From NCBI GenBank assembly GCA_029688905.1, contig JARULB010000001.1, positions 496,001 through 560,000 of the forward strand: a stretch of DNA of 64,000 nucleotides, in the 5' to 3' direction. Below, in pieces: positions 1 through 64,000 of this stretch (within the stretch, counting starts at the first letter, position 1; every line of letters begins with the position of its first letter). The translations under genes were made by a program, and so were the position numbers. The notes under the pieces are model-generated. The model ran no database searches, was not told where the DNA came from, and saw only the letters and a list, made by a program, of their open reading frames with translations. This DNA comes from Balneolales bacterium ANBcel1. Its GTDB lineage: Bacteria; Bacteroidota; Rhodothermia; Balneolales; Natronogracilivirgulaceae.

Positions 1-1
1 C

Positions 2-3000
2 GCTCCGGACGGCGAGCGGCTCGACGAGCTTCCGCCCACCGAGATCCCGACCGACATCAGTATCGGACGCTATCCCGACGGGATCGGCGACTGGTACTTC
101 TACACCAACCCGACTCCCGGCGAACCCAACGGCGACGACGGCTACCAGGAGATGCTCGAGCCGGTTTCGTTTTCACACCAGGGCGGCTTTTATACCGGCG
201 ATTTCCAGCTAGAACTGTCGCACCCCGACCCGGACGTCACCATCATCTACACCCTGGATGGCTCCGAGCCCGATCCGAACAACCTGGACGGAACGACATA
301 CCAGCATATGGACCGGTATCGAACCTGGGAGCAGCAGTTGTTGGAAAAGACCTTCACTTCTCATGTGTACAATCCGTCACAACCGCTCACCATACGGGAC
401 CGCACTGACGAACCGAACTATTTCAGCCGTATGCAGACAGCGTTTGAGCAAACACCAACCCCTTATTACTTCCCGAATCATCCAATTTTTAAAGGAACGG
501 TAGTCCGTGTCAAAGCATTAAAAGATGGCTCAATATCTGATGGCATCCAGACACAATCCTATTTTGTAACCGGGGAGGGACGTGATCGCTATACCCTTCC
601 GGTTATCTCCTTCGCTATCCAGGAAGACCATCTGTTTAGCTATGACAACGGAATTTATGTTCCGGGCATGATATACGATCAGGACGGTGACCCAAGTACC
701 GCCGGAAATGCTCCTGCCAACTACACCCAGCGTGGTATCGAATGGGAGCGGCCAGCTTCCATGGAGCTGTTTGAACCGGAATCCGCACATCCGAATTTTT
801 CACAAAATATCGGAGTACGTATTCATGGTGGCTGGAGTCGAGCACATCCGCAGAAATCACTCCGGCTCTATGCCCGAAACCAGTACGGAGATAACCGGTT
901 TTATTATCGGATGTTTCCGGACCAGCCTTATGGGGAGTTCAACCGGTTGATGTTACGGGCCTCCGGGAACGACTGGACCGAGACCATGTTGCGCGATGCC
1001 GCAATGCAGGCCATGATAGGCCACATGAAGTTCGACACCCAGGCTTATCGGCCGTTTATCACCTTCATTAACGGCGAATACTGGGGGCTGATCAACATGC
1101 GGGAGCGGTACGACAAGCATTATTTGGCTCGTGTACACGGCGTAGATCCGGAGAACATCGATTTACTTACATACAATGCCACTGTAAAAGAGGGAAGCAA
1201 TGATCATTACCTGGCGATGATGGATTACATCGATGATAATGATATCCGTGACAGCGCACACTACGCCGAGATACAAACCCGCATGGATATCGAAAACTAC
1301 ATCGATTACCAGATCGGTCAGATCTTTGTCGGCAATACCGACTGGCCGGGCAACAACATCGACTTCTGGCGCTACCGAACTGACCAATATGAGCCGGATG
1401 CCCCGCCACAGCACGACGGACGCTGGCGCTGGCTTGCTTATGATCTTGATTTTGGGCTCTGGCTGTACGGACGCGGCCCGGATTACGATGTATTAAGGCA
1501 TGCACTTGGTGAGAAAGATCATCCACATGGAAACCCATCGTGGTCCACAGTACTATTCAGCAGCCTCATAGAAAACGAGCAATTCCGGCAGGATTTCATC
1601 ACCAGATATCTGGATCAACTGAACACGGCATTTCAAACTGACCGAACACGGCGCATCATCAACGAAATGGCTGCGCAAATAGAGCCGGAATTCAATGAAC
1701 ACAGAAACCGGTGGAGCCGTGGCAACTTTGGAATTATCAACAGTCAACTTATTCCCTATGTTGAACAAAGACCTGAATACGCCCGTCAGCATCTGCGCGA
1801 TCGCTTCAATATCGCCGGTGAGCATAACCTGACCGTCGATCTCTCCGACAAGGCCGCCGGCTACGTTCGCGTGAACACCGTCGACATCCACGCCGAAACA
1901 CCCGGTGTGAGCGCAGATCCGTGGCCCTGGACCGGTGTCTATTTCCAGGATATACCGGTGACGCTGAAAGCGCAGGCCCTTCCAGGTTTTGAATTTTCCC
2001 ACTGGGAAGGTGTCGATGAAGCGGTTGCCGATGACAAGGAACTTGTGCTCCAGCTTAACAGTGACGCGTCCGTGACCGCCGTATTTAAGGAGGGGTCATT
2101 TGTTGACGCGCTTCCCGAACCATTTCGCATAACCAGCAACAATCGCATTGTTACGTTTGAATCGTGGCCCATGGATGCCGAAGCGGGCACCTTCCCCGAT
2201 CACATGCGCTTCGTCTATATGGATGCAACCGATCCCGGGCTGGACGCCGATATAGCCGGATTCACCAGCGGCACGTACAACCTGGACAGCCGCACCCGTA
2301 TTAACGGGCTTGGCGATGACGGCTTCGCATTCATCAACACGAGCAACGAAGACGGCAACCCCGGCTACCCCGGAACCCGGCTGGGCGGGGCCATATTAGC
2401 CCTGGATACCCGTAACGCGCAAGACATGCAAGTCAGCTGGGAAGGCATGACGGTCACGCCCAATTCAAGGACCTACCACTTGAGGCTCCAGTACCGGATC
2501 GGTGACCAGGGCCCGTTCACCGATGTGCTTGACGAAAACGGCGATCCGGTGGAGTATCTGCGCAGTGAAGAGGAAGGGCACCGCCAGTGGATCGGACCCG
2601 TGACACTGCCCGAATCCCTGAACAACCGGGGGTACGTGCAGCTCATGTGGCGCTATTACCACACCGGCGAACAACGCGATCATGACAGCGGCGCACGCGA
2701 CCAGCTGGCAGTTCGAAATATCGTAATCGAGGGGCTGGATGTCGTGGATGCCGGACAGGACGCCCCGGACCGTCCCGACTCCTATCGCCTCCGGCAAAAT
2801 TATCCCAACCCCTTCAACCCGTCAACGTCAATCCGTTATGACCTGCCGGAAAGCGGTGAGGTTCGTCTGGAAATTTTCGACCTGGTCGGCCGTCGGATTA
2901 CCACACTGGTAGAATCACATCAGCAGGCCGGATCCCATCAGGTTCACTGGGATGCCAGCGGCCTCTCCTCCGGTGTGTACCTGTACCGCCTGGAAGCGGG

Positions 3001-3040
3001 AAACTATGTTGAAACACGCAAAATGACGTTGATCAAATAA
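2..3040 (+). CDS. CotH-type surface protein with lamin-tail, chitobiase-like and T9SS sorting domains (5' partial)
   Basis: The reading frame is open from the left edge, so the start lies outside; 1012 residues are visible. Residues before the first in-frame Met (codon at 152) include DISIGRYPDG and YTNPTPGEPN, which look like the end of a lamin-tail domain. A chitobiase/hexosaminidase-like beta-sandwich follows (SFSHQGGFYTGDF, YTLDGSEPD), then a CotH kinase-like domain (RIHGGWSRAHPQKSLRLYAR near the middle, WLAYDLDFGLW later), a beta-repeat module (LPGFEFSHWEG), and a C-terminal T9SS sorting domain (QNYPNPFNPSTSIRYDLP to KMTLIK). CotH proteins phosphorylate spore-coat protein in Bacillus; in secreted multi-domain proteins of Bacteroidota relatives the role is unknown. 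It is probably an outer-surface protein. A link to xylan use is suggested only by position. It ends 50 bp from the convergent SGNH gene. Confidence 0.85.
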   Translation, partial: APDGERLDELPPTEIPTDISIGRYPDGIGDWYFYTNPTPGEPNGDDGYQEMLEPVSFSHQGGFYTGDFQLELSHPDPDVTIIYTLDGSEPDPNNLDGTTYQHMDRYRTWEQQLLEKTFTSHVYNPSQPLTIRDRTDEPNYFSRMQTAFEQTPTPYYFPNHPIFKGTVVRVKALKDGSISDGIQTQSYFVTGEGRDRYTLPVISFAIQEDHLFSYDNGIYVPGMIYDQDGDPSTAGNAPANYTQRGIEWERPASMELFEPESAHPNFSQNIGVRIHGGWSRAHPQKSLRLYARNQYGDNRFYYRMFPDQPYGEFNRLMLRASGNDWTETMLRDAAMQAMIGHMKFDTQAYRPFITFINGEYWGLINMRERYDKHYLARVHGVDPENIDLLTYNATVKEGSNDHYLAMMDYIDDNDIRDSAHYAEIQTRMDIENYIDYQIGQIFVGNTDWPGNNIDFWRYRTDQYEPDAPPQHDGRWRWLAYDLDFGLWLYGRGPDYDVLRHALGEKDHPHGNPSWSTVLFSSLIENEQFRQDFITRYLDQLNTAFQTDRTRRIINEMAAQIEPEFNEHRNRWSRGNFGIINSQLIPYVEQRPEYARQHLRDRFNIAGEHNLTVDLSDKAAGYVRVNTVDIHAETPGVSADPWPWTGVYFQDIPVTLKAQALPGFEFSHWEGVDEAVADDKELVLQLNSDASVTAVFKEGSFVDALPEPFRITSNNRIVTFESWPMDAEAGTFPDHMRFVYMDATDPGLDADIAGFTSGTYNLDSRTRINGLGDDGFAFINTSNEDGNPGYPGTRLGGAILALDTRNAQDMQVSWEGMTVTPNSRTYHLRLQYRIGDQGPFTDVLDENGDPVEYLRSEEEGHRQWIGPVTLPESLNNRGYVQLMWRYYHTGEQRDHDSGARDQLAVRNIVIEGLDVVDAGQDAPDRPDSYRLRQNYPNPFNPSTSIRYDLPESGEVRLEIFDLVGRRITTLVESHQQAGSHQVHWDASGLSSGVYLYRLEAGNYVETRKMTLIK

Positions 3041-3090
3041 TAATAAAAACAGACCGGGCAACTACACTGCCAATTTTTCAGACCGATTGA

Positions 3091-4356
3091 TTATTTGACG
3101 TTTTTGTTCAGAAATAGTGCGGTATCAATCGCTTCAGCTATCATCCGGTATCCGGTTTCATTGGGATGCAGATGGTCGCCGGTATCGGCTTTGGGGAGCA
3201 GTCGTGACGGGTTTTCAGGATCGCGCAACACCATGTCCAGATCAATGACCGCGTCATAAGCACCACTGCTGCGAATCCATTCATTTATCTGCCGGCGTAC
3301 CGCCTCACGTTCCGGGGTGTCGTAAAATGATTCACCGAAAGGGGTAATGGTCGCGCCGTAAACCCGGATGCCATGCTCATGAGCCCGTTCGATCATGGTT
3401 TCGTACCCGTCAATGAGTGCGTCGGCAACCTCTTCGGCTTGCTGCGCATCCTGAATGCCGCCAATATCATTGACGCCGATGAATACGATCAGCCAGCGGA
3501 TGCCCGGCTGTTCAAGCACGTCGCGGTCAAATCGCGTAAGGGCTGCCTGCCCGAGACAATGCCTCAACAGGCAATTTCCGCCGATACCCTGGTTTAAGAC
3601 CGAGATATGCCGCGTTGCTTCATTGGCCTGCAGACGTCGTGCCAGCTCGTCAGGCCACCGGTTCTGCCGATCCGTGCCGGAGCCGCGGCCATCGGTAATC
3701 GAATTGCCAAGTGTGGCGACCGCGGCGAAGTGACCCGGGGCCATCACGTCGATGGCATCGATCAGGTACCAGCGTTCGGCTGAAGCGGCATCGGAAAGCT
3801 CGGCATCAGAAACGGCATTTCCAGTTGCGATATACGAGGTTGTTCGGGAGCCGGGATGGCCGGTGACTTCCGCCGAAACACTGTCCACATAGATGGAAAT
3901 CGAAACATTGGTCAGTGCCTCCAGGGAAAAATCAAATGGATCAGACCGAACCGCTTCACCTGCGGGAATGACAACATCTCTTTGCCCTTCGAAATAAACG
4001 GGAGTGTCGGTACTGCTGTCTATGGCGCTTCCCCCATCGTGCAGTGCCATATTAACCGCATGCAGTGAAAGTGGTTCGGTCCCGAATTCGTTGGAAATCC
4101 GCAGACGTAAACGCTCTCCGCCAATGGTGGCATGAACCACCTGCCGAAGCGTATTGCCGCTGAGCCCGGGCTCGGGCGGCATATTGTGAGGCTCGACCAG
4201 TTGAATGGCCGTACTCCAGGTACCCACCCAGGCCGAATCGGCCGCAACGACATCGCTTCTTGAATCATCCGCCTGACCGGTCCGGGTTCCATCCCCCGAA
4301 CAACCCCATACTGCTATAAGTGTGACAAATGCCCATAACAAAAATCTTCCGTTCAT
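3091..4356 (-). CDS. SGNH/GDSL-family esterase lipoprotein
   Basis: 421 residues. The N-terminus is a lipoprotein signal with the lipobox ending at Cys19 (LIAVWGC). A beta-sandwich follows (about residues 45-190: WVGTWSTAIQLVEPHNMPP, SGNTLRQVVHATIGGERLRL), then an SGNH hydrolase domain. The catalytic Ser is S219 in GNSITDG, block III is VFIGVNDIGG, and the D394-x-x-H397 pair is in DHLHPNETGY. This arrangement matches the XynE-like/rhamnogalacturonan-acetylesterase-like SGNH proteins found in plant-polysaccharide loci. Removal of acetyl or other acyl groups from hemicellulose is therefore likely, but the substrate is inferred. It is transcribed away from the GH2 gene, and a perfect 12-bp palindrome (4536-4547) lies in the shared upstream gap. 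Confidence 0.85.
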   Translation of the reverse strand: MNGRFLLWAFVTLIAVWGCSGDGTRTGQADDSRSDVVAADSAWVGTWSTAIQLVEPHNMPPEPGLSGNTLRQVVHATIGGERLRLRISNEFGTEPLSLHAVNMALHDGGSAIDSSTDTPVYFEGQRDVVIPAGEAVRSDPFDFSLEALTNVSISIYVDSVSAEVTGHPGSRTTSYIATGNAVSDAELSDAASAERWYLIDAIDVMAPGHFAAVATLGNSITDGRGSGTDRQNRWPDELARRLQANEATRHISVLNQGIGGNCLLRHCLGQAALTRFDRDVLEQPGIRWLIVFIGVNDIGGIQDAQQAEEVADALIDGYETMIERAHEHGIRVYGATITPFGESFYDTPEREAVRRQINEWIRSSGAYDAVIDLDMVLRDPENPSRLLPKADTGDHLHPNETGYRMIAEAIDTALFLNKNVK

Positions 4357-4535
4357 CTTATTCTCCGTTTCTGATTACTTCCTGAAAAAGCCATCTGCCG
4401 CTCTGATTAGAATTACCCTCGCTCCACCCGTGCACCTGAAAAAAACGCGCACAAAACGACAGCCAATATTTGCATACAGTATAGGCAAGTTGGAAATAAT
4501 TAACTCAAAGAAAGCATGGCCTGTCACTTCGGGAT

Positions 4536-4547
4536 GTTAACGTTAAC
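4536..4547. promoter_or_regulatory. Perfect palindrome GTTAACGTTAAC, possible LacI-family operator
   Basis: The 12-bp sequence equals its own reverse complement and has the central CG typical of LacI-family operators. It lies 180 bp upstream of the SGNH start and about 580 bp upstream of GH2. The binding protein is unknown and no regulator gene is adjacent. Confidence 0.35.
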
Positions 4548-4856
4548 CGCACGGGAGCACTTGAGGCGTTATTATTCTGATAAATCGGCTACTGTGTTCT
4601 GAAAAACCCCTTTTTTCAAGCAATTAGAGATTGTTTTTAACGGTTTATTATGATAAACTCCAGTCGCACATGAGTATGCAGAACAACTCCGGATTCGCAC
4701 CATCCATTCAGTCGATAACAGGCCCGAATCCGGGCGATCAAACTTTGACCCTGTCGTTCACAAATATTCCAGCTGTTGCGGTTCCGGATGTTGGCAGCAA
4801 GGTGGGCAGAAGGGGCACGCTACCAAAAGTTTCAAGCCAGAGTATTATGAAATGAA

Positions 4857-4925
4857 CATGACCGGGCCGGCATCAGGACACACAGGCGCATGATTAAAAC
4901 CGGTCATGGAATTCTATCTGGCATT
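4857..4925. repeat. 69-bp direct repeat, copy 1
   Basis: Matches 4980-5048 with only four mismatches by eye over 69 bp. Each copy carries an internal inverted pair CATGACCGG ... CCGGTCATG that could form a hairpin. Blocks following the unit (AT-rich block ending CAGATGA, and a CGAAGGTCGCGAAG-like block) are also duplicated between here and the GH2 start. Confidence 0.85.
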
Positions 4926-4950
4926 CTAAATCAAAAAAATTAAAAAACAG

Positions 4951-5016
4951 ATGAACCGAAGGTCGCGAAGCGCTATGATCATGACCGGGCGGGCATCAGG
5001 ACTAACAGGCGCATGA
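4951..5016 (+). other. Possible 21-residue leader frame, duplicated GH2 start region
   Basis: The AT-rich block ending CAGATGA at 4927-4954 resembles the block that ends in the GH2 start codon at 5109-5132. The duplicated ATG opens a 21-codon frame ending TGA at 5014-5016. Nothing shows it is translated; it may just be a by-product of the duplication. Confidence 0.2.
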
Positions 5017-5048
5017 TTAAAACCGGTCATGGAATTCTATCTGACATT
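4980..5048. repeat. 69-bp direct repeat, copy 2
   Basis: Second copy of the unit at 4857-4925, offset by 123 bp. It ends 80 bp before the GH2 start codon and keeps the CATGACCGG/CCGGTCATG inverted pair. Confidence 0.85.
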
Positions 5049-5128
5049 AAAACCGAAGATCACGAAGCGCCCAGTGAAACGCGTAAGCGAATCGAAGATC
5101 ACGAAGTGAAATCAAAAAATTTAAACAG

Positions 5129-7915
5129 ATGAAAAAAACACGACAAAACAATTCTCCTGCGGCCGGCATGCCCTCCATGTCTGCCGTATCGCTTCTCTCC
5201 TGCCTGTTGCTGCTCACGTTTTGCAGCGGTGCCGGGGAGAGGGCTGCCACCGATGCGGAACAGAATATTCGGGAACGCATATCCATCAACGACGGCTGGC
5301 GCTTTATGAAGTACGAATCCGCCGATCAGGCAGATGACCTTATTTATGACGTGCGTCCGACCGACGACGACTATGTGGATGATGTCCCTGCCGACACCGA
5401 GCCAATGGAGCCTTTGCGTATCGAAACGGACAAGGATGTACTCAGAGACTGGATTTTGCCTTCCGGCAACAGGTTTATTAGCGATCCCGCCAAACGCCAT
5501 GAACGGCCGGAGGGGAATCCCGGCAGTGATTTCGCATTTGTGCAGGGGGGTTTTGACGACAGTGCATGGGAAGCTGTCACGTTACCGCACGACTGGGCGA
5601 TCGCCGGACCGTTTATGACCGGGCCGGATGCGGAGGTTACCGGAGGGATGGGCCGCCTGCCCAGTCCTGGTGTAGCCTGGTATCGCCGAACCCTGGACAT
5701 CCCGGCCGAGGATGAAGGGAGAAAAATATTTTTGGATGTCGACGGCGCCATGTCGTATGCCATGGTATGGCTGAACGGCAACCTCGTCGGTGGATGGCCC
5801 TTCGGTTACGCATCCTGGCGGCTGGATTTGACCCCTTACGTTAATCCTGGTGGAGAAAATCAGCTGGCCATCCGCCTGGACAATCCTGCGGTTTCCTCCC
5901 GCTGGTATCCCGGTGGCGGTATTTATCGTAATGTTTGGCTTGTAAAAACCGAGCCGGTTCATGTTGCCCAATGGGGTACATTTGTGACGACGCCTGAGGT
6001 TTCGGAAAACTCGGCAACCATAAATCTCGAAGTTACGATTGACAATGGTTCAGAATCCACGGCTTTGGTAACCGCTGAAACAGAAATTTTTGAACTGGAC
6101 AGGGAGGGCAACCGCACCGGACGCGCAGTCGCCGCTTTTGATCCCGTTGAAACAACAATTGCCGGGAGCGAAAGCAGTACCATATCCGGCTCACTCGTGC
6201 TTGATAATCCGCGTCTCTGGGGGCCCCCTCCAACACAAGAGCCAAATCTCTACGTAGCGGTTACAACCCTGACCCGGGACGGCAATCCCGTTGATCAATA
6301 TGAAACCCGTTTTGGTATCCGTACCATAGAATTTGACAGTGACCGGGGTATCGTGGTGAATAGTGAACATATTTTCATCAAAGGTGTCAATCAGCACCAT
6401 GACCTTGGCGCACTCGGCGGCGCTTTCCACACCCGCGCAGCCGAACGCCAACTGGAAATTCTTCGTGGAATCGGGGTCAACTCCGTCCGCATGGCACACA
6501 ACCCTCCGGCACCCGAGTTGCTGGAACTCACCGACCGGATGGGCTTTCTGGTTGTGAATGAGAGTTTTGATGTCTGGGAGCGAAGAAAAACGCCTCATGA
6601 TTTCCACCTGATCTTCCCCGACTGGTACGAGCAGGATATGCGCGCTTTGGTCCGTCGTGACAAAAACAGCCCCTCGGTTTACTTGTGGAGTACAGGTAAC
6701 GAAGTGGGTGAACAATACACCGAAGACGCGGGCGCCGATATCGCACGCATGCTGAAGGCCATTGTCAATGACGAAGATCCGACCCGTCCGGTGACCGCCT
6801 CCATGAACTTTGCCAAACCGCCGATGGAGTTTCCGGATGTGAGTGATGTCATGATGCTCAACTATCAGGGCGAAGGAATCCGGTATGCGCCTGAATACCA
6901 GCACCTGACCGGAATCAGAACCGAACCGCTATACCCCTCCTTCCGGGAGACCTATCCCGACAGGGTGATCCTCAGCAGTGAAAACGCGGCTACGGTCAGC
7001 AAACGGGGTGTTTACATGTTCCCGGTGACCGACGCGATCAGTGCTCCTGCTGAAGACGGCCAGGGCGCCGATTCAGAAACAGGAAACGTCAGTGCCTATG
7101 AACTGTATACTACTCAATTCGGTTCGTCCCCGGATCGTGTATTCGCCGCAAAAGACCGGCATCCTTATGTCGGTGGCGGATATGTCTGGAGCGGGTTCGA
7201 CTATTTGGGTGAGCCCACGCCTTTCTACGACAACCGCAGCTCCTATTTCGGCATCATTGACCTGGCCGGCTTCAGAAAAGACCGCGCGTATCTCTACAAG
7301 GCACGCTGGATGCCGGATGAGCCCATGGCACACATTCTTCCTCACTGGAACTGGCCGGACCGTTTGGGTGAAGTCACACCGGTTCATGTCTTTACTTCCG
7401 GTGATGAGGCCGAACTGTTTTTGAACGGTGAATCGCTTGGCCGCAAGCAGAAAGGCGAATTTGAATACCGTCTGCGCTGGGATGACGTGATCTATGAGCC
7501 TGGCGAGCTTCGCGTAGTCGCCTACAAGGACGGTGAAGAGTGGGCGGAAGCGTCGGTTCAGACCACCGGTGAGGCGGCCAGGCTGGAGGCATCGGCCGAC
7601 CGGGCTGTCATTTCTGCCGACGGTTACGATCTTTCTTTCATCACCATTACACTGCATGACGAGGAGGGCAGATTCGTACGTAATGCCGATAATCAGATCA
7701 GCTTCAGTATCGATGGTGCTGGTGAAATCGTGGCCACCGACAACGGAGATCCCACCGATATGAACCCGTTCCCCTCGCATGAACGCCGTGCCCTGAGTGG
7801 CAAGGCTCTGGTGATTGTACGCGGACTGGATGGGGAGCCTGGAGAAATGACCATTACGGCAGAATCAGAGGGACTGGAAACCGCATCTGTCACGGTTCGC
7901 AGCTCTCTGGACTGA
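5129..7915 (+). CDS. GH2 beta-galactosidase-like lipoprotein
   Basis: 928 residues. The N-terminal signal ends in a lipobox-like LLLLTFC at about residue 32, so it is probably a periplasmic or outer-membrane lipoprotein. The GH2 sugar-binding fold (about 130-280, with AWYRRTLDIP and RWYPGGGIYRNVWL) is followed by the Ig-like domain and the TIM barrel. The acid/base Glu is E525 in STGNEVGEQ and the likely nucleophile is E618 in LSSENAA. DUF4982 and an Ig-like module occupy the last 200 residues. It hydrolyses terminal beta-D-galactosides, plausibly galactose side groups on hemicellulose; exact specificity within GH2 is uncertain. The start was chosen for its signal peptide, and it lies in the last copy of a duplicated AT-rich leader block. 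A bidirectional hairpin terminator follows at 8054-8093. Confidence 0.88.
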   Translation: MKKTRQNNSPAAGMPSMSAVSLLSCLLLLTFCSGAGERAATDAEQNIRERISINDGWRFMKYESADQADDLIYDVRPTDDDYVDDVPADTEPMEPLRIETDKDVLRDWILPSGNRFISDPAKRHERPEGNPGSDFAFVQGGFDDSAWEAVTLPHDWAIAGPFMTGPDAEVTGGMGRLPSPGVAWYRRTLDIPAEDEGRKIFLDVDGAMSYAMVWLNGNLVGGWPFGYASWRLDLTPYVNPGGENQLAIRLDNPAVSSRWYPGGGIYRNVWLVKTEPVHVAQWGTFVTTPEVSENSATINLEVTIDNGSESTALVTAETEIFELDREGNRTGRAVAAFDPVETTIAGSESSTISGSLVLDNPRLWGPPPTQEPNLYVAVTTLTRDGNPVDQYETRFGIRTIEFDSDRGIVVNSEHIFIKGVNQHHDLGALGGAFHTRAAERQLEILRGIGVNSVRMAHNPPAPELLELTDRMGFLVVNESFDVWERRKTPHDFHLIFPDWYEQDMRALVRRDKNSPSVYLWSTGNEVGEQYTEDAGADIARMLKAIVNDEDPTRPVTASMNFAKPPMEFPDVSDVMMLNYQGEGIRYAPEYQHLTGIRTEPLYPSFRETYPDRVILSSENAATVSKRGVYMFPVTDAISAPAEDGQGADSETGNVSAYELYTTQFGSSPDRVFAAKDRHPYVGGGYVWSGFDYLGEPTPFYDNRSSYFGIIDLAGFRKDRAYLYKARWMPDEPMAHILPHWNWPDRLGEVTPVHVFTSGDEAELFLNGESLGRKQKGEFEYRLRWDDVIYEPGELRVVAYKDGEEWAEASVQTTGEAARLEASADRAVISADGYDLSFITITLHDEEGRFVRNADNQISFSIDGAGEIVATDNGDPTDMNPFPSHERRALSGKALVIVRGLDGEPGEMTITAESEGLETASVTVRSSLD

Positions 7916-8053
7916 TTCAGGTGAAAGCCCCCCTCTTATGATTTGAATGATATCGATCATGTAACCACTCAACATTTCTATCTCATACGGGCAGACCGGC
8001 ATGAGATGACGGATTTGATCCGCTTACTGCCATGGAAAGGGAAAGCTGCATAA

Positions 8054-8093
8054 TAAAAAAAGCCTGCCCCTGATATCAGAGACAGGCTTTTTT
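8054..8093. terminator. Bidirectional intrinsic terminator between GH2 and GH10
   Basis: Near-perfect 28-bp hairpin (8061-8088, arms AGCCTG/CAGGCT with inner CTGAT/ATCAG), flanked by an A-run on the left and a T-run on the right, between convergent genes. Confidence 0.85.
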
Positions 8094-8136
8094 ACATTGT
8101 CAGGTAACACTCAACTGACAAACAAATCCGGTCGGA

Positions 8137-10620
8137 TTATTTCACCAGCATCATTCTCCGTACATCGCTGAACGATCCGGCCTGCAGGCGGTACAGGTAG
8201 ACGCCGCTGGCCAGGTTGCTGCCGTCGAAGGTCACCGAATACTGCCCCGGAGCCTGCGCCGTGTTGTTTACCAGTGTCTGTACGAGACGGCCGGTAATAT
8301 CGTAGACCTGCAGCGAGACATCCGCCTGCTCGGCAACTTCATACCGGATCTGCGTGGTCGGGTTGAACGGGTTGGGATAGTTTTGAGAGAGTTCGAATCT
8401 CACCGGAGTCGCATCGTCTCTCACATCGGTGGGGGCAGGCGGCACCCAGTTCTGCACATATTCGATCAGCCATTTCAGTGCCGGACGTTCCTCGCCGTTG
8501 GGATAAATCAGCTCGGCATCATCCATCCATATCCCGGGTCTCCATCCCCAGAAAGTGATGCCCTCCACGGCAGGATGCTCCCAGAACACCGGGAAAATGC
8601 GTTGCATGTTTTCAAGCTGAAGCTGGTCTGAAGCCTCCTGCGACAAGCTCGAGTTCCCCTGGATGTCCATTTCGGTGGCCTGAATGGGCAATCCGGTTTC
8701 GGCCAAATAGTCCAGAACGGAACGTATCTGATTTTGCGAGCCCGGGGTCGAGAAGGCATGGGCCTGAACGCCGATTACATCAATCAAGTCCCGTTCCATG
8801 AGGTCTTCGATGATTCGACGGTAGTTCCGGGCGTTCTGGGTGCCCCAGGTGTTGCTGCTCACGATGTTGTAGTCATTGATCATGAGCTTGCTGTTGGGGA
8901 ATCGCTCACGGGCCATTTCAAAGGCGGTGATGATCCAGTCGTGACCGGTTTCACCGGTTCCGCCAAGAGCTTCAATATAGTTGGCATCGCCGCTTATACC
9001 GTCAGGCAGCTGGTGGTTGTTGGAACCTTCGTTCACCACCTCCACATACTCCATGTCCGGGTAGCGCACGGCCAGGGTGTCGTACCACTGGGTGATGGCT
9101 TCAAGCTGTTCTTCCGTGCTCAGGTCATTGATCCAGCCAGGCTGCTGTCCGCCCCAGGTAAGCACGTGAAATCGGTACGGGAATCCGTTATCCCTGGCGA
9201 GTTGGTAGCTGGCATCCAGATTGGTCCAGTTGTAGGTCCCTCGCGTACCTTCCACACTTCCCCATTTACCGGCGTTTTCGGCGGTTACCTGGTTCCAGTA
9301 ATTGGCAAAATTGGCAATTTGGGGTGGTGACCAGATGTTGCCAATCCACTTGTCCTGCCCATCGGCAATGGGCGGACCGGGATGGATTTCGAAAGGATCA
9401 TCCGGAAATTCGGAATAACCGGGGGTTACGTTATTCAAATTGGAAACCGTAAAGAACAGGTCGGAACGTCCGAACGCGAATTTGTGCAGGTGGGTTTCGT
9501 CTTCACGCGCACCGATCCAGAATGATACGGTAGTCGAGTCTTCAAACACATGGTAGGTAACCGACTCTTCATGGTAATTACCTTGTGAGATATTTATCCA
9601 TCTCCAATCTCCAGATGCCGAACTTTCCCCGGTAACAACTTCATGCGGTTGAGAAGCTCCGACACCAACAAGTCCGTTGGCAACAATCCAACCATCTATA
9701 CTTGCCGGATCCGGTTCGGTGAAAAGCGAATCCGGATAAAAGAAGCTGTCGGAGTCAAACTCAGCAACATCTGTCCTGACCCTTGCAAACAGATCGTATT
9801 CTCCTGCATAGGGGAAAAACACATCAAACTTGAGCAGGCGATCCTCGCTTCCTGGGATGTCAAGATTGTCGGTCACGGGATAGACATAGGTGATGGAATC
9901 TCCGTTATCTACCTCCTCGACGACTTCGAAGTCGGCACCTATCTCGGCATCGGCTACTTCCAGGACGATCGGTTTCCTGCGCGCAGGCGCTTCCTCGGTC
10001 TGCACGATTTGCAGGTTGTCGACATAAATGGTCTTGTCAACATTTTCCGGGAAGGAAAAATGAACGGGGACCCTGATGGGAAAACGCTGTTCGGCACTCT
10101 CAGGAACCGAAAAATCAAAGGTGTATTCCTGCCATTCATCGGTAGGCAATTGAAATCCTCCTCGCAGCGCGTTGAACTCGCCGTGATCTAAGTGCCAGAC
10201 GGAGAATACCGCGATCGCACCGGGCTCTTCCGCTCGTGCCCACATGGAGAAGGTGTATGAGGCACCCGCTTCCACATACAGATCATAGCCGCTGACCTGA
10301 ATATCCCAGGCATTATCTCCCAGTTCGTGCACGGTGAGCTTGACCGCACGTTCTCCGTGCTGTACCGGGTCGTCTACAATTTCAAACGTTGCGTCTCCAC
10401 CATTTGCCAGATACAGCTCCCAAAACGGCAAATGATAATCTGCGGTATCAACGACTCCAAGCTCGGAGTCTTCAAAGCTGCCATTTTCATTGACGATTAT
10501 TAAACCATTATCCGCATCGTTGTCATTATTGGCATTTGCAGTGCCAACGAGGAAAAGAAGCAGAATCAGAGACCAGGCAAGATGCCCCATCTTATTGCAA
10601 GCAGTAGTTTTATTTTCCAT
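8137..10620 (-). CDS. T9SS-secreted GH10 endo-xylanase with CBM4/9-like module
   Basis: 827 residues with signal peptide (WSLILLLFLVGTANA). Residues about 45-210 form a CBM4/9-like module (NGSFEDSELG ... TIYVDNLQIV). About 215-405 is a second beta-rich region, unassigned, which also occurs in the paralogue at 49122-51644. The GH10 barrel (about 425-735) carries the acid/base E531 in VVNEGSNN and the nucleophile E650 in ATEMDI. The last 80 residues are a T9SS sorting domain (QNYPNPFNPTTQIRYEV to MMLVK). It should cleave beta-1,4-xylan outside the cell. The upstream DNA (10867-10908) holds a 19-bp palindrome next to a GGAAGCG-type half site, shared with the CE1 and GH43 promoters. Confidence 0.92.
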   Translation of the reverse strand: MENKTTACNKMGHLAWSLILLLFLVGTANANNDNDADNGLIIVNENGSFEDSELGVVDTADYHLPFWELYLANGGDATFEIVDDPVQHGERAVKLTVHELGDNAWDIQVSGYDLYVEAGASYTFSMWARAEEPGAIAVFSVWHLDHGEFNALRGGFQLPTDEWQEYTFDFSVPESAEQRFPIRVPVHFSFPENVDKTIYVDNLQIVQTEEAPARRKPIVLEVADAEIGADFEVVEEVDNGDSITYVYPVTDNLDIPGSEDRLLKFDVFFPYAGEYDLFARVRTDVAEFDSDSFFYPDSLFTEPDPASIDGWIVANGLVGVGASQPHEVVTGESSASGDWRWINISQGNYHEESVTYHVFEDSTTVSFWIGAREDETHLHKFAFGRSDLFFTVSNLNNVTPGYSEFPDDPFEIHPGPPIADGQDKWIGNIWSPPQIANFANYWNQVTAENAGKWGSVEGTRGTYNWTNLDASYQLARDNGFPYRFHVLTWGGQQPGWINDLSTEEQLEAITQWYDTLAVRYPDMEYVEVVNEGSNNHQLPDGISGDANYIEALGGTGETGHDWIITAFEMARERFPNSKLMINDYNIVSSNTWGTQNARNYRRIIEDLMERDLIDVIGVQAHAFSTPGSQNQIRSVLDYLAETGLPIQATEMDIQGNSSLSQEASDQLQLENMQRIFPVFWEHPAVEGITFWGWRPGIWMDDAELIYPNGEERPALKWLIEYVQNWVPPAPTDVRDDATPVRFELSQNYPNPFNPTTQIRYEVAEQADVSLQVYDITGRLVQTLVNNTAQAPGQYSVTFDGSNLASGVYLYRLQAGSFSDVRRMMLVK

Positions 10621-11110
10621 ATCCTTGTATCAATTAGAGAATGACCAATCAATTGTGTATCAGGCTTTAAGCACTGATCGGCAGAAAAACAGCCTCTGCC
10701 GATTACATGCACAAACCGGAGGTGCTTGTTTCAAATCATCCGTCTTCCAACTTCAGAGTGGCAGTCGGGCACCCGGAATTACCCGCCACAGTTTCCGATC
10801 CGGGAGTGAACATTACGCTATACACACTTATGCTGAACTTTTCCAAAGCAGAGAAGGACTTATTATAAGTGTATCAAATACGTTTCTAAAATCCAATAAA
10901 AATCGCTTCCATAAATCGGCATATAGCTCCCGCAACACCGTAGTTGACAGGCTAACAATTACTTAATCAGAAAAAGAAAAAAATGTCTTTTTTTGGTTAA
11001 ACGTCATACAAAACGATTGACATAGGCAGATATCATCCTGTCGCTGGAGCGGATTTTCCCGGAGCGCGTCATAAAAGAAGAGGAGGCGGTCGGCTCCGGG
11101 TCGGGGTCAC
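10621..11110. other. Intergenic promoter region of the GH10 gene
   Basis: No gene is supported. The section at 10860-10910 holds the 19-bp palindrome and the AATCGCTT site. On the minus strand a TATAAT sequence overlaps the palindrome edge (around 10861-10866). The 3' side reaches the stop codon of the upstream esterase without a strong terminator. Confidence 0.6.
10867..10885 (-). promoter_or_regulatory. 19-bp palindrome AARTGTAY-N3-RTACAYTT, copy 1 (GH10)
   Basis: AAGTGTAT-CAA-ATACGTTT, two 8-bp half sites with 3-bp spacing and one mismatch to the consensus. It lies 246 bp upstream of the GH10 start. An imperfect AATCGCTT site follows at 10901-10908, giving the same layout as at 15186-15225. 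Confidence 0.55.
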
Positions 11111-12349
11111 TTACTCTTGAGTTACATTGCTCCAAAGATTTGGCAGAAACCGATAGTACAAAAGATGCCGCCAGGTTGACCAGTCATGACCTCCGTGTCC
11201 ACCGACATAGTACTCGTGAGTAATTTCATGGGCATTCAAGGCTTCGTGCAGTGCCGCAACCCTGTGATTAAAAAAACTGTGGACTTCCTTTGTCCCCTGG
11301 CCCACAAACAGATAGTTTACTTTGTCATTAACCCCGGGATCTGTCAGAAAATGTTTCAAAGTGGTTTCCGCATGAACGTCACCGGCACTGAGTATGCCGA
11401 AACTGGCAAACAGATCCAGGGAGCGAAAACCGATGACCATGCTATGCCGTCCGCCCATGGATAATCCTGAAAGAGCCCGGCCTTCCGGGCTTCGAATTGT
11501 GCGGTACTCCTGGTCAACAAACGGGATCACATGGCTCCTGAGCTCTTTTTCAAACAAGTCAAAGGTCAGTTCGGCGTGTCGAGGGTGATTTCTGTGGATG
11601 ATCTGGTTATTGGGGATCGCGATAATCATGGGCCTGGCATTATCTTCAGCCAGCAGGTTGTCCATGATAAAATTGACACGCCCGTCATAGACCCAGTTTG
11701 ATGGCAATTCACCACTTCCACCCACAAGGTAAAGCACCGGATACGATTTGGTTTCATCATAACCCGGCGGGGTGTACACATACAACTCACGATGACCGTT
11801 GGTTACTTCAGAGTGATAGACATGGCGGGTTACACGTCCATGCGGAACATTTTTGGCATCATAGTAAGACGGGCCGTCTCCGTGCACTACCAACTGGCTG
11901 TATGGTGGCATTGCTGTAAACGCGGCACGGGTGTTGCCTGGGTCGGCCATCTGAATTCCGTCTACTACGATGTGATAGGCGTACATGTCGGGTTTAAGCG
12001 GACCAATGGTCAACTCCCAGATACCATCCTCTTTTTTCTGAAAGGGAATGGGCTCCTCCCCCAGCTCATTGGATGTGTGGATGGCACCTGCAGGCAGCTT
12101 CACACTGCGTGCCTCTGGAGCGTAGATCCTGAATGTTACCGTCTGATCATCATGGACCTCAGGCGAGTTTACCGGAGCGCTGAACGGGGTCAGTCCCTCC
12201 TTGTCCCTGTGCGGATCAAATTCCAGGTTAACATTGGCTTGCTGTGCCGTTAACATCGCCGGCATCAATAATAACAGTACTGTAAATATGGCTGTTTTCC
12301 ATGTTTTTGCTGAATGAAGTATCGGGTTCAATATGTTTCCTCCGTTCAT
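11111..12349 (-). CDS. CE1-type esterase with CBM48-like N-terminal domain (third of three)
   Basis: 412 residues. A signal peptide (AIFTVLLLLMPAMLTAQ) is followed by a CBM48/E-set-like domain (about 45-165: VTFRIYAPEARSVKLP) and an alpha/beta-hydrolase domain of the esterase D/feruloyl-esterase type. The catalytic Ser is S297 in SGLSMGG and the likely His is in GGHGGHDWSTWR. It should remove acetyl or feruloyl esters from xylan. A strong Shine-Dalgarno GGAGG lies inside the first codons, 7 nt before a TTG at 12329-12331, so translation may really begin there; both starts keep the signal peptide. It is downstream of two similar esterases but 190 bp away, and more diverged than those two are from each other. 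Confidence 0.88.
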   Translation of the reverse strand: MNGGNILNPILHSAKTWKTAIFTVLLLLMPAMLTAQQANVNLEFDPHRDKEGLTPFSAPVNSPEVHDDQTVTFRIYAPEARSVKLPAGAIHTSNELGEEPIPFQKKEDGIWELTIGPLKPDMYAYHIVVDGIQMADPGNTRAAFTAMPPYSQLVVHGDGPSYYDAKNVPHGRVTRHVYHSEVTNGHRELYVYTPPGYDETKSYPVLYLVGGSGELPSNWVYDGRVNFIMDNLLAEDNARPMIIAIPNNQIIHRNHPRHAELTFDLFEKELRSHVIPFVDQEYRTIRSPEGRALSGLSMGGRHSMVIGFRSLDLFASFGILSAGDVHAETTLKHFLTDPGVNDKVNYLFVGQGTKEVHSFFNHRVAALHEALNAHEITHEYYVGGHGGHDWSTWRHLLYYRFLPNLWSNVTQE

Positions 12350-12539
12350 AATCAGTTGAGCTCAGATAAGTATGTTTTCATGATTCGCCAATCTGCCTGA
12401 GCAGGTGTTAGGCAATTCCGGGCAATGGCTTTTACCAGGCTTGGCATACATGTGCAGTTCCTCCCGACTCGAAATATAATTGCAAAATACCCTGCATATT
12501 CCATGAGGCCTGGAGTACCGCATCAATGATGCACAACAG

Positions 12540-14900
<2,361 letters not shown>

Positions 14901-15185
14901 TTATTTGCAGTCATAGCTGTTCTGCATAAAGCACGTAACTATAAACCTGTAACCTGAGGCAGGGTCTAAAATAATCTTGCCTGCCATTGTGTGTGTGCAA
15001 TATGGATACAAGGTCATGTGACCCGGTTTATGCAACGGACTTATGCAACCCTCCTGCTACCTGTAACACTCCTCAGTGTGATTTACCATTTAACTGTTCT
15101 TCGATCGCTTTCAGGAAGAATAGCATACTATTCCGATGGCCTTCGCCACCATAGACTTCCGCCGAAGAACGACCACACATATCAC

Positions 15186-15204
15186 AAGTGTACAAAATAC
15201 ATTT
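15186..15204 (-). promoter_or_regulatory. 19-bp palindrome, copy 2 (CE1 cluster)
   Basis: AAGTGTAC-AAA-ATACATTT. Half sites AAGTGTAC and AAATGTAT face each other around 3 bp. The surrounding 45 bp align with those at 10867-10910. Confidence 0.6.
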
Positions 15205-15217
15205 ATTAAATCAAAAA

Positions 15218-15225
15218 AAGCGCTT
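15218..15225. promoter_or_regulatory. AAGCGCTT palindrome, CE1 cluster promoter
   Basis: Perfect 8-bp palindrome in the context AAAAAAGCGCTTCCAC, resembling the LacI/CcpA-type core. It lies 13 bp beyond the 19-bp palindrome, about 345 bp upstream of the first esterase. Confidence 0.5.
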
Positions 15226-15345
15226 CCACTTTTGGCCGGATTTACAACAAATTACAACAAAATGGTATGGCTGTGCGGTTTCGGCTTTCACCTGCCGGGA
15301 GCATATGCAACCAACAGGGGTTGTGTTCGGCAAGTTAATCAGGTA

Positions 15346-17115
15346 TCAGAGCATACCTCGATCCTTGAGATTTTGAACCAGGTGTTCCTCATAAAACTTC
15401 GACTCATAATTATCCCGGATATCGGATATTACCCTCTCGTTGATGATATTTCGGTGGTGCTCCCGAAACCTGGTTTCAATGCGGTCCGACACTTCGTCAA
15501 AGCTAAGCTGCTTTTCCGGCAACACTCTGTTTGCCCAAACAAGGGCTGGGACAGCTCCCTTTTCGGGATGGTGAAACTCAACCGGGCCTATCACATCCCC
15601 CTGCTCAAGATCAATGACGACATGTTCTATTCCGGGTTGTGACCGTTGATTCCGAACATGCGTATTACCGTCACGATCCCGGTAAAAAACCCTAACCTGA
15701 ATTCTGTGTGCCAGTTCTGAAAAGGGCGTTCCGGCCTCGTACTGTGATTTCATTTCTTCAATCCGGGATTCACTTTCGGCATCGATAATCCGTGTATGGA
15801 CAGTTCTGAGCTGATAAAACAGGGAGTCCTTAACCTCTTCGTAAAAAGATATCAGTCTGTCTTCTGTCGATTCTGGAATCTGACTTTCTATCACATGATC
15901 ATTAAAAGCGATCAGAATCTCATTTCTAATTACCCAGTTGCGTGTGGCTGGTGTGAATATCTCTTCCAGCAGGCCGGCCTCTCTTGCAAGCTCACCTACC
16001 TTTTTCTCTCTGAGGGCGGAAACAATAAAGTTCCTGAGCCTCTCTTCTGCAAATGCAGGCGAGTCGGTCGGGATTAAAATGTTATTAAGCAGGTATAGGT
16101 ATTGTTCCAGGTCAACGGTATTGTCATTATATGTCAGTATCTCAAAATTGTTGCCGTGTTCCAGCTCTTCAGCGATAACGCTGCGGTAATGTCCTCCACT
16201 GAAAAAGTTTGGCTGTCTGGCCCACCTGTGAATAGTCTGAAATGCTTCGTCATTCCACTGCACTGATTCTTTCCCTACGAGGGATTCCAGGAAACGGTCA
16301 TACTCTTCCATACTTTTACTCGTGTAGGCATCCCTGACACGCCGCCTTACCTCTTCTTCCATTTCCTCAAAGGGATCAATACTTCTTTGGATGCGATCTG
16401 TGGCTTCCACGATGTAATACGCATTTTCATGTTGGATCACCTCCACATCTCCCACTTCCAATTCAAACACAACCGAATCAACGGGGAACATGACGCTTCT
16501 TCTCCATGTGGCCGGTTCGGCATATCCACCGGTTCGGGCGGACGCTTCATCCTGGGAATAGGCTTGAACGAGATCTGCAAAATTATCACCCGATTCTATT
16601 CTTTCAACAATCCCGGCGGCTTTCTCCTCCAGCGTCTCCTGCCGCTCTGATGCCTCATAGTGGTCTTCAAACAGTACAATCTGTCTGTACCTGACCTCAT
16701 GTTTCATGTTTTCATGGGCATCTCGAAGATAGGCCTCCGTGAGATACTCACCCAAAAACTCCTGTTCGAAGTATGCAGCCACCAGTTCTTCGTTGATATG
16801 TCTCTGCATGGGAAGAAGAAGCTCCTCTCTCTCATTCAGGTTTTCATCAAAAAAGCCAAATCGTTTATACTGATTGCCCACCATTTCGTTCATTACATTT
16901 TTATACCCCTCGAGCGCATCATCGTAGCGAACATGAGCCAACAAGTTTTGCGCATATGCATGCAGATCACCAAACGTCAGTTTATATGAGTCACCAATCG
17001 TATAAATAACATCTGACCCTACATCATGGTCTTCATTTCTTTCAGCATCCTGACAACCAGCTGCAAATACAAGTAATAGTAAAACAATCGAAAGTTTCTG
17101 ATGATACCGATGCAT
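15346..17115 (-). CDS. Parvulin-type peptidyl-prolyl isomerase lipoprotein
   Basis: 589 residues from the ATG at 17115, which directly precedes a lipoprotein signal (KLSIVLLLLVFAAGC). The PpiC/rotamase domain lies at about 135-240 (RYRQIVLFEDHY, TGGYAEPATWR, VIQHENAYYIVEATD). The rest is helical, as in SurA/PrsA-like chaperones, and a second degenerate parvulin-like segment is near the C-terminus (VRVFYRDRDGNTHVRN). It probably folds exported or outer-membrane proteins in the periplasm, and the position after the receptor and beta-helix genes suggests those as clients. A terminator at 17161-17203 separates it from them. The C-terminal segment is homologous to the fragment at 39367-39872. Confidence 0.83.
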   Translation of the reverse strand: MHRYHQKLSIVLLLLVFAAGCQDAERNEDHDVGSDVIYTIGDSYKLTFGDLHAYAQNLLAHVRYDDALEGYKNVMNEMVGNQYKRFGFFDENLNEREELLLPMQRHINEELVAAYFEQEFLGEYLTEAYLRDAHENMKHEVRYRQIVLFEDHYEASERQETLEEKAAGIVERIESGDNFADLVQAYSQDEASARTGGYAEPATWRRSVMFPVDSVVFELEVGDVEVIQHENAYYIVEATDRIQRSIDPFEEMEEEVRRRVRDAYTSKSMEEYDRFLESLVGKESVQWNDEAFQTIHRWARQPNFFSGGHYRSVIAEELEHGNNFEILTYNDNTVDLEQYLYLLNNILIPTDSPAFAEERLRNFIVSALREKKVGELAREAGLLEEIFTPATRNWVIRNEILIAFNDHVIESQIPESTEDRLISFYEEVKDSLFYQLRTVHTRIIDAESESRIEEMKSQYEAGTPFSELAHRIQVRVFYRDRDGNTHVRNQRSQPGIEHVVIDLEQGDVIGPVEFHHPEKGAVPALVWANRVLPEKQLSFDEVSDRIETRFREHHRNIINERVISDIRDNYESKFYEEHLVQNLKDRGML

Positions 17116-17160
17116 ATAGTTTAATTTATCGTAAGACATTCCATTACCAGGGTATAATAT

Positions 17161-17203
17161 CTATAAAAGCCCTGACTAAAAAATTAGCCAGGGCTTTTTA
17201 TAG
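17161..17203 (-). terminator. Intrinsic terminator after the beta-helix gene
   Basis: Long hairpin with arms CTATAAAAGCCCTG and CAGGGCTTTTTATAG around a short A-rich loop. On the minus strand it ends in T-rich sequence, 37 bp past the beta-helix stop codon. Confidence 0.8.
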
Positions 17204-17239
17204 AATACGTGCTATAAGAGTCTGAGTTAGCGCAGATTC

Positions 17240-19084
17240 TTATTTAATCAGTGTCATTGTACGTGCTTGTACCTGATCACCGACCGTCAGACGGTATACA
17301 TATACACCACTGCTGACGGACATTCCTGATTGTGTTTCGGCATTCCAGGTCACCGTATGGGAACCGGCATTCATGGAGTCGTTAATCAGGGTGGTAACAA
17401 GCTTGCCGGTAACATCAAATACTTCAAGTTTTACATCAGCGTTGTTCTGCAGTGTAAAGCGGATTTGAGTTGCCGGGTTGAACGGGTTCGGATAGTTCTG
17501 TGCCAGTTCAAAGCTGGTCGGGCTTTGCGGCATTCTATCCGGATTTTCAACAGAAACAGTTCCGAACTGAGGATCACGGCCTTCGTTAAGTGCGCTTTCC
17601 AGTTCAGCGTACAGGGCTTCCTTGTCTGCTTCGAATTGAGCCTTGCTGTCAGCAAACCAGTTGAGGTCACCAAGCGGCATGCCGCCAAGTCCGGCAGTCA
17701 GGTATGCACTGTTGCTGTAGGAAAGGTCAACCGGAATTGGCCAGTCCGGATATGGCATCATACCATCATCGCCACCTCTTTCTGTTTGTCTTTCCGGATC
17801 GATTCTCCACTTGGGCAACACATAGGGCCCGTCATCTGCGGTATCGACACTGAAGAGAATCAGCTCTTCAACCATTTCTGTCATCAGGTTTTCCGGATTG
17901 ACGAAATCGGGATTGCCTCCCATGACCCAGTTGCCTTCGTTGAAGAGCGGATAACGATCGTTGTCATCAAAGATCTCCTGGGTTCTGGAGTTCATGGTGA
18001 TCATCTGTGTGACCCAGTCACTACGATCCTGAGCTTCATTTTCGTTCAACTGCTGGACGATCTGGTCGAGTCGCTCATCCCAGAATACTCCATTGTTGAA
18101 GACCAGAATTTTTCTGTCAGCATCGCCATAACCTTCAAACGCTTCATCTCCTTCCGGCAGATGATTCACGTTGATAATACCGTGAGGCAGTTCATCCTGA
18201 TCCGTTTCCTCGATATCCAGACCGGGGAAATAACCCTGAACATTACTGTTCACGAACAGGTTGTTGGTAACTGTCAGGTTGGTATGATAGCCGAAGCTTG
18301 TGAAAAGCTGACCGGCAGCATTCACAAAGGTGTTGTGGTTGATAAACGCCCTTTCAAAATAGAAGCCGCGGAACTTGTACATCATACCCTGGGCCATCAC
18401 ATGCGTTGAGTTTTCAACAACAAGTTCACCGGTCGGGTGGGAAGTGTTGTCATAGACACCGCCATTTCTACGGCAAGCCTCACCGCTCATGTTCGCGAAG
18501 TAACTGTCACGGATATGCAGACTCGTATTGGGCACTGAGTTGGACTGAACAAAGATCCAGTTGTTATGCTCCAGGAGAACGTTATCAAATGTAAGCGTTT
18601 TTCCGGCTGTCTGAGCTTCAATAAGAGCCCATCCCTGGCTGTTATCCGTCGCACTTGCAGACGAAATCAGGTTTTTGAGGGTCAGGTCTTCACGGAACAT
18701 GAAGAAACCTCCGTTCGTGGCAGCACCTTCCACTGTAGAGCCGTGGATGTTAGGAGGCATTTGCTCACTTTGGCTTTGCACCAAGCGAGTATTGTCTGCG
18801 CCAACAACACGTATATGCCGTTCCGGCGTTGTCATTTGTCTTGTAAACCAGTAAACTCCACCGGGTACAAGTTCATATACACGTCCTTCCGGTGCATCTT
18901 CATCCAACTCGATGGCGTCTGCAAGGGTGTTGTCCAAAAACGATCCCGACACAACCGCGTCAAGGACGACAACGGTATCACCGCGTGTTTCAATGATAAC
19001 ATCATCCCACTCCTGTGCCACTGTGGAATTCAATCCCACCAAACACATCAATGCGACGAGCAACGGTAGCATTCTTTTACTCAT
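17240..19084 (-). CDS. T9SS-secreted parallel beta-helix protein, partner of the TonB receptor
   Basis: 614 residues with signal peptide (LLVALMCLVGLNSTVA), strong Shine-Dalgarno AGGAGG 9 nt before the ATG, and a C-terminal T9SS domain (QNYPNPFNPATQIRFTL to MTLIK). The body looks like a right-handed beta-helix: repeated short strands such as LTLKNLIS, LTFDNVLLEHN, LHIRDSYFANMSG, LTVTNNLFVNS. Similar folds occur in pectate lyases and chondroitinases, but no catalytic residue pattern is evident, so lyase activity should not be assumed. It follows the TonB receptor by 98 bp, the position where SusD would be in a classical Sus system. A glycan-capture or glycan-cleaving surface role is an inference. 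Confidence 0.8.
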   Translation of the reverse strand: MSKRMLPLLVALMCLVGLNSTVAQEWDDVIIETRGDTVVVLDAVVSGSFLDNTLADAIELDEDAPEGRVYELVPGGVYWFTRQMTTPERHIRVVGADNTRLVQSQSEQMPPNIHGSTVEGAATNGGFFMFREDLTLKNLISSASATDNSQGWALIEAQTAGKTLTFDNVLLEHNNWIFVQSNSVPNTSLHIRDSYFANMSGEACRRNGGVYDNTSHPTGELVVENSTHVMAQGMMYKFRGFYFERAFINHNTFVNAAGQLFTSFGYHTNLTVTNNLFVNSNVQGYFPGLDIEETDQDELPHGIINVNHLPEGDEAFEGYGDADRKILVFNNGVFWDERLDQIVQQLNENEAQDRSDWVTQMITMNSRTQEIFDDNDRYPLFNEGNWVMGGNPDFVNPENLMTEMVEELILFSVDTADDGPYVLPKWRIDPERQTERGGDDGMMPYPDWPIPVDLSYSNSAYLTAGLGGMPLGDLNWFADSKAQFEADKEALYAELESALNEGRDPQFGTVSVENPDRMPQSPTSFELAQNYPNPFNPATQIRFTLQNNADVKLEVFDVTGKLVTTLINDSMNAGSHTVTWNAETQSGMSVSSGVYVYRLTVGDQVQARTMTLIK

Positions 19085-19119
19085 AATATTGAGCCTCCTG
19101 TTTATTTGTTTTATTGATT

Positions 19120-19155
19120 AGGGCAGGGAGCATAATGGGATATACTCCCTACCCT
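19120..19155. terminator. Hairpin between TonB receptor and beta-helix genes
   Basis: Arms AGGGCAGGGAG and CTCCCTACCCT with one mismatch and a 14-nt loop. The T-run lies on the plus-strand side, so for the minus-strand genes it is more likely an RNA-stabilising or attenuating hairpin than a strong terminator. Confidence 0.5.
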
Positions 19156-19182
19156 TTTTGGGTGAATCGTTTCAACTACTTT

Positions 19183-22100
19183 TTAGAAATCATATCGCAA
19201 GCCAATTTCAAACGAACGGGCATCGTAGCGAATTCTGGTAAGCTGGTTAGATGGTTGCTCATCGAGCTGTCCATCGGTGTAGCGACGGAAGTAGCGATAG
19301 GTATTGGTGGGATTGTGCGTAATGTTCACTCCACTTATCGACATGCTTAAGCCCTCCACGGGCAGCCGCTGCCGAATTGAGAAATCCCATCCATAGACAT
19401 CTTCGTCAAACCAGTCAGCTTCCGGCCTTTGGCCAACCGAGGTGATCACATCACCCTGGAGCCTGAAAGAAACTCGTCCGGAGAAACCACGGTAATCTGC
19501 GCCAAGAGCCACGTTGATGATGTGGTCACCCTGAAAAAGCAGCCGCCCTGTACGGACAATTTCCTCTTCAACCAGAATCCTTCGCGGAGGAAATACCGTT
19601 TGATCCATAACTTCTTCGAATCGGATAAATCTGTAATCCATCTCGGAGAAGTTTCGGGTATAGTTCACATTCAAAACGGTGGAATTGAACGGAGCCGGCA
19701 AGTACCAGAAGTTGGTCTGCCAGTCAATTTCAAAGCCATGAACATGCGCCTTGTGAGGATTGTTCATGAATGTACTTACCTCATAACTGCCGGCCGGGGA
19801 ACTGAAGCCCATAGCCTCCCATGTTTCGGCCTCCGGGAAGTTGATTCCTTCCGGAAGGGCCCTGTTCAGCCTGTTAATACCATAGAAGAAGTCTGTAAGC
19901 TCTTTGTAGAATACGCCCACGGTAAACAAGCCGATCTCGTTATTGTAGAGCGCGACGTTAAAATCGAAATTGTTCGAAATCGTCGGCTCCAGAAACGGGT
20001 TACCTGCCTGGCCGCTGCCTGCACCCCTGAAAACATTGGGAATGAGCATGCTGAAGTCAGGACGCGAAATGGTTTTGGTATAAGCCGCCCGAAGATCCAT
20101 CCAGTCGGTAACGGAGAAACGTGCCTGAACATTCGGGAACAAATGGCCATAGTCTCTTTCGACTGTCGTGATCGAATCCGCCATTTGCAGCACATGGGGA
20201 TCCCGGCGCTCAAGGTTTATGACATCACCATAGGCACCGTGGGTTTCGTACACAAAGTTGGCATCATAGTCCATGTTGAAGTGCTCATAGCGAACACCGG
20301 CCATCAGGGTCAGACGCGTTCCAATATCAAAGGTACCCATGAAGTAACCCGCGGTAATTCTTTCAGTCAACGAGAAATCGTTCCGCTGTGAATCGGACTC
20401 ATGGATGGGCCAACCCGCCCCTTCAAGGGCCCGATAGAAGCTGTCCATCATATCCACGTCAATTACGCGATTCATTGGCCTTCTTCCATCAAAGAAATAG
20501 TCGCCACGGCCATCTCCGTAGCTGTGATCAATAAAGTCTTCAAATCGGAGTCTTCTGCTTGGATCAATACCCCGTTCAATGGCCCATTCCCTTGCCTCAT
20601 CATAGTGATTAGGAATTTCAAGATCATGAGCTTTCAAACGGTCACGTTCGTTATCCCTGTTTGTGATCACCATTCGTCCACCGGTCTGGAACTCGACAGA
20701 AACACCCCCACCGAGATCCACGGGCAAGGTAAAGTCGAGATTACCGGTGTAGTTTCTTTGGGTAAAATCGATTTCTTCCAGGAAATGCGTTCCTTGCTGA
20801 ATGGCGTTAGCCCAAGCTCCTTCGCGATACTCAATATCATAGAAATCGTCGAATCTTATTTCCAAACGATTCTGATCCGCGAAATCAGCTTCGGCATCAC
20901 CACTGTTGGCGAAGTAGAACTCATCCCAGTTATCGCCGTATCTCAAGTTGGTTTCCTGCTTGCTTCGTGCATGAGAAACCCCAAAATTTACCTGAAGATC
21001 GGAGAAATTGTATTCTCCCTGCAGCGCGTTGATCAGAAGCTGACGATCTCTGTCGTTTCGATTTATCCGATATGACCGCCGGCTGGCACCAAGCTCCAGG
21101 AAGTCCCGGAATCCCACATAGTCAGAGTTTGTGTGCGCGATGGTATTTTGCAGAGAGATTTTTCCGTTGGGAAGGCGATAGTCCATGATCACACTTCCAC
21201 CATACTCGGAAACGATATTAACTTCATCCATGAAGTTAATTTCATTCACTCGCATGACATGATCTCCATCAACAGCAGAATGGAACTCGTAGTTGGCCTG
21301 AATGATATCGGCACCGCCATCCCTTCTGTTGGCATTTGCCTGGACAAATACTCCCAGGCGATCATCAAAGAATCTGTCGCTCAAGCTTCCCCACATCTGA
21401 TAATTCTCACCGGGGTAGGTACGATCCTGTGTATTGTAGCTTCCTTGAACAAGCGCGTCGAATTTGAGTCCGGAGGGAGCTTCTCGCAATCTCAGGTTAA
21501 CGGCACCTCCTGTTGCGTTCGCTTCCATGTCGGGGGTAACCGCTTTGGTCACATCAATACCGTCCAGCATGTTTGAAGAGATGAATCCCAGGTTGGTGGA
21601 CCGGTCGTTCTGATCCGTAGACGGCAACTGGATACCATTCACACTGACCGTGTTCAGTTTGGCCTGCATACCGCGAATCACAATCTTGTCACCATGCTGA
21701 AGCGAAACACCCGGCAACCGGCTCAAAGCGGTAGCCGCGCTGGCATCGGGGAGCTCCCGGATTCTTTCTGATGAGACAATATTCTGAATAGTCCGTGATC
21801 TGAGCTGCTCGTTGATGGCCGAGGTTTGCCCCCTTGCCTGGGCAGAAATAATTACTTCTTCTCCGGTGATACCACTCCAGTCCATCACGATGACAACTTC
21901 TGTTTCCTCACCGGCTTCAACTACGACATCCTGCCGTACACGATCGTATCCGATATAGGTAGCTACAAGAGTATATTCGCCCGGCTGTACATTGCGGATG
22001 GTAAATCTACCTTCCATATTGGTAGATGCTCCTCTGTTGGTGCCCTCAATCATTACGGTGGCCCCCAGCAGGGTTTCATCATTCGAACCGTCAATGAGAG

Positions 22101-22194
22101 TGCCAGTGATGGTTCCCGTGTTTTGAGCTAATGCGTTTGTAGCTACAACCAGCAGAAAGGCTACTGCAAAAGCGCTTGTCATTTTTTTAATCAT
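19183..22194 (-). CDS. TonB-dependent outer-membrane receptor (SusC-like)
   Basis: 1003 residues from the ATG at 22194; the longer frame uses GTG at 22224, but 22194 directly begins the signal peptide (KKMTSAFAVAFLLVVATNALAQ). A carboxypeptidase-regulatory-like domain (about 25-105: GTITGTLIDG, VQPGEYTLVATYIGY) precedes the plug (ALSRLPGVSL, VIRGMQAKLNTVSVNGIQLP) and a long 22-strand barrel ending in aromatic RYDF. It should import oligosaccharides with energy from TonB/ExbBD, which is not in the window. Xylo-oligosaccharide is the probable substrate from context. No SusD gene is adjacent. AAGCGCTT occurs both 400 bp upstream and inside codons 6-8. Confidence 0.9.
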   Translation of the reverse strand: MIKKMTSAFAVAFLLVVATNALAQNTGTITGTLIDGSNDETLLGATVMIEGTNRGASTNMEGRFTIRNVQPGEYTLVATYIGYDRVRQDVVVEAGEETEVVIVMDWSGITGEEVIISAQARGQTSAINEQLRSRTIQNIVSSERIRELPDASAATALSRLPGVSLQHGDKIVIRGMQAKLNTVSVNGIQLPSTDQNDRSTNLGFISSNMLDGIDVTKAVTPDMEANATGGAVNLRLREAPSGLKFDALVQGSYNTQDRTYPGENYQMWGSLSDRFFDDRLGVFVQANANRRDGGADIIQANYEFHSAVDGDHVMRVNEINFMDEVNIVSEYGGSVIMDYRLPNGKISLQNTIAHTNSDYVGFRDFLELGASRRSYRINRNDRDRQLLINALQGEYNFSDLQVNFGVSHARSKQETNLRYGDNWDEFYFANSGDAEADFADQNRLEIRFDDFYDIEYREGAWANAIQQGTHFLEEIDFTQRNYTGNLDFTLPVDLGGGVSVEFQTGGRMVITNRDNERDRLKAHDLEIPNHYDEAREWAIERGIDPSRRLRFEDFIDHSYGDGRGDYFFDGRRPMNRVIDVDMMDSFYRALEGAGWPIHESDSQRNDFSLTERITAGYFMGTFDIGTRLTLMAGVRYEHFNMDYDANFVYETHGAYGDVINLERRDPHVLQMADSITTVERDYGHLFPNVQARFSVTDWMDLRAAYTKTISRPDFSMLIPNVFRGAGSGQAGNPFLEPTISNNFDFNVALYNNEIGLFTVGVFYKELTDFFYGINRLNRALPEGINFPEAETWEAMGFSSPAGSYEVSTFMNNPHKAHVHGFEIDWQTNFWYLPAPFNSTVLNVNYTRNFSEMDYRFIRFEEVMDQTVFPPRRILVEEEIVRTGRLLFQGDHIINVALGADYRGFSGRVSFRLQGDVITSVGQRPEADWFDEDVYGWDFSIRQRLPVEGLSMSISGVNITHNPTNTYRYFRRYTDGQLDEQPSNQLTRIRYDARSFEIGLRYDF
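22170..22177. promoter_or_regulatory. AAGCGCTT palindrome inside the TonB receptor signal-peptide region
   Basis: The octamer covers codons around residues 6-8 of the receptor. It may be coding coincidence, or a roadblock operator paired with the site at 22593. Confidence 0.3.
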
Positions 22195-23183
22195 AGTTTT
22201 GGTATTGCTTTTTAACGGATCCACTTTTTTAGTTATAAACCAGATGTGAAAAATTTTCAGCTCCGATGGCTGATTTGAAGAATATTTACTAACCGGGTTG
22301 GTTTACGGGCATCAGATGTCAAAAATCAACACTTGTACCCACGGATTCAATAGTTCACTGCACGATAATTATCTGTCTGTATCCCTGTATATCAACACGC
22401 AACTACAACCTTGCGCGGGCTTTGATTCCCTGTATCACGTTATCATCATAAGTACTTGTTATTCTGTACCTCACACATGCTTCAGGATGATTTTCATTGA
22501 CAAGGGGAAGCGGCCCCAGGCAACTCACATAGCATAATCGTTAAATATACACCAAAAATAATAAAAAACACTTCCGGCGACAAAGAAACAAAAAGCGCTT
22601 TTCGATATTTCCGGTACAGTTTGTTCATCTTCTAGTCGCAATCGTTTTTCAAGCAACCTGTTGCGTGTTTTAATCTGTTCGGAATCTCTGCAATCATCCT
22701 CCGAACGTTGTCCTGGCGCCCGAGAAAGATCGGGCAAACATTCGAGCAAATTTCTCTCACACTTAAAGGATAATGATTTTTTTTTGTTCCTCCAATAACT
22801 AAATCGGTAAGACAAAAAAAAGTGACGGCCTATCTCCGCCTTCAGAAATTGCAGTGCCCGAACTCAAAGTCGACACTTCAGCCACCAGGCAGCTTCTTAA
22901 CCAATATCCGTCTACTTATCATCACACCTTATGCTTACAAAAAATAACTTATACAGATCCAACGGAAATGGCAATAAGCATGGTAATGTTTATTTACTTA
23001 TCGGGCGGGCAGATACCTTGATACTGTGGAAACAGAAATAAAACGGAGCCATCAAGTTTCCGCCCAACTCATGGGCAGTCTTCCAAGGTATCCGACACCC
23101 GAAGAGCCGCTCACGAGGCAGCTTCCAATGTTACCGGTCACGCCCCGTGGTTTATGCACATCAAAGCCTTTGACCCTTTTTCG
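22195..23183. other. 989-bp gap upstream of the TonB receptor
   Basis: AT-rich, no supported gene; the 96-codon minus frame at 22525-22815 has no recognisable product. It holds the AAGCGCTT site at 22593-22600 and nearby (22543-22550) a sequence resembling a single half of the 19-bp palindrome. If the promoter is near 22600, the receptor mRNA has a leader of about 350-400 nt. No clear terminator for the GH43 gene was seen. Confidence 0.55.
22593..22600. promoter_or_regulatory. AAGCGCTT palindrome upstream of the TonB receptor
   Basis: Context AAAAAGCGCTTTT extends the symmetry to 12 bp (22591-22602). It is about 400 bp upstream of the receptor start. Confidence 0.45.
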
Positions 23184-25439
23184 CTACCTGATCAAGGTGA
23201 GGCTTCGAGACTGAACAAAATCTCCCGCCTTAATGCGGTAAATATAGACTCCACTGGCCAACCCGTCTCCATCAAAGTGATAGACATGTCGTCCGGCTTC
23301 CAGTGACCTGCCATCCAGCAACGATGCTACTCTTCTGCCGGTCACATCGTAAACTGCCAGGGAGACATCTGTTGCCTGGGGAAGTGTAAACCCGATGTTG
23401 GTGGACGGGTTAAACGGATTGGGATAATTTTGATCCAATGAAAACGCATAAGGCGTTTCAAGTGGATCATCGCCCGATGTGACATATTGATCGGAATGAA
23501 AGCGGAAACTTTGCAATCTTAAAAGCGATGTACCTTCATCACCCAAAAACCGCAAATATACGTCATGCCGACCGGTGACATCGTCTACCGGTACCGAAAA
23601 TGTCTGATAGTTACTCCATGATCCGGTATTTTCGATCGGAACTTCCGCAATCAGCTCGCCCGTTTCAATGGCACCCAGCCACACCTCTGCGATGCCCCCG
23701 TCATTTGGGCTGGAAGCACGCATACTCACGGCATTGGTAGTATGCTGATAGCCGCCATCCATACTGTCATCACCAAACTCCACACCGGCATAGAGGGCCC
23801 AGTCTCCATTATGGATATCACCGAGATATCCCGGCCTTCGCTGTGCCCCCGACCTGTTTACTGCGTGCCTGCCCATAATGTCCGTATACGCATCTCTGTA
23901 GATATACAGGTTGAAAAATGCAAACCGGCCTTCGACATACAGGCCCTGCTGGTTGCCTGTGAACGCGTTGAAGTCGATATCGGGATGGGGCTGATCCATG
24001 GATACCACATTAATCGACTCCCCTATTTGCGTCCAGTCGGCACCATCAGCACTGTAGAAACCGGTAAGTGTATGTTCATTGCGAACCAACTTGAGCCAGA
24101 CCTCCTGGCCGACCGTATTCGGAGTTTCGTACTCGATATCCTGAAAACTGAACGCCAAAACCCGCTGCCCTTCGTCGTTTCGGGAGCTGTACAATTTTGC
24201 AAAATGGGTTTCCGTGCCGTTGAAAATCCAGAGACCGGCTTCATGTGTCGGCTGCACCGGGTTGAAGTCAACTTTTGTGATCAGAGAGTATCCATGCTCT
24301 CCATCGTTCTTGATGACCGTGTTGTCGCCCTGATACGGCTCCATGTACAACCATCCGGGCCTTTCGTTCAATGAAATGGACGCCGGCCGGGTTTCTCCCA
24401 GTACGGACCATTCCGGATCCAGTTCGCTCCCGTTGAACATATCGGATTTGGGAACCATCCAGGGAACACCTCCGGACGGCAAATCCGGCGCCGTCTCGGC
24501 ATTATCGGTCGGATACCGCATCAGCGGCCACCCCTCATCATCGTAAACAACCTCGTGCAACAGCCCCTGACGCCCCTGGGCATACCAGTTGCCAACATGG
24601 TAACTGTGGCCGATCGCCCAGCTTGTTCCGTCATCAAGAGTGACGGCAGGAGAGATATGATTGGGGCGATCAAATGAATGCCGGCTGCCGAAATACATGT
24701 TCCCCTGCATGATCTCCCAGTCATCCGGATCATCCGACAACACCTCGCTGCGCATCACATACTGCTCACCGACCAGATGCTCCGCAAAACTGTAATAATA
24801 GTACCCGTTGTATTTCCACATGACCGGCCCTTCCGCCCATCCGTAGGGGTGATCCGGCGCCGGGTTCAACCAGGACAAATCAAGCACCTCTCCCGTAGGC
24901 TGGCCATCCTCCCCCAGCTCTACCATGTGATTGACGGAGTGACCGGCTTTGGTAAGCAAAAACCAACGACCAGACTCTTCATCAATGAAAATGGAGTTGT
25001 CGACACCCAGGTTATGGACTCCGGGAGGAAGATCCATCACCGTCGGGCGGCTCCAGGGGCCTTCCGGATCATCCGCCGTTACAAAGTACATACGGCCGCC
25101 GCCACGTCCGAAATAGTGCCAATAAGTATCGTGGTGATAGACCATGTGGCCGCCCCAGATTCCGCCACCGGGATCATTCCCGTATACGCTCCAGTCAAAC
25201 GGAACCGGCTGGGCGATAACCTCCCAATGCACCAGGTTACTTGACCTGTAAATTCTCGGGGTTACATTGAACGACGATCCAGACGAGTAGAAATAATCAC
25301 CGATTTTGGTGAGCGTAGGATCAGGATGATCACCGGGGAAAACCGGATTCACAAATGTTTGATGAGAAGGTGGCAGCTGTCCAAAACTCATCGCAACAAG
25401 CAAGAACGTGTAAAGCAGTGTAGTAATCGCAAATCTCAT
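23184..25439 (-). CDS. T9SS-secreted GH43 beta-xylosidase/arabinofuranosidase with CBM6-like module
   Basis: 751 residues with signal peptide (FAITTLLYTFLLVAMSFG). The five-blade GH43 domain starts near residue 28; the catalytic base is D40 in DHPDPT, the pKa modulator lies in GVDNSIFID, and the acid Glu is in GWAEGPVMW. A concanavalin-like GH43 C2 domain follows (GWLYMEPYQGDN, EAGLWIFNGTE), then a CBM6-like module (about 525-660, DWALYAGVEF, YLRFLGDEGTSLLRLQSF) and a T9SS sorting domain. It should act on arabinoxylan or xylo-oligosaccharides at the cell surface; xylosidase versus arabinofuranosidase is not decided. It has its own promoter region with both shared operator types. Confidence 0.88.
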   Translation of the reverse strand: MRFAITTLLYTFLLVAMSFGQLPPSHQTFVNPVFPGDHPDPTLTKIGDYFYSSGSSFNVTPRIYRSSNLVHWEVIAQPVPFDWSVYGNDPGGGIWGGHMVYHHDTYWHYFGRGGGRMYFVTADDPEGPWSRPTVMDLPPGVHNLGVDNSIFIDEESGRWFLLTKAGHSVNHMVELGEDGQPTGEVLDLSWLNPAPDHPYGWAEGPVMWKYNGYYYYSFAEHLVGEQYVMRSEVLSDDPDDWEIMQGNMYFGSRHSFDRPNHISPAVTLDDGTSWAIGHSYHVGNWYAQGRQGLLHEVVYDDEGWPLMRYPTDNAETAPDLPSGGVPWMVPKSDMFNGSELDPEWSVLGETRPASISLNERPGWLYMEPYQGDNTVIKNDGEHGYSLITKVDFNPVQPTHEAGLWIFNGTETHFAKLYSSRNDEGQRVLAFSFQDIEYETPNTVGQEVWLKLVRNEHTLTGFYSADGADWTQIGESINVVSMDQPHPDIDFNAFTGNQQGLYVEGRFAFFNLYIYRDAYTDIMGRHAVNRSGAQRRPGYLGDIHNGDWALYAGVEFGDDSMDGGYQHTTNAVSMRASSPNDGGIAEVWLGAIETGELIAEVPIENTGSWSNYQTFSVPVDDVTGRHDVYLRFLGDEGTSLLRLQSFRFHSDQYVTSGDDPLETPYAFSLDQNYPNPFNPSTNIGFTLPQATDVSLAVYDVTGRRVASLLDGRSLEAGRHVYHFDGDGLASGVYIYRIKAGDFVQSRSLTLIR

Positions 25440-25524
25440 AGAGTGCCTCGGTTTGTTTCGGAATATCGATCATACTGAAAGGAATCTCCTATATTCCTGG
25501 CATTTTGATATCCACTTCCTGAAT

Positions 25525-25543
25525 AAATGTATCTAGTACACTT
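25525..25543 (-). promoter_or_regulatory. 19-bp palindrome, copy 3 (GH43)
   Basis: AAATGTAT-CTA-GTACACTT, a full match to the consensus in both half sites. It is 86 bp upstream of the GH43 start. Confidence 0.6.
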
Positions 25544-25587
25544 ATAAGGTGCAAAGAAAATTATAAATCAGCAACAGGATACTAAAA

Positions 25588-25595
25588 AAGCGCTC
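25588..25595. promoter_or_regulatory. AAGCGCTC, near-match to the AAGCGCTT site (GH43)
   Basis: One mismatch to the palindrome, in the context AAAAAAGCGCTCAC. As at the GH10 and CE1 promoters it lies on the far side of the 19-bp palindrome from the gene. Confidence 0.35.
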
Positions 25596-25646
25596 ACAAA
25601 AAATTCCGGCAAGTGAAGCAACCGGACTTTTCCCTGCTTTCAGAAC

Positions 25647-25685
25647 AAAAAAACCGGATGATGAATTGATATATCCACCATCCGG
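25647..25685 (-). terminator. Intrinsic terminator after GH51
   Basis: Read on the minus strand: arms CCGGATGGTG and CATCATCCGG, then a run of seven T. It lies 58 bp past the GH51 stop and ends the long xyl block. Confidence 0.85.
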
Positions 25686-25742
25686 CCTGATTTCGGATTA
25701 CACACTATAAGGAGTCGGGCAAAACCCAACACAAACTTTTGG

Positions 25743-27425
25743 TCAGCGAACTTCCAGCACAATCAGCGATTTCGCCGGAAGATCGATATGGAGCTTCCCG
25801 CCTGAAATCCGAGCTCCGTCAAAATCCTGCGGACTCACCACACTCGGCCGGTCAAAGGTATTGTGCGCATTCATCCGGTCTGCCGTAAGGATACGTCCGG
25901 AAACCCGGCTCAGGTCGCCGCCGCGAATATCGATCTCAATGGATCGGTCCTGGTTCGGATCGAGGTTGGTCATGGTCACATGCATCCGGCCGTTGCTGTC
26001 GCGTGATGCGGTAGCCGTAACGGCAGGAATGGACTCTCCGTTATAGGTATACTCGCCGGCATCCATCTTGAATGTCAGATATTCGGCATCATGGTGCACG
26101 GTATAGAAATCGAATACATGATAGGTCGGTGTCAGCAGCATCTCATCGCCTTCGGTGAGGATCATCGCCTGCAGCACGTTGACGCTCTGAGCGATATTGG
26201 CCATTTTCACCCGGTCCAGATGGCGGTGAAAAATATCGAGAGACGCCGAGGCAGACAGCGCATCCCTGAGAGCGTTCTGCTGATGCAGAAAACCGGGATT
26301 GGTTCCTTCCATGGGTTCATGCCACGTACCCCATTCTCCGAGAATCAGCCAGATTCGTTTTTCAGGATCGTACTGATCCATGATGTTTTTGTGCCGGGTA
26401 ATCAGTTCATCCCAGAACAGGGTCTCTTCCATCAGCTCGAACCATTCGGCTTCGGTAAAATCGATGGCATGCCCTTTTGTGTCTTCCCAGGAGCCGGTAA
26501 TGGTGTAATGATGCAGATCCAGTCCGTCCATGTAATCGGCGGCGCGCTCCATCATCACGCGGGTCCATTCGTAGTCGTCACCGGCGGCGCCGGCGGCAAT
26601 ACGAAAAGGCTCGGCATCGCCCATCGGGTGCAAGAATGTGGCAAACTGACGGTAATCATCCGCATACTTCTCGGGACGCATGTTGCCGCCACATCCCCAG
26701 CTTTCGTTACCCACACCCCAGAACGTGACATTCCAGGGCTCGGCGCGGCCGTTCTGTTTACGCAGTTCGGCCATGGATCCAGGTCCGGGATGGTTGATGT
26801 ACTCCCACCAGCGGGCCATTTGCTGCACGGTGCCGCTGCCGACATTTCCTACGATAATCGGTTCGGTGTCAAGCATCTCGGTCAGTTCCAGAAACTCGTG
26901 TGTGCCAACCGCGTTTTCATCAACCACCCCGCCCCAGAGCACGTTGATGATGGACGGTCGCTCTTCCTGCGGACCAATCCCATACTCCCAGAAGTAGTAG
27001 TCGGCAAAGCATCCACCCGGCCAGCGCAAATTGGGGATCTGAATTCTGCGCAGCGCTTCGACCACATCTTCCCGGATTTCGTACTCACCGTCACCAACCT
27101 CCTTCCAGATGCCGTCATAGATACCACGGCCGAGGTGTTCGGCGAAATGACCGTAGATATGCCGGCTAATGATGTCTTGCGGCTGATCGGCCTGGATGAC
27201 CATTTGCTGGGTTGGTTGCCCCGTCACCGGCGCGTTGAAGGCAAATCCCGTGATCAGACAGCAAAAAGCGGTAACCAGAGTAACAAACCGCAATCTACTG
27301 TAGCTATTGCGGCTGTCCGCCAAAGCAGGTGATATACGGATTTTTTGCAGAAAAGAGTCGAAAAAACCAGTCACTGAAGACGATACAGCCTCCATGGTTG
27401 AATGATCCCTGAAAGATGATTTCAT
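25743..27425 (-). CDS. GH51 alpha-L-arabinofuranosidase, exported
   Basis: 560 residues from the ATG at 27425; the frame opens upstream to 27533 but that extension overlaps a terminator-like hairpin. An ATG at 27395 has a better AGGG spacing and is also possible. A hydrophobic export segment (FVTLVTAFCCLITGFAF) is unusually far from either start, leaving a 40-50 residue N-region. The catalytic (alpha/beta)8 barrel has acid/base E241 in GVGNESWGCGG and nucleophile E364 in LGEWGTWHEP, followed by the C-terminal beta-sandwich. It releases terminal arabinofuranosyl groups from arabinoxylan fragments. Its length is slightly longer than the usual roughly 500 residues because of the N-terminal extension. 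Confidence 0.87.
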   Translation of the reverse strand: MKSSFRDHSTMEAVSSSVTGFFDSFLQKIRISPALADSRNSYSRLRFVTLVTAFCCLITGFAFNAPVTGQPTQQMVIQADQPQDIISRHIYGHFAEHLGRGIYDGIWKEVGDGEYEIREDVVEALRRIQIPNLRWPGGCFADYYFWEYGIGPQEERPSIINVLWGGVVDENAVGTHEFLELTEMLDTEPIIVGNVGSGTVQQMARWWEYINHPGPGSMAELRKQNGRAEPWNVTFWGVGNESWGCGGNMRPEKYADDYRQFATFLHPMGDAEPFRIAAGAAGDDYEWTRVMMERAADYMDGLDLHHYTITGSWEDTKGHAIDFTEAEWFELMEETLFWDELITRHKNIMDQYDPEKRIWLILGEWGTWHEPMEGTNPGFLHQQNALRDALSASASLDIFHRHLDRVKMANIAQSVNVLQAMILTEGDEMLLTPTYHVFDFYTVHHDAEYLTFKMDAGEYTYNGESIPAVTATASRDSNGRMHVTMTNLDPNQDRSIEIDIRGGDLSRVSGRILTADRMNAHNTFDRPSVVSPQDFDGARISGGKLHIDLPAKSLIVLEVR

Positions 27426-27497
27426 AGTATTATAAAATTTAAGCGCAACTGTTCCATCGAATAAACGGATCCTTCGCAGAAGCGCACGTTGCCTGTT

Positions 27498-27519
27498 AAA
27501 AAAAGCCCGGCTCGGCGGG
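27498..27519 (-). terminator. Weak terminator after the GH10 lipoprotein
   Basis: On the minus strand a short hairpin CCCG/CGGG followed by C and seven T, about 60 bp past the GH10 stop. Short stem, so partial read-through into GH51 is likely. Confidence 0.5.
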
Positions 27520-27580
27520 AAAAGTCCACCCATACCATCCCCTCGCGGACAAAAGTGTTCCCGCCGGCCAGGTTGTAACG

Positions 27581-28723
27581 TTAGTTGTCAAGTTTCTCGT
27601 TGGCAAGATCGACAATCGAAAAGAACGCCGGTTTCGGCTGCCATTCCCTGTCAAAGACCAGCGGATAATTGGTGCGGCCCCGTACCGGCCAGTTGTTCTT
27701 CCAGGAGTCACCATCGGTAACCCCCCAGAAGGTGACGCGGGTGATATCATCGCGATGGCGCAGGTAAATCTCAAATATATCCCGGTACCGGTCGGCCAGC
27801 TCCTGCTGGACCTCAGCCGGCAATCCGTCGGGGTAGGGATTCAGCTCGTCGCGGAGCTCCACCTGCATATTGACATCCGCTCCCATGTAATCCATGGCCT
27901 GTGGCAGCACATCAATCTCAATTTCGGTGACCATCACATCGATGCCGAGGGCGGCGAAATCCACGACTGTCTGTTCAACCTGTTCCAGATCAGGCCATTC
28001 CAGGTCAAAGTGCCCCTGGGTTCCGATACCGGTTATCGGGGCACCGTTTTCCTGGAGATACTCTACAATCCAGACCGCTCCTTCCCGCTTCGACGGAATT
28101 TCCAGCGAGTAATCATTATAGTATAACTCGGCATCAGGATCCGCTTCACGGGCATACTTGAATGCCTTGACCAGGTAATCCTCCCCGATGATATTGTACC
28201 AGGGGGATTCTCTCAGCGATCCATCCTCATTCAATGCCTCGTTGACGACATCCCAGCCATGGACGCGGCCCTTGTATCGTCCGACGACGGTGTGGATGTG
28301 ATTACGCATACGCTCCAGCAATGCTTCGCGACTTAGCGTATTGCCATCCTCATCCTCAAAAACCCATCGGGGTGTCTGGCTGTGCCAAACCAGGGTATGC
28401 CCGACAACAAACATGTCGTTCTCCTCCGCGTACTCAATGAACATGTCGGTCGCTTCGAAATCATACACACCCGGTTCCGGGTGGATGTTTTCCCACTTCA
28501 TCTCGTTTTCGGATGTCACGGCGTTGAAGTGCACGCGAGCAAGTGCGGCACCCTCCGGGTCTGCACTGGAGATCTGCCGGTGATTCATGGCGGTACCGAT
28601 CATGAACGCATCCTCGAAAACTTCATGCAGGGATGGAATTGGTGATTCCTCCGTCGGCGGAGGTGTCGTATCACAGGCTGCCAAAAGCAGCAGGGAAAGG
28701 GAGGTTACAGCAAATAATCTCAT
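27581..28723 (-). CDS. GH10 endo-xylanase lipoprotein (copy A)
   Basis: 380 residues: a lipoprotein signal (LFAVTSLSLLLLAAC, Cys17) and a single GH10 domain with no extra module. Acid/base is E162 in WDVVNEAL and nucleophile E267 in VTEIEI. Membrane-anchored single-domain GH10 enzymes typically trim imported xylo-oligosaccharides. It lies 41 bp downstream of the GPH symporter in the same transcription block. It is paralogous to the lipoprotein at 47805-48989 (shared PSLHEVFEDAF-like opening, WDVVNEA and the same overall layout). Confidence 0.92.
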   Translation of the reverse strand: MRLFAVTSLSLLLLAACDTTPPPTEESPIPSLHEVFEDAFMIGTAMNHRQISSADPEGAALARVHFNAVTSENEMKWENIHPEPGVYDFEATDMFIEYAEENDMFVVGHTLVWHSQTPRWVFEDEDGNTLSREALLERMRNHIHTVVGRYKGRVHGWDVVNEALNEDGSLRESPWYNIIGEDYLVKAFKYAREADPDAELYYNDYSLEIPSKREGAVWIVEYLQENGAPITGIGTQGHFDLEWPDLEQVEQTVVDFAALGIDVMVTEIEIDVLPQAMDYMGADVNMQVELRDELNPYPDGLPAEVQQELADRYRDIFEIYLRHRDDITRVTFWGVTDGDSWKNNWPVRGRTNYPLVFDREWQPKPAFFSIVDLANEKLDN

Positions 28724-28764
28724 AGGTATATCAGTTTTGAAAGTTGAAATATTCAGTTGAAAAA

Positions 28765-30219
28765 TCAGGATTCGTTCGCTTCGGAATCTTTTTTCCTGGC
28801 GAGCAGGTCCTCTTCAATTTTTACCATCATGGTATCTTTGAGCGGGTAGAAGAGCATGATTGCGCCGCCAATCAATCCGAAGATCGCCGGATAGAAGCTC
28901 ATCAACATCCGGATGCCGATAATGGTATCGTCGGTTTGCTGGGCAAGCGGTACAAAGTTGTGCAATTCCAGAATCCATCCGACGAACGCACCGCCGAAAG
29001 TGAGGCCGAGCTTGAGCATAAACAGTGAAGCCGCCATGATCAGCGCGGTAGCCCGCCGGCCGAACTTCCACTCGCCATAATCGGCCGCATCCGTATAGAG
29101 TGCCCACTGAAGTACCGACACAGAACCGAAGAAGTACGATACGATGATGTTCAGGATAAATATAAGCAGCACATTTTCCGGTTGCAGGAAAAAGAAGAAA
29201 CATGACGCAGCGGCACTCGTCAGCAGGAAGCCCGAATAGACATTCTTTTTGTCGATCCGCTTGGTGTAGAGCTTGGTCATGATCGCGCCGAGCAGCGTGG
29301 AGATCGAACCCAGGGTAAAAAACGAAGAGGTGAAGACTTCAAACCCGAGATTGATAGTGTATCCCAGCAACACCAGTTGCTGGTCCTCCACAAAGTACCG
29401 GAAGTAGTAGGCGGTGGCTGACCCCCGCATCACGATGTAGGTCAGCTGGAACAGGGTTGCGATTCCGATCAGTACCCACGCCTTGTTTTTCAGAAGGTCC
29501 TTGAGGTCGTGGCTCACTTTGTTCCGCACCACCTTTTTCGGTGTGACTCGCTCGCGAGTCATGAAAAACGTAAGCATCAGCAACAGAACGGCGAAGGCAC
29601 CATAAGCCGCCATTGTCAGCTGCCAGCCAAGCTGCTCGTCCCCTGAACCAAGAAAACGGACAAGGCCGAGGGTAGCAAAACCGACGATCATCTGTCCGAC
29701 AAACGCGGCTGCAAAGCGGTAGGATGACACTTCGGCTCTTTCGGCAGAATTCGGGGTAATAACACCCATAAGTGCGGAATAAGGCACGTTTACTGCCGTG
29801 TACAGCATCATCAAAGCCATGTAGGTCACATAGGCATATACGATTTTAGACGATCCGGCAAGTTCCGGAGTCGTGAAAGTCAGAATCCCGCCAAGTGCCA
29901 GAGGAATGGACAATGTGGCAATATAGGGCCTGAACTTACCCCAACGCGATTCGGTACGGTCGGCGATCATTCCCATAATGGGATCGGTAATCGCGTCCCA
30001 TATCCGGGTCACCAGCATCATGGTACCCATGGCGGCGGCGGAGAGGCCGAATACATCGGTGTAAAAAATGGGCAGGAACAGGACAAAGGTCTGGAAATAC
30101 AGGTTGGTGGCCATATCACCAAAACTGAATCCAACCTTCTCCTTGAAGGTTAGCCGCGGACGTTCAACTTCAATGTTATTGCCATTCGCGACTTCCGGAG
30201 TATCTTGATTTTGTGCCAT
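28765..30219 (-). CDS. GPH-family sugar:cation symporter
   Basis: 484 residues with about 12 hydrophobic segments. The glycoside-pentoside-hexuronide family signature is clear: WDAITDPIMGMIADRTESRW, followed by WGKFRP and the NVPYSALMGVITP region. Such symporters carry xylosides, xylose or glucuronides across the inner membrane with Na+ or H+. The position between GH3 and GH10 and beside GH67 points to xylo-oligosaccharides, xylose or glucuronosyl-xylosides, which is an inference. It is the only inner-membrane sugar transporter visible in the locus, so it probably supplies the XylA/XylB pathway. Confidence 0.88.
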   Translation of the reverse strand: MAQNQDTPEVANGNNIEVERPRLTFKEKVGFSFGDMATNLYFQTFVLFLPIFYTDVFGLSAAAMGTMMLVTRIWDAITDPIMGMIADRTESRWGKFRPYIATLSIPLALGGILTFTTPELAGSSKIVYAYVTYMALMMLYTAVNVPYSALMGVITPNSAERAEVSSYRFAAAFVGQMIVGFATLGLVRFLGSGDEQLGWQLTMAAYGAFAVLLLMLTFFMTRERVTPKKVVRNKVSHDLKDLLKNKAWVLIGIATLFQLTYIVMRGSATAYYFRYFVEDQQLVLLGYTINLGFEVFTSSFFTLGSISTLLGAIMTKLYTKRIDKKNVYSGFLLTSAAASCFFFFLQPENVLLIFILNIIVSYFFGSVSVLQWALYTDAADYGEWKFGRRATALIMAASLFMLKLGLTFGGAFVGWILELHNFVPLAQQTDDTIIGIRMLMSFYPAIFGLIGGAIMLFYPLKDTMMVKIEEDLLARKKDSEANES

Positions 30220-30300
30220 ATCGGTTTTTGGGTTAGGGGATAATCTGCACCGCTTTACTGATCGGAGCGCTGCAGATCCTCAAAGTGAAAGAATAAATTG

Positions 30301-32616
30301 TCAGAAAACAGTGAGGGTTACATGTGAAAGGTCTTTGTCACGTGAGGAACTGCCGACCATAATATCAAATTCGCCGGGTTCCACGACATATTGCAGGTCG
30401 ATATTGTGGAAAGCAAGGGTTTCTCTGGTAATATTGATGGCAACTGTTTCGGTTTCTCCCGGATTGAGCCAAACTTTCCGAAAGCCTTTTAGTTCCTTCA
30501 CCGGACGCGTTACCGAGCTGATTCTATCGCGTACATACATCTGAACCACCTCGCTGCCTTCGCGGCCGCCGGTGTTGGTGACATCCGCCAGAACCCGCGT
30601 CGAGCCATCTTTGCTGATGGTCCCATCTTCCAGCCGGACATTTTCGATTGCAAAGTTTGTATAGCTCAGTCCATATCCAAAGGGATACAGCGCAGATACA
30701 TCGTCATGCAGGTAACCGCGGCGTGCCGACGGTTTGTGATTGTAGAACGACGGTATGTGTCCCACGGAACGAGGGATCGAAATCGGAAGCTTGCCTCCGG
30801 GGCTGTAATCCCCGAACAGCACATCAGCCACCGCACCACCGGTCTCCTGACCGATATACCAGCACTCGAAAATACCGGCAACGGAATCGTTAAGCTCGGT
30901 TATCGACAACGGCCGACCGTTAAACAAAAAAACTACTACCGGCTTTCCGGTTGCCACAATGGCGCGGACCAGCTCGTTCTGCCTGCCGAACAGCTCCAGG
31001 CTGGTGCGGTCGCCCATATGGTTGAGCGCCCAGGACTCTCGCGAGGTCTGCTCGTTGCCGCCGATAGCCAGCACTACTACATCCGATTGTTCAGCGACTC
31101 GAACCGCCTCCCGGATCATCCTGCGATCCTCTTCGGGATCAGGCAGATCTACTTCGTCTTTGTTCCAGTCGCCGTCGACCGTTATTTCGCACCCTTTGCT
31201 GTATATCACCTCTATATCGTCACCCACACGCTCACGGATTCCTTCATAAACGGTGGTTTCGTATTTCGGAACTCCCATATAGCCCCCGAGCAGGCTGCGA
31301 TCGGCATTCGGACCAATTACCGCGATAGTTTTGAGCTTTTTGGGATCCAGCGGCAACAGGTTGCCTTCGTTCTTGAGCAGTGTAATACTTTCGCGAGCAG
31401 CCCGAAGCGCGATGTCCCGGTTGCCTTCACAGCCGGAAATTTTCTCGGCTTCCTCCGGATCGACATACGGATCATCAAACAGGCCCATTTTGAACTTCCA
31501 GTAGAGCAGGGGTTCCACCAGCTCATCCAGCTGCGACTCTTTGATCCGGCCCTCTTTCACGAGATCCACCAGACTCAGGTAGCAATCCGGCTCCGGAAGT
31601 TCCACATTCACACCGGCGTTGACCGCCAGCTCGGCCGCATCTTTCTTCTCTGCCGCCACAAAATGGCCATGCGTATCGGGGCGATAGGTCATCTCCCAGA
31701 TCGCATAATAATCGGACACGGCGAACCCCTTGAAGCCCCATTCATCACGCAGCACATCGCGCAGCAGCCACTTGTTGGCATGCGACGGGACGCCGTCGAT
31801 TTCATTGTAAGAGGGCATGATGCTGATGGCGCCGGCTTTTTGAATCGCCTCCTTAAACGGATAAAGGAACACATCCCGGAGAACACGTTCGGAGACATTC
31901 ACCGGAGCGCAGTTCATGCCGCCTTCGGGCTCTCCATGCGCGGCAAAATGCTTGAGTGTAGCCACGACGTGCTTTTTGTCGTTGAATGAGGCATCCCCCT
32001 GGAACCCTCTTACCGCGGCCTTCCCCATTTCCGCCACCAGCCAGGGATCTTCGCCGAAGGTCTCCTCGACCCGGCCCCAGCGCGGTTCACGCGCCACATC
32101 CACCACCGGAGTCAGTGCCTGATGCGTGCCCCGCACGCGCGCCTCTTCGGCGGCCATGGCATACAGCTGCTCCACCAGTTCGGTATTGAAAGTGCCTGCA
32201 AGCGCTATCGGCTGCGGAAAGCTGGTGCCGTCTTTGGCTGCCAGTCCGTGCAGACACTCTTCGTGGTAGAAGACCGGAATCCCGAGGCGGGTGTTTTCAA
32301 GGAAAAACTTTTGGATGGTGTTGGTCAGTTCCACTTGCTCCCGGGCGTTCTTCCCGCCACCGGCATCATTCGGCCGGCCAACCTGACCCAGCCCGTTTCC
32401 GTGTCCGTACGCCTTTTTCGCCTTCCCAAGGTCAAAATCCCCGTTCTCATCGACCAGTGTCTCGGCCTTGTCGTTCCAGACACCGATCATCTGAGCCGCT
32501 TTTTCCTCAACGGTCATTCTGGACAGCAGATCGCGGGTGCGTTCTTCCGGAGAAAGCGACGGGTTTTTGTACGGAGCATCGCGCAGGGATGCGTCATTTT
32601 TTGTGCTCATATCCAA
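30301..32616 (-). CDS. GH3 beta-xylosidase/glucosidase, probably cytoplasmic (copy A)
   Basis: 771 residues without a signal peptide; the ATG two codons in (32610) is also possible. The barrel starts with LSRMTVEEKAAQMIGVW and the nucleophile is D302 in FAVSDYYAIWEM. The alpha/beta-sandwich (IAVIGPNADRSLLGGY, KGCEITVDGDWNK) and FnIII-like C-terminal domain (TVAINITRETLAFHNID) are intact. It should release terminal xylose or glucose from short oligosaccharides after import. Lack of export signal contrasts with the second GH3 (45250-47598), which has one. The genes are in the same transcription block as the symporter (82 bp apart). Confidence 0.88.
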   Translation of the reverse strand: MDMSTKNDASLRDAPYKNPSLSPEERTRDLLSRMTVEEKAAQMIGVWNDKAETLVDENGDFDLGKAKKAYGHGNGLGQVGRPNDAGGGKNAREQVELTNTIQKFFLENTRLGIPVFYHEECLHGLAAKDGTSFPQPIALAGTFNTELVEQLYAMAAEEARVRGTHQALTPVVDVAREPRWGRVEETFGEDPWLVAEMGKAAVRGFQGDASFNDKKHVVATLKHFAAHGEPEGGMNCAPVNVSERVLRDVFLYPFKEAIQKAGAISIMPSYNEIDGVPSHANKWLLRDVLRDEWGFKGFAVSDYYAIWEMTYRPDTHGHFVAAEKKDAAELAVNAGVNVELPEPDCYLSLVDLVKEGRIKESQLDELVEPLLYWKFKMGLFDDPYVDPEEAEKISGCEGNRDIALRAARESITLLKNEGNLLPLDPKKLKTIAVIGPNADRSLLGGYMGVPKYETTVYEGIRERVGDDIEVIYSKGCEITVDGDWNKDEVDLPDPEEDRRMIREAVRVAEQSDVVVLAIGGNEQTSRESWALNHMGDRTSLELFGRQNELVRAIVATGKPVVVFLFNGRPLSITELNDSVAGIFECWYIGQETGGAVADVLFGDYSPGGKLPISIPRSVGHIPSFYNHKPSARRGYLHDDVSALYPFGYGLSYTNFAIENVRLEDGTISKDGSTRVLADVTNTGGREGSEVVQMYVRDRISSVTRPVKELKGFRKVWLNPGETETVAINITRETLAFHNIDLQYVVEPGEFDIMVGSSSRDKDLSHVTLTVF

Positions 32617-32688
32617 AATGGATGTAGGTCCACCACAAGGAGTTTTTTCAGGTCCGCTCCCGGTTACTGAAACCGGAAGCTCAGAATA

Positions 32689-34872
32689 TCAATTGTACCA
32701 GGGATCCGGCACGTGGATGATATTCTCCAATTCTATATAGTGCTGCAGATCGTGTTCCGGCTTTTCGTATCCGTCCGGAATCGGTCTGTTCGAGTAGGAC
32801 TGGAAATAGAGCACACAGGAATTACGCCAGCGCACGGCATCCCGCTCCTGGATCTTCAGCAGGGCACGCACATGCTCAAACCGTTCGTGGTCAATGAGTC
32901 CTTCCAGGGTATTCCAGGTGTCCTGCATCCAGCGAACCTGCTCCACCCCCTTGTAATATTTGTGGACAAGCTCTTCCCAGAGTGTGCGCCCGGATTCCAT
33001 TTTGTGATCCCAGCTCACATGATGGAACCAGAGCAGATAGTCTTCGGGAATACGATCGATATCGGCAAAAATTTCGGCAATGGGTGGGTGATATTGCTCA
33101 ACCGCATTGGATCCGGTTTCGGTACGGTCAAATCCGATGCCGTATTCAGAGGCGCGATGGTAGTACACTGCTGTCCAGTCGGCCCGGGGCAGATCGGCGG
33201 TCCATGGCGCCGGTCCATAGTGGTGTCCCTGGGCATAGAGGTGTGTGAGGCCCAGCGGCGAGCGGTAGTTCACACCCGCTTCCCGCGACTCCATCATGAT
33301 CTCCTTGACCGGTTCCAGTACGCGCGGGTCATTGGAAAAAGTCATTCGGGCCCATTCGTCGGCGATCTCCTCTGCGCCAAGAGTCCAGTCCCAGGCAAGG
33401 CGTCCGTATGCGTACCAACTGGACTGCACAAACGGGTGACCGGTCCAGTTACGGTCGGTGCCGGGATTGATGACACCGGCCATGCCGGTCATGTTGTATT
33501 CGAAGACGTTGCCTTCGATAATATCACCCACGGTCGAACGGCCGTCTTCAAGGGTGTAGGTTTCATCCCAAAGTACCTCTTCGTAGTAGGTGCCTTTGTA
33601 GGCGAGGTGCAGGTTGAACCCGAAGTACTCCTGGGTGATCTGCAGCTCGAGCATGGTGTTGGTCTCCGGAAGCGCGCCGAACAGCGGTGAGAACGGTTCG
33701 CGCGGCTGGAAATCGATCGGACCGTTTTTCACCTGGACGATCACATTATCGCGGAATTTGCCGTCAAGCGGCACAAACTCGTCATACGCTTCACGGAACC
33801 GGTCGTATTGTTCGGGGTCGTAGACGAACGCTCTCCAGATAACAATTCCACCATGGGGTTCAAGGGCATCGGCCAGTACATTGGCGCCTTCGGCGTGGTC
33901 GCGGCCGTAGCCATGCGGACCGGGTTGCCCCTCGGAATCCGCCTTCACCAGAAAACCACCGAAATCGGGAATATAGGAGTAGACCTTGTCCGCTTTATAC
34001 TTCCAGAACTCCTGAACATCAGGATCGAGAGGATCGGCCGTATCGAGTCCGCCGATCACAACCGGCGAATCAAAAAAGATCGAAAGATAGACCTGGATAC
34101 CGTACGGGCGGAAGATATCCGCGAGAACCGCCACTTTCTCCAGAAACTGGTCGGTCAGAATTTCCGGATCGGCGTTTACGTTGTTAATGGCCGTTCCGTT
34201 TATCCCCAGGGATGCATTGAACCGGGCGTAATCGGTGTAGCGGGGATGCTTGTATTCCGGAAGCGTGCCCCACTCCCACAGAGAGAGACCGGCGTAACCG
34301 CGCTCCACAAGGCGGTCCAGGTTGTCCCAATGATTAACCGTGCGATACTGGATCCTGGGAGCGCTTTTTACCGAAATATCAACCAGGCTGCTGTGCGTCT
34401 GGATCTTGCGCAGCAGGTGGAACACTCCGTAGAGCACGCCGATATCCTCATTGGCGGCAATCACAATCGACCGGTTGCCGTCCACTGCCTGCTGCCGAAT
34501 CAGATATCCTTCGGGACCTACAGCGGCCAGCTCATCTTCCATGCCGAGACCGGCGACAAGATCGGAGTTGTCCGGGGTGCCGATGACCAGCGCTCCATGT
34601 CCGGTTACATCGGAAAAGAACACGGCGGGGCGACCGAGCAATCCGGCCAGGCCCTCTTTCAACTCCGCGCGCGCTGCCGCCATGGTCGGTGACTGGTCAT
34701 CCTGCAGAACAATTTGGCGCATATGGCTGCGATACTCCTGCAGAAGGTCGGAATCCTGGACCAGGTCATATCGCAACCACATCCTGTAACCGTCTTCGGC
34801 CTGAGTTGAAACAGGACCGAGAACCAGGATGCCGGCCATCAAAAGAGTAAAAAAAACAGGTAAAGCCTTCAT
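32689..34872 (-). CDS. GH67 alpha-glucuronidase, exported
   Basis: 727 residues with signal peptide ([22 protein letters not shown]) and an AAGGGAG ribosome site upstream. Catalytic motifs are complete: E314 in [10 protein letters not shown] (acid), D387 in [10 protein letters not shown] and E415 in QITQEYFG, with the 28-residue D-to-E spacing seen in characterised GH67 enzymes. It removes (4-O-methyl)glucuronic acid from the non-reducing end of aldouronic acids. It follows the SDR gene by 197 bp and precedes GH3 by 72 bp. Its export means that its products are freed in the periplasm before uptake through the symporter. Confidence 0.92.
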
Positions 34873-35069
34873 ATGAATTAGCTCCCTTTAAAAATTAAAA
34901 TTAAAACAACGGGTTCGGCTGCTATCCGAAAGCATCCCGGACGGCAACATGAAACCCGGCTGGAACTCATAACGGAGCCCGGAGACACACGAAGTCTGCG
35001 CCCGGATCCAAAAGATTACCATCAGAAAAATGCTCACGATTCGATGCGTCCATTTTCCACGGAGTCCAA

Positions 35070-35831
35070 TCAGAAACCAATAGAGTTGCCGCCGTCAACC
35101 GGAAGGTTTACACCGGAGATAAAGCCCGAGGCATCGGACGCCAGAAACATTGCCGCATTGGCGATATCCTGCGGCACACCCAGTATTTGCATGGGGGTGC
35201 GTGCGATCACCTTGTTGCGCCGTTCCGGGTCGGATTCGAATGCCCGACGCGACATCGGCGTATCGATGAAGCCCGGCGCGATGGCGTTAACCCGGATGCC
35301 GCTCGGGGACAGATCCACCGCCATGGAGCGGGTAAGGCCGAGTATCGCCGACTTCGATGCCGTATAGGCAGCTACTCCTGGAATGCCGTATATAGACGCC
35401 ATGGAGGTGATATTGATGATCGACCCTTTCTTGCGTTTGGTCATGAAGCGGGCTACCTCCCGTGTGAGGGCAAACGCGCCGTTGAGGTTGGTCTTGAGGA
35501 TTCTCTGGAACTCCTCGTCCGTTACCTCCAGCATCGGTTTCTTCATGTTGATGCCGCAATTGTTGACCAGAACTTCAATCGGTCCTTTTTCGGACTCGAT
35601 CTGTTCCACCAAACCCGGGAGCTGATCCAGTTCCGTGATGTCGTTGACGTACCAGGAAACATCGCCTTCGATATCGGCCACTACTTCCTTCAGTTTATCC
35701 TCAAACAGGTCGGTGATGATTACCCTGGCGCCATATTGAGCGAACGTCCGGGCCATGGATAGGCCCAGTCCGCTACCGCCCCCGGTTATCAGGATGCGTT
35801 TTCCTTTGATGTCGGAAAGTAAATCAGCCAT
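35070..35831 (-). CDS. SDR-family oxidoreductase (gluconate 5-dehydrogenase-like)
   Basis: 253 residues, a complete classical short-chain dehydrogenase. The cofactor motif is TGGGSGLG (16-23), NNCG follows at 90-93, and the catalytic triad is S143, Y156 and K160 (YTASK). It resembles gluconate 5-dehydrogenase/2-deoxy-gluconate dehydrogenase and uronate-pathway SDRs. Being between xylA and the GH67 alpha-glucuronidase, it could reduce a uronate intermediate such as fructuronate, but no uronate isomerase or mannonate dehydratase is present to support that. It lies just after a terminator downstream of xylA, so its expression may depend on read-through. Confidence 0.8.
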   Translation of the reverse strand: MADLLSDIKGKRILITGGGSGLGLSMARTFAQYGARVIITDLFEDKLKEVVADIEGDVSWYVNDITELDQLPGLVEQIESEKGPIEVLVNNCGINMKKPMLEVTDEEFQRILKTNLNGAFALTREVARFMTKRKKGSIINITSMASIYGIPGVAAYTASKSAILGLTRSMAVDLSPSGIRVNAIAPGFIDTPMSRRAFESDPERRNKVIARTPMQILGVPQDIANAAMFLASDASGFISGVNLPVDGGNSIGF

Positions 35832-35866
35832 GATTTAAAAAGATGTGTGTTGAAAAATCCGGTGAC

Positions 35867-35898
35867 AAAAAAAAGCCCTCCGGTATGAAACCGGAGGG
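35867..35898 (-). terminator. Intrinsic terminator/attenuator between xylA and SDR
   Basis: Perfect 9-bp arms CCCTCCGGT and ACCGGAGGG around a 5-nt loop, followed on the minus strand by C and eight T. It begins 10 bp after the xylA stop and should separate strong xylBA expression from the downstream genes. Confidence 0.85.
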
Positions 35899-35907
35899 AC
35901 ACGCTCA

Positions 35908-37260
35908 TCAGATATATCGGTTGATGATATTCTCGTACATCTCCTGCTTGCCGCTGATTCGATCGGGTTCGCCATTGGCTGCGGCGATATCGCGAAGATC
36001 CTCGAGCGTGAGTTTGCCCTCCTCAAACTCTTTTCCTTTGCCGGAGTCGAAGGATGCGTAACGCTCCTCGCGAAGTTTGCGATACGGGGATTTCGTAAGA
36101 ATATCGTCTGTAATCAGCAGAGCCCGGGCGAAGACATCCATACCGCCGACATGGGCGTGGAACAGATCGTCCAGGTCGGTGGAATTACGGCGAAGTTTGG
36201 CGTCGAAATTGACACCACCGCCCTGGAGGCCACCGGACTCGAGTATCACCAGCATCGCCTCTACAACTTCGTAGAGATTCACAGGGAACTGATCGGTGTC
36301 CCAGCCGTTCTGATAATCACCGCGGTTGGCATCGATACTGCCGAGAAGGCCTGCATCGGCCGCTACCTGCAGCTCATGCTGGAAGGTGTGCTGAGCCAGG
36401 GTCGCGTGGTTGACTTCTATGTTGATTTTGAAGTCCTTATCGAGGCCGTGCTTCTGCAGGAATCCGATGACGGTTGCAGAGTCGTAGTCGTACTGGTGTT
36501 TGGTCGGCTCCGCAGGTTTGGGCTCCACAAAGAAATTGCCTTTGAAGCCATTTTTGCGGCCATAGTCCCTGGCTGTCTGAAGGAAGCGTGCCAAATGCTC
36601 GGTTTCCCGTTTCATGTCGGTATTGAGCAGCGACATGTAGCCTTCGCGACCTCCCCAGAACGTGTAGTTTTCACCTCCCAGTTCGATGGTGGCATCGATG
36701 GCGGCTTTGATCTGACTGGCGGCATATGCCAGTACATTAAAATCGGGATTGGTGGAGGCGCCGTTCATGTAGCGCGGATTGCTGAAAACATTGGCGGTGC
36801 CCCAAAGCAGTTTCATGCCAGACTCCTTCTGCTTCTGCTTGGCGTAGTCGACAATGGCCTGCATCCGTTTTTCGGTTTCGGCTACCGAGTCTCCCTCAGC
36901 GATCAAATCTACATCGTGGAAGCAGTAATAGGGAACACCCAGCTTGGTCATGAACTCAAAAGCGGCGTCCATCTTGTCTTTGGCGGCGCCTACCGGATCG
37001 GGATTACCGACCCAGGGAAATACACGCGGGCCCCAACCGAACGGATCGTTGCCGGTATCGCAGAAGGTGTGCCAGTAGGCAACGGCAAACTTGAAATGCT
37101 CCTTCATGGTTTTTCCTGCAACCACCTTGTTCTCATCATAATAGCGGAAAGCCAGCGGGTTGTCGGTGTCCGGGCCCTCAAAGGCAATTTTGCCGATTCC
37201 GGGAAAATATTCCTTGTCGCCGAGGGTCACGTTGGTCGCCCCTTGTTTTGTAGTACTCAT
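35908..37260 (-). CDS. xylA: Xylose isomerase
   Basis: 450 residues, the length of the long (class II) bacterial xylose isomerases. Family motifs are clear: [13 protein letters not shown] with catalytic H115 and D118, WGGREGY, metal-site [19 protein letters not shown], and GSIDANRGD. It converts D-xylose to D-xylulose in the cytoplasm with divalent metal. It starts 12 bp after xylB on the same strand, giving the usual two-gene pentose entry unit, and is followed by a strong terminator. Confidence 0.97.
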
Positions 37261-37272
37261 AATAGTCGTTGT

Positions 37273-38763
37273 TTAAGTAATCAGTTGTTGTAGAAATTCT
37301 TTCCAACGGCCGTAGCTTTGCGCATAGGCCGAAGTGAGTTTCGGATCGGGTTTCTGATGATCCAGCAGTTCGAGATTGGAAAAGGCCTCTTCAACCGACG
37401 GATAGAGTCCTGCCCCGGCTGCCGCGCCACGGGCGGCTCCCTGGGCACCATCGGTATCGTAGAGTTTCAGTTCAGCTCCAGTGGTATTGATAAACACCTC
37501 CCGAAATACCGGGCTCAGGAACATGTTGGCACGTCCGGCCTTGATGGTATTCATTTCCATGCCCATGTTTTTCATAATTTCCATGCCATAGGCCAGTGCA
37601 TAGACAATGCCCTCCTGTCCGGCGCGGAACAGATGCCGCTCGTTGTGGCGATTGAACGATACACCCCGGATCACCGCGCCCGGGTCGCGATTTTCCAGCA
37701 CCCTTTCTGCGCCGTTGCCAAACGGAAACACCATAACGCCGTCGGCGCCCGGACCAATTTCGCCGGCCTGGTCATCCATCTCCTTGTAGGAGATTCCCCT
37801 GCCGCCAAACATCGTATTGCGCAGCCAGCTGTTCAGAATACCGGTTCCGTTTACGCAAAGCAGCACTCCGTACCGGGGAGTGTCGGCTTTATGGTTGACG
37901 TGGACAAACGTATTCACCCGGGAGGCCGGGTCATACGACGGATGATCCATCACTCCGTACACCACGCCACTGGTTCCGGCGGTGGCGGCCACTTCTCCGG
38001 GATGCAGCACATTCAGCGAAAAAGCGTTGTTGGGCTGGTCACCCGCACGGTAGGTTACGGGGATTCCGGCGGGAATGCCGAGTTCCTCGGACGCCTGGCG
38101 GCTGACTTCCGCCTGCGGCGAAAAAGAATCCTTCTGTTCCGGGATCAGATCCGGGTCAATTCCCCAGTGCTCCAGCAACTCGCCGGCAACACTGCTGTCT
38201 TTGAAGTTCCACAGAATCCCTTCCGACAAACCGGTAATCGTGGTTTGAATATCTCCGGAGAGCTTCATCACCACATAGTCGCCCGGCAGCATCATTTTAT
38301 GGATGCGCTTGTAGATATCGGGCTCGTTTTCCTGTACCCAGCGCAGTTTGGACGCGGTAAAGTTGCCGGGGGAATTAAGGAAGCGGGACAGGCAAAACTC
38401 CTCTCCAAGCGCTCGAAACGCTTTTTCGCCGACTTCCACGGCACGGCTGTCACTCCAGATAATCGAAGGGCGTAGTACCTTCTGATCCCGGTCCACAAGC
38501 ACCAGGCCATGCATCTGGTAGGTCACCCCGACCGCCTTGACGGCAGCCATCGCCTTCGGCTGTTTTTCTTTCAGTTTCGCGGAAGCCTGTCTGATATTCT
38601 CCCACCAGTCGGACGGGTTCTGTTCGGCCCATCCCGGCTTCGGGGAATTCATGGCCATCTCGGTTTCAGGCCAGGTAGCCGTGGCCACGGTTTTCCCGCT
38701 TTTCACATCCAGAAGTGCCGCCTTTACCGCGGAACTGCCGATATCGTATCCAATAGAAAACAT
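37273..38763 (-). CDS. xylB: Xylulokinase
   Basis: 496 residues from the ATG at 38763. The frame runs upstream to 38859 but those 32 residues are hydrophobic and precede the real family start MFSIGYDIGSSAVKAALL. It is an FGGY-family kinase with GYDIGSS near the start, VTYQMHG, catalytic D242 in RAGDQPNNA, and TAGTSGVVYGV. It phosphorylates D-xylulose to xylulose 5-phosphate, which transketolase (53882-55921) then uses. A TTTG-N19-TATAATTG promoter candidate is 250 bp upstream. Confidence 0.95.
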   Translation of the reverse strand: MFSIGYDIGSSAVKAALLDVKSGKTVATATWPETEMAMNSPKPGWAEQNPSDWWENIRQASAKLKEKQPKAMAAVKAVGVTYQMHGLVLVDRDQKVLRPSIIWSDSRAVEVGEKAFRALGEEFCLSRFLNSPGNFTASKLRWVQENEPDIYKRIHKMMLPGDYVVMKLSGDIQTTITGLSEGILWNFKDSSVAGELLEHWGIDPDLIPEQKDSFSPQAEVSRQASEELGIPAGIPVTYRAGDQPNNAFSLNVLHPGEVAATAGTSGVVYGVMDHPSYDPASRVNTFVHVNHKADTPRYGVLLCVNGTGILNSWLRNTMFGGRGISYKEMDDQAGEIGPGADGVMVFPFGNGAERVLENRDPGAVIRGVSFNRHNERHLFRAGQEGIVYALAYGMEIMKNMGMEMNTIKAGRANMFLSPVFREVFINTTGAELKLYDTDGAQGAARGAAAGAGLYPSVEEAFSNLELLDHQKPDPKLTSAYAQSYGRWKEFLQQLIT

Positions 38764-39366
38764 AAATAATGTGGTTACCGTGAGGAGGAATGTAGAAATA
38801 CAATCAAAGAATATAGTGATCAGAATGATAAGAAAAGCCACATAAAATTCCACCATCAAATCCTGTCATTCTCTCATATAGCATGGTCATTTGAGCAATT
38901 TCATGAACAATCTTTGCATATCGGAACACCGCGATCCATCAGCACTGACATTCTCCCCGCACCACAGGTTTCGATCCGGCACACCACACAGCCCTGCCCC
39001 TGTCATCATAAACAATTATATAACAACATATTAAGAAACCAAATACAGCAGGTTTCATCTATTTGACCATAACGTTTTACACCCGATGGCCTGCCACCAA
39101 CATTGCCGAAAAGCACAATCCGGCCGACCTTGATTCGGCTCGTTTATGGGCACGTAATTCTTGCTTTGGTGAATATAATTATGGGGGGGACAGCCCGTGT
39201 TTGCTCTCATTTTGCACATGGCTTATAATGGTCAACTAAAAACACGATGTAACAGCGCCGATATATGCCGACTCGTGACATCTAATCCAGGCAGCCGCTT
39301 GTTAATGCCATGTAATCCGAACATTCGTTCGGAGATCCCAAGATGAAAATTGGTTTTTAACAGACT
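38764..39366. other. Intergenic region between xylB and the parvulin-like remnant
   Basis: No gene is supported. It holds the candidate xylB promoter at 39013-39043 and a G7 run at about 39184. The plus-strand genes that follow have no evident promoter motif. Confidence 0.55.
39013..39043 (-). promoter_or_regulatory. Candidate xylBA promoter of the Bacteroidota type
   Basis: On the minus strand TTTG, 19 bp, then TATAATTG, one mismatch from the TAnnTTTG box used by the Bacteroidota primary sigma factor. It is in the AT-rich part of the gap. Confidence 0.4.
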
Positions 39367-39872
39367 AACTGGCTGCGGGCTACCGATCAGCGTTTCGGTG
39401 TTCCGGAAAAGGAGCTGCGTTTCCTATGACCGACCAGCGCTTTCGTCCAGATACGAACAGGGAAAACCTCCGTCAATTTTATGAAGAACAAAAAGAAATT
39501 AGTTATTATCAGTATCAAACCGTAACTACCCACGTGGTGACGTTCGACAGCCGGGATCGCGCCGAAGAGCAACTGAAGCGATACCGTGACGGGACTGATT
39601 TTCACAATCTGGCCCCGGAAATGCTGGTCCGGGTGTACTATCGAGATGAAGATGGAGTCATCCGAACCCGACACAGCCTCGAAGAGCTGCCGCTGGGAGA
39701 AATCGCAATACAACTTGACACGGATGAAATCGCCGGCCCGCTATCCTACCAGCATTCGCAACAGGGAACCCGATACGCGCTTGTCAAGTGCGTCCGGATC
39801 CGGGAGGAGAAACAACTCTCCTTTGACATCTCTGTTCCCGGAGGCGGCGTCAATGAACAAACTGGATTATGA
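39367..39872 (+). pseudogene. C-terminal remnant of a parvulin-type isomerase
   Basis: The open frame at 39426-39872 (148 residues) matches the last quarter of the parvulin lipoprotein at 15346-17115: LRQFYEEQKE with ISFYEEVKD, VRVYYRDEDGVIRTRH with VRVFYRDRDGNTHVRN, and EEKQLSFD with PEKQLSFD. Upstream, NWLRATDQRF in another frame (39367-39429) resembles the intact gene's NWVIRNEILI, so a frameshift near 39425 is likely. The N-terminal signal, the main PpiC domain and the end after SFD are missing. The stop overlaps the next gene's start (ATGA). It is therefore either a decaying gene or a short coupled leader. Confidence 0.65.
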
Positions 39873-42460
39873 GTGTTTTTCGACTAATTGCTGTAAACCT
39901 GCTGCTGATATCGGCATGCGTTCTCTGTTTTGAAATAATCGCTACACGCATCTCTTCGGTCATTTTCGTGAATGACTACGCGTTTATGATCCTCTCGCTG
40001 TCTGTTTTGGGTCTGGGCGCCGGGGGGATTTTCTCCTATTACTTTTTGGGGGATGAAGCGTCCGAAGCAAAAGCCGGTACCACACCGGAAGGCCGAAGCC
40101 GGTCAAAGGCAGAGAAAGGGGGGCGACGGGAGTCGAAAAAGCATAGACGGGATGCACAGCGGAACAGCGGGGATGCCACTGCCGGCAGCGGGGGGCAGCC
40201 CACATCTTCGGGAAGAGATTCCGGGGGAGACTCCGAAACCCCGTTTATCACCGATCTGGCCCTCAAAACCGTCAGGCGAACCATCCCCGTCACCCTGATA
40301 CTGCTTTCGGCCACCCTGCTGATCTTTCTGCTGGCGGTGACAACCAGTCCGGTCATCGAGAATCCGTTTTTCTTCCTGTTTCTGCTCATTCTCCCGTTTT
40401 TTCTGGCGGGCATTTTCTATTCGCTGATATTCCGGCACTTCGCCCGGCACAGCTTCCGGATTTACGCCGCGGACCTGGTGGGCGCCGCTTCCGGAGCGCT
40501 GCTCGCCATTGCCGCCATTTCGTATTTTACTCCACTGAATGCCGTACTTTTTATCGCTGTCGTTATCGGTTTGTCGGCCGTCAGCTTCCTGGCGCTGAAC
40601 ACTTCCCGTGGACGCATTCTGGTACCGGCCGTGGTACTGGGCCTGCTGACGCTGGGCCTCCTTCTCAACGGCTCGCGGCAGTTCCTGGGCGAAATCCCGA
40701 TCGGCAACTTCCCGGAAAAGGATTTCCACCATGTCTATTCCGATCCGGGTATTCGGTCAGAAATCATCACGAGCAGATGGAGCATTACCGGGCGTTCCGA
40801 CCTGGTGCGCCACAGCCATCAGGATATGGTCCGCCATCTGTTTGTGGATGGAGCGGCCGGCAGCCAGATGTACCGCTTTGACGGCAACCCGCAAAACCCG
40901 GACATGACCTTGCAGAATCTGCTCCTGGGTTTCTCCAGTACGATACCGCTGGTTTTTCTGGAAGAAGATGAACGTGAAACGATGCTGGTTATCGGTCCGG
41001 GTGGCGGGAAGGAAGTTCTGGCCGGACTCATTTCCGGGGTAGGGCACATCACAGGTGTGGAAATCAATCCCGATTTTGTCCGGATTGTCGAGGAGGAAAG
41101 TGATTTTACCGGTGGATTGTACACCGATTTCCCCAATGTGGATATCCTGATTGGCGAAGGGCGCCAGTACGTCAAGCAGCGCAACAACAGCTACGACATC
41201 ATCAAGATGGTCCTCCCATCCACCCAGCAGGTTCAGCATATCGAGAATTATGCCCTCAGCGAGAACTACCTGCTCACGGTGGAAGCTCTGGAAGACTACC
41301 TCCGGATTCTTAGTCCGGAGGGCAGGTTGATTTTTACGGTTTACAACGAGTGGGAGCTCAAGCGATTGATTCTCACCGCGGTCAAGGCGTTCGAAGCCCG
41401 TGGCATTTCGCCGCAAAGCGTGCCTTCCCATTTCAAGGTCCTGGACGATCCGTTCGCCCCCACCATCGTAATAAAAAAAGAGGCGTACCGGCCGGATGAA
41501 ATCAGCCAGCGCCTGGATATCATCGAACAGATACCCGACGGTTTCCCCCGGGTCACCTACTTGCCCTACCGGTGGGACATGCAGGAAGCCACTCCGGTCA
41601 ATCGTTTTCTCGACCATATCCGAAACGGGGTGTATCCCTTGCCTGAGCTGATTGATTTGCAGCCTTTTGATGTCTCACCGGTCTATGACAACAGCCCCTT
41701 CTTCTATAAAATAGAGAGGGGTATACCGGATACCTTCCGGCAGCTGCTGCTCGCGATTCTGGCTGTAAATCTGCTGGTTATCGGGATTCCCTACGTGATG
41801 ATCCGTAAATCGCGAAGTAAAAAAGAGAGAGCGCACCCGGTTCGATCCGATGTCAGAATGCCGGTCTGGATTTTCACCTGCCTGGGGCTGGGCTTCATGA
41901 TGATCGAAATATCGCTATTTCAAAAAATGGTCCTCTATCTGGGTACCCCGACGGTCTCACTGTCCGTTCTGCTCAGTTCGCTGCTGGTAGGCATGGGTAT
42001 CGGCAGCTACTTTGGCGGACGCATTCTCCCCGGCAACCATCATCAGCGGCTTCTGCTGGCAACCGGGCTGATTGTGCTGGCCGGTTTTCCGGCAATTTAT
42101 TTCTACCCGTGGCTGTTGAACCAGATGCTGGTACTGGACCTGGTCTGGCGCGCCGTCACCACCTTCTTCCTTTTGCTGCCCCTGGGACTTTTACTCGGCG
42201 TACCGTTTCCCACCTCCATACGGATGGTCAAGGACAGCAACATCGACTCCATCATTCCCTGGATGTACGGCATCAACGGTACCATGTCGGTTCTGGGATC
42301 GGTACTGGCCGTTGTTTTGTCGATGCTGTTCGGTTTCACACAGGCATTCATGATCGGGCTGCTGTGCTATGCGGCCATTGCCCTGTCCATGCTTCCGCGA
42401 ATAGCCAGCAAGCCGTTACCATCGTCATCCGGGAACACAAAAACGGCACCTGCCGGCTGA
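39869..42460 (+). CDS. Membrane spermidine-synthase-like protein with hydrophilic insert
   Basis: 863 residues. Two N-terminal membrane segments (LLLISACVLCFEIIATRI, FMILSLSVLGLGAGGIFSYY) are followed by a charged low-complexity stretch at about 55-115 rich in K, R, G and S. Further membrane helices (about 130-270) precede a Rossmann SAM-binding/spermidine-synthase domain (MLVIGPGGGKEVLAG, GVEINPDFVRIVEEE, NVDILIGEGRQYV). Six or so further helices form the C-terminus. Proteins of this layout are known from many bacteria but lack an assigned substrate. SAM-dependent aminopropyl or methyl transfer to a membrane-associated substrate is possible. It starts inside the stop codon of the parvulin-like remnant and has no functional tie to xylan. 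Confidence 0.75.
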   Translation: MSVFRLIAVNLLLISACVLCFEIIATRISSVIFVNDYAFMILSLSVLGLGAGGIFSYYFLGDEASEAKAGTTPEGRSRSKAEKGGRRESKKHRRDAQRNSGDATAGSGGQPTSSGRDSGGDSETPFITDLALKTVRRTIPVTLILLSATLLIFLLAVTTSPVIENPFFFLFLLILPFFLAGIFYSLIFRHFARHSFRIYAADLVGAASGALLAIAAISYFTPLNAVLFIAVVIGLSAVSFLALNTSRGRILVPAVVLGLLTLGLLLNGSRQFLGEIPIGNFPEKDFHHVYSDPGIRSEIITSRWSITGRSDLVRHSHQDMVRHLFVDGAAGSQMYRFDGNPQNPDMTLQNLLLGFSSTIPLVFLEEDERETMLVIGPGGGKEVLAGLISGVGHITGVEINPDFVRIVEEESDFTGGLYTDFPNVDILIGEGRQYVKQRNNSYDIIKMVLPSTQQVQHIENYALSENYLLTVEALEDYLRILSPEGRLIFTVYNEWELKRLILTAVKAFEARGISPQSVPSHFKVLDDPFAPTIVIKKEAYRPDEISQRLDIIEQIPDGFPRVTYLPYRWDMQEATPVNRFLDHIRNGVYPLPELIDLQPFDVSPVYDNSPFFYKIERGIPDTFRQLLLAILAVNLLVIGIPYVMIRKSRSKKERAHPVRSDVRMPVWIFTCLGLGFMMIEISLFQKMVLYLGTPTVSLSVLLSSLLVGMGIGSYFGGRILPGNHHQRLLLATGLIVLAGFPAIYFYPWLLNQMLVLDLVWRAVTTFFLLLPLGLLLGVPFPTSIRMVKDSNIDSIIPWMYGINGTMSVLGSVLAVVLSMLFGFTQAFMIGLLCYAAIALSMLPRIASKPLPSSSGNTKTAPAG

Positions 42461-42546
42461 AAAATAGCGAAAATCCCGGATTTTAAGCCTCAAATATTTT
42501 ATCATGAAGCAACACAACCAATCAGAAAAAAAGAACGGGAGTACTT

Positions 42547-45114
42547 ATGGATCCATCCATTATAAAAGCGCTTTGCATTTTTTTAACAACCGGAGTTTTT
42601 ACCATGGGTAACATAAACGATGCGAGGTCACAAGACCTCAAAGTAAACGAGCTGGACTATTTCGAAGCTCAGGGTGTTAATGTGATGGTTTTCAGCAATG
42701 CCCCCGGCGGCATGTTTTTCGATGCCAAAACCAGCGGTGTTGAAATCATCCATCACGGAATACGAACCGCCACCAACGGCGATGTGCGCATGCTCCATAC
42801 ACCCGGACAATGGGATGGTATGGGCGAGCTCGTCGACCGCACCATCAACAAGGAAGAAAACTGGATTGAAGCCGAACTGAAATATCCGGAGCATGACTTT
42901 TCTTACCGCGTTCGTGGTGTATCGGATGGAAACGGAGTGACTGTCACCGTGCACCTGGATGAAAAGCTCCCGGAATCACTCGTCGGACATGCCGGTTTCA
43001 ATATGGAATTTCTGCCGGCTTCGTATTTCGGACGCAACTGGATGATGGACGACAAAACCGGCCTTTTTCCGCGACATCCCAGCGGCCTTATGCACGAGCG
43101 TGAGGATGGATTGAGAGAACCCAAACCCATCACCCGGGGAAGCACCTTTGTGCTGGCACCGGAAGACCCCGAGCTACGGGTAACCATACGTGAAGCCACC
43201 GGTGAAAACGAATTGATGCTGTTTGACGGCCGGAATCTGGCACAAAATGGCTGGTACGTTGTGCGCAGCATGATTCCCGAAGGCAAATCGGGTCAGGTGA
43301 TCGAATGGCATCTGGAAATTAACGCGCTTCCTGACTGGATTCGCGATCCGGTCATTACCCATTCACAGGTGGGCTACCATCCCGATCAGGAAAAAAAGGC
43401 CATCATTGAGCTGGACAAAAACGACACCCCCGAATCGACGGCCCGCCTGGTACGCATCAACTCCGACGGCTCCACAACCGATGCGCTTGTAGCCGGTGTT
43501 GAAAAATGGGGACAGTATCTGCGCTATAACTACGTAACTTTCGATTTCACAGAGATAACCGAGCCCGGAATCTACAAGGTGCACTATGGCGATCAAAAAA
43601 CGAAGGCTTTCCGGATTGACCCTGCCGTGCACGAAGACACCTGGCATCTGACGCTCGATGTCTTTTTCCCGGTCCAGATGGATCATGTCAAAGTCAGGGA
43701 AGCCTATCGCGTCTGGCACGGAGCATCTCACCTTGATGACGCCATCCAGGCTCCGCCCCATTATGAGCATTTCGACCTGTATCGCCACGAAGAGACCGAT
43801 ACCGATTTCGAGACCTTTGAACACATTCCGGGTCTGAACTACGGCGGATGGTACGATGCCGGTGACTACGACATTCGTACGCAGTCACAATATGGCACGG
43901 TACAACGACTGGTCCATGCCTGGGAAGATTTTGATATCTACCGGGACAACACCACGGTCAGCCAGGAAAAGAAGTATGTGGAGATCCACCGGCCGGATGG
44001 GCATAACGACATCATCCAACAGATCGAACATGGCACGCTTGGCCTGATAGCCCAGCATCGGGCTGTCGGACACGCGATTCCGGGAATTGTGGCCGGCCAT
44101 CTTTACCAGTACACTCATCTGGGTGATGGCATTACCAAAACCAACAACATGATTTACGACCCCTCGATGGATCCGTTTGCTGACGAGCGCCATCCGGGTG
44201 ACATGTACAAGCCCTCAACGGTAGCACCAGCCCCGGATGAGCGGGTGATGGAAAACGACGGAATCCGAAGCGGACACTTCGACAGCCGCTGGGCGTTTAC
44301 AACCAATACTTCGGCTCTGAACTACGGTTCCGCCGCCGCACTCGCCGCTGCCAGCCGCGCTCTTCGCGGATATAATGACGAGCTGGCTGAAGAGTGCCTG
44401 GAAACCGCTTTGAATGTGTGGGAGTACGAGCAGGGCCGTGAGCCCAACCTCTTCCGCCATGGCAATACTACCGGCGGCCGATACGAAAATGAAAAGCTAA
44501 AAACGGCCGTAGAGCTGCTTATTACCACCGGTGAAGAGCGGTTTGCCGAAAAGATCCGCGAGCTGCTCCCGGATATTGAAGACCGTTTCGGTTCCAACAT
44601 CCCCATGCTGATGGCCGCCATGCCCCACATGGATGACGCATATGTTGAAAAGATGAGGGAACTTGCCATCGAGTTTCGCGAGAACTACCGGGCCTTCGAA
44701 GAGGACAACCCGTTTGGTGTGCCGATCACCCGCGGCGGATGGGCCGGCTCCGGTACCGTGATGAGTTTCGGGATCAATAATTATCTGCTGCACAAGGCAT
44801 TCCCGGATATCATCGAGGAAGAACTCGTATATCGCGCACTCAATTTCATTTTCGGAACGCACCCCGGCTCCAACTACTCGTTTGTATCGGCGGTCGGTGC
44901 CGATTCCCAGCTGATCGCTTACGGCATGAACCGGGCCGACTTCTCGTTCATTCCGGGTGGAATCGTGCCGGGTGTTCTGGTGCTTCCTCCCGATTTCCCG
45001 GAAAACAAGGACGACTGGCCGTTCTTCTGGGGACAGAACGAGTACGTGATCCCGATGGGCTCCTCGTACATCTACCTGGTCCACGCGGCCAATGATTTGC
45101 TGAACAACCGCTGA
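42547..45114 (+). CDS. GH9 glycosidase (endoglucanase-type), exported
   Basis: 855 residues. The start at 42547 has GGGAG 8 nt upstream and begins a signal-like segment (IIKALCIFLTTGVFTMG); an ATG at 42604 also has GGAG but would lose it. An unusual N-terminal beta domain (about 30-265) comes before the cellulase Ig-like domain (HSQVGYHPDQEKKAIIELDK, about 275-355) and the GH9 (alpha/alpha)6 barrel. Catalytic residues are present: D437 and D440 in YDAGDYD, and E832 in GQNEYVI near the end. It should cleave beta-1,4-glucan or mixed-linkage glucan accompanying xylan in plant walls. An AAGCGCTT site overlaps codons 7-9. A terminator-like hairpin follows at 45174-45215. Confidence 0.85.
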   Translation: MDPSIIKALCIFLTTGVFTMGNINDARSQDLKVNELDYFEAQGVNVMVFSNAPGGMFFDAKTSGVEIIHHGIRTATNGDVRMLHTPGQWDGMGELVDRTINKEENWIEAELKYPEHDFSYRVRGVSDGNGVTVTVHLDEKLPESLVGHAGFNMEFLPASYFGRNWMMDDKTGLFPRHPSGLMHEREDGLREPKPITRGSTFVLAPEDPELRVTIREATGENELMLFDGRNLAQNGWYVVRSMIPEGKSGQVIEWHLEINALPDWIRDPVITHSQVGYHPDQEKKAIIELDKNDTPESTARLVRINSDGSTTDALVAGVEKWGQYLRYNYVTFDFTEITEPGIYKVHYGDQKTKAFRIDPAVHEDTWHLTLDVFFPVQMDHVKVREAYRVWHGASHLDDAIQAPPHYEHFDLYRHEETDTDFETFEHIPGLNYGGWYDAGDYDIRTQSQYGTVQRLVHAWEDFDIYRDNTTVSQEKKYVEIHRPDGHNDIIQQIEHGTLGLIAQHRAVGHAIPGIVAGHLYQYTHLGDGITKTNNMIYDPSMDPFADERHPGDMYKPSTVAPAPDERVMENDGIRSGHFDSRWAFTTNTSALNYGSAAALAAASRALRGYNDELAEECLETALNVWEYEQGREPNLFRHGNTTGGRYENEKLKTAVELLITTGEERFAEKIRELLPDIEDRFGSNIPMLMAAMPHMDDAYVEKMRELAIEFRENYRAFEEDNPFGVPITRGGWAGSGTVMSFGINNYLLHKAFPDIIEEELVYRALNFIFGTHPGSNYSFVSAVGADSQLIAYGMNRADFSFIPGGIVPGVLVLPPDFPENKDDWPFFWGQNEYVIPMGSSYIYLVHAANDLLNNR
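42566..42573. promoter_or_regulatory. AAGCGCTT palindrome at the GH9 start
   Basis: It lies 19 bp inside the coding region from 42547, or 31 bp before the alternative ATG at 42604. It may block transcription or translation start if bound. Confidence 0.35.
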
Positions 45115-45173
45115 TCGTTTGGGCGGCTCGGATGAGCGGCACAAATGTGGTGCCTTCAGCACATAACCAAGTC

Positions 45174-45215
45174 AACCGGATTCACGGGACACCCCCTGTG
45201 GATCCGGTTTTTTTT
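45174..45215 (+). terminator. Intrinsic terminator between GH9 and GH3
   Basis: Arms AACCGGAT and ATCCGGTT, with further CAC/GTG pairing inside, followed by eight T. It ends GH9 transcription and lies in the 5' extension of the GH3 frame, supporting the later GH3 start. Confidence 0.85.
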
Positions 45216-45249
45216 AATCCGAATGTACAATCAAAACAGCATCTGTCAC

Positions 45250-47598
45250 ATGCAGAACAACCGACGATCCGCCCGCTCCCTTTTTCTGTTTCTCCTCCTT
45301 CCCTTTATTATCTCCGCCACCTCCGGCGATGTGGATTACCGGGATGCCTCCCTGCCCCCGGAAGTGCGCACGGAAGCTCTTCTGGAGCTTATGACGCTTG
45401 AGGAGAAAGTCGCCCAGGTTCAGACGATATGGGCCCAAAGGGAGCGCATGGCCGATGCCAACGGCGATTTCCATCCCGACTCTTTCGATGTCCATTTCCC
45501 CCACAGTGTCGGACAACTCGCCCGGCCCAGCGAAAATCCGTTTGCGCACACCCGGCCCCATCTCGGTGTCCGGGAAACCGTTGAGTGGATCAACGATGTC
45601 CAGCGCCACGCGATGGAAAATACCCGCCTCGGTATCCCGATACTGATGCACGAGGAGTCGCTTCACGGCCTGATGGCCATAGACGCGACCAGTTTCCCAC
45701 AGGCCATCGCGCTGGCGGGCACCTGGGACCGTGAGCTGGTGGAAGAGGTATACCGCATTGCCGCCAGTGAAATCCGGGCGCGTGGCGCCAACCTGGCCCT
45801 CACTCCCGTGCTGGATGTGGCCCGCGACGCGCGCTGGGGCCGTGTCGAGGAGACCTACGGAGAGGATCCCTACCTTGCCGCCGAAATGGGCCTCGCCGCC
45901 GTATTCGGATTTCAGGGCCGTGAAGAGCGCATTCCGGACGACCGGGTGGCATCGGTGGTCAAGCACTTTGCCGCCCATGGCCAGCCCGAGAGCGGCATCA
46001 ACGCGGGACCGATTAATATTTCGAAACGGGAGCTTCGTGAAATCCACATGGAACCGTTCCGGGTCGCGATCCAGAAGGGCCGGGTGCGCGGGGTGATGCC
46101 GGCTTATCACGAAATCGACGGTGTTCCCACCCATGGCGACATCCACCTTATGCAGAACATTCTGCGCGATGAGTGGGGGTTTGAGGGCGTCACGGTTGCC
46201 GACTACGGCGCCATCATGCAGATGCATACCATGCACCGCGTAGCCAATGACCGGGAAGAGGCCGCTCTTATGGCGATGAAAGCCGGTGTCGACAGTGAAA
46301 TGCCCGATCGGCAGACCTATCACCTGCTAACCGGCCTTGTAAAAGACGGACGGCTGGATGAGTCCCTGATCGACCGGTCGGTGCGCCGCATCCTCCATCT
46401 GAAATTTGAGCTCGGCCTGTTTGAAGACCCTTATGCCGATGTGGATAAAGCGCTGGAAATCACCGGACATCCCGATCACATCGCGTTCGCGCGCGAAGTA
46501 GCCGAACAAAGCATGGTGCTGCTGCAAAACAGAAACGATCTGGCTCCGCTTTCAGTGTCGGATTATCCCACGATTGCCGTGATCGGCCCGAATGCCGCTG
46601 ATACCCTGCTCGGCTCATACAGCGGTGTTCCGAAGACCTATTACACGGTGCTCGACGGTATCACATCGTATGTCGGTGACCATGCAAATGTGGTCTATGC
46701 GCAGGGACCCATAATCACCAAACCCGGACACCGGGAAGACAACGAAGTATTTCCGCCGGATCCCGAAAACGACCGGAAACGGCTCGCCGAGGCGATCTCA
46801 GTCGCTGAGAAGGCAGACCTTGTTATCCTCGCGATCGGTGGCAACGAGCTGACGGGACGCGAAGCCTGGGCGGCGCATCATCCCGGAGACCGCCCGGATC
46901 TCACACTGCTCGGGTTGCAGGAAGACCTTGTCGACGCTGTCGGCGAGATGGGCGTTCCTTCCGTCGCGTTGATTTTCGGTGCACGGCCGTTGGATCTCGG
47001 CAATGTCGCCGAAAAGATCGATGTAGTATTTCAAAACTGGTATCTGGGACAGGAAACCGGCCATGCCGTCGCCAACGTGCTGTTTGGTGAGGTTTCGCCC
47101 TCCGCCAAACTTCCGATCAGCTTCCCGCGAACCGCCGGACACATCCCGGCATACTACAATTACAAGCCCTCGGCACGGCGGGTCTACCTCTTTGATGATG
47201 TAACCCCGCGATATCATTTCGGATACGGCCTCAGCTATACCACCTTCGAATATGGAAAGCCGGTGTTATCGGACACGCTGCTGGCCGACGGCGGTGAAGT
47301 CACCCTCACCATAGACGTAACCAATACCGGTGAGCGCAGCGGTGCGGAAATCGTGCAATTGTACATCAATCAGCAATACCGGTCTGTGACCCGGCCGGTC
47401 AAAGAACTCAGGGGCTTCGACAAAGTGTACCTTGAACCGGGCGAAACAGCCGAGGTCTCCTTCACCATCACACCGGAGATGTTCAAATTCTGGAATATCG
47501 ACATGGAGTTTACCACCGAACCCGGCATGGTAAATGTGATGGTCGGTTCCTCCAGCCGGAATGAAGACCTGCAGGTCACGGAAATGTACCTGCAGTAA
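45250..47598 (+). CDS. GH3 beta-xylosidase/glucosidase, exported (copy B)
   Basis: 782 residues from the ATG at 45250, chosen because it begins the signal peptide (RRSARSLFLFLLLPFIISA); the open frame reaches back to 45145 through the terminator. The barrel begins at LMTLEEKVAQVQTIW and the nucleophile is D318 in VTVADYGAIMQM. The alpha/beta-sandwich (IAVIGPNAADTLLGSY) and FnIII-like domain (SFTITPEMFKFWNID) are complete. It is paralogous to the cytoplasmic GH3 at 30301-32616, for example AIGGNELTGREAW here and AIGGNEQTSRESW there. It should release terminal sugars in the periplasm. No Shine-Dalgarno is evident. Confidence 0.87.
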   Translation: MQNNRRSARSLFLFLLLPFIISATSGDVDYRDASLPPEVRTEALLELMTLEEKVAQVQTIWAQRERMADANGDFHPDSFDVHFPHSVGQLARPSENPFAHTRPHLGVRETVEWINDVQRHAMENTRLGIPILMHEESLHGLMAIDATSFPQAIALAGTWDRELVEEVYRIAASEIRARGANLALTPVLDVARDARWGRVEETYGEDPYLAAEMGLAAVFGFQGREERIPDDRVASVVKHFAAHGQPESGINAGPINISKRELREIHMEPFRVAIQKGRVRGVMPAYHEIDGVPTHGDIHLMQNILRDEWGFEGVTVADYGAIMQMHTMHRVANDREEAALMAMKAGVDSEMPDRQTYHLLTGLVKDGRLDESLIDRSVRRILHLKFELGLFEDPYADVDKALEITGHPDHIAFAREVAEQSMVLLQNRNDLAPLSVSDYPTIAVIGPNAADTLLGSYSGVPKTYYTVLDGITSYVGDHANVVYAQGPIITKPGHREDNEVFPPDPENDRKRLAEAISVAEKADLVILAIGGNELTGREAWAAHHPGDRPDLTLLGLQEDLVDAVGEMGVPSVALIFGARPLDLGNVAEKIDVVFQNWYLGQETGHAVANVLFGEVSPSAKLPISFPRTAGHIPAYYNYKPSARRVYLFDDVTPRYHFGYGLSYTTFEYGKPVLSDTLLADGGEVTLTIDVTNTGERSGAEIVQLYINQQYRSVTRPVKELRGFDKVYLEPGETAEVSFTITPEMFKFWNIDMEFTTEPGMVNVMVGSSSRNEDLQVTEMYLQ

Positions 47599-47706
47599 AT
47601 ATTACCCTTACCCCGGCGAAAACCCGACGGTAGATGTGGAGCTATGTTGCAGTTGTGAAGCTGTGCTGTGGATACCCGGACGAACGACTGCGAATTCCAT
47701 CAAACC

Positions 47707-47746
47707 AAAAAGGGACGTGCTCCGAATCCCGAAACACGTCCCTTTT
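47707..47746. terminator. Bidirectional intrinsic terminator between GH3 and GH10
   Basis: Arms AAAAGGGACGTG and CACGTCCCTTTT around a 15-nt loop, between convergent genes. A second small hairpin (TTTAGAC/GTCTAAA) follows at about 47749-47772. Confidence 0.85.
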
Positions 47747-47804
47747 CATTTAGACCCATTGCTGCCGTCTAAAGGGGGTCAGCCTAAAGAGGTCAGATAC
47801 CCGA

Positions 47805-48989
47805 TTATCGGGTTCGCTCCGCTCCCAGCTCGTATACAGCTTGAAAAGCGGGTTTTGCCTGGTTGTCACGGTCAAAAAGCACAGGATGGTTGACCCGTTC
47901 GTAGGGCAGATAATTAAGCCAGTGGCTGTGATCCATGTGGCCCCAGAAGGTGACGCGTGTAATGACATCACTGTGATCCAGATAAACTTCGAACAATTCC
48001 CGGTAGCGCTGCGCCTGTTCTTCCGCCACTTCCTGCGGAAGTCCGTCCACATACGGATCCGGATTTTCGCTACGCGGCGAGGGTAGCACGGTAATATCCA
48101 GCTCTGTAACCGCGACATCAATACCAAGTTCGGCGAAATCGATAATCGTCTGCCTCACGTCCTCCAGATCCGGGAAGTCCAGCAGGTTCAGGTGGCTTTG
48201 TGAACCGATACCGTGAACCGGTGCTCCGCTATCCATGACATACTGAACCAGGTCGATGGCGCCCTGACGCTTCACGGGATTGGTCTCCATATTGTAGTCA
48301 TTGTAGAAGAGCCGTGCCTCGGGATCCGCTTCATGGGCAAATCTAAAGGCTTTGACCAGGTACTCCTCCCCGATGATCTCATACCATCTGGATTCACGCA
48401 GGGTTCCGTCTTCACTCACCGCCTCGTTAACCACATCCCATGAATGTACGCGTCCGGCGTAACGGCCGGCTACCGTGTGGATGTGATCGCGCATCCGCTC
48501 GATTAACGCATCGCGGCTGATAGGGTCACCGTTTTCATCTTCAAACACCCAGTTGGGAGTCTGGCTGTGCCAGACCAGGGTGTGGCCCGTGATGTGCATG
48601 CCGGCGGCTTCGGCCAGGTCCACCAGGCGATCGGCGGCATCAAAATCATAGACCCCCGGTTCGGGATGGATCTCCTCCCATTTCATAACATTTTCAGCGG
48701 TCACCTGGTTGAAGTGATGCACACCCAGTTCCAGGCCTTCATGTTGAGGAATGATTTGTCCTTCAATAAAATAGCCGCGCCGAGCCTTGCGGACGGTATC
48801 TGTCGGTATCTCGCCGCCATCGGCGTAAATCTGCGCGCGATTCAGAATGGTTCCGAGGAGAAACGCATCTTCATAGACTTCATACAAGGGCGGATCCAGT
48901 ACAAGATCTGCGTTGCCGGTTTGTTCTGTTTGGCATGCTGTTGCCAGAAATAATGAGAGGGCTAAAAATGGTAATAGTTGTTTGTGCAT
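47805..48989 (-). CDS. GH10 endo-xylanase lipoprotein (copy B)
   Basis: 394 residues from the ATG at 48989, which begins a lipoprotein signal (KQLLPFLALSLFLATAC). The open frame extends upstream to 49076 but runs through a terminator. Acid/base is E189 in WDVVNEAV and nucleophile E296 in VTELDI. Compared with copy A (27581-28723) it has a roughly 25-residue insertion near residue 60 (GGEIPTDTVRKARRGYFIEG). It probably trims xylo-oligosaccharides at a membrane surface. The stronger terminator before it (49034-49064) suggests it depends on read-through or its own weak promoter. Confidence 0.92.
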   Translation of the reverse strand: MHKQLLPFLALSLFLATACQTEQTGNADLVLDPPLYEVYEDAFLLGTILNRAQIYADGGEIPTDTVRKARRGYFIEGQIIPQHEGLELGVHHFNQVTAENVMKWEEIHPEPGVYDFDAADRLVDLAEAAGMHITGHTLVWHSQTPNWVFEDENGDPISRDALIERMRDHIHTVAGRYAGRVHSWDVVNEAVSEDGTLRESRWYEIIGEEYLVKAFRFAHEADPEARLFYNDYNMETNPVKRQGAIDLVQYVMDSGAPVHGIGSQSHLNLLDFPDLEDVRQTIIDFAELGIDVAVTELDITVLPSPRSENPDPYVDGLPQEVAEEQAQRYRELFEVYLDHSDVITRVTFWGHMDHSHWLNYLPYERVNHPVLFDRDNQAKPAFQAVYELGAERTR

Positions 48990-49033
48990 ATATCTGTACC
49001 TGTTTTTATAATTAGAGCCTCCAAGGGCCTTGT

Positions 49034-49064
49034 AAAAAAAGCCCGACAGCCATGGCTGCCGGGC
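49034..49064 (-). terminator. Intrinsic terminator after the T9SS GH10
   Basis: Minus strand: arms GCCCGGCAGC and GCTGTCGGGC around CATG, followed by seven T. It is 58 bp past the GH10 stop. Confidence 0.85.
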
Positions 49065-49121
49065 CGAATGTAACATTCCAATGATTTTTTCAGGTGTTCG
49101 AAAACACGTCGATACCTGGTT

Positions 49122-51644
49122 CTACTTCACCAGCATCATGCGCTGAACATCACTGAATGATCCCGCCTGCAGGCGATACAGATAGACGCCACTGGCCAGG
49201 TTGCTGCCGTCGAAGGTCACGCTGTACTGACCCGGTGTCTGTGTGGTATTACTGACCAGCGTCTGCACAAGGCGTCCGGTAATGTCATACACCTTCAGCG
49301 ATACGTTCGCCTGATCGGAGATCTCGTAGCGAATCTGTGTAGTCGGGTTGAACGGGTTCGGATAGTTGCCGTGCAAGCGGAACTGTGTCGGCTGCTCATC
49401 TGCATACAAATCGGCATCCGTAGGCATATGCCGGTACTCATCCATGTATTCGATCAGCCATTTCAACGCAGGACGTTCCTCTCCGTTGGCACGAACGAGG
49501 TTCATCTGACGACCTGGGCGCCAGCCGCCCAATCTCCATCCCCAAAGCGTAACACCCTCGACACCCGGATGCTCCCAGATAACCGGGAAGGTACGCTGAT
49601 ACACCTCCAGCTGATTCGCATCGGATTCATCCTGCGGGAAATCCGGATCATTAACATTTTCATCACCCGTTGGCCTTCCTGCAGCGTCATACTCGGTTAC
49701 AGTGATCGGTAATCCCGTTGCTGCAAGTTGATTCAGGCTGCTTGTCAGTGTTGAACGGGTAATATTTTGCATCGTGAAATGATGCCCCTGAACACCGATC
49801 GCGTCAATCAGATCCCGCTCCTGCAACAGTTCAATGATATTGAGATGCTGATGCAGGTTGCTACCGCCGCTGAGAATACCAAAATGGTTGATCATCAGCT
49901 TGGTATGGGAGGGGAAGATATCACGTGCCATTTCAAAAGCGGTGATGATCCAGTCCCACCCGGTTTCGCCCGAACCGCCAAGCGCATCCATATACGGTGG
50001 ATTTGCAAAACCGGGCTCGTTGACCACTTCCAGGTGGTCGATATCCGGATAGCGTTCCGCAACGGCCCTGAACCAGTCTTCGACAGCCTGCAGTTGCTCT
50101 TCCTCGGACAGATCATCAATCCAGGCGGGTTGTTGCGAGCCCCAGACCAGAACATGGAACCGGAACGGCCAGCCATTGTCCTTGGCAAGGTTGTAAGCCG
50201 CATCCAGGTTGGTCCAGTTGTATTCTCCGCGGGTTCTCTCGACACTGCCCCATTTTCCGGCATTTTCCGGCGCAACCTGGTTCCAGTAATTTTCAAAGTT
50301 CTCAAGCTGCGGAGGTTCCCAGATGTTTCCAAGGAACTTGTCAAGGCCATCGGCAAGCGGCGGTCCAGGATGAATTTCGATCGGATCATCCGGAATCTCG
50401 GAAACACCGGGCTGCACGTTGTTCAGCATATTGACCGTGTAAAACAGGTCGGCACGCCCGAAGGCAATACGATGCATATCGAAGTCGGTTTCGCGGCCAC
50501 CGATCTGGAAGACGATGGTGGTATCGTCGCTGTCGACATGGTAGGTCACACCGTCATTGTGGTAGTTGCCATCGGAAATATTCAGCCACTTCCAGATTCC
50601 CACGCCCGCAGCGCCACCATCGGTCACCCATTCACCGGGCTCGCTATAGCCGGCCACATCAATTTGGTTGGCAAACAGCCATGTGGTATCCTCTGCGGCC
50701 ATTTCACCCCTCAGGCTATCGGGATAGAAAAAGCTGTCGTCGTCGGCTGCACCGGGACCAACACGGCCGCGCATGTAAAGCTTGTATTCACCGGCATAGG
50801 GAAAGGTTACCTCAAGGGTAACAATATGATCTTCACTGATCGGACTTGCCCAGATATCCGACCAATCGGGATCAGCCGGATCGGCGATATCCCAGCCATC
50901 CTGGGTTATGGTGATATATTCAAAGCTGTCGTCTCCATCCTCTTCGGTCGAAACTTCAAAAAAGCTGCCGACCTGGCCTTCCGCAAGGTCAACCACAACA
51001 GGCATTCTTCGAGCGGGAGCCTCTTGCGTGAGAACGATCTGCAGGTTATCCACATAAATCACATTACCGACGTTATCGCCAAAACTGAAATGGAGCGGTG
51101 CCCGGATTTCCGTCTCCTGATCGGTCACGGTAAAATCCAGTTCGTAAAGAGTCCACTCACCGGCTACCAGGTTCTGGCTGGAACGGCCGTACTCATTGAA
51201 ATCATAATTACCAATGGTGACATCGACCGGACCGTCGTTTTCCGCCTTCATCCACACACTCATAAGGTAGGATGCACCGGGCTCTACCGGGATGCCGTCA
51301 CCGATAACCTGAATATTCCAGGCGTTGGCACCAACTGCATTGACGGTAGTCCGGAGCGACTTTTCACCATCCTGGGCATCATAGTCGACGATTTCGAAAT
51401 CGGCATCGGCATCTCCACCCAGTTCAAGCACCCAGCCCGGAATACCCGTAAGGTCTTCAACCGGACCCAGCTCCGCGTCCTCGAAACTACCATTGACATT
51501 AACCGGAACCGGTCCGGTTTCTCCGTTAGGATCTCCATTGCCATTTCCGTTCTCTTCCGCCAGGACACTTCCGGTGGCAAACAGAAACAGGAAAGCACTG
51601 ACGAACACTCCAAAAAGCGCGCGTTTTTTCAGTATCGATTTCAT
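49122..51644 (-). CDS. T9SS-secreted GH10 endo-xylanase with CBM4/9-like module (second copy)
   Basis: 840 residues with signal peptide (ALFGVFVSAFLFLFATGSVLA). It has the same layout as 8137-10620: CBM4/9-like module (NGSFEDAELG ... VIYVDNLQIV), an unassigned beta-rich region, GH10 barrel with acid/base E543 in VVNEPG and nucleophile E651 in TVTEYDA, and a T9SS domain almost identical at DNA level. SD AGGAGT precedes the ATG. A (TTGA)7 tetranucleotide tract lies 20 bp upstream of the start. It is expected to cleave xylan outside the cell, possibly with different expression control or binding preference than the first copy. Confidence 0.92.
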   Translation of the reverse strand: MKSILKKRALFGVFVSAFLFLFATGSVLAEENGNGNGDPNGETGPVPVNVNGSFEDAELGPVEDLTGIPGWVLELGGDADADFEIVDYDAQDGEKSLRTTVNAVGANAWNIQVIGDGIPVEPGASYLMSVWMKAENDGPVDVTIGNYDFNEYGRSSQNLVAGEWTLYELDFTVTDQETEIRAPLHFSFGDNVGNVIYVDNLQIVLTQEAPARRMPVVVDLAEGQVGSFFEVSTEEDGDDSFEYITITQDGWDIADPADPDWSDIWASPISEDHIVTLEVTFPYAGEYKLYMRGRVGPGAADDDSFFYPDSLRGEMAAEDTTWLFANQIDVAGYSEPGEWVTDGGAAGVGIWKWLNISDGNYHNDGVTYHVDSDDTTIVFQIGGRETDFDMHRIAFGRADLFYTVNMLNNVQPGVSEIPDDPIEIHPGPPLADGLDKFLGNIWEPPQLENFENYWNQVAPENAGKWGSVERTRGEYNWTNLDAAYNLAKDNGWPFRFHVLVWGSQQPAWIDDLSEEEQLQAVEDWFRAVAERYPDIDHLEVVNEPGFANPPYMDALGGSGETGWDWIITAFEMARDIFPSHTKLMINHFGILSGGSNLHQHLNIIELLQERDLIDAIGVQGHHFTMQNITRSTLTSSLNQLAATGLPITVTEYDAAGRPTGDENVNDPDFPQDESDANQLEVYQRTFPVIWEHPGVEGVTLWGWRLGGWRPGRQMNLVRANGEERPALKWLIEYMDEYRHMPTDADLYADEQPTQFRLHGNYPNPFNPTTQIRYEISDQANVSLKVYDITGRLVQTLVSNTTQTPGQYSVTFDGSNLASGVYLYRLQAGSFSDVQRMMLVK

Positions 51645-51663
51645 GTCATTACTCCTGTGTTAA

Positions 51664-51691
51664 TTGATTGATTGATTGATTGATTGATTGA
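51664..51691. repeat. (TTGA)7 tetranucleotide repeat before the T9SS GH10
   Basis: Seven exact TTGA units (TCAA on the sense strand), between the probable promoter and the Shine-Dalgarno of the gene at 49122-51644. Slipped-strand change in copy number would alter leader length or promoter spacing, not the reading frame. Confidence 0.9.
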
Positions 51692-51776
51692 AAAAGGCAA
51701 TATTCATCGTTGCAACAAAACTGGTGGATGATGCCGTGACCAGGCGGGAATGAGTCCGAGCTGCAGCGGCCTAACC

Positions 51777-53519
51777 CTAATTTTCGGAATACGAGTACAT
51801 ACCAAAAAATGAGCCGATAAAGCCACCTGCCCTCTCGGTACTCAAGACCTTTCCATCGGCGCCTTCATACAGCAATTCCCAGCGGTTTTCAGTTAGACTG
51901 TAGTAAAAGTCGTACTCGTCTTCACGGGCCTCGATTCGAAGATAAACGGGAGAATCAGTGTCATACTCCAGCGGTTTTGAAGCCAGAATGACAGTGGTTC
52001 CGCCGGAAGTATCGCCGGATCGTTTTTCCAGCTGGATAACCGGTTGTTCGGCGCCTTCTTCAAGCGTAACTCCCAGAAAGAAATAGTTGTTTTCGCGTTG
52101 AAAGGCAACCATCCCTGCGGCATCGCCCGGAGCCGAGGGCCGGTAGGTCATGGCGGTCGACGCAATCGCCCGTGCATGCTGCAGACGTCGGCCGATGAAG
52201 GACGGATTGCCACCGTCGCTGATGTGCACCGGCCTGGGCTGAATCTTCAGCATGCCATTGTCGAGCTCATACCACTTCTCCGTTGGTGTCCGGATAAAAC
52301 TCCAGTAGAGTGCCAGCTCATCCTCCTCAAAGGTATCCAGAAGCGTGAAGTTTCCGGTCAGCGGAATTTCGGGCGTATCCTGCAAAGGCAAATCGGGGCG
52401 GGGATGGGTATACGGTACCGTTTCATCGCCTTTCAGAATAATCGGCCAGCCGTCGTCGGTCCACTCCACCGGGAGCATGAATGTTTCCCTTCCGGTATTG
52501 AAATAGGTTCCCTCATAGGGGCGCACACCCAGAAATACCGCCCACCACTCACCGTTCTGGGTTTCCACAATATCGGCATGACCGGTATTATCTACCGGGA
52601 ACGGCCGGTCACGGTCAAGATGACGCTGGGTGAGAATCGGATTCCCCTCGTAGGGTACATAGGGGCCGGTAGGCGAGTCCGCCCGAAAGGCCACTTGGGA
52701 GTGCTGATGCCCGGTTCCACCTTCGGCGGCAATCAGCAGATACTGGCCGTCAATTTTCTTCAAATGGGGGGCTTCGATCCAGATCGGCTCCTGGGTGATG
52801 TCCACGCCGCCGTCGACAATCACCTGGTCGGGACCGGTGGTCTGGGTTTCCGGATCATACTCCTGGATCCACAGTGCCCGGTGCCCTTCATAAAGCGGTT
52901 CGCCTTCGGGAGGTCCGTTATTTAAAATGTAGATGGTACCGTCATCGTCAAAAAATATGGACGGATCGATTCCCTGCACATCCGTTAGCCACACCGGCTC
53001 CGACCAGGATCCCGGCACGGATGGGTCTTCCGAGGTGACCAGGAAGTTACCGCCACCGTTGACGACCGTAGAGAGGACATAGAAGGTACCATCATGGTAG
53101 TTGATGGTCGGAGCAAAGACACCATAAGACATTTCCAGGCCTTCCAGGTCCAGCTGCGAAGGTCGGTCAAGCACATGCCCGATCTGGGTCCAGTTCACAA
53201 GGTCCCTGCTGTGGAAAAGCGGAATACCCGGATAGACCGAAAAAGTGGAGTGTACCATGAAATAGTCCGCCCCGTGGCGAATAATGCTGGGGTCGGGGTA
53301 GAACCCCGCAATCAAAGGATTCTGGTACTCATCTTCTCCCGGAACGAACTGTTCAAATACGGTATCCTGACCGGTGTACTCAAACCAGTGGAATGCCGGC
53401 ACACCGGCTTCCGGAGCTGCCCGATAATCGGAATCGGGGCCACAGCCCGGCAAAACAGACAATACCGCCACTGCCAGGCCGGCCAGCAACGGTAAACAAA
53501 CATGACCCTGTGAATTCAT
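51777..53519 (-). CDS. GH43 lipoprotein, xylosidase/arabinofuranosidase type
   Basis: 580 residues with a lipoprotein signal (lipobox LPGC, Cys26). The GH43 five-blade domain has the catalytic base D76 in FYPDPSI, a second Asp in GIDPSIFFDDDG, and acid Glu in WIEAPHL. A beta-sandwich C-terminal domain (about 385-580: WYELDNGMLKIQPRPVHISD) matches the GH43 C2 domain. It should act on side-chain arabinose or terminal xylose of arabinoxylan fragments. Unlike the first GH43 (23184-25439), it has no CBM or T9SS domain and is membrane anchored. The upstream region carries AAGCGCTT at 53633-53640. Confidence 0.87.
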   Translation of the reverse strand: MNSQGHVCLPLLAGLAVAVLSVLPGCGPDSDYRAAPEAGVPAFHWFEYTGQDTVFEQFVPGEDEYQNPLIAGFYPDPSIIRHGADYFMVHSTFSVYPGIPLFHSRDLVNWTQIGHVLDRPSQLDLEGLEMSYGVFAPTINYHDGTFYVLSTVVNGGGNFLVTSEDPSVPGSWSEPVWLTDVQGIDPSIFFDDDGTIYILNNGPPEGEPLYEGHRALWIQEYDPETQTTGPDQVIVDGGVDITQEPIWIEAPHLKKIDGQYLLIAAEGGTGHQHSQVAFRADSPTGPYVPYEGNPILTQRHLDRDRPFPVDNTGHADIVETQNGEWWAVFLGVRPYEGTYFNTGRETFMLPVEWTDDGWPIILKGDETVPYTHPRPDLPLQDTPEIPLTGNFTLLDTFEEDELALYWSFIRTPTEKWYELDNGMLKIQPRPVHISDGGNPSFIGRRLQHARAIASTAMTYRPSAPGDAAGMVAFQRENNYFFLGVTLEEGAEQPVIQLEKRSGDTSGGTTVILASKPLEYDTDSPVYLRIEAREDEYDFYYSLTENRWELLYEGADGKVLSTERAGGFIGSFFGMYSYSEN

Positions 53520-53632
53520 ACTTTTGATAAGTTTATTCTTTTACGAAATGGCAAGAGACAGAAACCGCTAATGCACCACATCATTCATCAACTGGCGCAA
53601 ATCCTTTGTTGCCAATGTGCCCATCTGTCGGC

Positions 53633-53640
53633 AAGCGCTT
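53633..53640. promoter_or_regulatory. AAGCGCTT palindrome upstream of GH43 lipoprotein
   Basis: Context GGCAAGCGCTTCCA matches 12 of 14 positions of the Bacillus cre consensus TGNAARCGNWWWCA. It shares AAGCGCTTCCAC with the site at 15218. It is 114 bp upstream of the GH43 start. Confidence 0.5.
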
Positions 53641-53783
53641 CCACAAACAAGTGAATTATTACGATCTTGCCCAAAAAATTGTTCACATTGACGCAAATAT
53701 CCCGCTAAAAAAAGTACTCTTTTTGGGTACCAAGCGCAAGCTGCCGGAATGAAAAACAGCCGAATATCGCCGGATAAAAAACC

Positions 53784-53813
53784 TTTATTTTATCCGTATT
53801 TTCCTTAAATTTG
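53784..53813 (+). promoter_or_regulatory. Candidate transketolase promoter
   Basis: TTTA, 18 bp, then TAAATTTG, matching the TAnnTTTG box of Bacteroidota promoters. Transcription would start near 53820, which supports ATG 53882 over the upstream frame opening at 53822. Confidence 0.4.
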
Positions 53814-53881
53814 ACCCAAATTTGCTTTATCTGAAGGAACACAAAACCAAACCGAATAACAGGCATTATCAGGTAGTCAAT

Positions 53882-55921
53882 ATGGAAAATATTTCAAAAA
53901 AAGCAGCAGATAATATTCGCATTTTGTCGGCGGCCATGGTGGAAAAAGCCGGCTCGGGTCATCCGGGCGGTGCCATGGGCGGTGCCGATTTCGTCCACGT
54001 CCTGTTCAGTGAATTTATGGTATACGACCCGAAGGATCCGGAATGGGCGTTTCGTGACCGTTTTTTCCTGGATCCCGGACATATGTCGCCCATGCTCTAC
54101 TCCGCGCTTGCGCTTACGGGTGATTACACCATGGACGATATTCGCAACTTCCGGCAGTGGGGCAGCATCACCCCCGGACACCCGGAACTGGATGTCAAGC
54201 GCCGGGTCGAAAACACCTCCGGACCGCTGGGACAGGGGCACGCCAACGCACTGGGCGCCGCTATAGCCGAGCGTTTTCTGGCGGATCGTTTCGGTGAGTG
54301 GCTCAAGCACAAGACCTACGCTTTCATATCCGATGGCGGCATCCAGGAAGAGATTTCACAGGGCGTCGGACGTATCGCCGGTTACCTTGGGCTTTCGAAT
54401 CTCATCATGTTTTTTGATTCCAATGATATTCAGCTCTCCTCCACTACCGACGATGTAACGCATGAAGATACAGCGAAGAAATATGAGGCGTGGGGATGGA
54501 AGACAGTAACCATCGACGGCCACGACCACGACGCCATCCGCAAAGCGCTCAGCGATGCCAATGCGGAGACCGAGCGGCCTACGCTGATCATCGGCAAGAC
54601 GATCATGGGCAAGGGTGCTGTCGATGCCGACGGCAACAACATGGAGAGACTCAACTCCACACATGGCCAGCCGCTCAGCGGTGCCGGATGTTCGTTTGAG
54701 AAGACTATCGAGAACCTCGGGGGCGATCCTTCAGATCCGTTCCAGATCAGAGACGATGTCAGGGAATACTACAATGAGGTGAACCGCAAGAAGTCCGAGG
54801 AAGTCAGCCGCCGCAGAGAAGAGCAGAAAAAGTGGGAAGCGGAGAACAGCGAGCTTGCCGCCAAACTGAAGTTATTCCTGTCCAATGAAATCCCGGATAT
54901 AGACTTCAGCCAGATCAAGCAGAAGGAAGGTGTGGCCACACGCGGAGCTTCCGGAGCCGTGCTGGCGTATCTGGCCGACCATGTCGAGAACATGATTGTG
55001 GCTTCGGCAGATCTCTCCAACAGCGATAAAACCGATGGTTTCCTGAAGAAGACCACCAGTTTCAAAAAAGGTGATTTCTCCGGCGCGTTTCTCCAGGTCG
55101 GCGTATCGGAACTCACCATGGCGGCCATCGCCAGCGGTATGGCCCTGCATGGCGGCGTGATTCCGGTATGCGCGACCTTCTTCGCGTTTTCCGATTTCAT
55201 GAAACCCGCGGTCAGGCTCGCCGCCCTGATGGAGCTTCCGGTCATCTATGTATGGACTCACGACTCCTTCCGTGTCGGTGAAGACGGCCCAACTCATCAG
55301 CCTGTTGAGCAGGAGGCGCAAATCCGCCTGCTGGAACACCTCAAAAACCACTCCGGCAAAAACGGCCTGCTGGCCCTGAGGCCTGCCGATGCTGTGGAAA
55401 CGACCATAGCCTGGGAAATGGCGCTCAAGAACCGTGCAACCCCCACCGCACTGATCCTCACCCGTCAGAACATCCCGCCGGTGTGGACCAACGGCCGTGA
55501 CCGTGCCACATCGGCACAGGAAGCAGCCAAAGGCGCCTATATTGTTAACGACGGTGCGGAAAATCCTGATATCACACTGGTAGCCAACGGATCGGAAGTT
55601 TCCACCGTGGCCGCGGTTGGCGAATCACTTGCGAAAGAAGGCGTTAACGTCCGCGTGGTCTCCGCCATTTCCGAAGGCCTGTTCCGCACCCAGCCGGAAT
55701 CCTACCAGAAGGAGATCATCCCGCAGGACGGACCGGTTTTCGCACTTACTGCCGGACTGCCCGTGACCATGCAGGGATTGATTCCTCCTCAGGGAGTGAG
55801 TGTTGGTCTCGATCATTTCGGTTACTCGGCTCCCGCCGGAGTACTGGACGAGAAGTTCGGATATACCCCGGAAACGGCCGGACCCAAAATCCGGGCCTAC
55901 CTCAAGGAGCAGCAGAAATAG
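53882..55921 (+). CDS. tkt: Transketolase
   Basis: 679 residues from the ATG at 53882 (ENISKKAADNIRIL); the frame opening at 53822 would begin at the predicted transcript start. Typical motifs: KAGSGHPGGAMGGAD near residue 22, PGHMSP, GPLGQGHANALG, and in the pyrimidine domain HDSFRVGEDGPTHQPVEQ. The thiamine-diphosphate motif is SDGGIQEE rather than the usual GDGxxxEG. It moves two-carbon units between xylulose 5-phosphate and aldose phosphates and is therefore the expected sink for XylB product. It is followed by a strong bidirectional terminator. Assignment as transketolase rather than DXP synthase is secure. Confidence 0.95.
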   Translation: MENISKKAADNIRILSAAMVEKAGSGHPGGAMGGADFVHVLFSEFMVYDPKDPEWAFRDRFFLDPGHMSPMLYSALALTGDYTMDDIRNFRQWGSITPGHPELDVKRRVENTSGPLGQGHANALGAAIAERFLADRFGEWLKHKTYAFISDGGIQEEISQGVGRIAGYLGLSNLIMFFDSNDIQLSSTTDDVTHEDTAKKYEAWGWKTVTIDGHDHDAIRKALSDANAETERPTLIIGKTIMGKGAVDADGNNMERLNSTHGQPLSGAGCSFEKTIENLGGDPSDPFQIRDDVREYYNEVNRKKSEEVSRRREEQKKWEAENSELAAKLKLFLSNEIPDIDFSQIKQKEGVATRGASGAVLAYLADHVENMIVASADLSNSDKTDGFLKKTTSFKKGDFSGAFLQVGVSELTMAAIASGMALHGGVIPVCATFFAFSDFMKPAVRLAALMELPVIYVWTHDSFRVGEDGPTHQPVEQEAQIRLLEHLKNHSGKNGLLALRPADAVETTIAWEMALKNRATPTALILTRQNIPPVWTNGRDRATSAQEAAKGAYIVNDGAENPDITLVANGSEVSTVAAVGESLAKEGVNVRVVSAISEGLFRTQPESYQKEIIPQDGPVFALTAGLPVTMQGLIPPQGVSVGLDHFGYSAPAGVLDEKFGYTPETAGPKIRAYLKEQQK

Positions 55922-56277
55922 AAATCGGTTATTGGAGACAGGCGTGCGGATACCCGGTGTGTCCGCCGCCGCCTTCCACCTCCGGATTTCAGAAATAAAA
56001 AAACCCGTCTCTCTTAAATGAGGACGGGTTTTTTTGTTACCGATTCGGGATTTCCCGCGAACTGACTGGACTCGCAAAGTAAACCAGTCCGACATCCACG
56101 CAATATGGATAAGATACTTGCCGGCACCAAGACAGTACTGCAGAAGCAACGCATTTCGAAAAGGCACCTCGCCAAAATCCGGTACTCTTCGCGGAGTACG
56201 GTCAGAACGCGCAACCCTCCCCGCCGAATAGCAGGGAGAATCCTTTACGGCCAGGTCACGCTAATGGAACCGCGATA
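55922..56277. other. Gap between transketolase and transaldolase
   Basis: It holds the terminator at 55997-56035 and then about 240 bp with no recognisable feature; a 64-codon basic frame at 56105-56299 overlaps the transaldolase end and has no known family. Confidence 0.6.
55997..56035. terminator. Bidirectional intrinsic terminator, transketolase/transaldolase
   Basis: Arms AACCCGTC and GACGGGTT with seven A before and seven T after, loop about 13 nt. Confidence 0.88.
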
Positions 56278-56937
56278 TCAGCCTTTGAGGGATGCCTGAA
56301 GCTTGTCCCAGTCGGCCAGAAAGTTTTTAAGGCCGATATCGGTCAGCGGATGCTTGATCAGCTTCTCAATTACGCCGAACGGCATGGTTGCAACATGTGC
56401 GCCCATCCGGGCCGAATCCACAAGGTGCATCGGGTGGCGGATACTGGCCACCAGCACTTCGGTATCCAGGGCGTAGTTGTCGTAGATTTCGACAATCTCC
56501 TGGATCAGCTGCATGCCGTCGGTCGAGATATCATCCAGACGGCCGACAAACGGAGAGATGTAGGTAGCGCCGGCCTTGGCGGCAACCAGTGCCTGGGTCG
56601 GGGAAAAGCAAAGCGTACAGTTGGTGTCGATACCCTCTTCGGTGAGCGTCTTGATCGCCTTGATACCGTCCTTGATCAGGGGGATCTTTACCACGACATG
56701 CTCGGAAATTTTGGCGACGCGGTGCGCCTCCTCCATCATCCCCTTGTAGTCGGTGGATACCACCTCGGCGGAAACAGGGCCCTGAACCAGATCACAAATC
56801 TCGCCGATAAATGCGTCGAAATCGGAAATCCCCTCTTTGGCGCAAAGTGACGGATTGGTAGTTACACCATCCAGCACGCCCATATCATGCGCTTCACGGA
56901 TTTCCTTGAGGTTAGCGGTGTCGATAAAAAATTTCAT
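56278..56937 (-). CDS. Transaldolase, short (FSA/TalC-like) type
   Basis: 219 residues, the size of the compact transaldolase/fructose-6-phosphate aldolase class. It begins [13 protein letters not shown], has [13 protein letters not shown], and the Schiff-base Lys K84 in [23 protein letters not shown]-like and VGRLDDIS motifs follow. Together with transketolase it completes the non-oxidative pentose phosphate pathway. It is divergently transcribed from galM over a 197-bp region containing an AGGATAATTATCCT palindrome. Whether it is a true transaldolase or a fructose-6-phosphate aldolase is not settled by sequence reading. Confidence 0.9.
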
Positions 56938-57048
56938 CTTGCTGTAATGTTTAGAGTTGAACGAATTTGTCGTTTTCTGATATTGAATTCTAAAATACGT
57001 ATGTTATTCTCAATATTATAAAATACGCTTTTTTACCACCGTATAAAA

Positions 57049-57062
57049 AGGATAATTATCCT
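57049..57062. promoter_or_regulatory. Perfect palindrome AGGATAATTATCCT plus half repeat
   Basis: 14-bp perfect palindrome, with a further AGGATAATT at 57071-57079, in the divergent transaldolase/galM promoter region. Candidate binding site for a dimeric regulator. Confidence 0.45.
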
Positions 57063-57134
57063 GCGTTTTCAGGATAATTTCGCTCCTCCTCAATACGTAC
57101 TATTCCATTTTATCTGCAGCAAGCTGCTATAACC

Positions 57135-58193
57135 ATGACCAAAAACCGTACCTCTGCACCCGCCTCAGGGATCCGGCCGTTCGGCCGCGCCCCGGGCAGC
57201 GAAACCGTCTTCCTGATCACCTTGAAGAACAAACGGAATACGACCGTCTCAATTACCAATTACGGCGGGATTGTGACTTCCATCCGGGTACCCGACCGGG
57301 ACGGAGCGTTTGCCAACGTGGTGCTGGGATTTGATGATTTCGATTCATACTTGCAGCCTCACCCCTTCTTCGGGGCGCTGATCGGACGCTATGCCAACCG
57401 TATCTCCGACAGCTCCTTCACCCTGAACGGACAGCGCTATGAACTTACCCCCAGCGAAGGGCCCAATCAGCTGCACGGCGGACCGGCAGGGTTCGACAAG
57501 GTCATCTGGGAATTTGATAATCCCGACTCGAATACCCTCATACTCACCTATGACAGCCCGGATGGTGAAGAGGGATTTCCCGGCAACCTGCAGGTTACCG
57601 TTACCTATACCCTCACCGACGATAACGAGCTCAAAATCGACTACCGGGCCCGGTCCGACCGGGACACGCATGTCAACCTCACCAACCACTCCTATTTCAA
57701 CCTCACCGGTAACCCGGAGCTTTCGGTTCTGGACCATCAGCTGCTGATCAAGGCCAAAGCCTATACGCCCGTAGACCAGGCCTCCATTCCCACCGGAGAG
57801 ATCACACCGGTGGCGGGAACACCCTTTGACTTCAACGTAGCGAAAGCCATAGGCCGTGACATCAACGCCCTGGAAAACGGCTATGATCACAACTATGTGC
57901 TTGGAGATGAAATCACTGATTTTCCCAAGAGAGTCGCCGTTGCAACCGACCCGTCAACCGGGCGAAAACTGGAAACCTTCACCGACAAACCGGGCATGCA
58001 GCTCTATACCGGCGGCGGCCTGTCCGGTGACATCGGAGGTCCGGGTACTCCTGCTTTCCGAAAATTTGGCGGATTCTGCCTGGAAACCCAGTTTTTCCCG
58101 GATTCGCCCAACAACGACCATTTTCCGTCCTCTGTACTGAAGGCGGGCGACGAGTACCGGACCACTACCATATACCGGTTTTCCACACAATAA
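57135..58193 (+). CDS. galM: Aldose 1-epimerase (mutarotase)
   Basis: 352 residues, no signal peptide. The GalM fold is supported by NRISDSSFTLNGQ, NQLHGGPAGFDKV (H114), NHSYFNL with catalytic H185, and the catalytic base E317 in GFCLETQFFPDSPN. It interconverts alpha and beta anomers of aldoses such as xylose, glucose or galactose, supplying the anomer needed by isomerases and kinases. It is cotranscribed with the HAD gene (14 bp downstream). The spacing and palindromic site upstream suggest sugar-dependent control together with the transaldolase. Confidence 0.95.
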   Translation: MTKNRTSAPASGIRPFGRAPGSETVFLITLKNKRNTTVSITNYGGIVTSIRVPDRDGAFANVVLGFDDFDSYLQPHPFFGALIGRYANRISDSSFTLNGQRYELTPSEGPNQLHGGPAGFDKVIWEFDNPDSNTLILTYDSPDGEEGFPGNLQVTVTYTLTDDNELKIDYRARSDRDTHVNLTNHSYFNLTGNPELSVLDHQLLIKAKAYTPVDQASIPTGEITPVAGTPFDFNVAKAIGRDINALENGYDHNYVLGDEITDFPKRVAVATDPSTGRKLETFTDKPGMQLYTGGGLSGDIGGPGTPAFRKFGGFCLETQFFPDSPNNDHFPSSVLKAGDEYRTTTIYRFSTQ

Positions 58194-58207
58194 TTATTAC
58201 ATTTTTT

Positions 58208-58867
58208 ATGTCCTTTTCTTTTGGTGTCCTTTTTGATATGGACGGCGTTCTGGTTGACAGCAACCCGGTCCACAAGAAGGCTATTCAAATGTTTTGCGCC
58301 AGGCATGGCAAGGAACTGACCGAATCGTTCCTGCAGGAACATATCTACGGCCGTACCAACAAGGAGTGGATTCCCGCGCTGTTCGACGGGATTACCGCTG
58401 AGGAGACCGACGCGCTCGGGGACGAAAAAGAGGCGCTGTTCCGCAGCATTTTTTCACCTCGCGACGCTGTCATCAAAGGCCTGTTGCCGTTTCTGGATAG
58501 TTTGCGGGACAGTCGGATTCCCATGGCTGTGGCCACCTCCGCTCCCATGGAAAACGCCCGTTTTATCCTGGAAGGGCTCGGCATCACCGATATCTTCAAT
58601 GCCGTTCTTAGCTCCTCGGATGTTGAAATCGGAAAACCCCACCCCGACATCTACCTGAAAGCCGCGCACAGGATCAGCATGGCTCCGGCCGGGTGTGTTG
58701 TGATCGAGGATTCCATTGCCGGCATGGAGTCGGGATTGAGGGCCGGAGCGACCGTGATCGGAATCACCAGCACACACTCTCGACGGGAGCTGTCGGACTG
58801 CCACCTGGTTGTCGACTCCTTTGATGAACTGTCTCTATCCGCACTTGAAAATCTGACGGGGCGGTAG
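58208..58867 (+). CDS. HAD-superfamily sugar-phosphate hydrolase/mutase (beta-phosphoglucomutase-like)
   Basis: 219 residues with the four HAD motifs: GVLFDMDGVLVDSN (nucleophile D10, acid/base D12), VATSAPMENARFI (motif II), IGKPHPDIY (motif III Lys) and VIEDSIAGMESGLRAGA (motif IV). The cap domain is of the helical type used by beta-phosphoglucomutase and phosphatases. Substrate is likely a phosphorylated sugar, from both family and neighbour galM. Phosphatase versus mutase cannot be decided. Confidence 0.85.
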   Translation: MSFSFGVLFDMDGVLVDSNPVHKKAIQMFCARHGKELTESFLQEHIYGRTNKEWIPALFDGITAEETDALGDEKEALFRSIFSPRDAVIKGLLPFLDSLRDSRIPMAVATSAPMENARFILEGLGITDIFNAVLSSSDVEIGKPHPDIYLKAAHRISMAPAGCVVIEDSIAGMESGLRAGATVIGITSTHSRRELSDCHLVVDSFDELSLSALENLTGR

Positions 58868-58897
58868 CGTCACAACATCGGGCATACGGTTTGCCGT

Positions 58898-60679
58898 TCA
58901 GGAATCCGCCAGAAGGATATCTTCGAATTCTATGGTGAAAGTTGTCCCGCTCTCCCTTTCGACACTCACTTTTCCTTTCAACTGGCTAACAAGCATATGC
59001 ACCAGCCGCAATCCGAAGCTTTCGCTGTTTTCGATAGATACTGATTCCGGCAATCCTTTGCCGTTATCCCCGCAGATAAAAGTGACCGTGTCCCCTTCCT
59101 TTCGGGTCGATATTCGGATTTCCGGCTTTTCCACACCCTCAAAGGCATACTTCATCGAGTTGGTAATCAGTTCATTCAGAATGATACCCAGTAAAGCCGC
59201 GCTTTGGGTACTCAAATCAAAAGTGTCGGTTCCGGTATTAGCAACAACGTTTTCGGAGTAATTGAAAAAACTGTTCATCTGATCCACCAGCCCCCCCAAA
59301 TACTGTTGGATATTAATCCGCTGATGCCGGTCCGACTGATTCAGCGTTTCGTAAAGAGCCTTCATACTCAATATCCTTGCGGCTGCATCCTCAAGTACCT
59401 GCTTCCCGTTTTCCGTTGTTGCTTCAAAAGATTCCAGCGAAAGCAGACTGTGCAGAATACCGAGGTTGTTTTTGACACGATGATTGATCTCCCTGAACTG
59501 CAGATCCTTGTCCGACAACAGTTTCTGAAGACCTTCCTCCACCTTCTTACGATGTGTGACATCACGAATAATGCTCATGACGGCCGGTTTCCCTTGCCAA
59601 GTGATAAACGAGGCGCTCAGTTCTACGGGTATTCTGGTACCGTCTTTGGCAATGTGGCATGTATCCAGAATTCTGTCGGGGATGGTTCCACCCAGATTGT
59701 TGACGCTTGCCTTTCCGATTGCAGGATCCACAAGGGGCAAACCATCCGGAATCAGTTCATTCCTTGAGTACCCCAGCTGTTCAATAACGGCATCATTTAC
59801 TTTCAGCACTTTGCCGGCGTAATCGATGATCCAGACCGGGTCGTATATCCGGTTGATCAGCTCGGTAATATCGTAATCATCAACAATTCGCTGTTCTTCT
59901 TTCTGTATACGATCGGTAATGATTTCAGAATAGAGTATCAGGCCGCCGACACCACCATGCTGGTCGCGCCAGGGTCTGGCTTCCCACCGCAGCCAGTCAA
60001 GCGTACCGTCCTCCCTCACGTAAGCATCCCGGTCGGAACTCAGTGATTCCCCGGCAAGCACCCTGCTGTGCATTTCACCCCATTTGCTGTGCAGATTGGG
60101 AAACACCTCATCGTGATGTTTTCCGGTTATGGGTTCAAGGGATTGGCAAAAATTCTCCCGGTACGCCTTATTCGCAAAAAGATAGAACCTGTTTGAATCG
60201 AGGATAGCCACGGCATAATGACTTTGCTCCATGGCATCTTTCACCAGTTGGTCTACCTGCCTCTTGTGCTTCAGTTCTTCCCCGGCAGCTTTCCGGTCAT
60301 GATGCGCCTTCAACATCATCCGCAATGCCGCACCGACGATATCGTGGCCCGATTCCCGAACAAGAAACCCCTCACACCCTGATTCCGGGATTTTCTGAAG
60401 CGCGGCAGTTTGATCCTGTGAAACCAGCAGGAGAACCGGCAGACTGCATGCATTCCGGATTTTTTCGGCGCTTTCCAGATCCTCCGTTTCCGTTTCCGGG
60501 CGGATGGTGACAACCACCAGGTCAATGCCCGGCATCAAAGTCAGGATTTCAATAGCCCGTCCCGCCGTAGCTGCCGGGATGACATTGTACCCGAGTTTTT
60601 CAAATAGTGACTTGTCTTCATTGCCGGTTTGCCGGTTCGGACAGGCAAACAGCATGGACTTCTGGTAGTTACCGGTCAT
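58898..60679 (-). CDS. Sensor histidine kinase with degenerate receiver, PAS domains and HisKA_2-type core
   Basis: 593 residues, soluble. Residues about 8-125 look like a response-regulator receiver, but where the phospho-acceptor Asp should be (DLVVVTIRP) there is T58. Two PAS domains follow (about 145-260 and 270-385; AIGKASVNNLGGTIPD, MSIIRDVTHRKKVEEGL). The catalytic part is of the HisKA_2/HWE-related type with phospho-acceptor H400 in FREINHRVKNN, the N-box LNELITNSMKYAFEG, and G-box GDNGKGLPES. It is convergent with the HAD gene and has no response regulator next to it. Signal and output are unknown. Confidence 0.88.
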   Translation of the reverse strand: MTGNYQKSMLFACPNRQTGNEDKSLFEKLGYNVIPAATAGRAIEILTLMPGIDLVVVTIRPETETEDLESAEKIRNACSLPVLLLVSQDQTAALQKIPESGCEGFLVRESGHDIVGAALRMMLKAHHDRKAAGEELKHKRQVDQLVKDAMEQSHYAVAILDSNRFYLFANKAYRENFCQSLEPITGKHHDEVFPNLHSKWGEMHSRVLAGESLSSDRDAYVREDGTLDWLRWEARPWRDQHGGVGGLILYSEIITDRIQKEEQRIVDDYDITELINRIYDPVWIIDYAGKVLKVNDAVIEQLGYSRNELIPDGLPLVDPAIGKASVNNLGGTIPDRILDTCHIAKDGTRIPVELSASFITWQGKPAVMSIIRDVTHRKKVEEGLQKLLSDKDLQFREINHRVKNNLGILHSLLSLESFEATTENGKQVLEDAAARILSMKALYETLNQSDRHQRINIQQYLGGLVDQMNSFFNYSENVVANTGTDTFDLSTQSAALLGIILNELITNSMKYAFEGVEKPEIRISTRKEGDTVTFICGDNGKGLPESVSIENSESFGLRLVHMLVSQLKGKVSVERESGTTFTIEFEDILLADS

Positions 60680-60806
60680 TCATGTTAATAAGGATCCTGG
60701 ATAGGCCCGAAAAGCTAATTGAAGGCGCCGCTTTTCAGGATAAAAAAAATAATTTTATTTCACCGGTCAGTACCGGCCCAACACAAAAAATAAGTCTGCC
60801 GTCCGG

Positions 60807-61322
60807 CTAAAGCTCAGCGATTACCCGGCCACACTCAAGGTTTTCAGGGCCGTGGTAGGGATTGGCTACCCGGTCGGAGTCGTTCAGCCATACAACATCC
60901 TCATCCCCATAATCACCACAGACAAAGACGTAAAGTGTTTCACCCGGATTCCCAAACTCCTCGAGCATTGCTATCATCTCCTCGGAGAACTCATGAAGTG
61001 CCTGCCGCTGGCCATTGATGTCTTCGGCATCAACAATATTACCGGCGAGAGACATCATCACTTGCTGGTATCCTTCCCAGGTAGAAACGACATCCTCCTC
61101 AAATATTTCGTGCGGAGTTGTTGCGATAGTGGTTTCCAGGCGTTCGGCCCACGCGGCCGACAGATCGTCGCGGTTGTGAACCAGCCCGTTTTTGGTGTTC
61201 ATGTATTGCTCAATGATCCGGTTGATCCGTTCATTGACTTCCTGGGCCGACTGTGCAGTAGCCGGAACCGTCGCAGTCAGAAAGACTAGCGATATCAATA
61301 CAAAGCAATAGTATCTCATCAT
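60807..61322 (-). CDS. DUF3347-like periplasmic protein
   Basis: 171 residues. Signal peptide YCFVLISLVFLTATVPATAQ, SD-like GAGAGG upstream. A helical central part (NERINRIIEQYMNTKNGLVH, EEDVVSTWEGYQQVMMSLAG) and the C-terminus YVFVCGDYGDEDVVWLNDS then NPYHGPENLECGRVI match the DUF3347 layout, in which a conserved Cys region is followed by WLs..IrNPYyG..ML.CG. These are periplasmic proteins sometimes linked to metal or stress functions; the role is not known. It lies upstream of the histidine kinase on the same strand (127 bp). An AAGCGCTT palindrome is 79 bp upstream of the start. Confidence 0.72.
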   Translation of the reverse strand: MMRYYCFVLISLVFLTATVPATAQSAQEVNERINRIIEQYMNTKNGLVHNRDDLSAAWAERLETTIATTPHEIFEEDVVSTWEGYQQVMMSLAGNIVDAEDINGQRQALHEFSEEMIAMLEEFGNPGETLYVFVCGDYGDEDVVWLNDSDRVANPYHGPENLECGRVIAEL

Positions 61323-61400
61323 ATACCTCTCTTTCGTTGAAGTTCAGGTAACATTCAGACAGCTTCTGTTATCAAGATGTACATATTTAAGTGAAAAGAA

Positions 61401-61408
61401 AAGCGCTT
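61401..61408. promoter_or_regulatory. AAGCGCTT palindrome between DUF3347 and MscS genes
   Basis: Context AAAAGCGCTTTTT extends to a 12-bp palindrome (61399-61410). It sits between divergent genes outside the xylan locus. Confidence 0.4.
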
Positions 61409-61565
61409 TTTGAATCATTTGCCTGCATTAGTCCTCTATCGGTCGTTTTAAAAATCTTTCATATGCCCGGATCTATCACTACTTTCAAAAACGGCTGGTG
61501 CTGCTTTTTTTGAGTCATGCCAGATACTTGAACAGATAATTCCAAAACGGAAATTTCGTCCCATT

Positions 61566-62870
61566 ATGGTCCCTCTAACTCCTTTTCCGTCAATGGAACA
61601 ATCGGGCACATCTCTGATCCGGTGGGTGACCGATCTTCTGCCGGAATCATGGCACTTTTCCGGCATCGAAACGCTGATCGGGATACTCCTGCTGTTGGTA
61701 CTGGTTGCCTTTCTCCACCTGATCGTAAGAGGCTGGCTGCTGAAGCTGTTCCAGAAGCTCAGCCGCACCGCCCGAAACCCGTGGTACGATGCGCTTTTGC
61801 AAAACCGGCTGCCGCAGCGAGCCCTGTTTCTGCTACCCCTGCTGATCTTTTACATAGGCTTCGAATGGGTCTCCGACCTGCCGGAAGAGCTTCTTGAGTT
61901 CTTTATGCGGATGATCAATGCGGTAATGATACTGGTCATCGCCAGAAGCAGTGACAGTTTTCTGTCGGCCATTCACACCCTGCACCTGCAAAAAGAGGAG
62001 TCACATCGGCGCCCCATCAAAAGCTACATTCAGCTCGGCAAGGTGCTGATTTACCTGATCTCCGCCATACTGATCATCGCTCAGCTCGCGGGACAGTCAC
62101 CCTGGTACTTCCTGAGCGGAATCGGGGCCATGACAGCCATTTTTATGCTGGTTTTCCGGGACACACTGCTTTCACTGGTGGCCAGTGTGCAACTGACCAA
62201 TAACGACCTGGTGCGTGTGGGCGACTGGATCGAGATGCAGCAGTTTGGTGCCGACGGTGACGTTATCGACATTGCGCTGAACAGCGTGCGCGTCCAGAAC
62301 TGGGACAAAACCTACGCCATTATCCCCACCCACAAGTTTCTGGAGCACAGTTTTCGCAACTGGCGAGGCATGCAGGAGAGCGGCGGCCGGCGTATGATGC
62401 GCTCCCTGCTCATCGACATCGAAAGCATCCGGTTTCTCACCCTTCCTGAAGTGGAACGGCTGAAGGAGTCCTATCTACTGCGCAAGTATATCACCGACAA
62501 GCTGGAAGATGTCCACAAGTACAACCAGCAAAACCTGACCAGCCCCGGATCCATCACCAACGGACGCTGGCTCACCAATATCGGTACCTTTCGTGCATAC
62601 GCCTTTGCATACCTGAAACACCATCCTCTGATCAACAAGGAGCTCTTTACCCTTGTCAGACAGCTCGAACCCACTCCAAACGGCCTGCCCCTTCAGCTCT
62701 ACGGCTTCACGAAAAGCACCCAATGGGGAGATTACGAACAGGTTCAAGCCGATATCTTTGATCACATGCTGGCCATTATGCCCGAGTTCGGCCTGCGCCA
62801 CTACCAGCACCCCTCCGGCTGGGATTTCGGCAAAATCCACAGCGGCAACCGGTCGGATGGCGCACACTGA
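61566..62870 (+). CDS. YbdG/MscM-type mechanosensitive ion channel
   Basis: 434 residues with five hydrophobic segments in the first 220 (for example IGILLLLVLVAFLHLIV, ALFLLPLLIFYIGF, VLIYLISAILIIAQLAG). The pore-lining/MscS signature is IGAMTAIFMLVFRDTLLSLV, and the beta domain follows with NNDLVRVGDWIEMQQFGADG and IIPTHKFLEHSFRNW. Length and motifs match the YbdG/MscM subfamily that opens under osmotic downshift. The start at 61566 is uncertain; ATG 61593 is also possible. It is divergent from the DUF3347 gene. Confidence 0.9.
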   Translation: MVPLTPFPSMEQSGTSLIRWVTDLLPESWHFSGIETLIGILLLLVLVAFLHLIVRGWLLKLFQKLSRTARNPWYDALLQNRLPQRALFLLPLLIFYIGFEWVSDLPEELLEFFMRMINAVMILVIARSSDSFLSAIHTLHLQKEESHRRPIKSYIQLGKVLIYLISAILIIAQLAGQSPWYFLSGIGAMTAIFMLVFRDTLLSLVASVQLTNNDLVRVGDWIEMQQFGADGDVIDIALNSVRVQNWDKTYAIIPTHKFLEHSFRNWRGMQESGGRRMMRSLLIDIESIRFLTLPEVERLKESYLLRKYITDKLEDVHKYNQQNLTSPGSITNGRWLTNIGTFRAYAFAYLKHHPLINKELFTLVRQLEPTPNGLPLQLYGFTKSTQWGDYEQVQADIFDHMLAIMPEFGLRHYQHPSGWDFGKIHSGNRSDGAH

Positions 62871-62985
62871 AAAAAAACGCATGGCCATGCAGTGATTATT
62901 TTCATGCCGCAAGTGTAGATTGCACGTGTCCCGCCGTCCGGCGTAACTTGCTGTTTATTGTGCGTAATCAATTGAGGAGCCCGCC

Positions 62986-64000
62986 ATGAAATCTCCCGCA
63001 CTTGCCCGTCTCCCCGTATGTGACGTTCACGCGCTACGGCCCCTTCGTTTTCGTAATCCGGTTGCTGCCCCGCGACCTTTTCCGCTCCACCGGATGATAT
63101 GCAGTTTGTGTGGACTGATCCTTCTTCTGGCCCTTCCACTGTTCGCACATTCCATGAATGCAGGAGCTTCCGGAGAGCCCGGTGGAAAGGGGGTCATCCA
63201 GCAAAGCAGCCAGCGGGTTTTGACGTTCCGTTCCGATGCCGACGGCATGCTGCTGGTGTCTCCGGACAGTAACGACATCCCAACCGCTCTTCCTTTCGGG
63301 AAAAAAATCATCCTTACCGGCAGCCATCACAGTCGTATCCGCACCCTGGAAATCCGGCAGTTTTTTGGCGATCATGAATCGGTGGTGCCGGTAAACCTCC
63401 AGGGGAGGCACTGGAGCGCCGTAACCGGTCCCTTTCCGCCCAACGAGGATGTCGTTTTTCTTTTCAGCCTTGCTACCGACCTGACCGCCTCCGACAAACA
63501 GACCATTCTGGATCAGTTCAGAAAATCCCTCGGTGAGTTTGTCGGGGAGCTGCGTGTTGACGGGCTGGATGACCGACAATTCCGCGACTCGATGAGGGTC
63601 TGGCTGGATGAGTATATGCCGCCGGAATTTGAGGACTATGCCGACCGTGACGGACGGACTCTTCGCAGTATTATTGTCGAAGCAGCACTGGACCGCGACC
63701 TCTCCGCGGTCAGAGACAGTCTCATCAACGCACAGCGAAACATGACCGGACTGCGTCCGGTAATTGAGCATTTAATGATAGAGACCGACAAACAGAAGCA
63801 TCAGACACTGGATTCCCTCCGGCAACTGGCTCTGGAAGCACCTGATGACGATTCCCCGCAGCGGGAGGAGCTGGAAGAATCCCTGGGCAACTGGTTCCGC
63901 GACCTGAAAGAGCTGGGGCAATCGGTTCTGGATGCCCCCAACCTGCTATATGTATCCCGCCCGCTGCCTGCCGCTGAATATATCAGACGCTTCGATGACC
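62986..64000 (+). CDS. Exported protein of unknown function (3' partial)
   Basis: An open frame of 338 codons starts at ATG 62986 with a GAGGAG ribosome site and runs off the right edge. A hydrophobic signal (MICSLCGLILLLALPLFAHS) begins after a basic 36-residue N-region. After a beta-rich section (about 85-160, SQRVLTFRSDADGMLLVSPD, RTLEIRQFFGDHES) comes a charged helical section (SDKQTILDQFRKSLGEFVGE, RDLSAVRDSLINAQRNM). No family is recognised. The minus-strand frame over the same bases (63034-63771) lacks features and is a shadow. Confidence 0.7.
   Translation, partial: MKSPALARLPVCDVHALRPLRFRNPVAAPRPFPLHRMICSLCGLILLLALPLFAHSMNAGASGEPGGKGVIQQSSQRVLTFRSDADGMLLVSPDSNDIPTALPFGKKIILTGSHHSRIRTLEIRQFFGDHESVVPVNLQGRHWSAVTGPFPPNEDVVFLFSLATDLTASDKQTILDQFRKSLGEFVGELRVDGLDDRQFRDSMRVWLDEYMPPEFEDYADRDGRTLRSIIVEAALDRDLSAVRDSLINAQRNMTGLRPVIEHLMIETDKQKHQTLDSLRQLALEAPDDDSPQREELEESLGNWFRDLKELGQSVLDAPNLLYVSRPLPAAEYIRRFDD

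Follow-up and report, generated by a model that had tools for sequence, protein, structure and literature searches.

Polysaccharide loci of the Bacteroidota are usually sought through the SusC/SusD pair, defined by a TonB-dependent SusC receptor (TIGR04056) and a SusD protein (PF07980/PF14322). Receptors of a different class, TIGR01782 (TonB-Xanth-Caul), are thought to work alone in the Proteobacteria, and we know of no T9SS in that phylum. Loci without SusC/SusD have been recognised as 'non-canonical PULs' (PMC9122927), and the open-access literature searched here gives no link between such loci and a T9SS-secreted partner. A relevant gene arrangement has been published for the Rhodothermus marinus xylan locus Rmar_1067-1081, where Rmar_1070 is listed as a 'TonB-dependent receptor' and the next gene, Rmar_1071, as a 'hypothetical protein' bearing a por-secretion tail, predicted to be co-transcribed with the GH10 gene; a few genes separate them from a SusC/SusD pair (PMC6987092). 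The accessible open-access sources do not describe the receptor and its tailed neighbour as a unit, and an earlier description elsewhere is possible.

We analysed a 64-kb stretch of the genome of Balneolales bacterium ANBcel1, referred to here as the window, in which a receptor and a T9SS-tagged partner lie among genes for xylan breakdown. The relevant features are as follows.

32689-34872, minus strand: GH67 alpha-glucuronidase, a glucuronoxylan context
27581-28723, minus strand: second GH10-like gene, recognised by sequence similarity, with a lipoprotein-type signal peptide by eye
23184-25439, minus strand: GH43 with CBM6 and a T9SS tail, upstream of the receptor (Pfam)
19183-22224, minus strand: TonB-dependent receptor, 1013 aa from GTG or 1003 aa from the ATG at 22194 (open reading frame, Pfam and TIGRFAM profile matches)
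17240-19084, minus strand: predicted beta-helix partner with a T9SS type A tail (profiles and AlphaFold)
15346-17139, minus strand: parvulin-type (PPIC-type) PPIase with the lipobox AAGC in its signal peptide (Pfam)
11111-14885, minus strand: three consecutive esterase-like genes (open reading frames and domain profiles)
8137-10620, minus strand: GH10 xylanase with CBM4_9 and a T9SS tail (Pfam)

Along the minus strand, the order from the GH43 gene onward is GH43 with CBM6, receptor, partner, parvulin, the three esterase-like genes and GH10, with 98 bp between receptor and partner and 100 bp between partner and parvulin. A preliminary description had read this locus as a TonB receptor followed by a T9SS beta-helix protein and then a parvulin, and the genes, coordinates and domains agree with it, as does the AlphaFold prediction of a beta-helix. 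The product of 13707-14885 is an Esterase-domain protein that resembles the feruloyl esterase part of a bifunctional xylanase/esterase, and GH3 and GH51 genes, recognised by their sequences, lie upstream of the receptor. With GH10, GH43 plus CBM6, GH67 and a feruloyl-esterase-like protein, the window contains a xylan polysaccharide utilization locus. The assignment of the unit itself to xylan draws on these neighbours, and we consider it well founded because GH67, GH3, GH51 and the second GH10 all lie upstream. A promoter scan of the locus found sites no more often than in shuffled sequence, a Bacteroidota-style promoter word matched once, which is the chance level, and terminator-like sites were only modestly above the mean. 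The operon structure is therefore deduced from gene spacing alone.

The receptor has a CarboxypepD_reg_2 extension, a Plug domain and a beta-barrel by Pfam. It scores 328.5 bits against TIGR01782, above the cut-off of 310, as do six further receptors of its clade that we tested, and it fails the SusC/RagA model TIGR04056 with 49.8 bits against a cut-off of 368. On profiles that we built for this purpose, the receptor scores 1235 with that of its own clade and 56.6 with that of the SusC proteins of the genome, and the pattern is reversed for the true SusC proteins, which exceed 1400 on the SusC profile. By these profile scores, the receptor is of the TIGR01782 class and is not a SusC deprived of its SusD; because this class is not tied to SusD, no partner need have been lost. 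SusD is absent from the window, as had been claimed, and genome-wide searches for SusD found four genes, all of them elsewhere, plus one sub-threshold PF14322 match. All four stand immediately behind a true SusC of their own, and none is linked to this receptor.

The partner comprises a signal peptide (by eye), a body at about residues 24-505 and a T9SS type A tail at about residues 525-614, which scores 42 bits against TIGR04183 (cut-off 23). The tail is a constant feature of the family, since Por_Secre_tail is matched by all 35 aligned homologues, and both SprA and PorU were detected in the genome, which therefore has a T9SS. Having a signal peptide and a C-terminal sorting domain in a genome with a T9SS, the partner belongs to the type A cargo of that system. 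The body has no match in Pfam or NCBIfam. Foldseek with a full-length model was dominated by matches to the Ig-like tail, so the body was folded separately; with 35 homologues in the alignment, AlphaFold2 predicted a right-handed parallel beta-helix with a region of mixed helices after it (pLDDT 93.3, pTM 0.93). The nearest solved structures are two-domain PL6 lyases, a weak similarity (Foldseek E=1.7e-4, TM 0.35-0.39), and the sequence profile of the partner matches residues 436-697 of BcAlyPL6, its C-terminal beta-helix (E=3.4e-5). Among 70 paired partners, conservation is highest at structural Asn, Gly and Tyr residues and in a PxGDLNWFP motif close to where the body ends; within this motif, Gly472 is present in 70 of 70, Leu474 in 99% and Trp476 in 94%. 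A sequence check of the same 70 found no invariant PL6-like Lys/Arg catalytic pair. We dropped a PL6 identity because the match covers the C-terminal domain, not the N-terminal beta-helix that carries the catalytic Lys/Arg and the calcium site of PL6 lyases, and the catalytic pair is not conserved. Similarity to DUF4957 and DUF5123 is weak, below the curated cut-off or marginal. A CBM35 occurs in two of the ten partner paralogues that were scanned, and one of these belongs to a second pair of the same genome (L091, G000:C2), which adjoins GH51-like, GH3-like and AraR-like genes.

We then asked how regularly receptor and partner occur together. A sample of 296 genomes from across the Bacteroidota contains the partner family in 39, and it occurs further in genomes of Balneolaceae, Gracilimonas, Balneola, Roseithermus, Melioribacter and Ignavibacteria and in MAGs labelled Neomarinimicrobiota or KSB1. 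Among 93 distinct receptors of the clade, 87 have a homologous partner directly after them on the same strand, so that the proposed adjacency is conserved in relatives; 85 of these partners match both body and tail profiles, and the other two have a flavobacterial-type tail recognised by eye only. The remaining six are followed by another T9SS protein (one) or by something else (three, one of them cut by the end of the stretch retrieved), or lie at contig edges (two). Receptors without a recognisable partner directly after them are those of L158, L163 and L164. Because most of the loci behind the 93 receptors were selected through the partner, we also counted two fairer subsets. The 20 loci ranked by the receptor contain 18 clade receptors, 15 of them with the partner (5 of the 15 also appeared in the partner search), and in 20 loci chosen by the partner outside Rhodothermia, the receptor is directly upstream in 16. 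The genome carries about 90 T9SS tails, by a rough estimate ~3% of genes, and chance adjacency should therefore amount to only a few percent. From these counts, we conclude that the adjacency of receptor and partner is not due to chance. It spans Rhodothermia, Ignavibacteria/Melioribacter and other Bacteroidota, and the neighbours vary from GH51/GH3/AraR-like genes to GH115, GH88, pectate-lyase-like, GH18 and sulfatase genes; the design is therefore not limited to xylan.

Other arrangements occur nearby in the family. Two clusters on another contig of the same genome, L093 (G000:C6:1-20000) and L094 (G000:C6:90000-109999), each hold three TIGR01782-like receptors that are more distant from the clade, and neither cluster has a beta-helix partner; for one receptor of a C6 cluster (L005), an in-frame TAA is reported. 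At L085 (G191:C1:76000-95999), several partner-like T9SS proteins lie in tandem downstream of a single receptor whose frame is split into two ORFs by a frameshift or an assembly error.

To examine whether the two genes share their history, we compared distances among 70 receptors with distances among their 70 partners and obtained a correlation of r=0.90, where the maximum in permutations was 0.114. Since species history alone can yield such a mirror-tree correlation, we added a test within genomes, in which partners are swapped between paralogous pairs. Swapping made the fit worse in 22 of 23 cases, with values usually about 0.9 for the true pairing and near or below zero for the swapped one. 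Because the true pairing fits better in nearly every swap, receptor and partner are inherited as a unit, which does not by itself prove that they touch.

Wherever it could be tested (25 loci and Rhodothermus L083), the xylan-type pair has the parvulin behind it, and in the loci examined no pair for another sugar is accompanied by one. Half of these parvulins have lipobox-like signals and half ordinary ones, and because the signals are divided in this way, a role in periplasmic folding is likely. Both the T9SS translocon and BamM, a component of the BAM complex in Bacteroidota, are known to contain PPI folds of the parvulin type (PMC12611786). A gene of ~775 aa with no Pfam match stands directly behind the parvulin, or with one gene in between, in many loci of Balneolales and Melioribacter (for example L077:12478-14808 and L080:14666-17002). 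Eight xylan-type partner copies are orphans, with neither receptor nor parvulin (L081, L140, L142, L201, L203, L204, L205 and L208); since there are at least eight, the partner can serve some purpose without them. The ANBcel1 genome has a third partner paralogue (L092:19084-20000, 55% identity over 280 residues), which has no receptor upstream and is cut by the end of contig G000:C5.

Our results directly support the pairing of the two genes, the conservation and co-inheritance of the pair, the T9SS tail and, as a prediction, the beta-helix fold. We give about even weight to the reading that receptor and partner together form a SusC/SusD-like unit for glycan capture and import that is built from different parts. 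The CBM35 in paralogues, the beta-helix fold, the T9SS tail and the co-inheritance make it plausible that the partner binds glycan, remains on the cell surface and is in contact with the receptor. In such a unit, the GH10 and GH43 enzymes, themselves T9SS cargo, would release xylan fragments outside the cell, and the partner would cross the outer membrane through the T9SS, lose its tail by cleavage and be held at the surface by anionic LPS, by the receptor or by both. There it would capture long xylan or xylo-oligosaccharides and pass them to the TonB-powered receptor, which would import the fragments, with GH67, GH3 and GH51 completing the breakdown. The PxGDLNWFP motif is a candidate receptor-facing or capping element because it is common to nearly all paralogues regardless of sugar, and the variable face of the beta-helix, together with the CBM35 in some paralogues, would set sugar specificity. 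The parvulin of the xylan-type unit probably aids periplasmic folding of receptor or partner.

Several observations fit a capture and import unit less easily. Operon linkage alone could explain the co-inheritance, the mature partner may be released instead of anchored, the orphan partners occur without receptor or parvulin, the receptors of L158, L163 and L164 lack a recognisable partner directly after them, and the weaker relatives in the C6 clusters have none. The orphans would also suit a partner that acts as a surface beta-helix enzyme, an uncharacterised lyase, hydrolase or esterase that cuts glycan outside the cell and is adjacent to the receptor only through a common operon. Polysaccharide lyases and GH28-like enzymes commonly have a right-handed beta-helix, and PL6 lyases are the nearest solved structures. 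However, the structural similarity is weak and the profile match falls on the C-terminal beta-helix of BcAlyPL6, the conserved positions are mostly Asn, Gly, aromatics and GDLNWF with no invariant PL6-like Lys/Arg pair, and one partner per receptor, tracking the receptor clade, would be unusual for an enzyme; we regard this explanation as improbable.

A partner that binds glycan on the surface independently, in a position like that of SusE/SusF and with no receptor contact, would leave the receptor to work alone, as the class of the receptor, the orphan copies and the sub-threshold similarity to the DUF families would allow. DUF5123 and DUF4957 are probable beta-helix proteins. In B. thetaiotaomicron, the annotation of the BT4109-4114 region places a DUF5123 gene next to one for a TonB-dependent receptor (PMC10434189). 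The near one-to-one adjacency, the short gaps and the pair-specific co-inheritance are closer to what SusC/SusD shows than to the variable position of SusE/F, and we consider the independent binder rather unlikely. Service in trans by a SusD encoded elsewhere is suggested by the four SusD genes of the genome, but we dropped it because each already sits behind its own SusC; the gulf between the score of this receptor and those of true SusC proteins on the SusC profile also argues against it, and it is very improbable indeed.

If receptor and partner do form a capture and import unit, glycan loci have been overlooked or called incomplete in large number, in Rhodothermia and Ignavibacteria as in other lineages with a T9SS. 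A broader proposal, which we find possible but put at a little short of even, is that the Bacteroidota have a second, independently built importer, in which a TIGR01782 receptor works with a T9SS-delivered extracellular beta-helix capture subunit or lid and which has diversified by paralogy to many polysaccharides, sometimes with a CBM. Two machines of the outer membrane, T9SS export and TonB import, would then be coupled in one uptake unit. The partner family, whose body has no model in Pfam or NCBIfam and which was left 'hypothetical' in Rhodothermus, offers a concrete and testable connection of T9SS cargo with TonB import.

Compared with SusC/SusD, the pair is alike in its TonB barrel with a CarboxypepD_reg_2 domain, in a partner directly downstream, in its setting within CAZyme clusters and in the co-inheritance of the pairs. 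It differs in its parts, a TIGR01782 receptor with a T9SS-tagged beta-helix protein here and a SusC with a helical SusD lipoprotein there, and tests for both defining genes place the pair outside SusC/SusD. With the Xanthomonas/Caulobacter-type receptors it shares a score above the TIGR01782 cut-off and the lack of SusD, and it differs from them in having the CarboxypepD_reg_2 extension and a dedicated secreted partner. The two-domain PL6 alginate lyases (BcAlyPL6, 7dmk) share the right-handed beta-helix predicted for the partner, which matches their C-terminal beta-helix, lacks a conserved catalytic Lys/Arg pair and adds a C-terminal helical region and a T9SS tail. DUF5123 and DUF4957 are likewise probable beta-helices, with a similarity to the partner that is sub-threshold or marginal. 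The gene order of L083 and L235 agrees with the published Rmar_1067-1081, for which no function or pairing of Rmar_1071 was proposed and which, unlike our locus, also contains SusC/SusD (PMC6987092). The Rhodothermus xylan cluster at L235:652-17857, in which the new pair stands together with one of the SusC/SusD type, offers a natural side-by-side comparison. The preliminary description had placed the beta-helix protein in the position of SusD; this holds in that the locus has no SusD, and it does not hold as a substitution, the TIGR01782 class not being tied to SusD and Rhodothermus having both. Because the two coexist in the Rhodothermus cluster, the pair is best seen as an additional design and not as a strict replacement of SusC/SusD.
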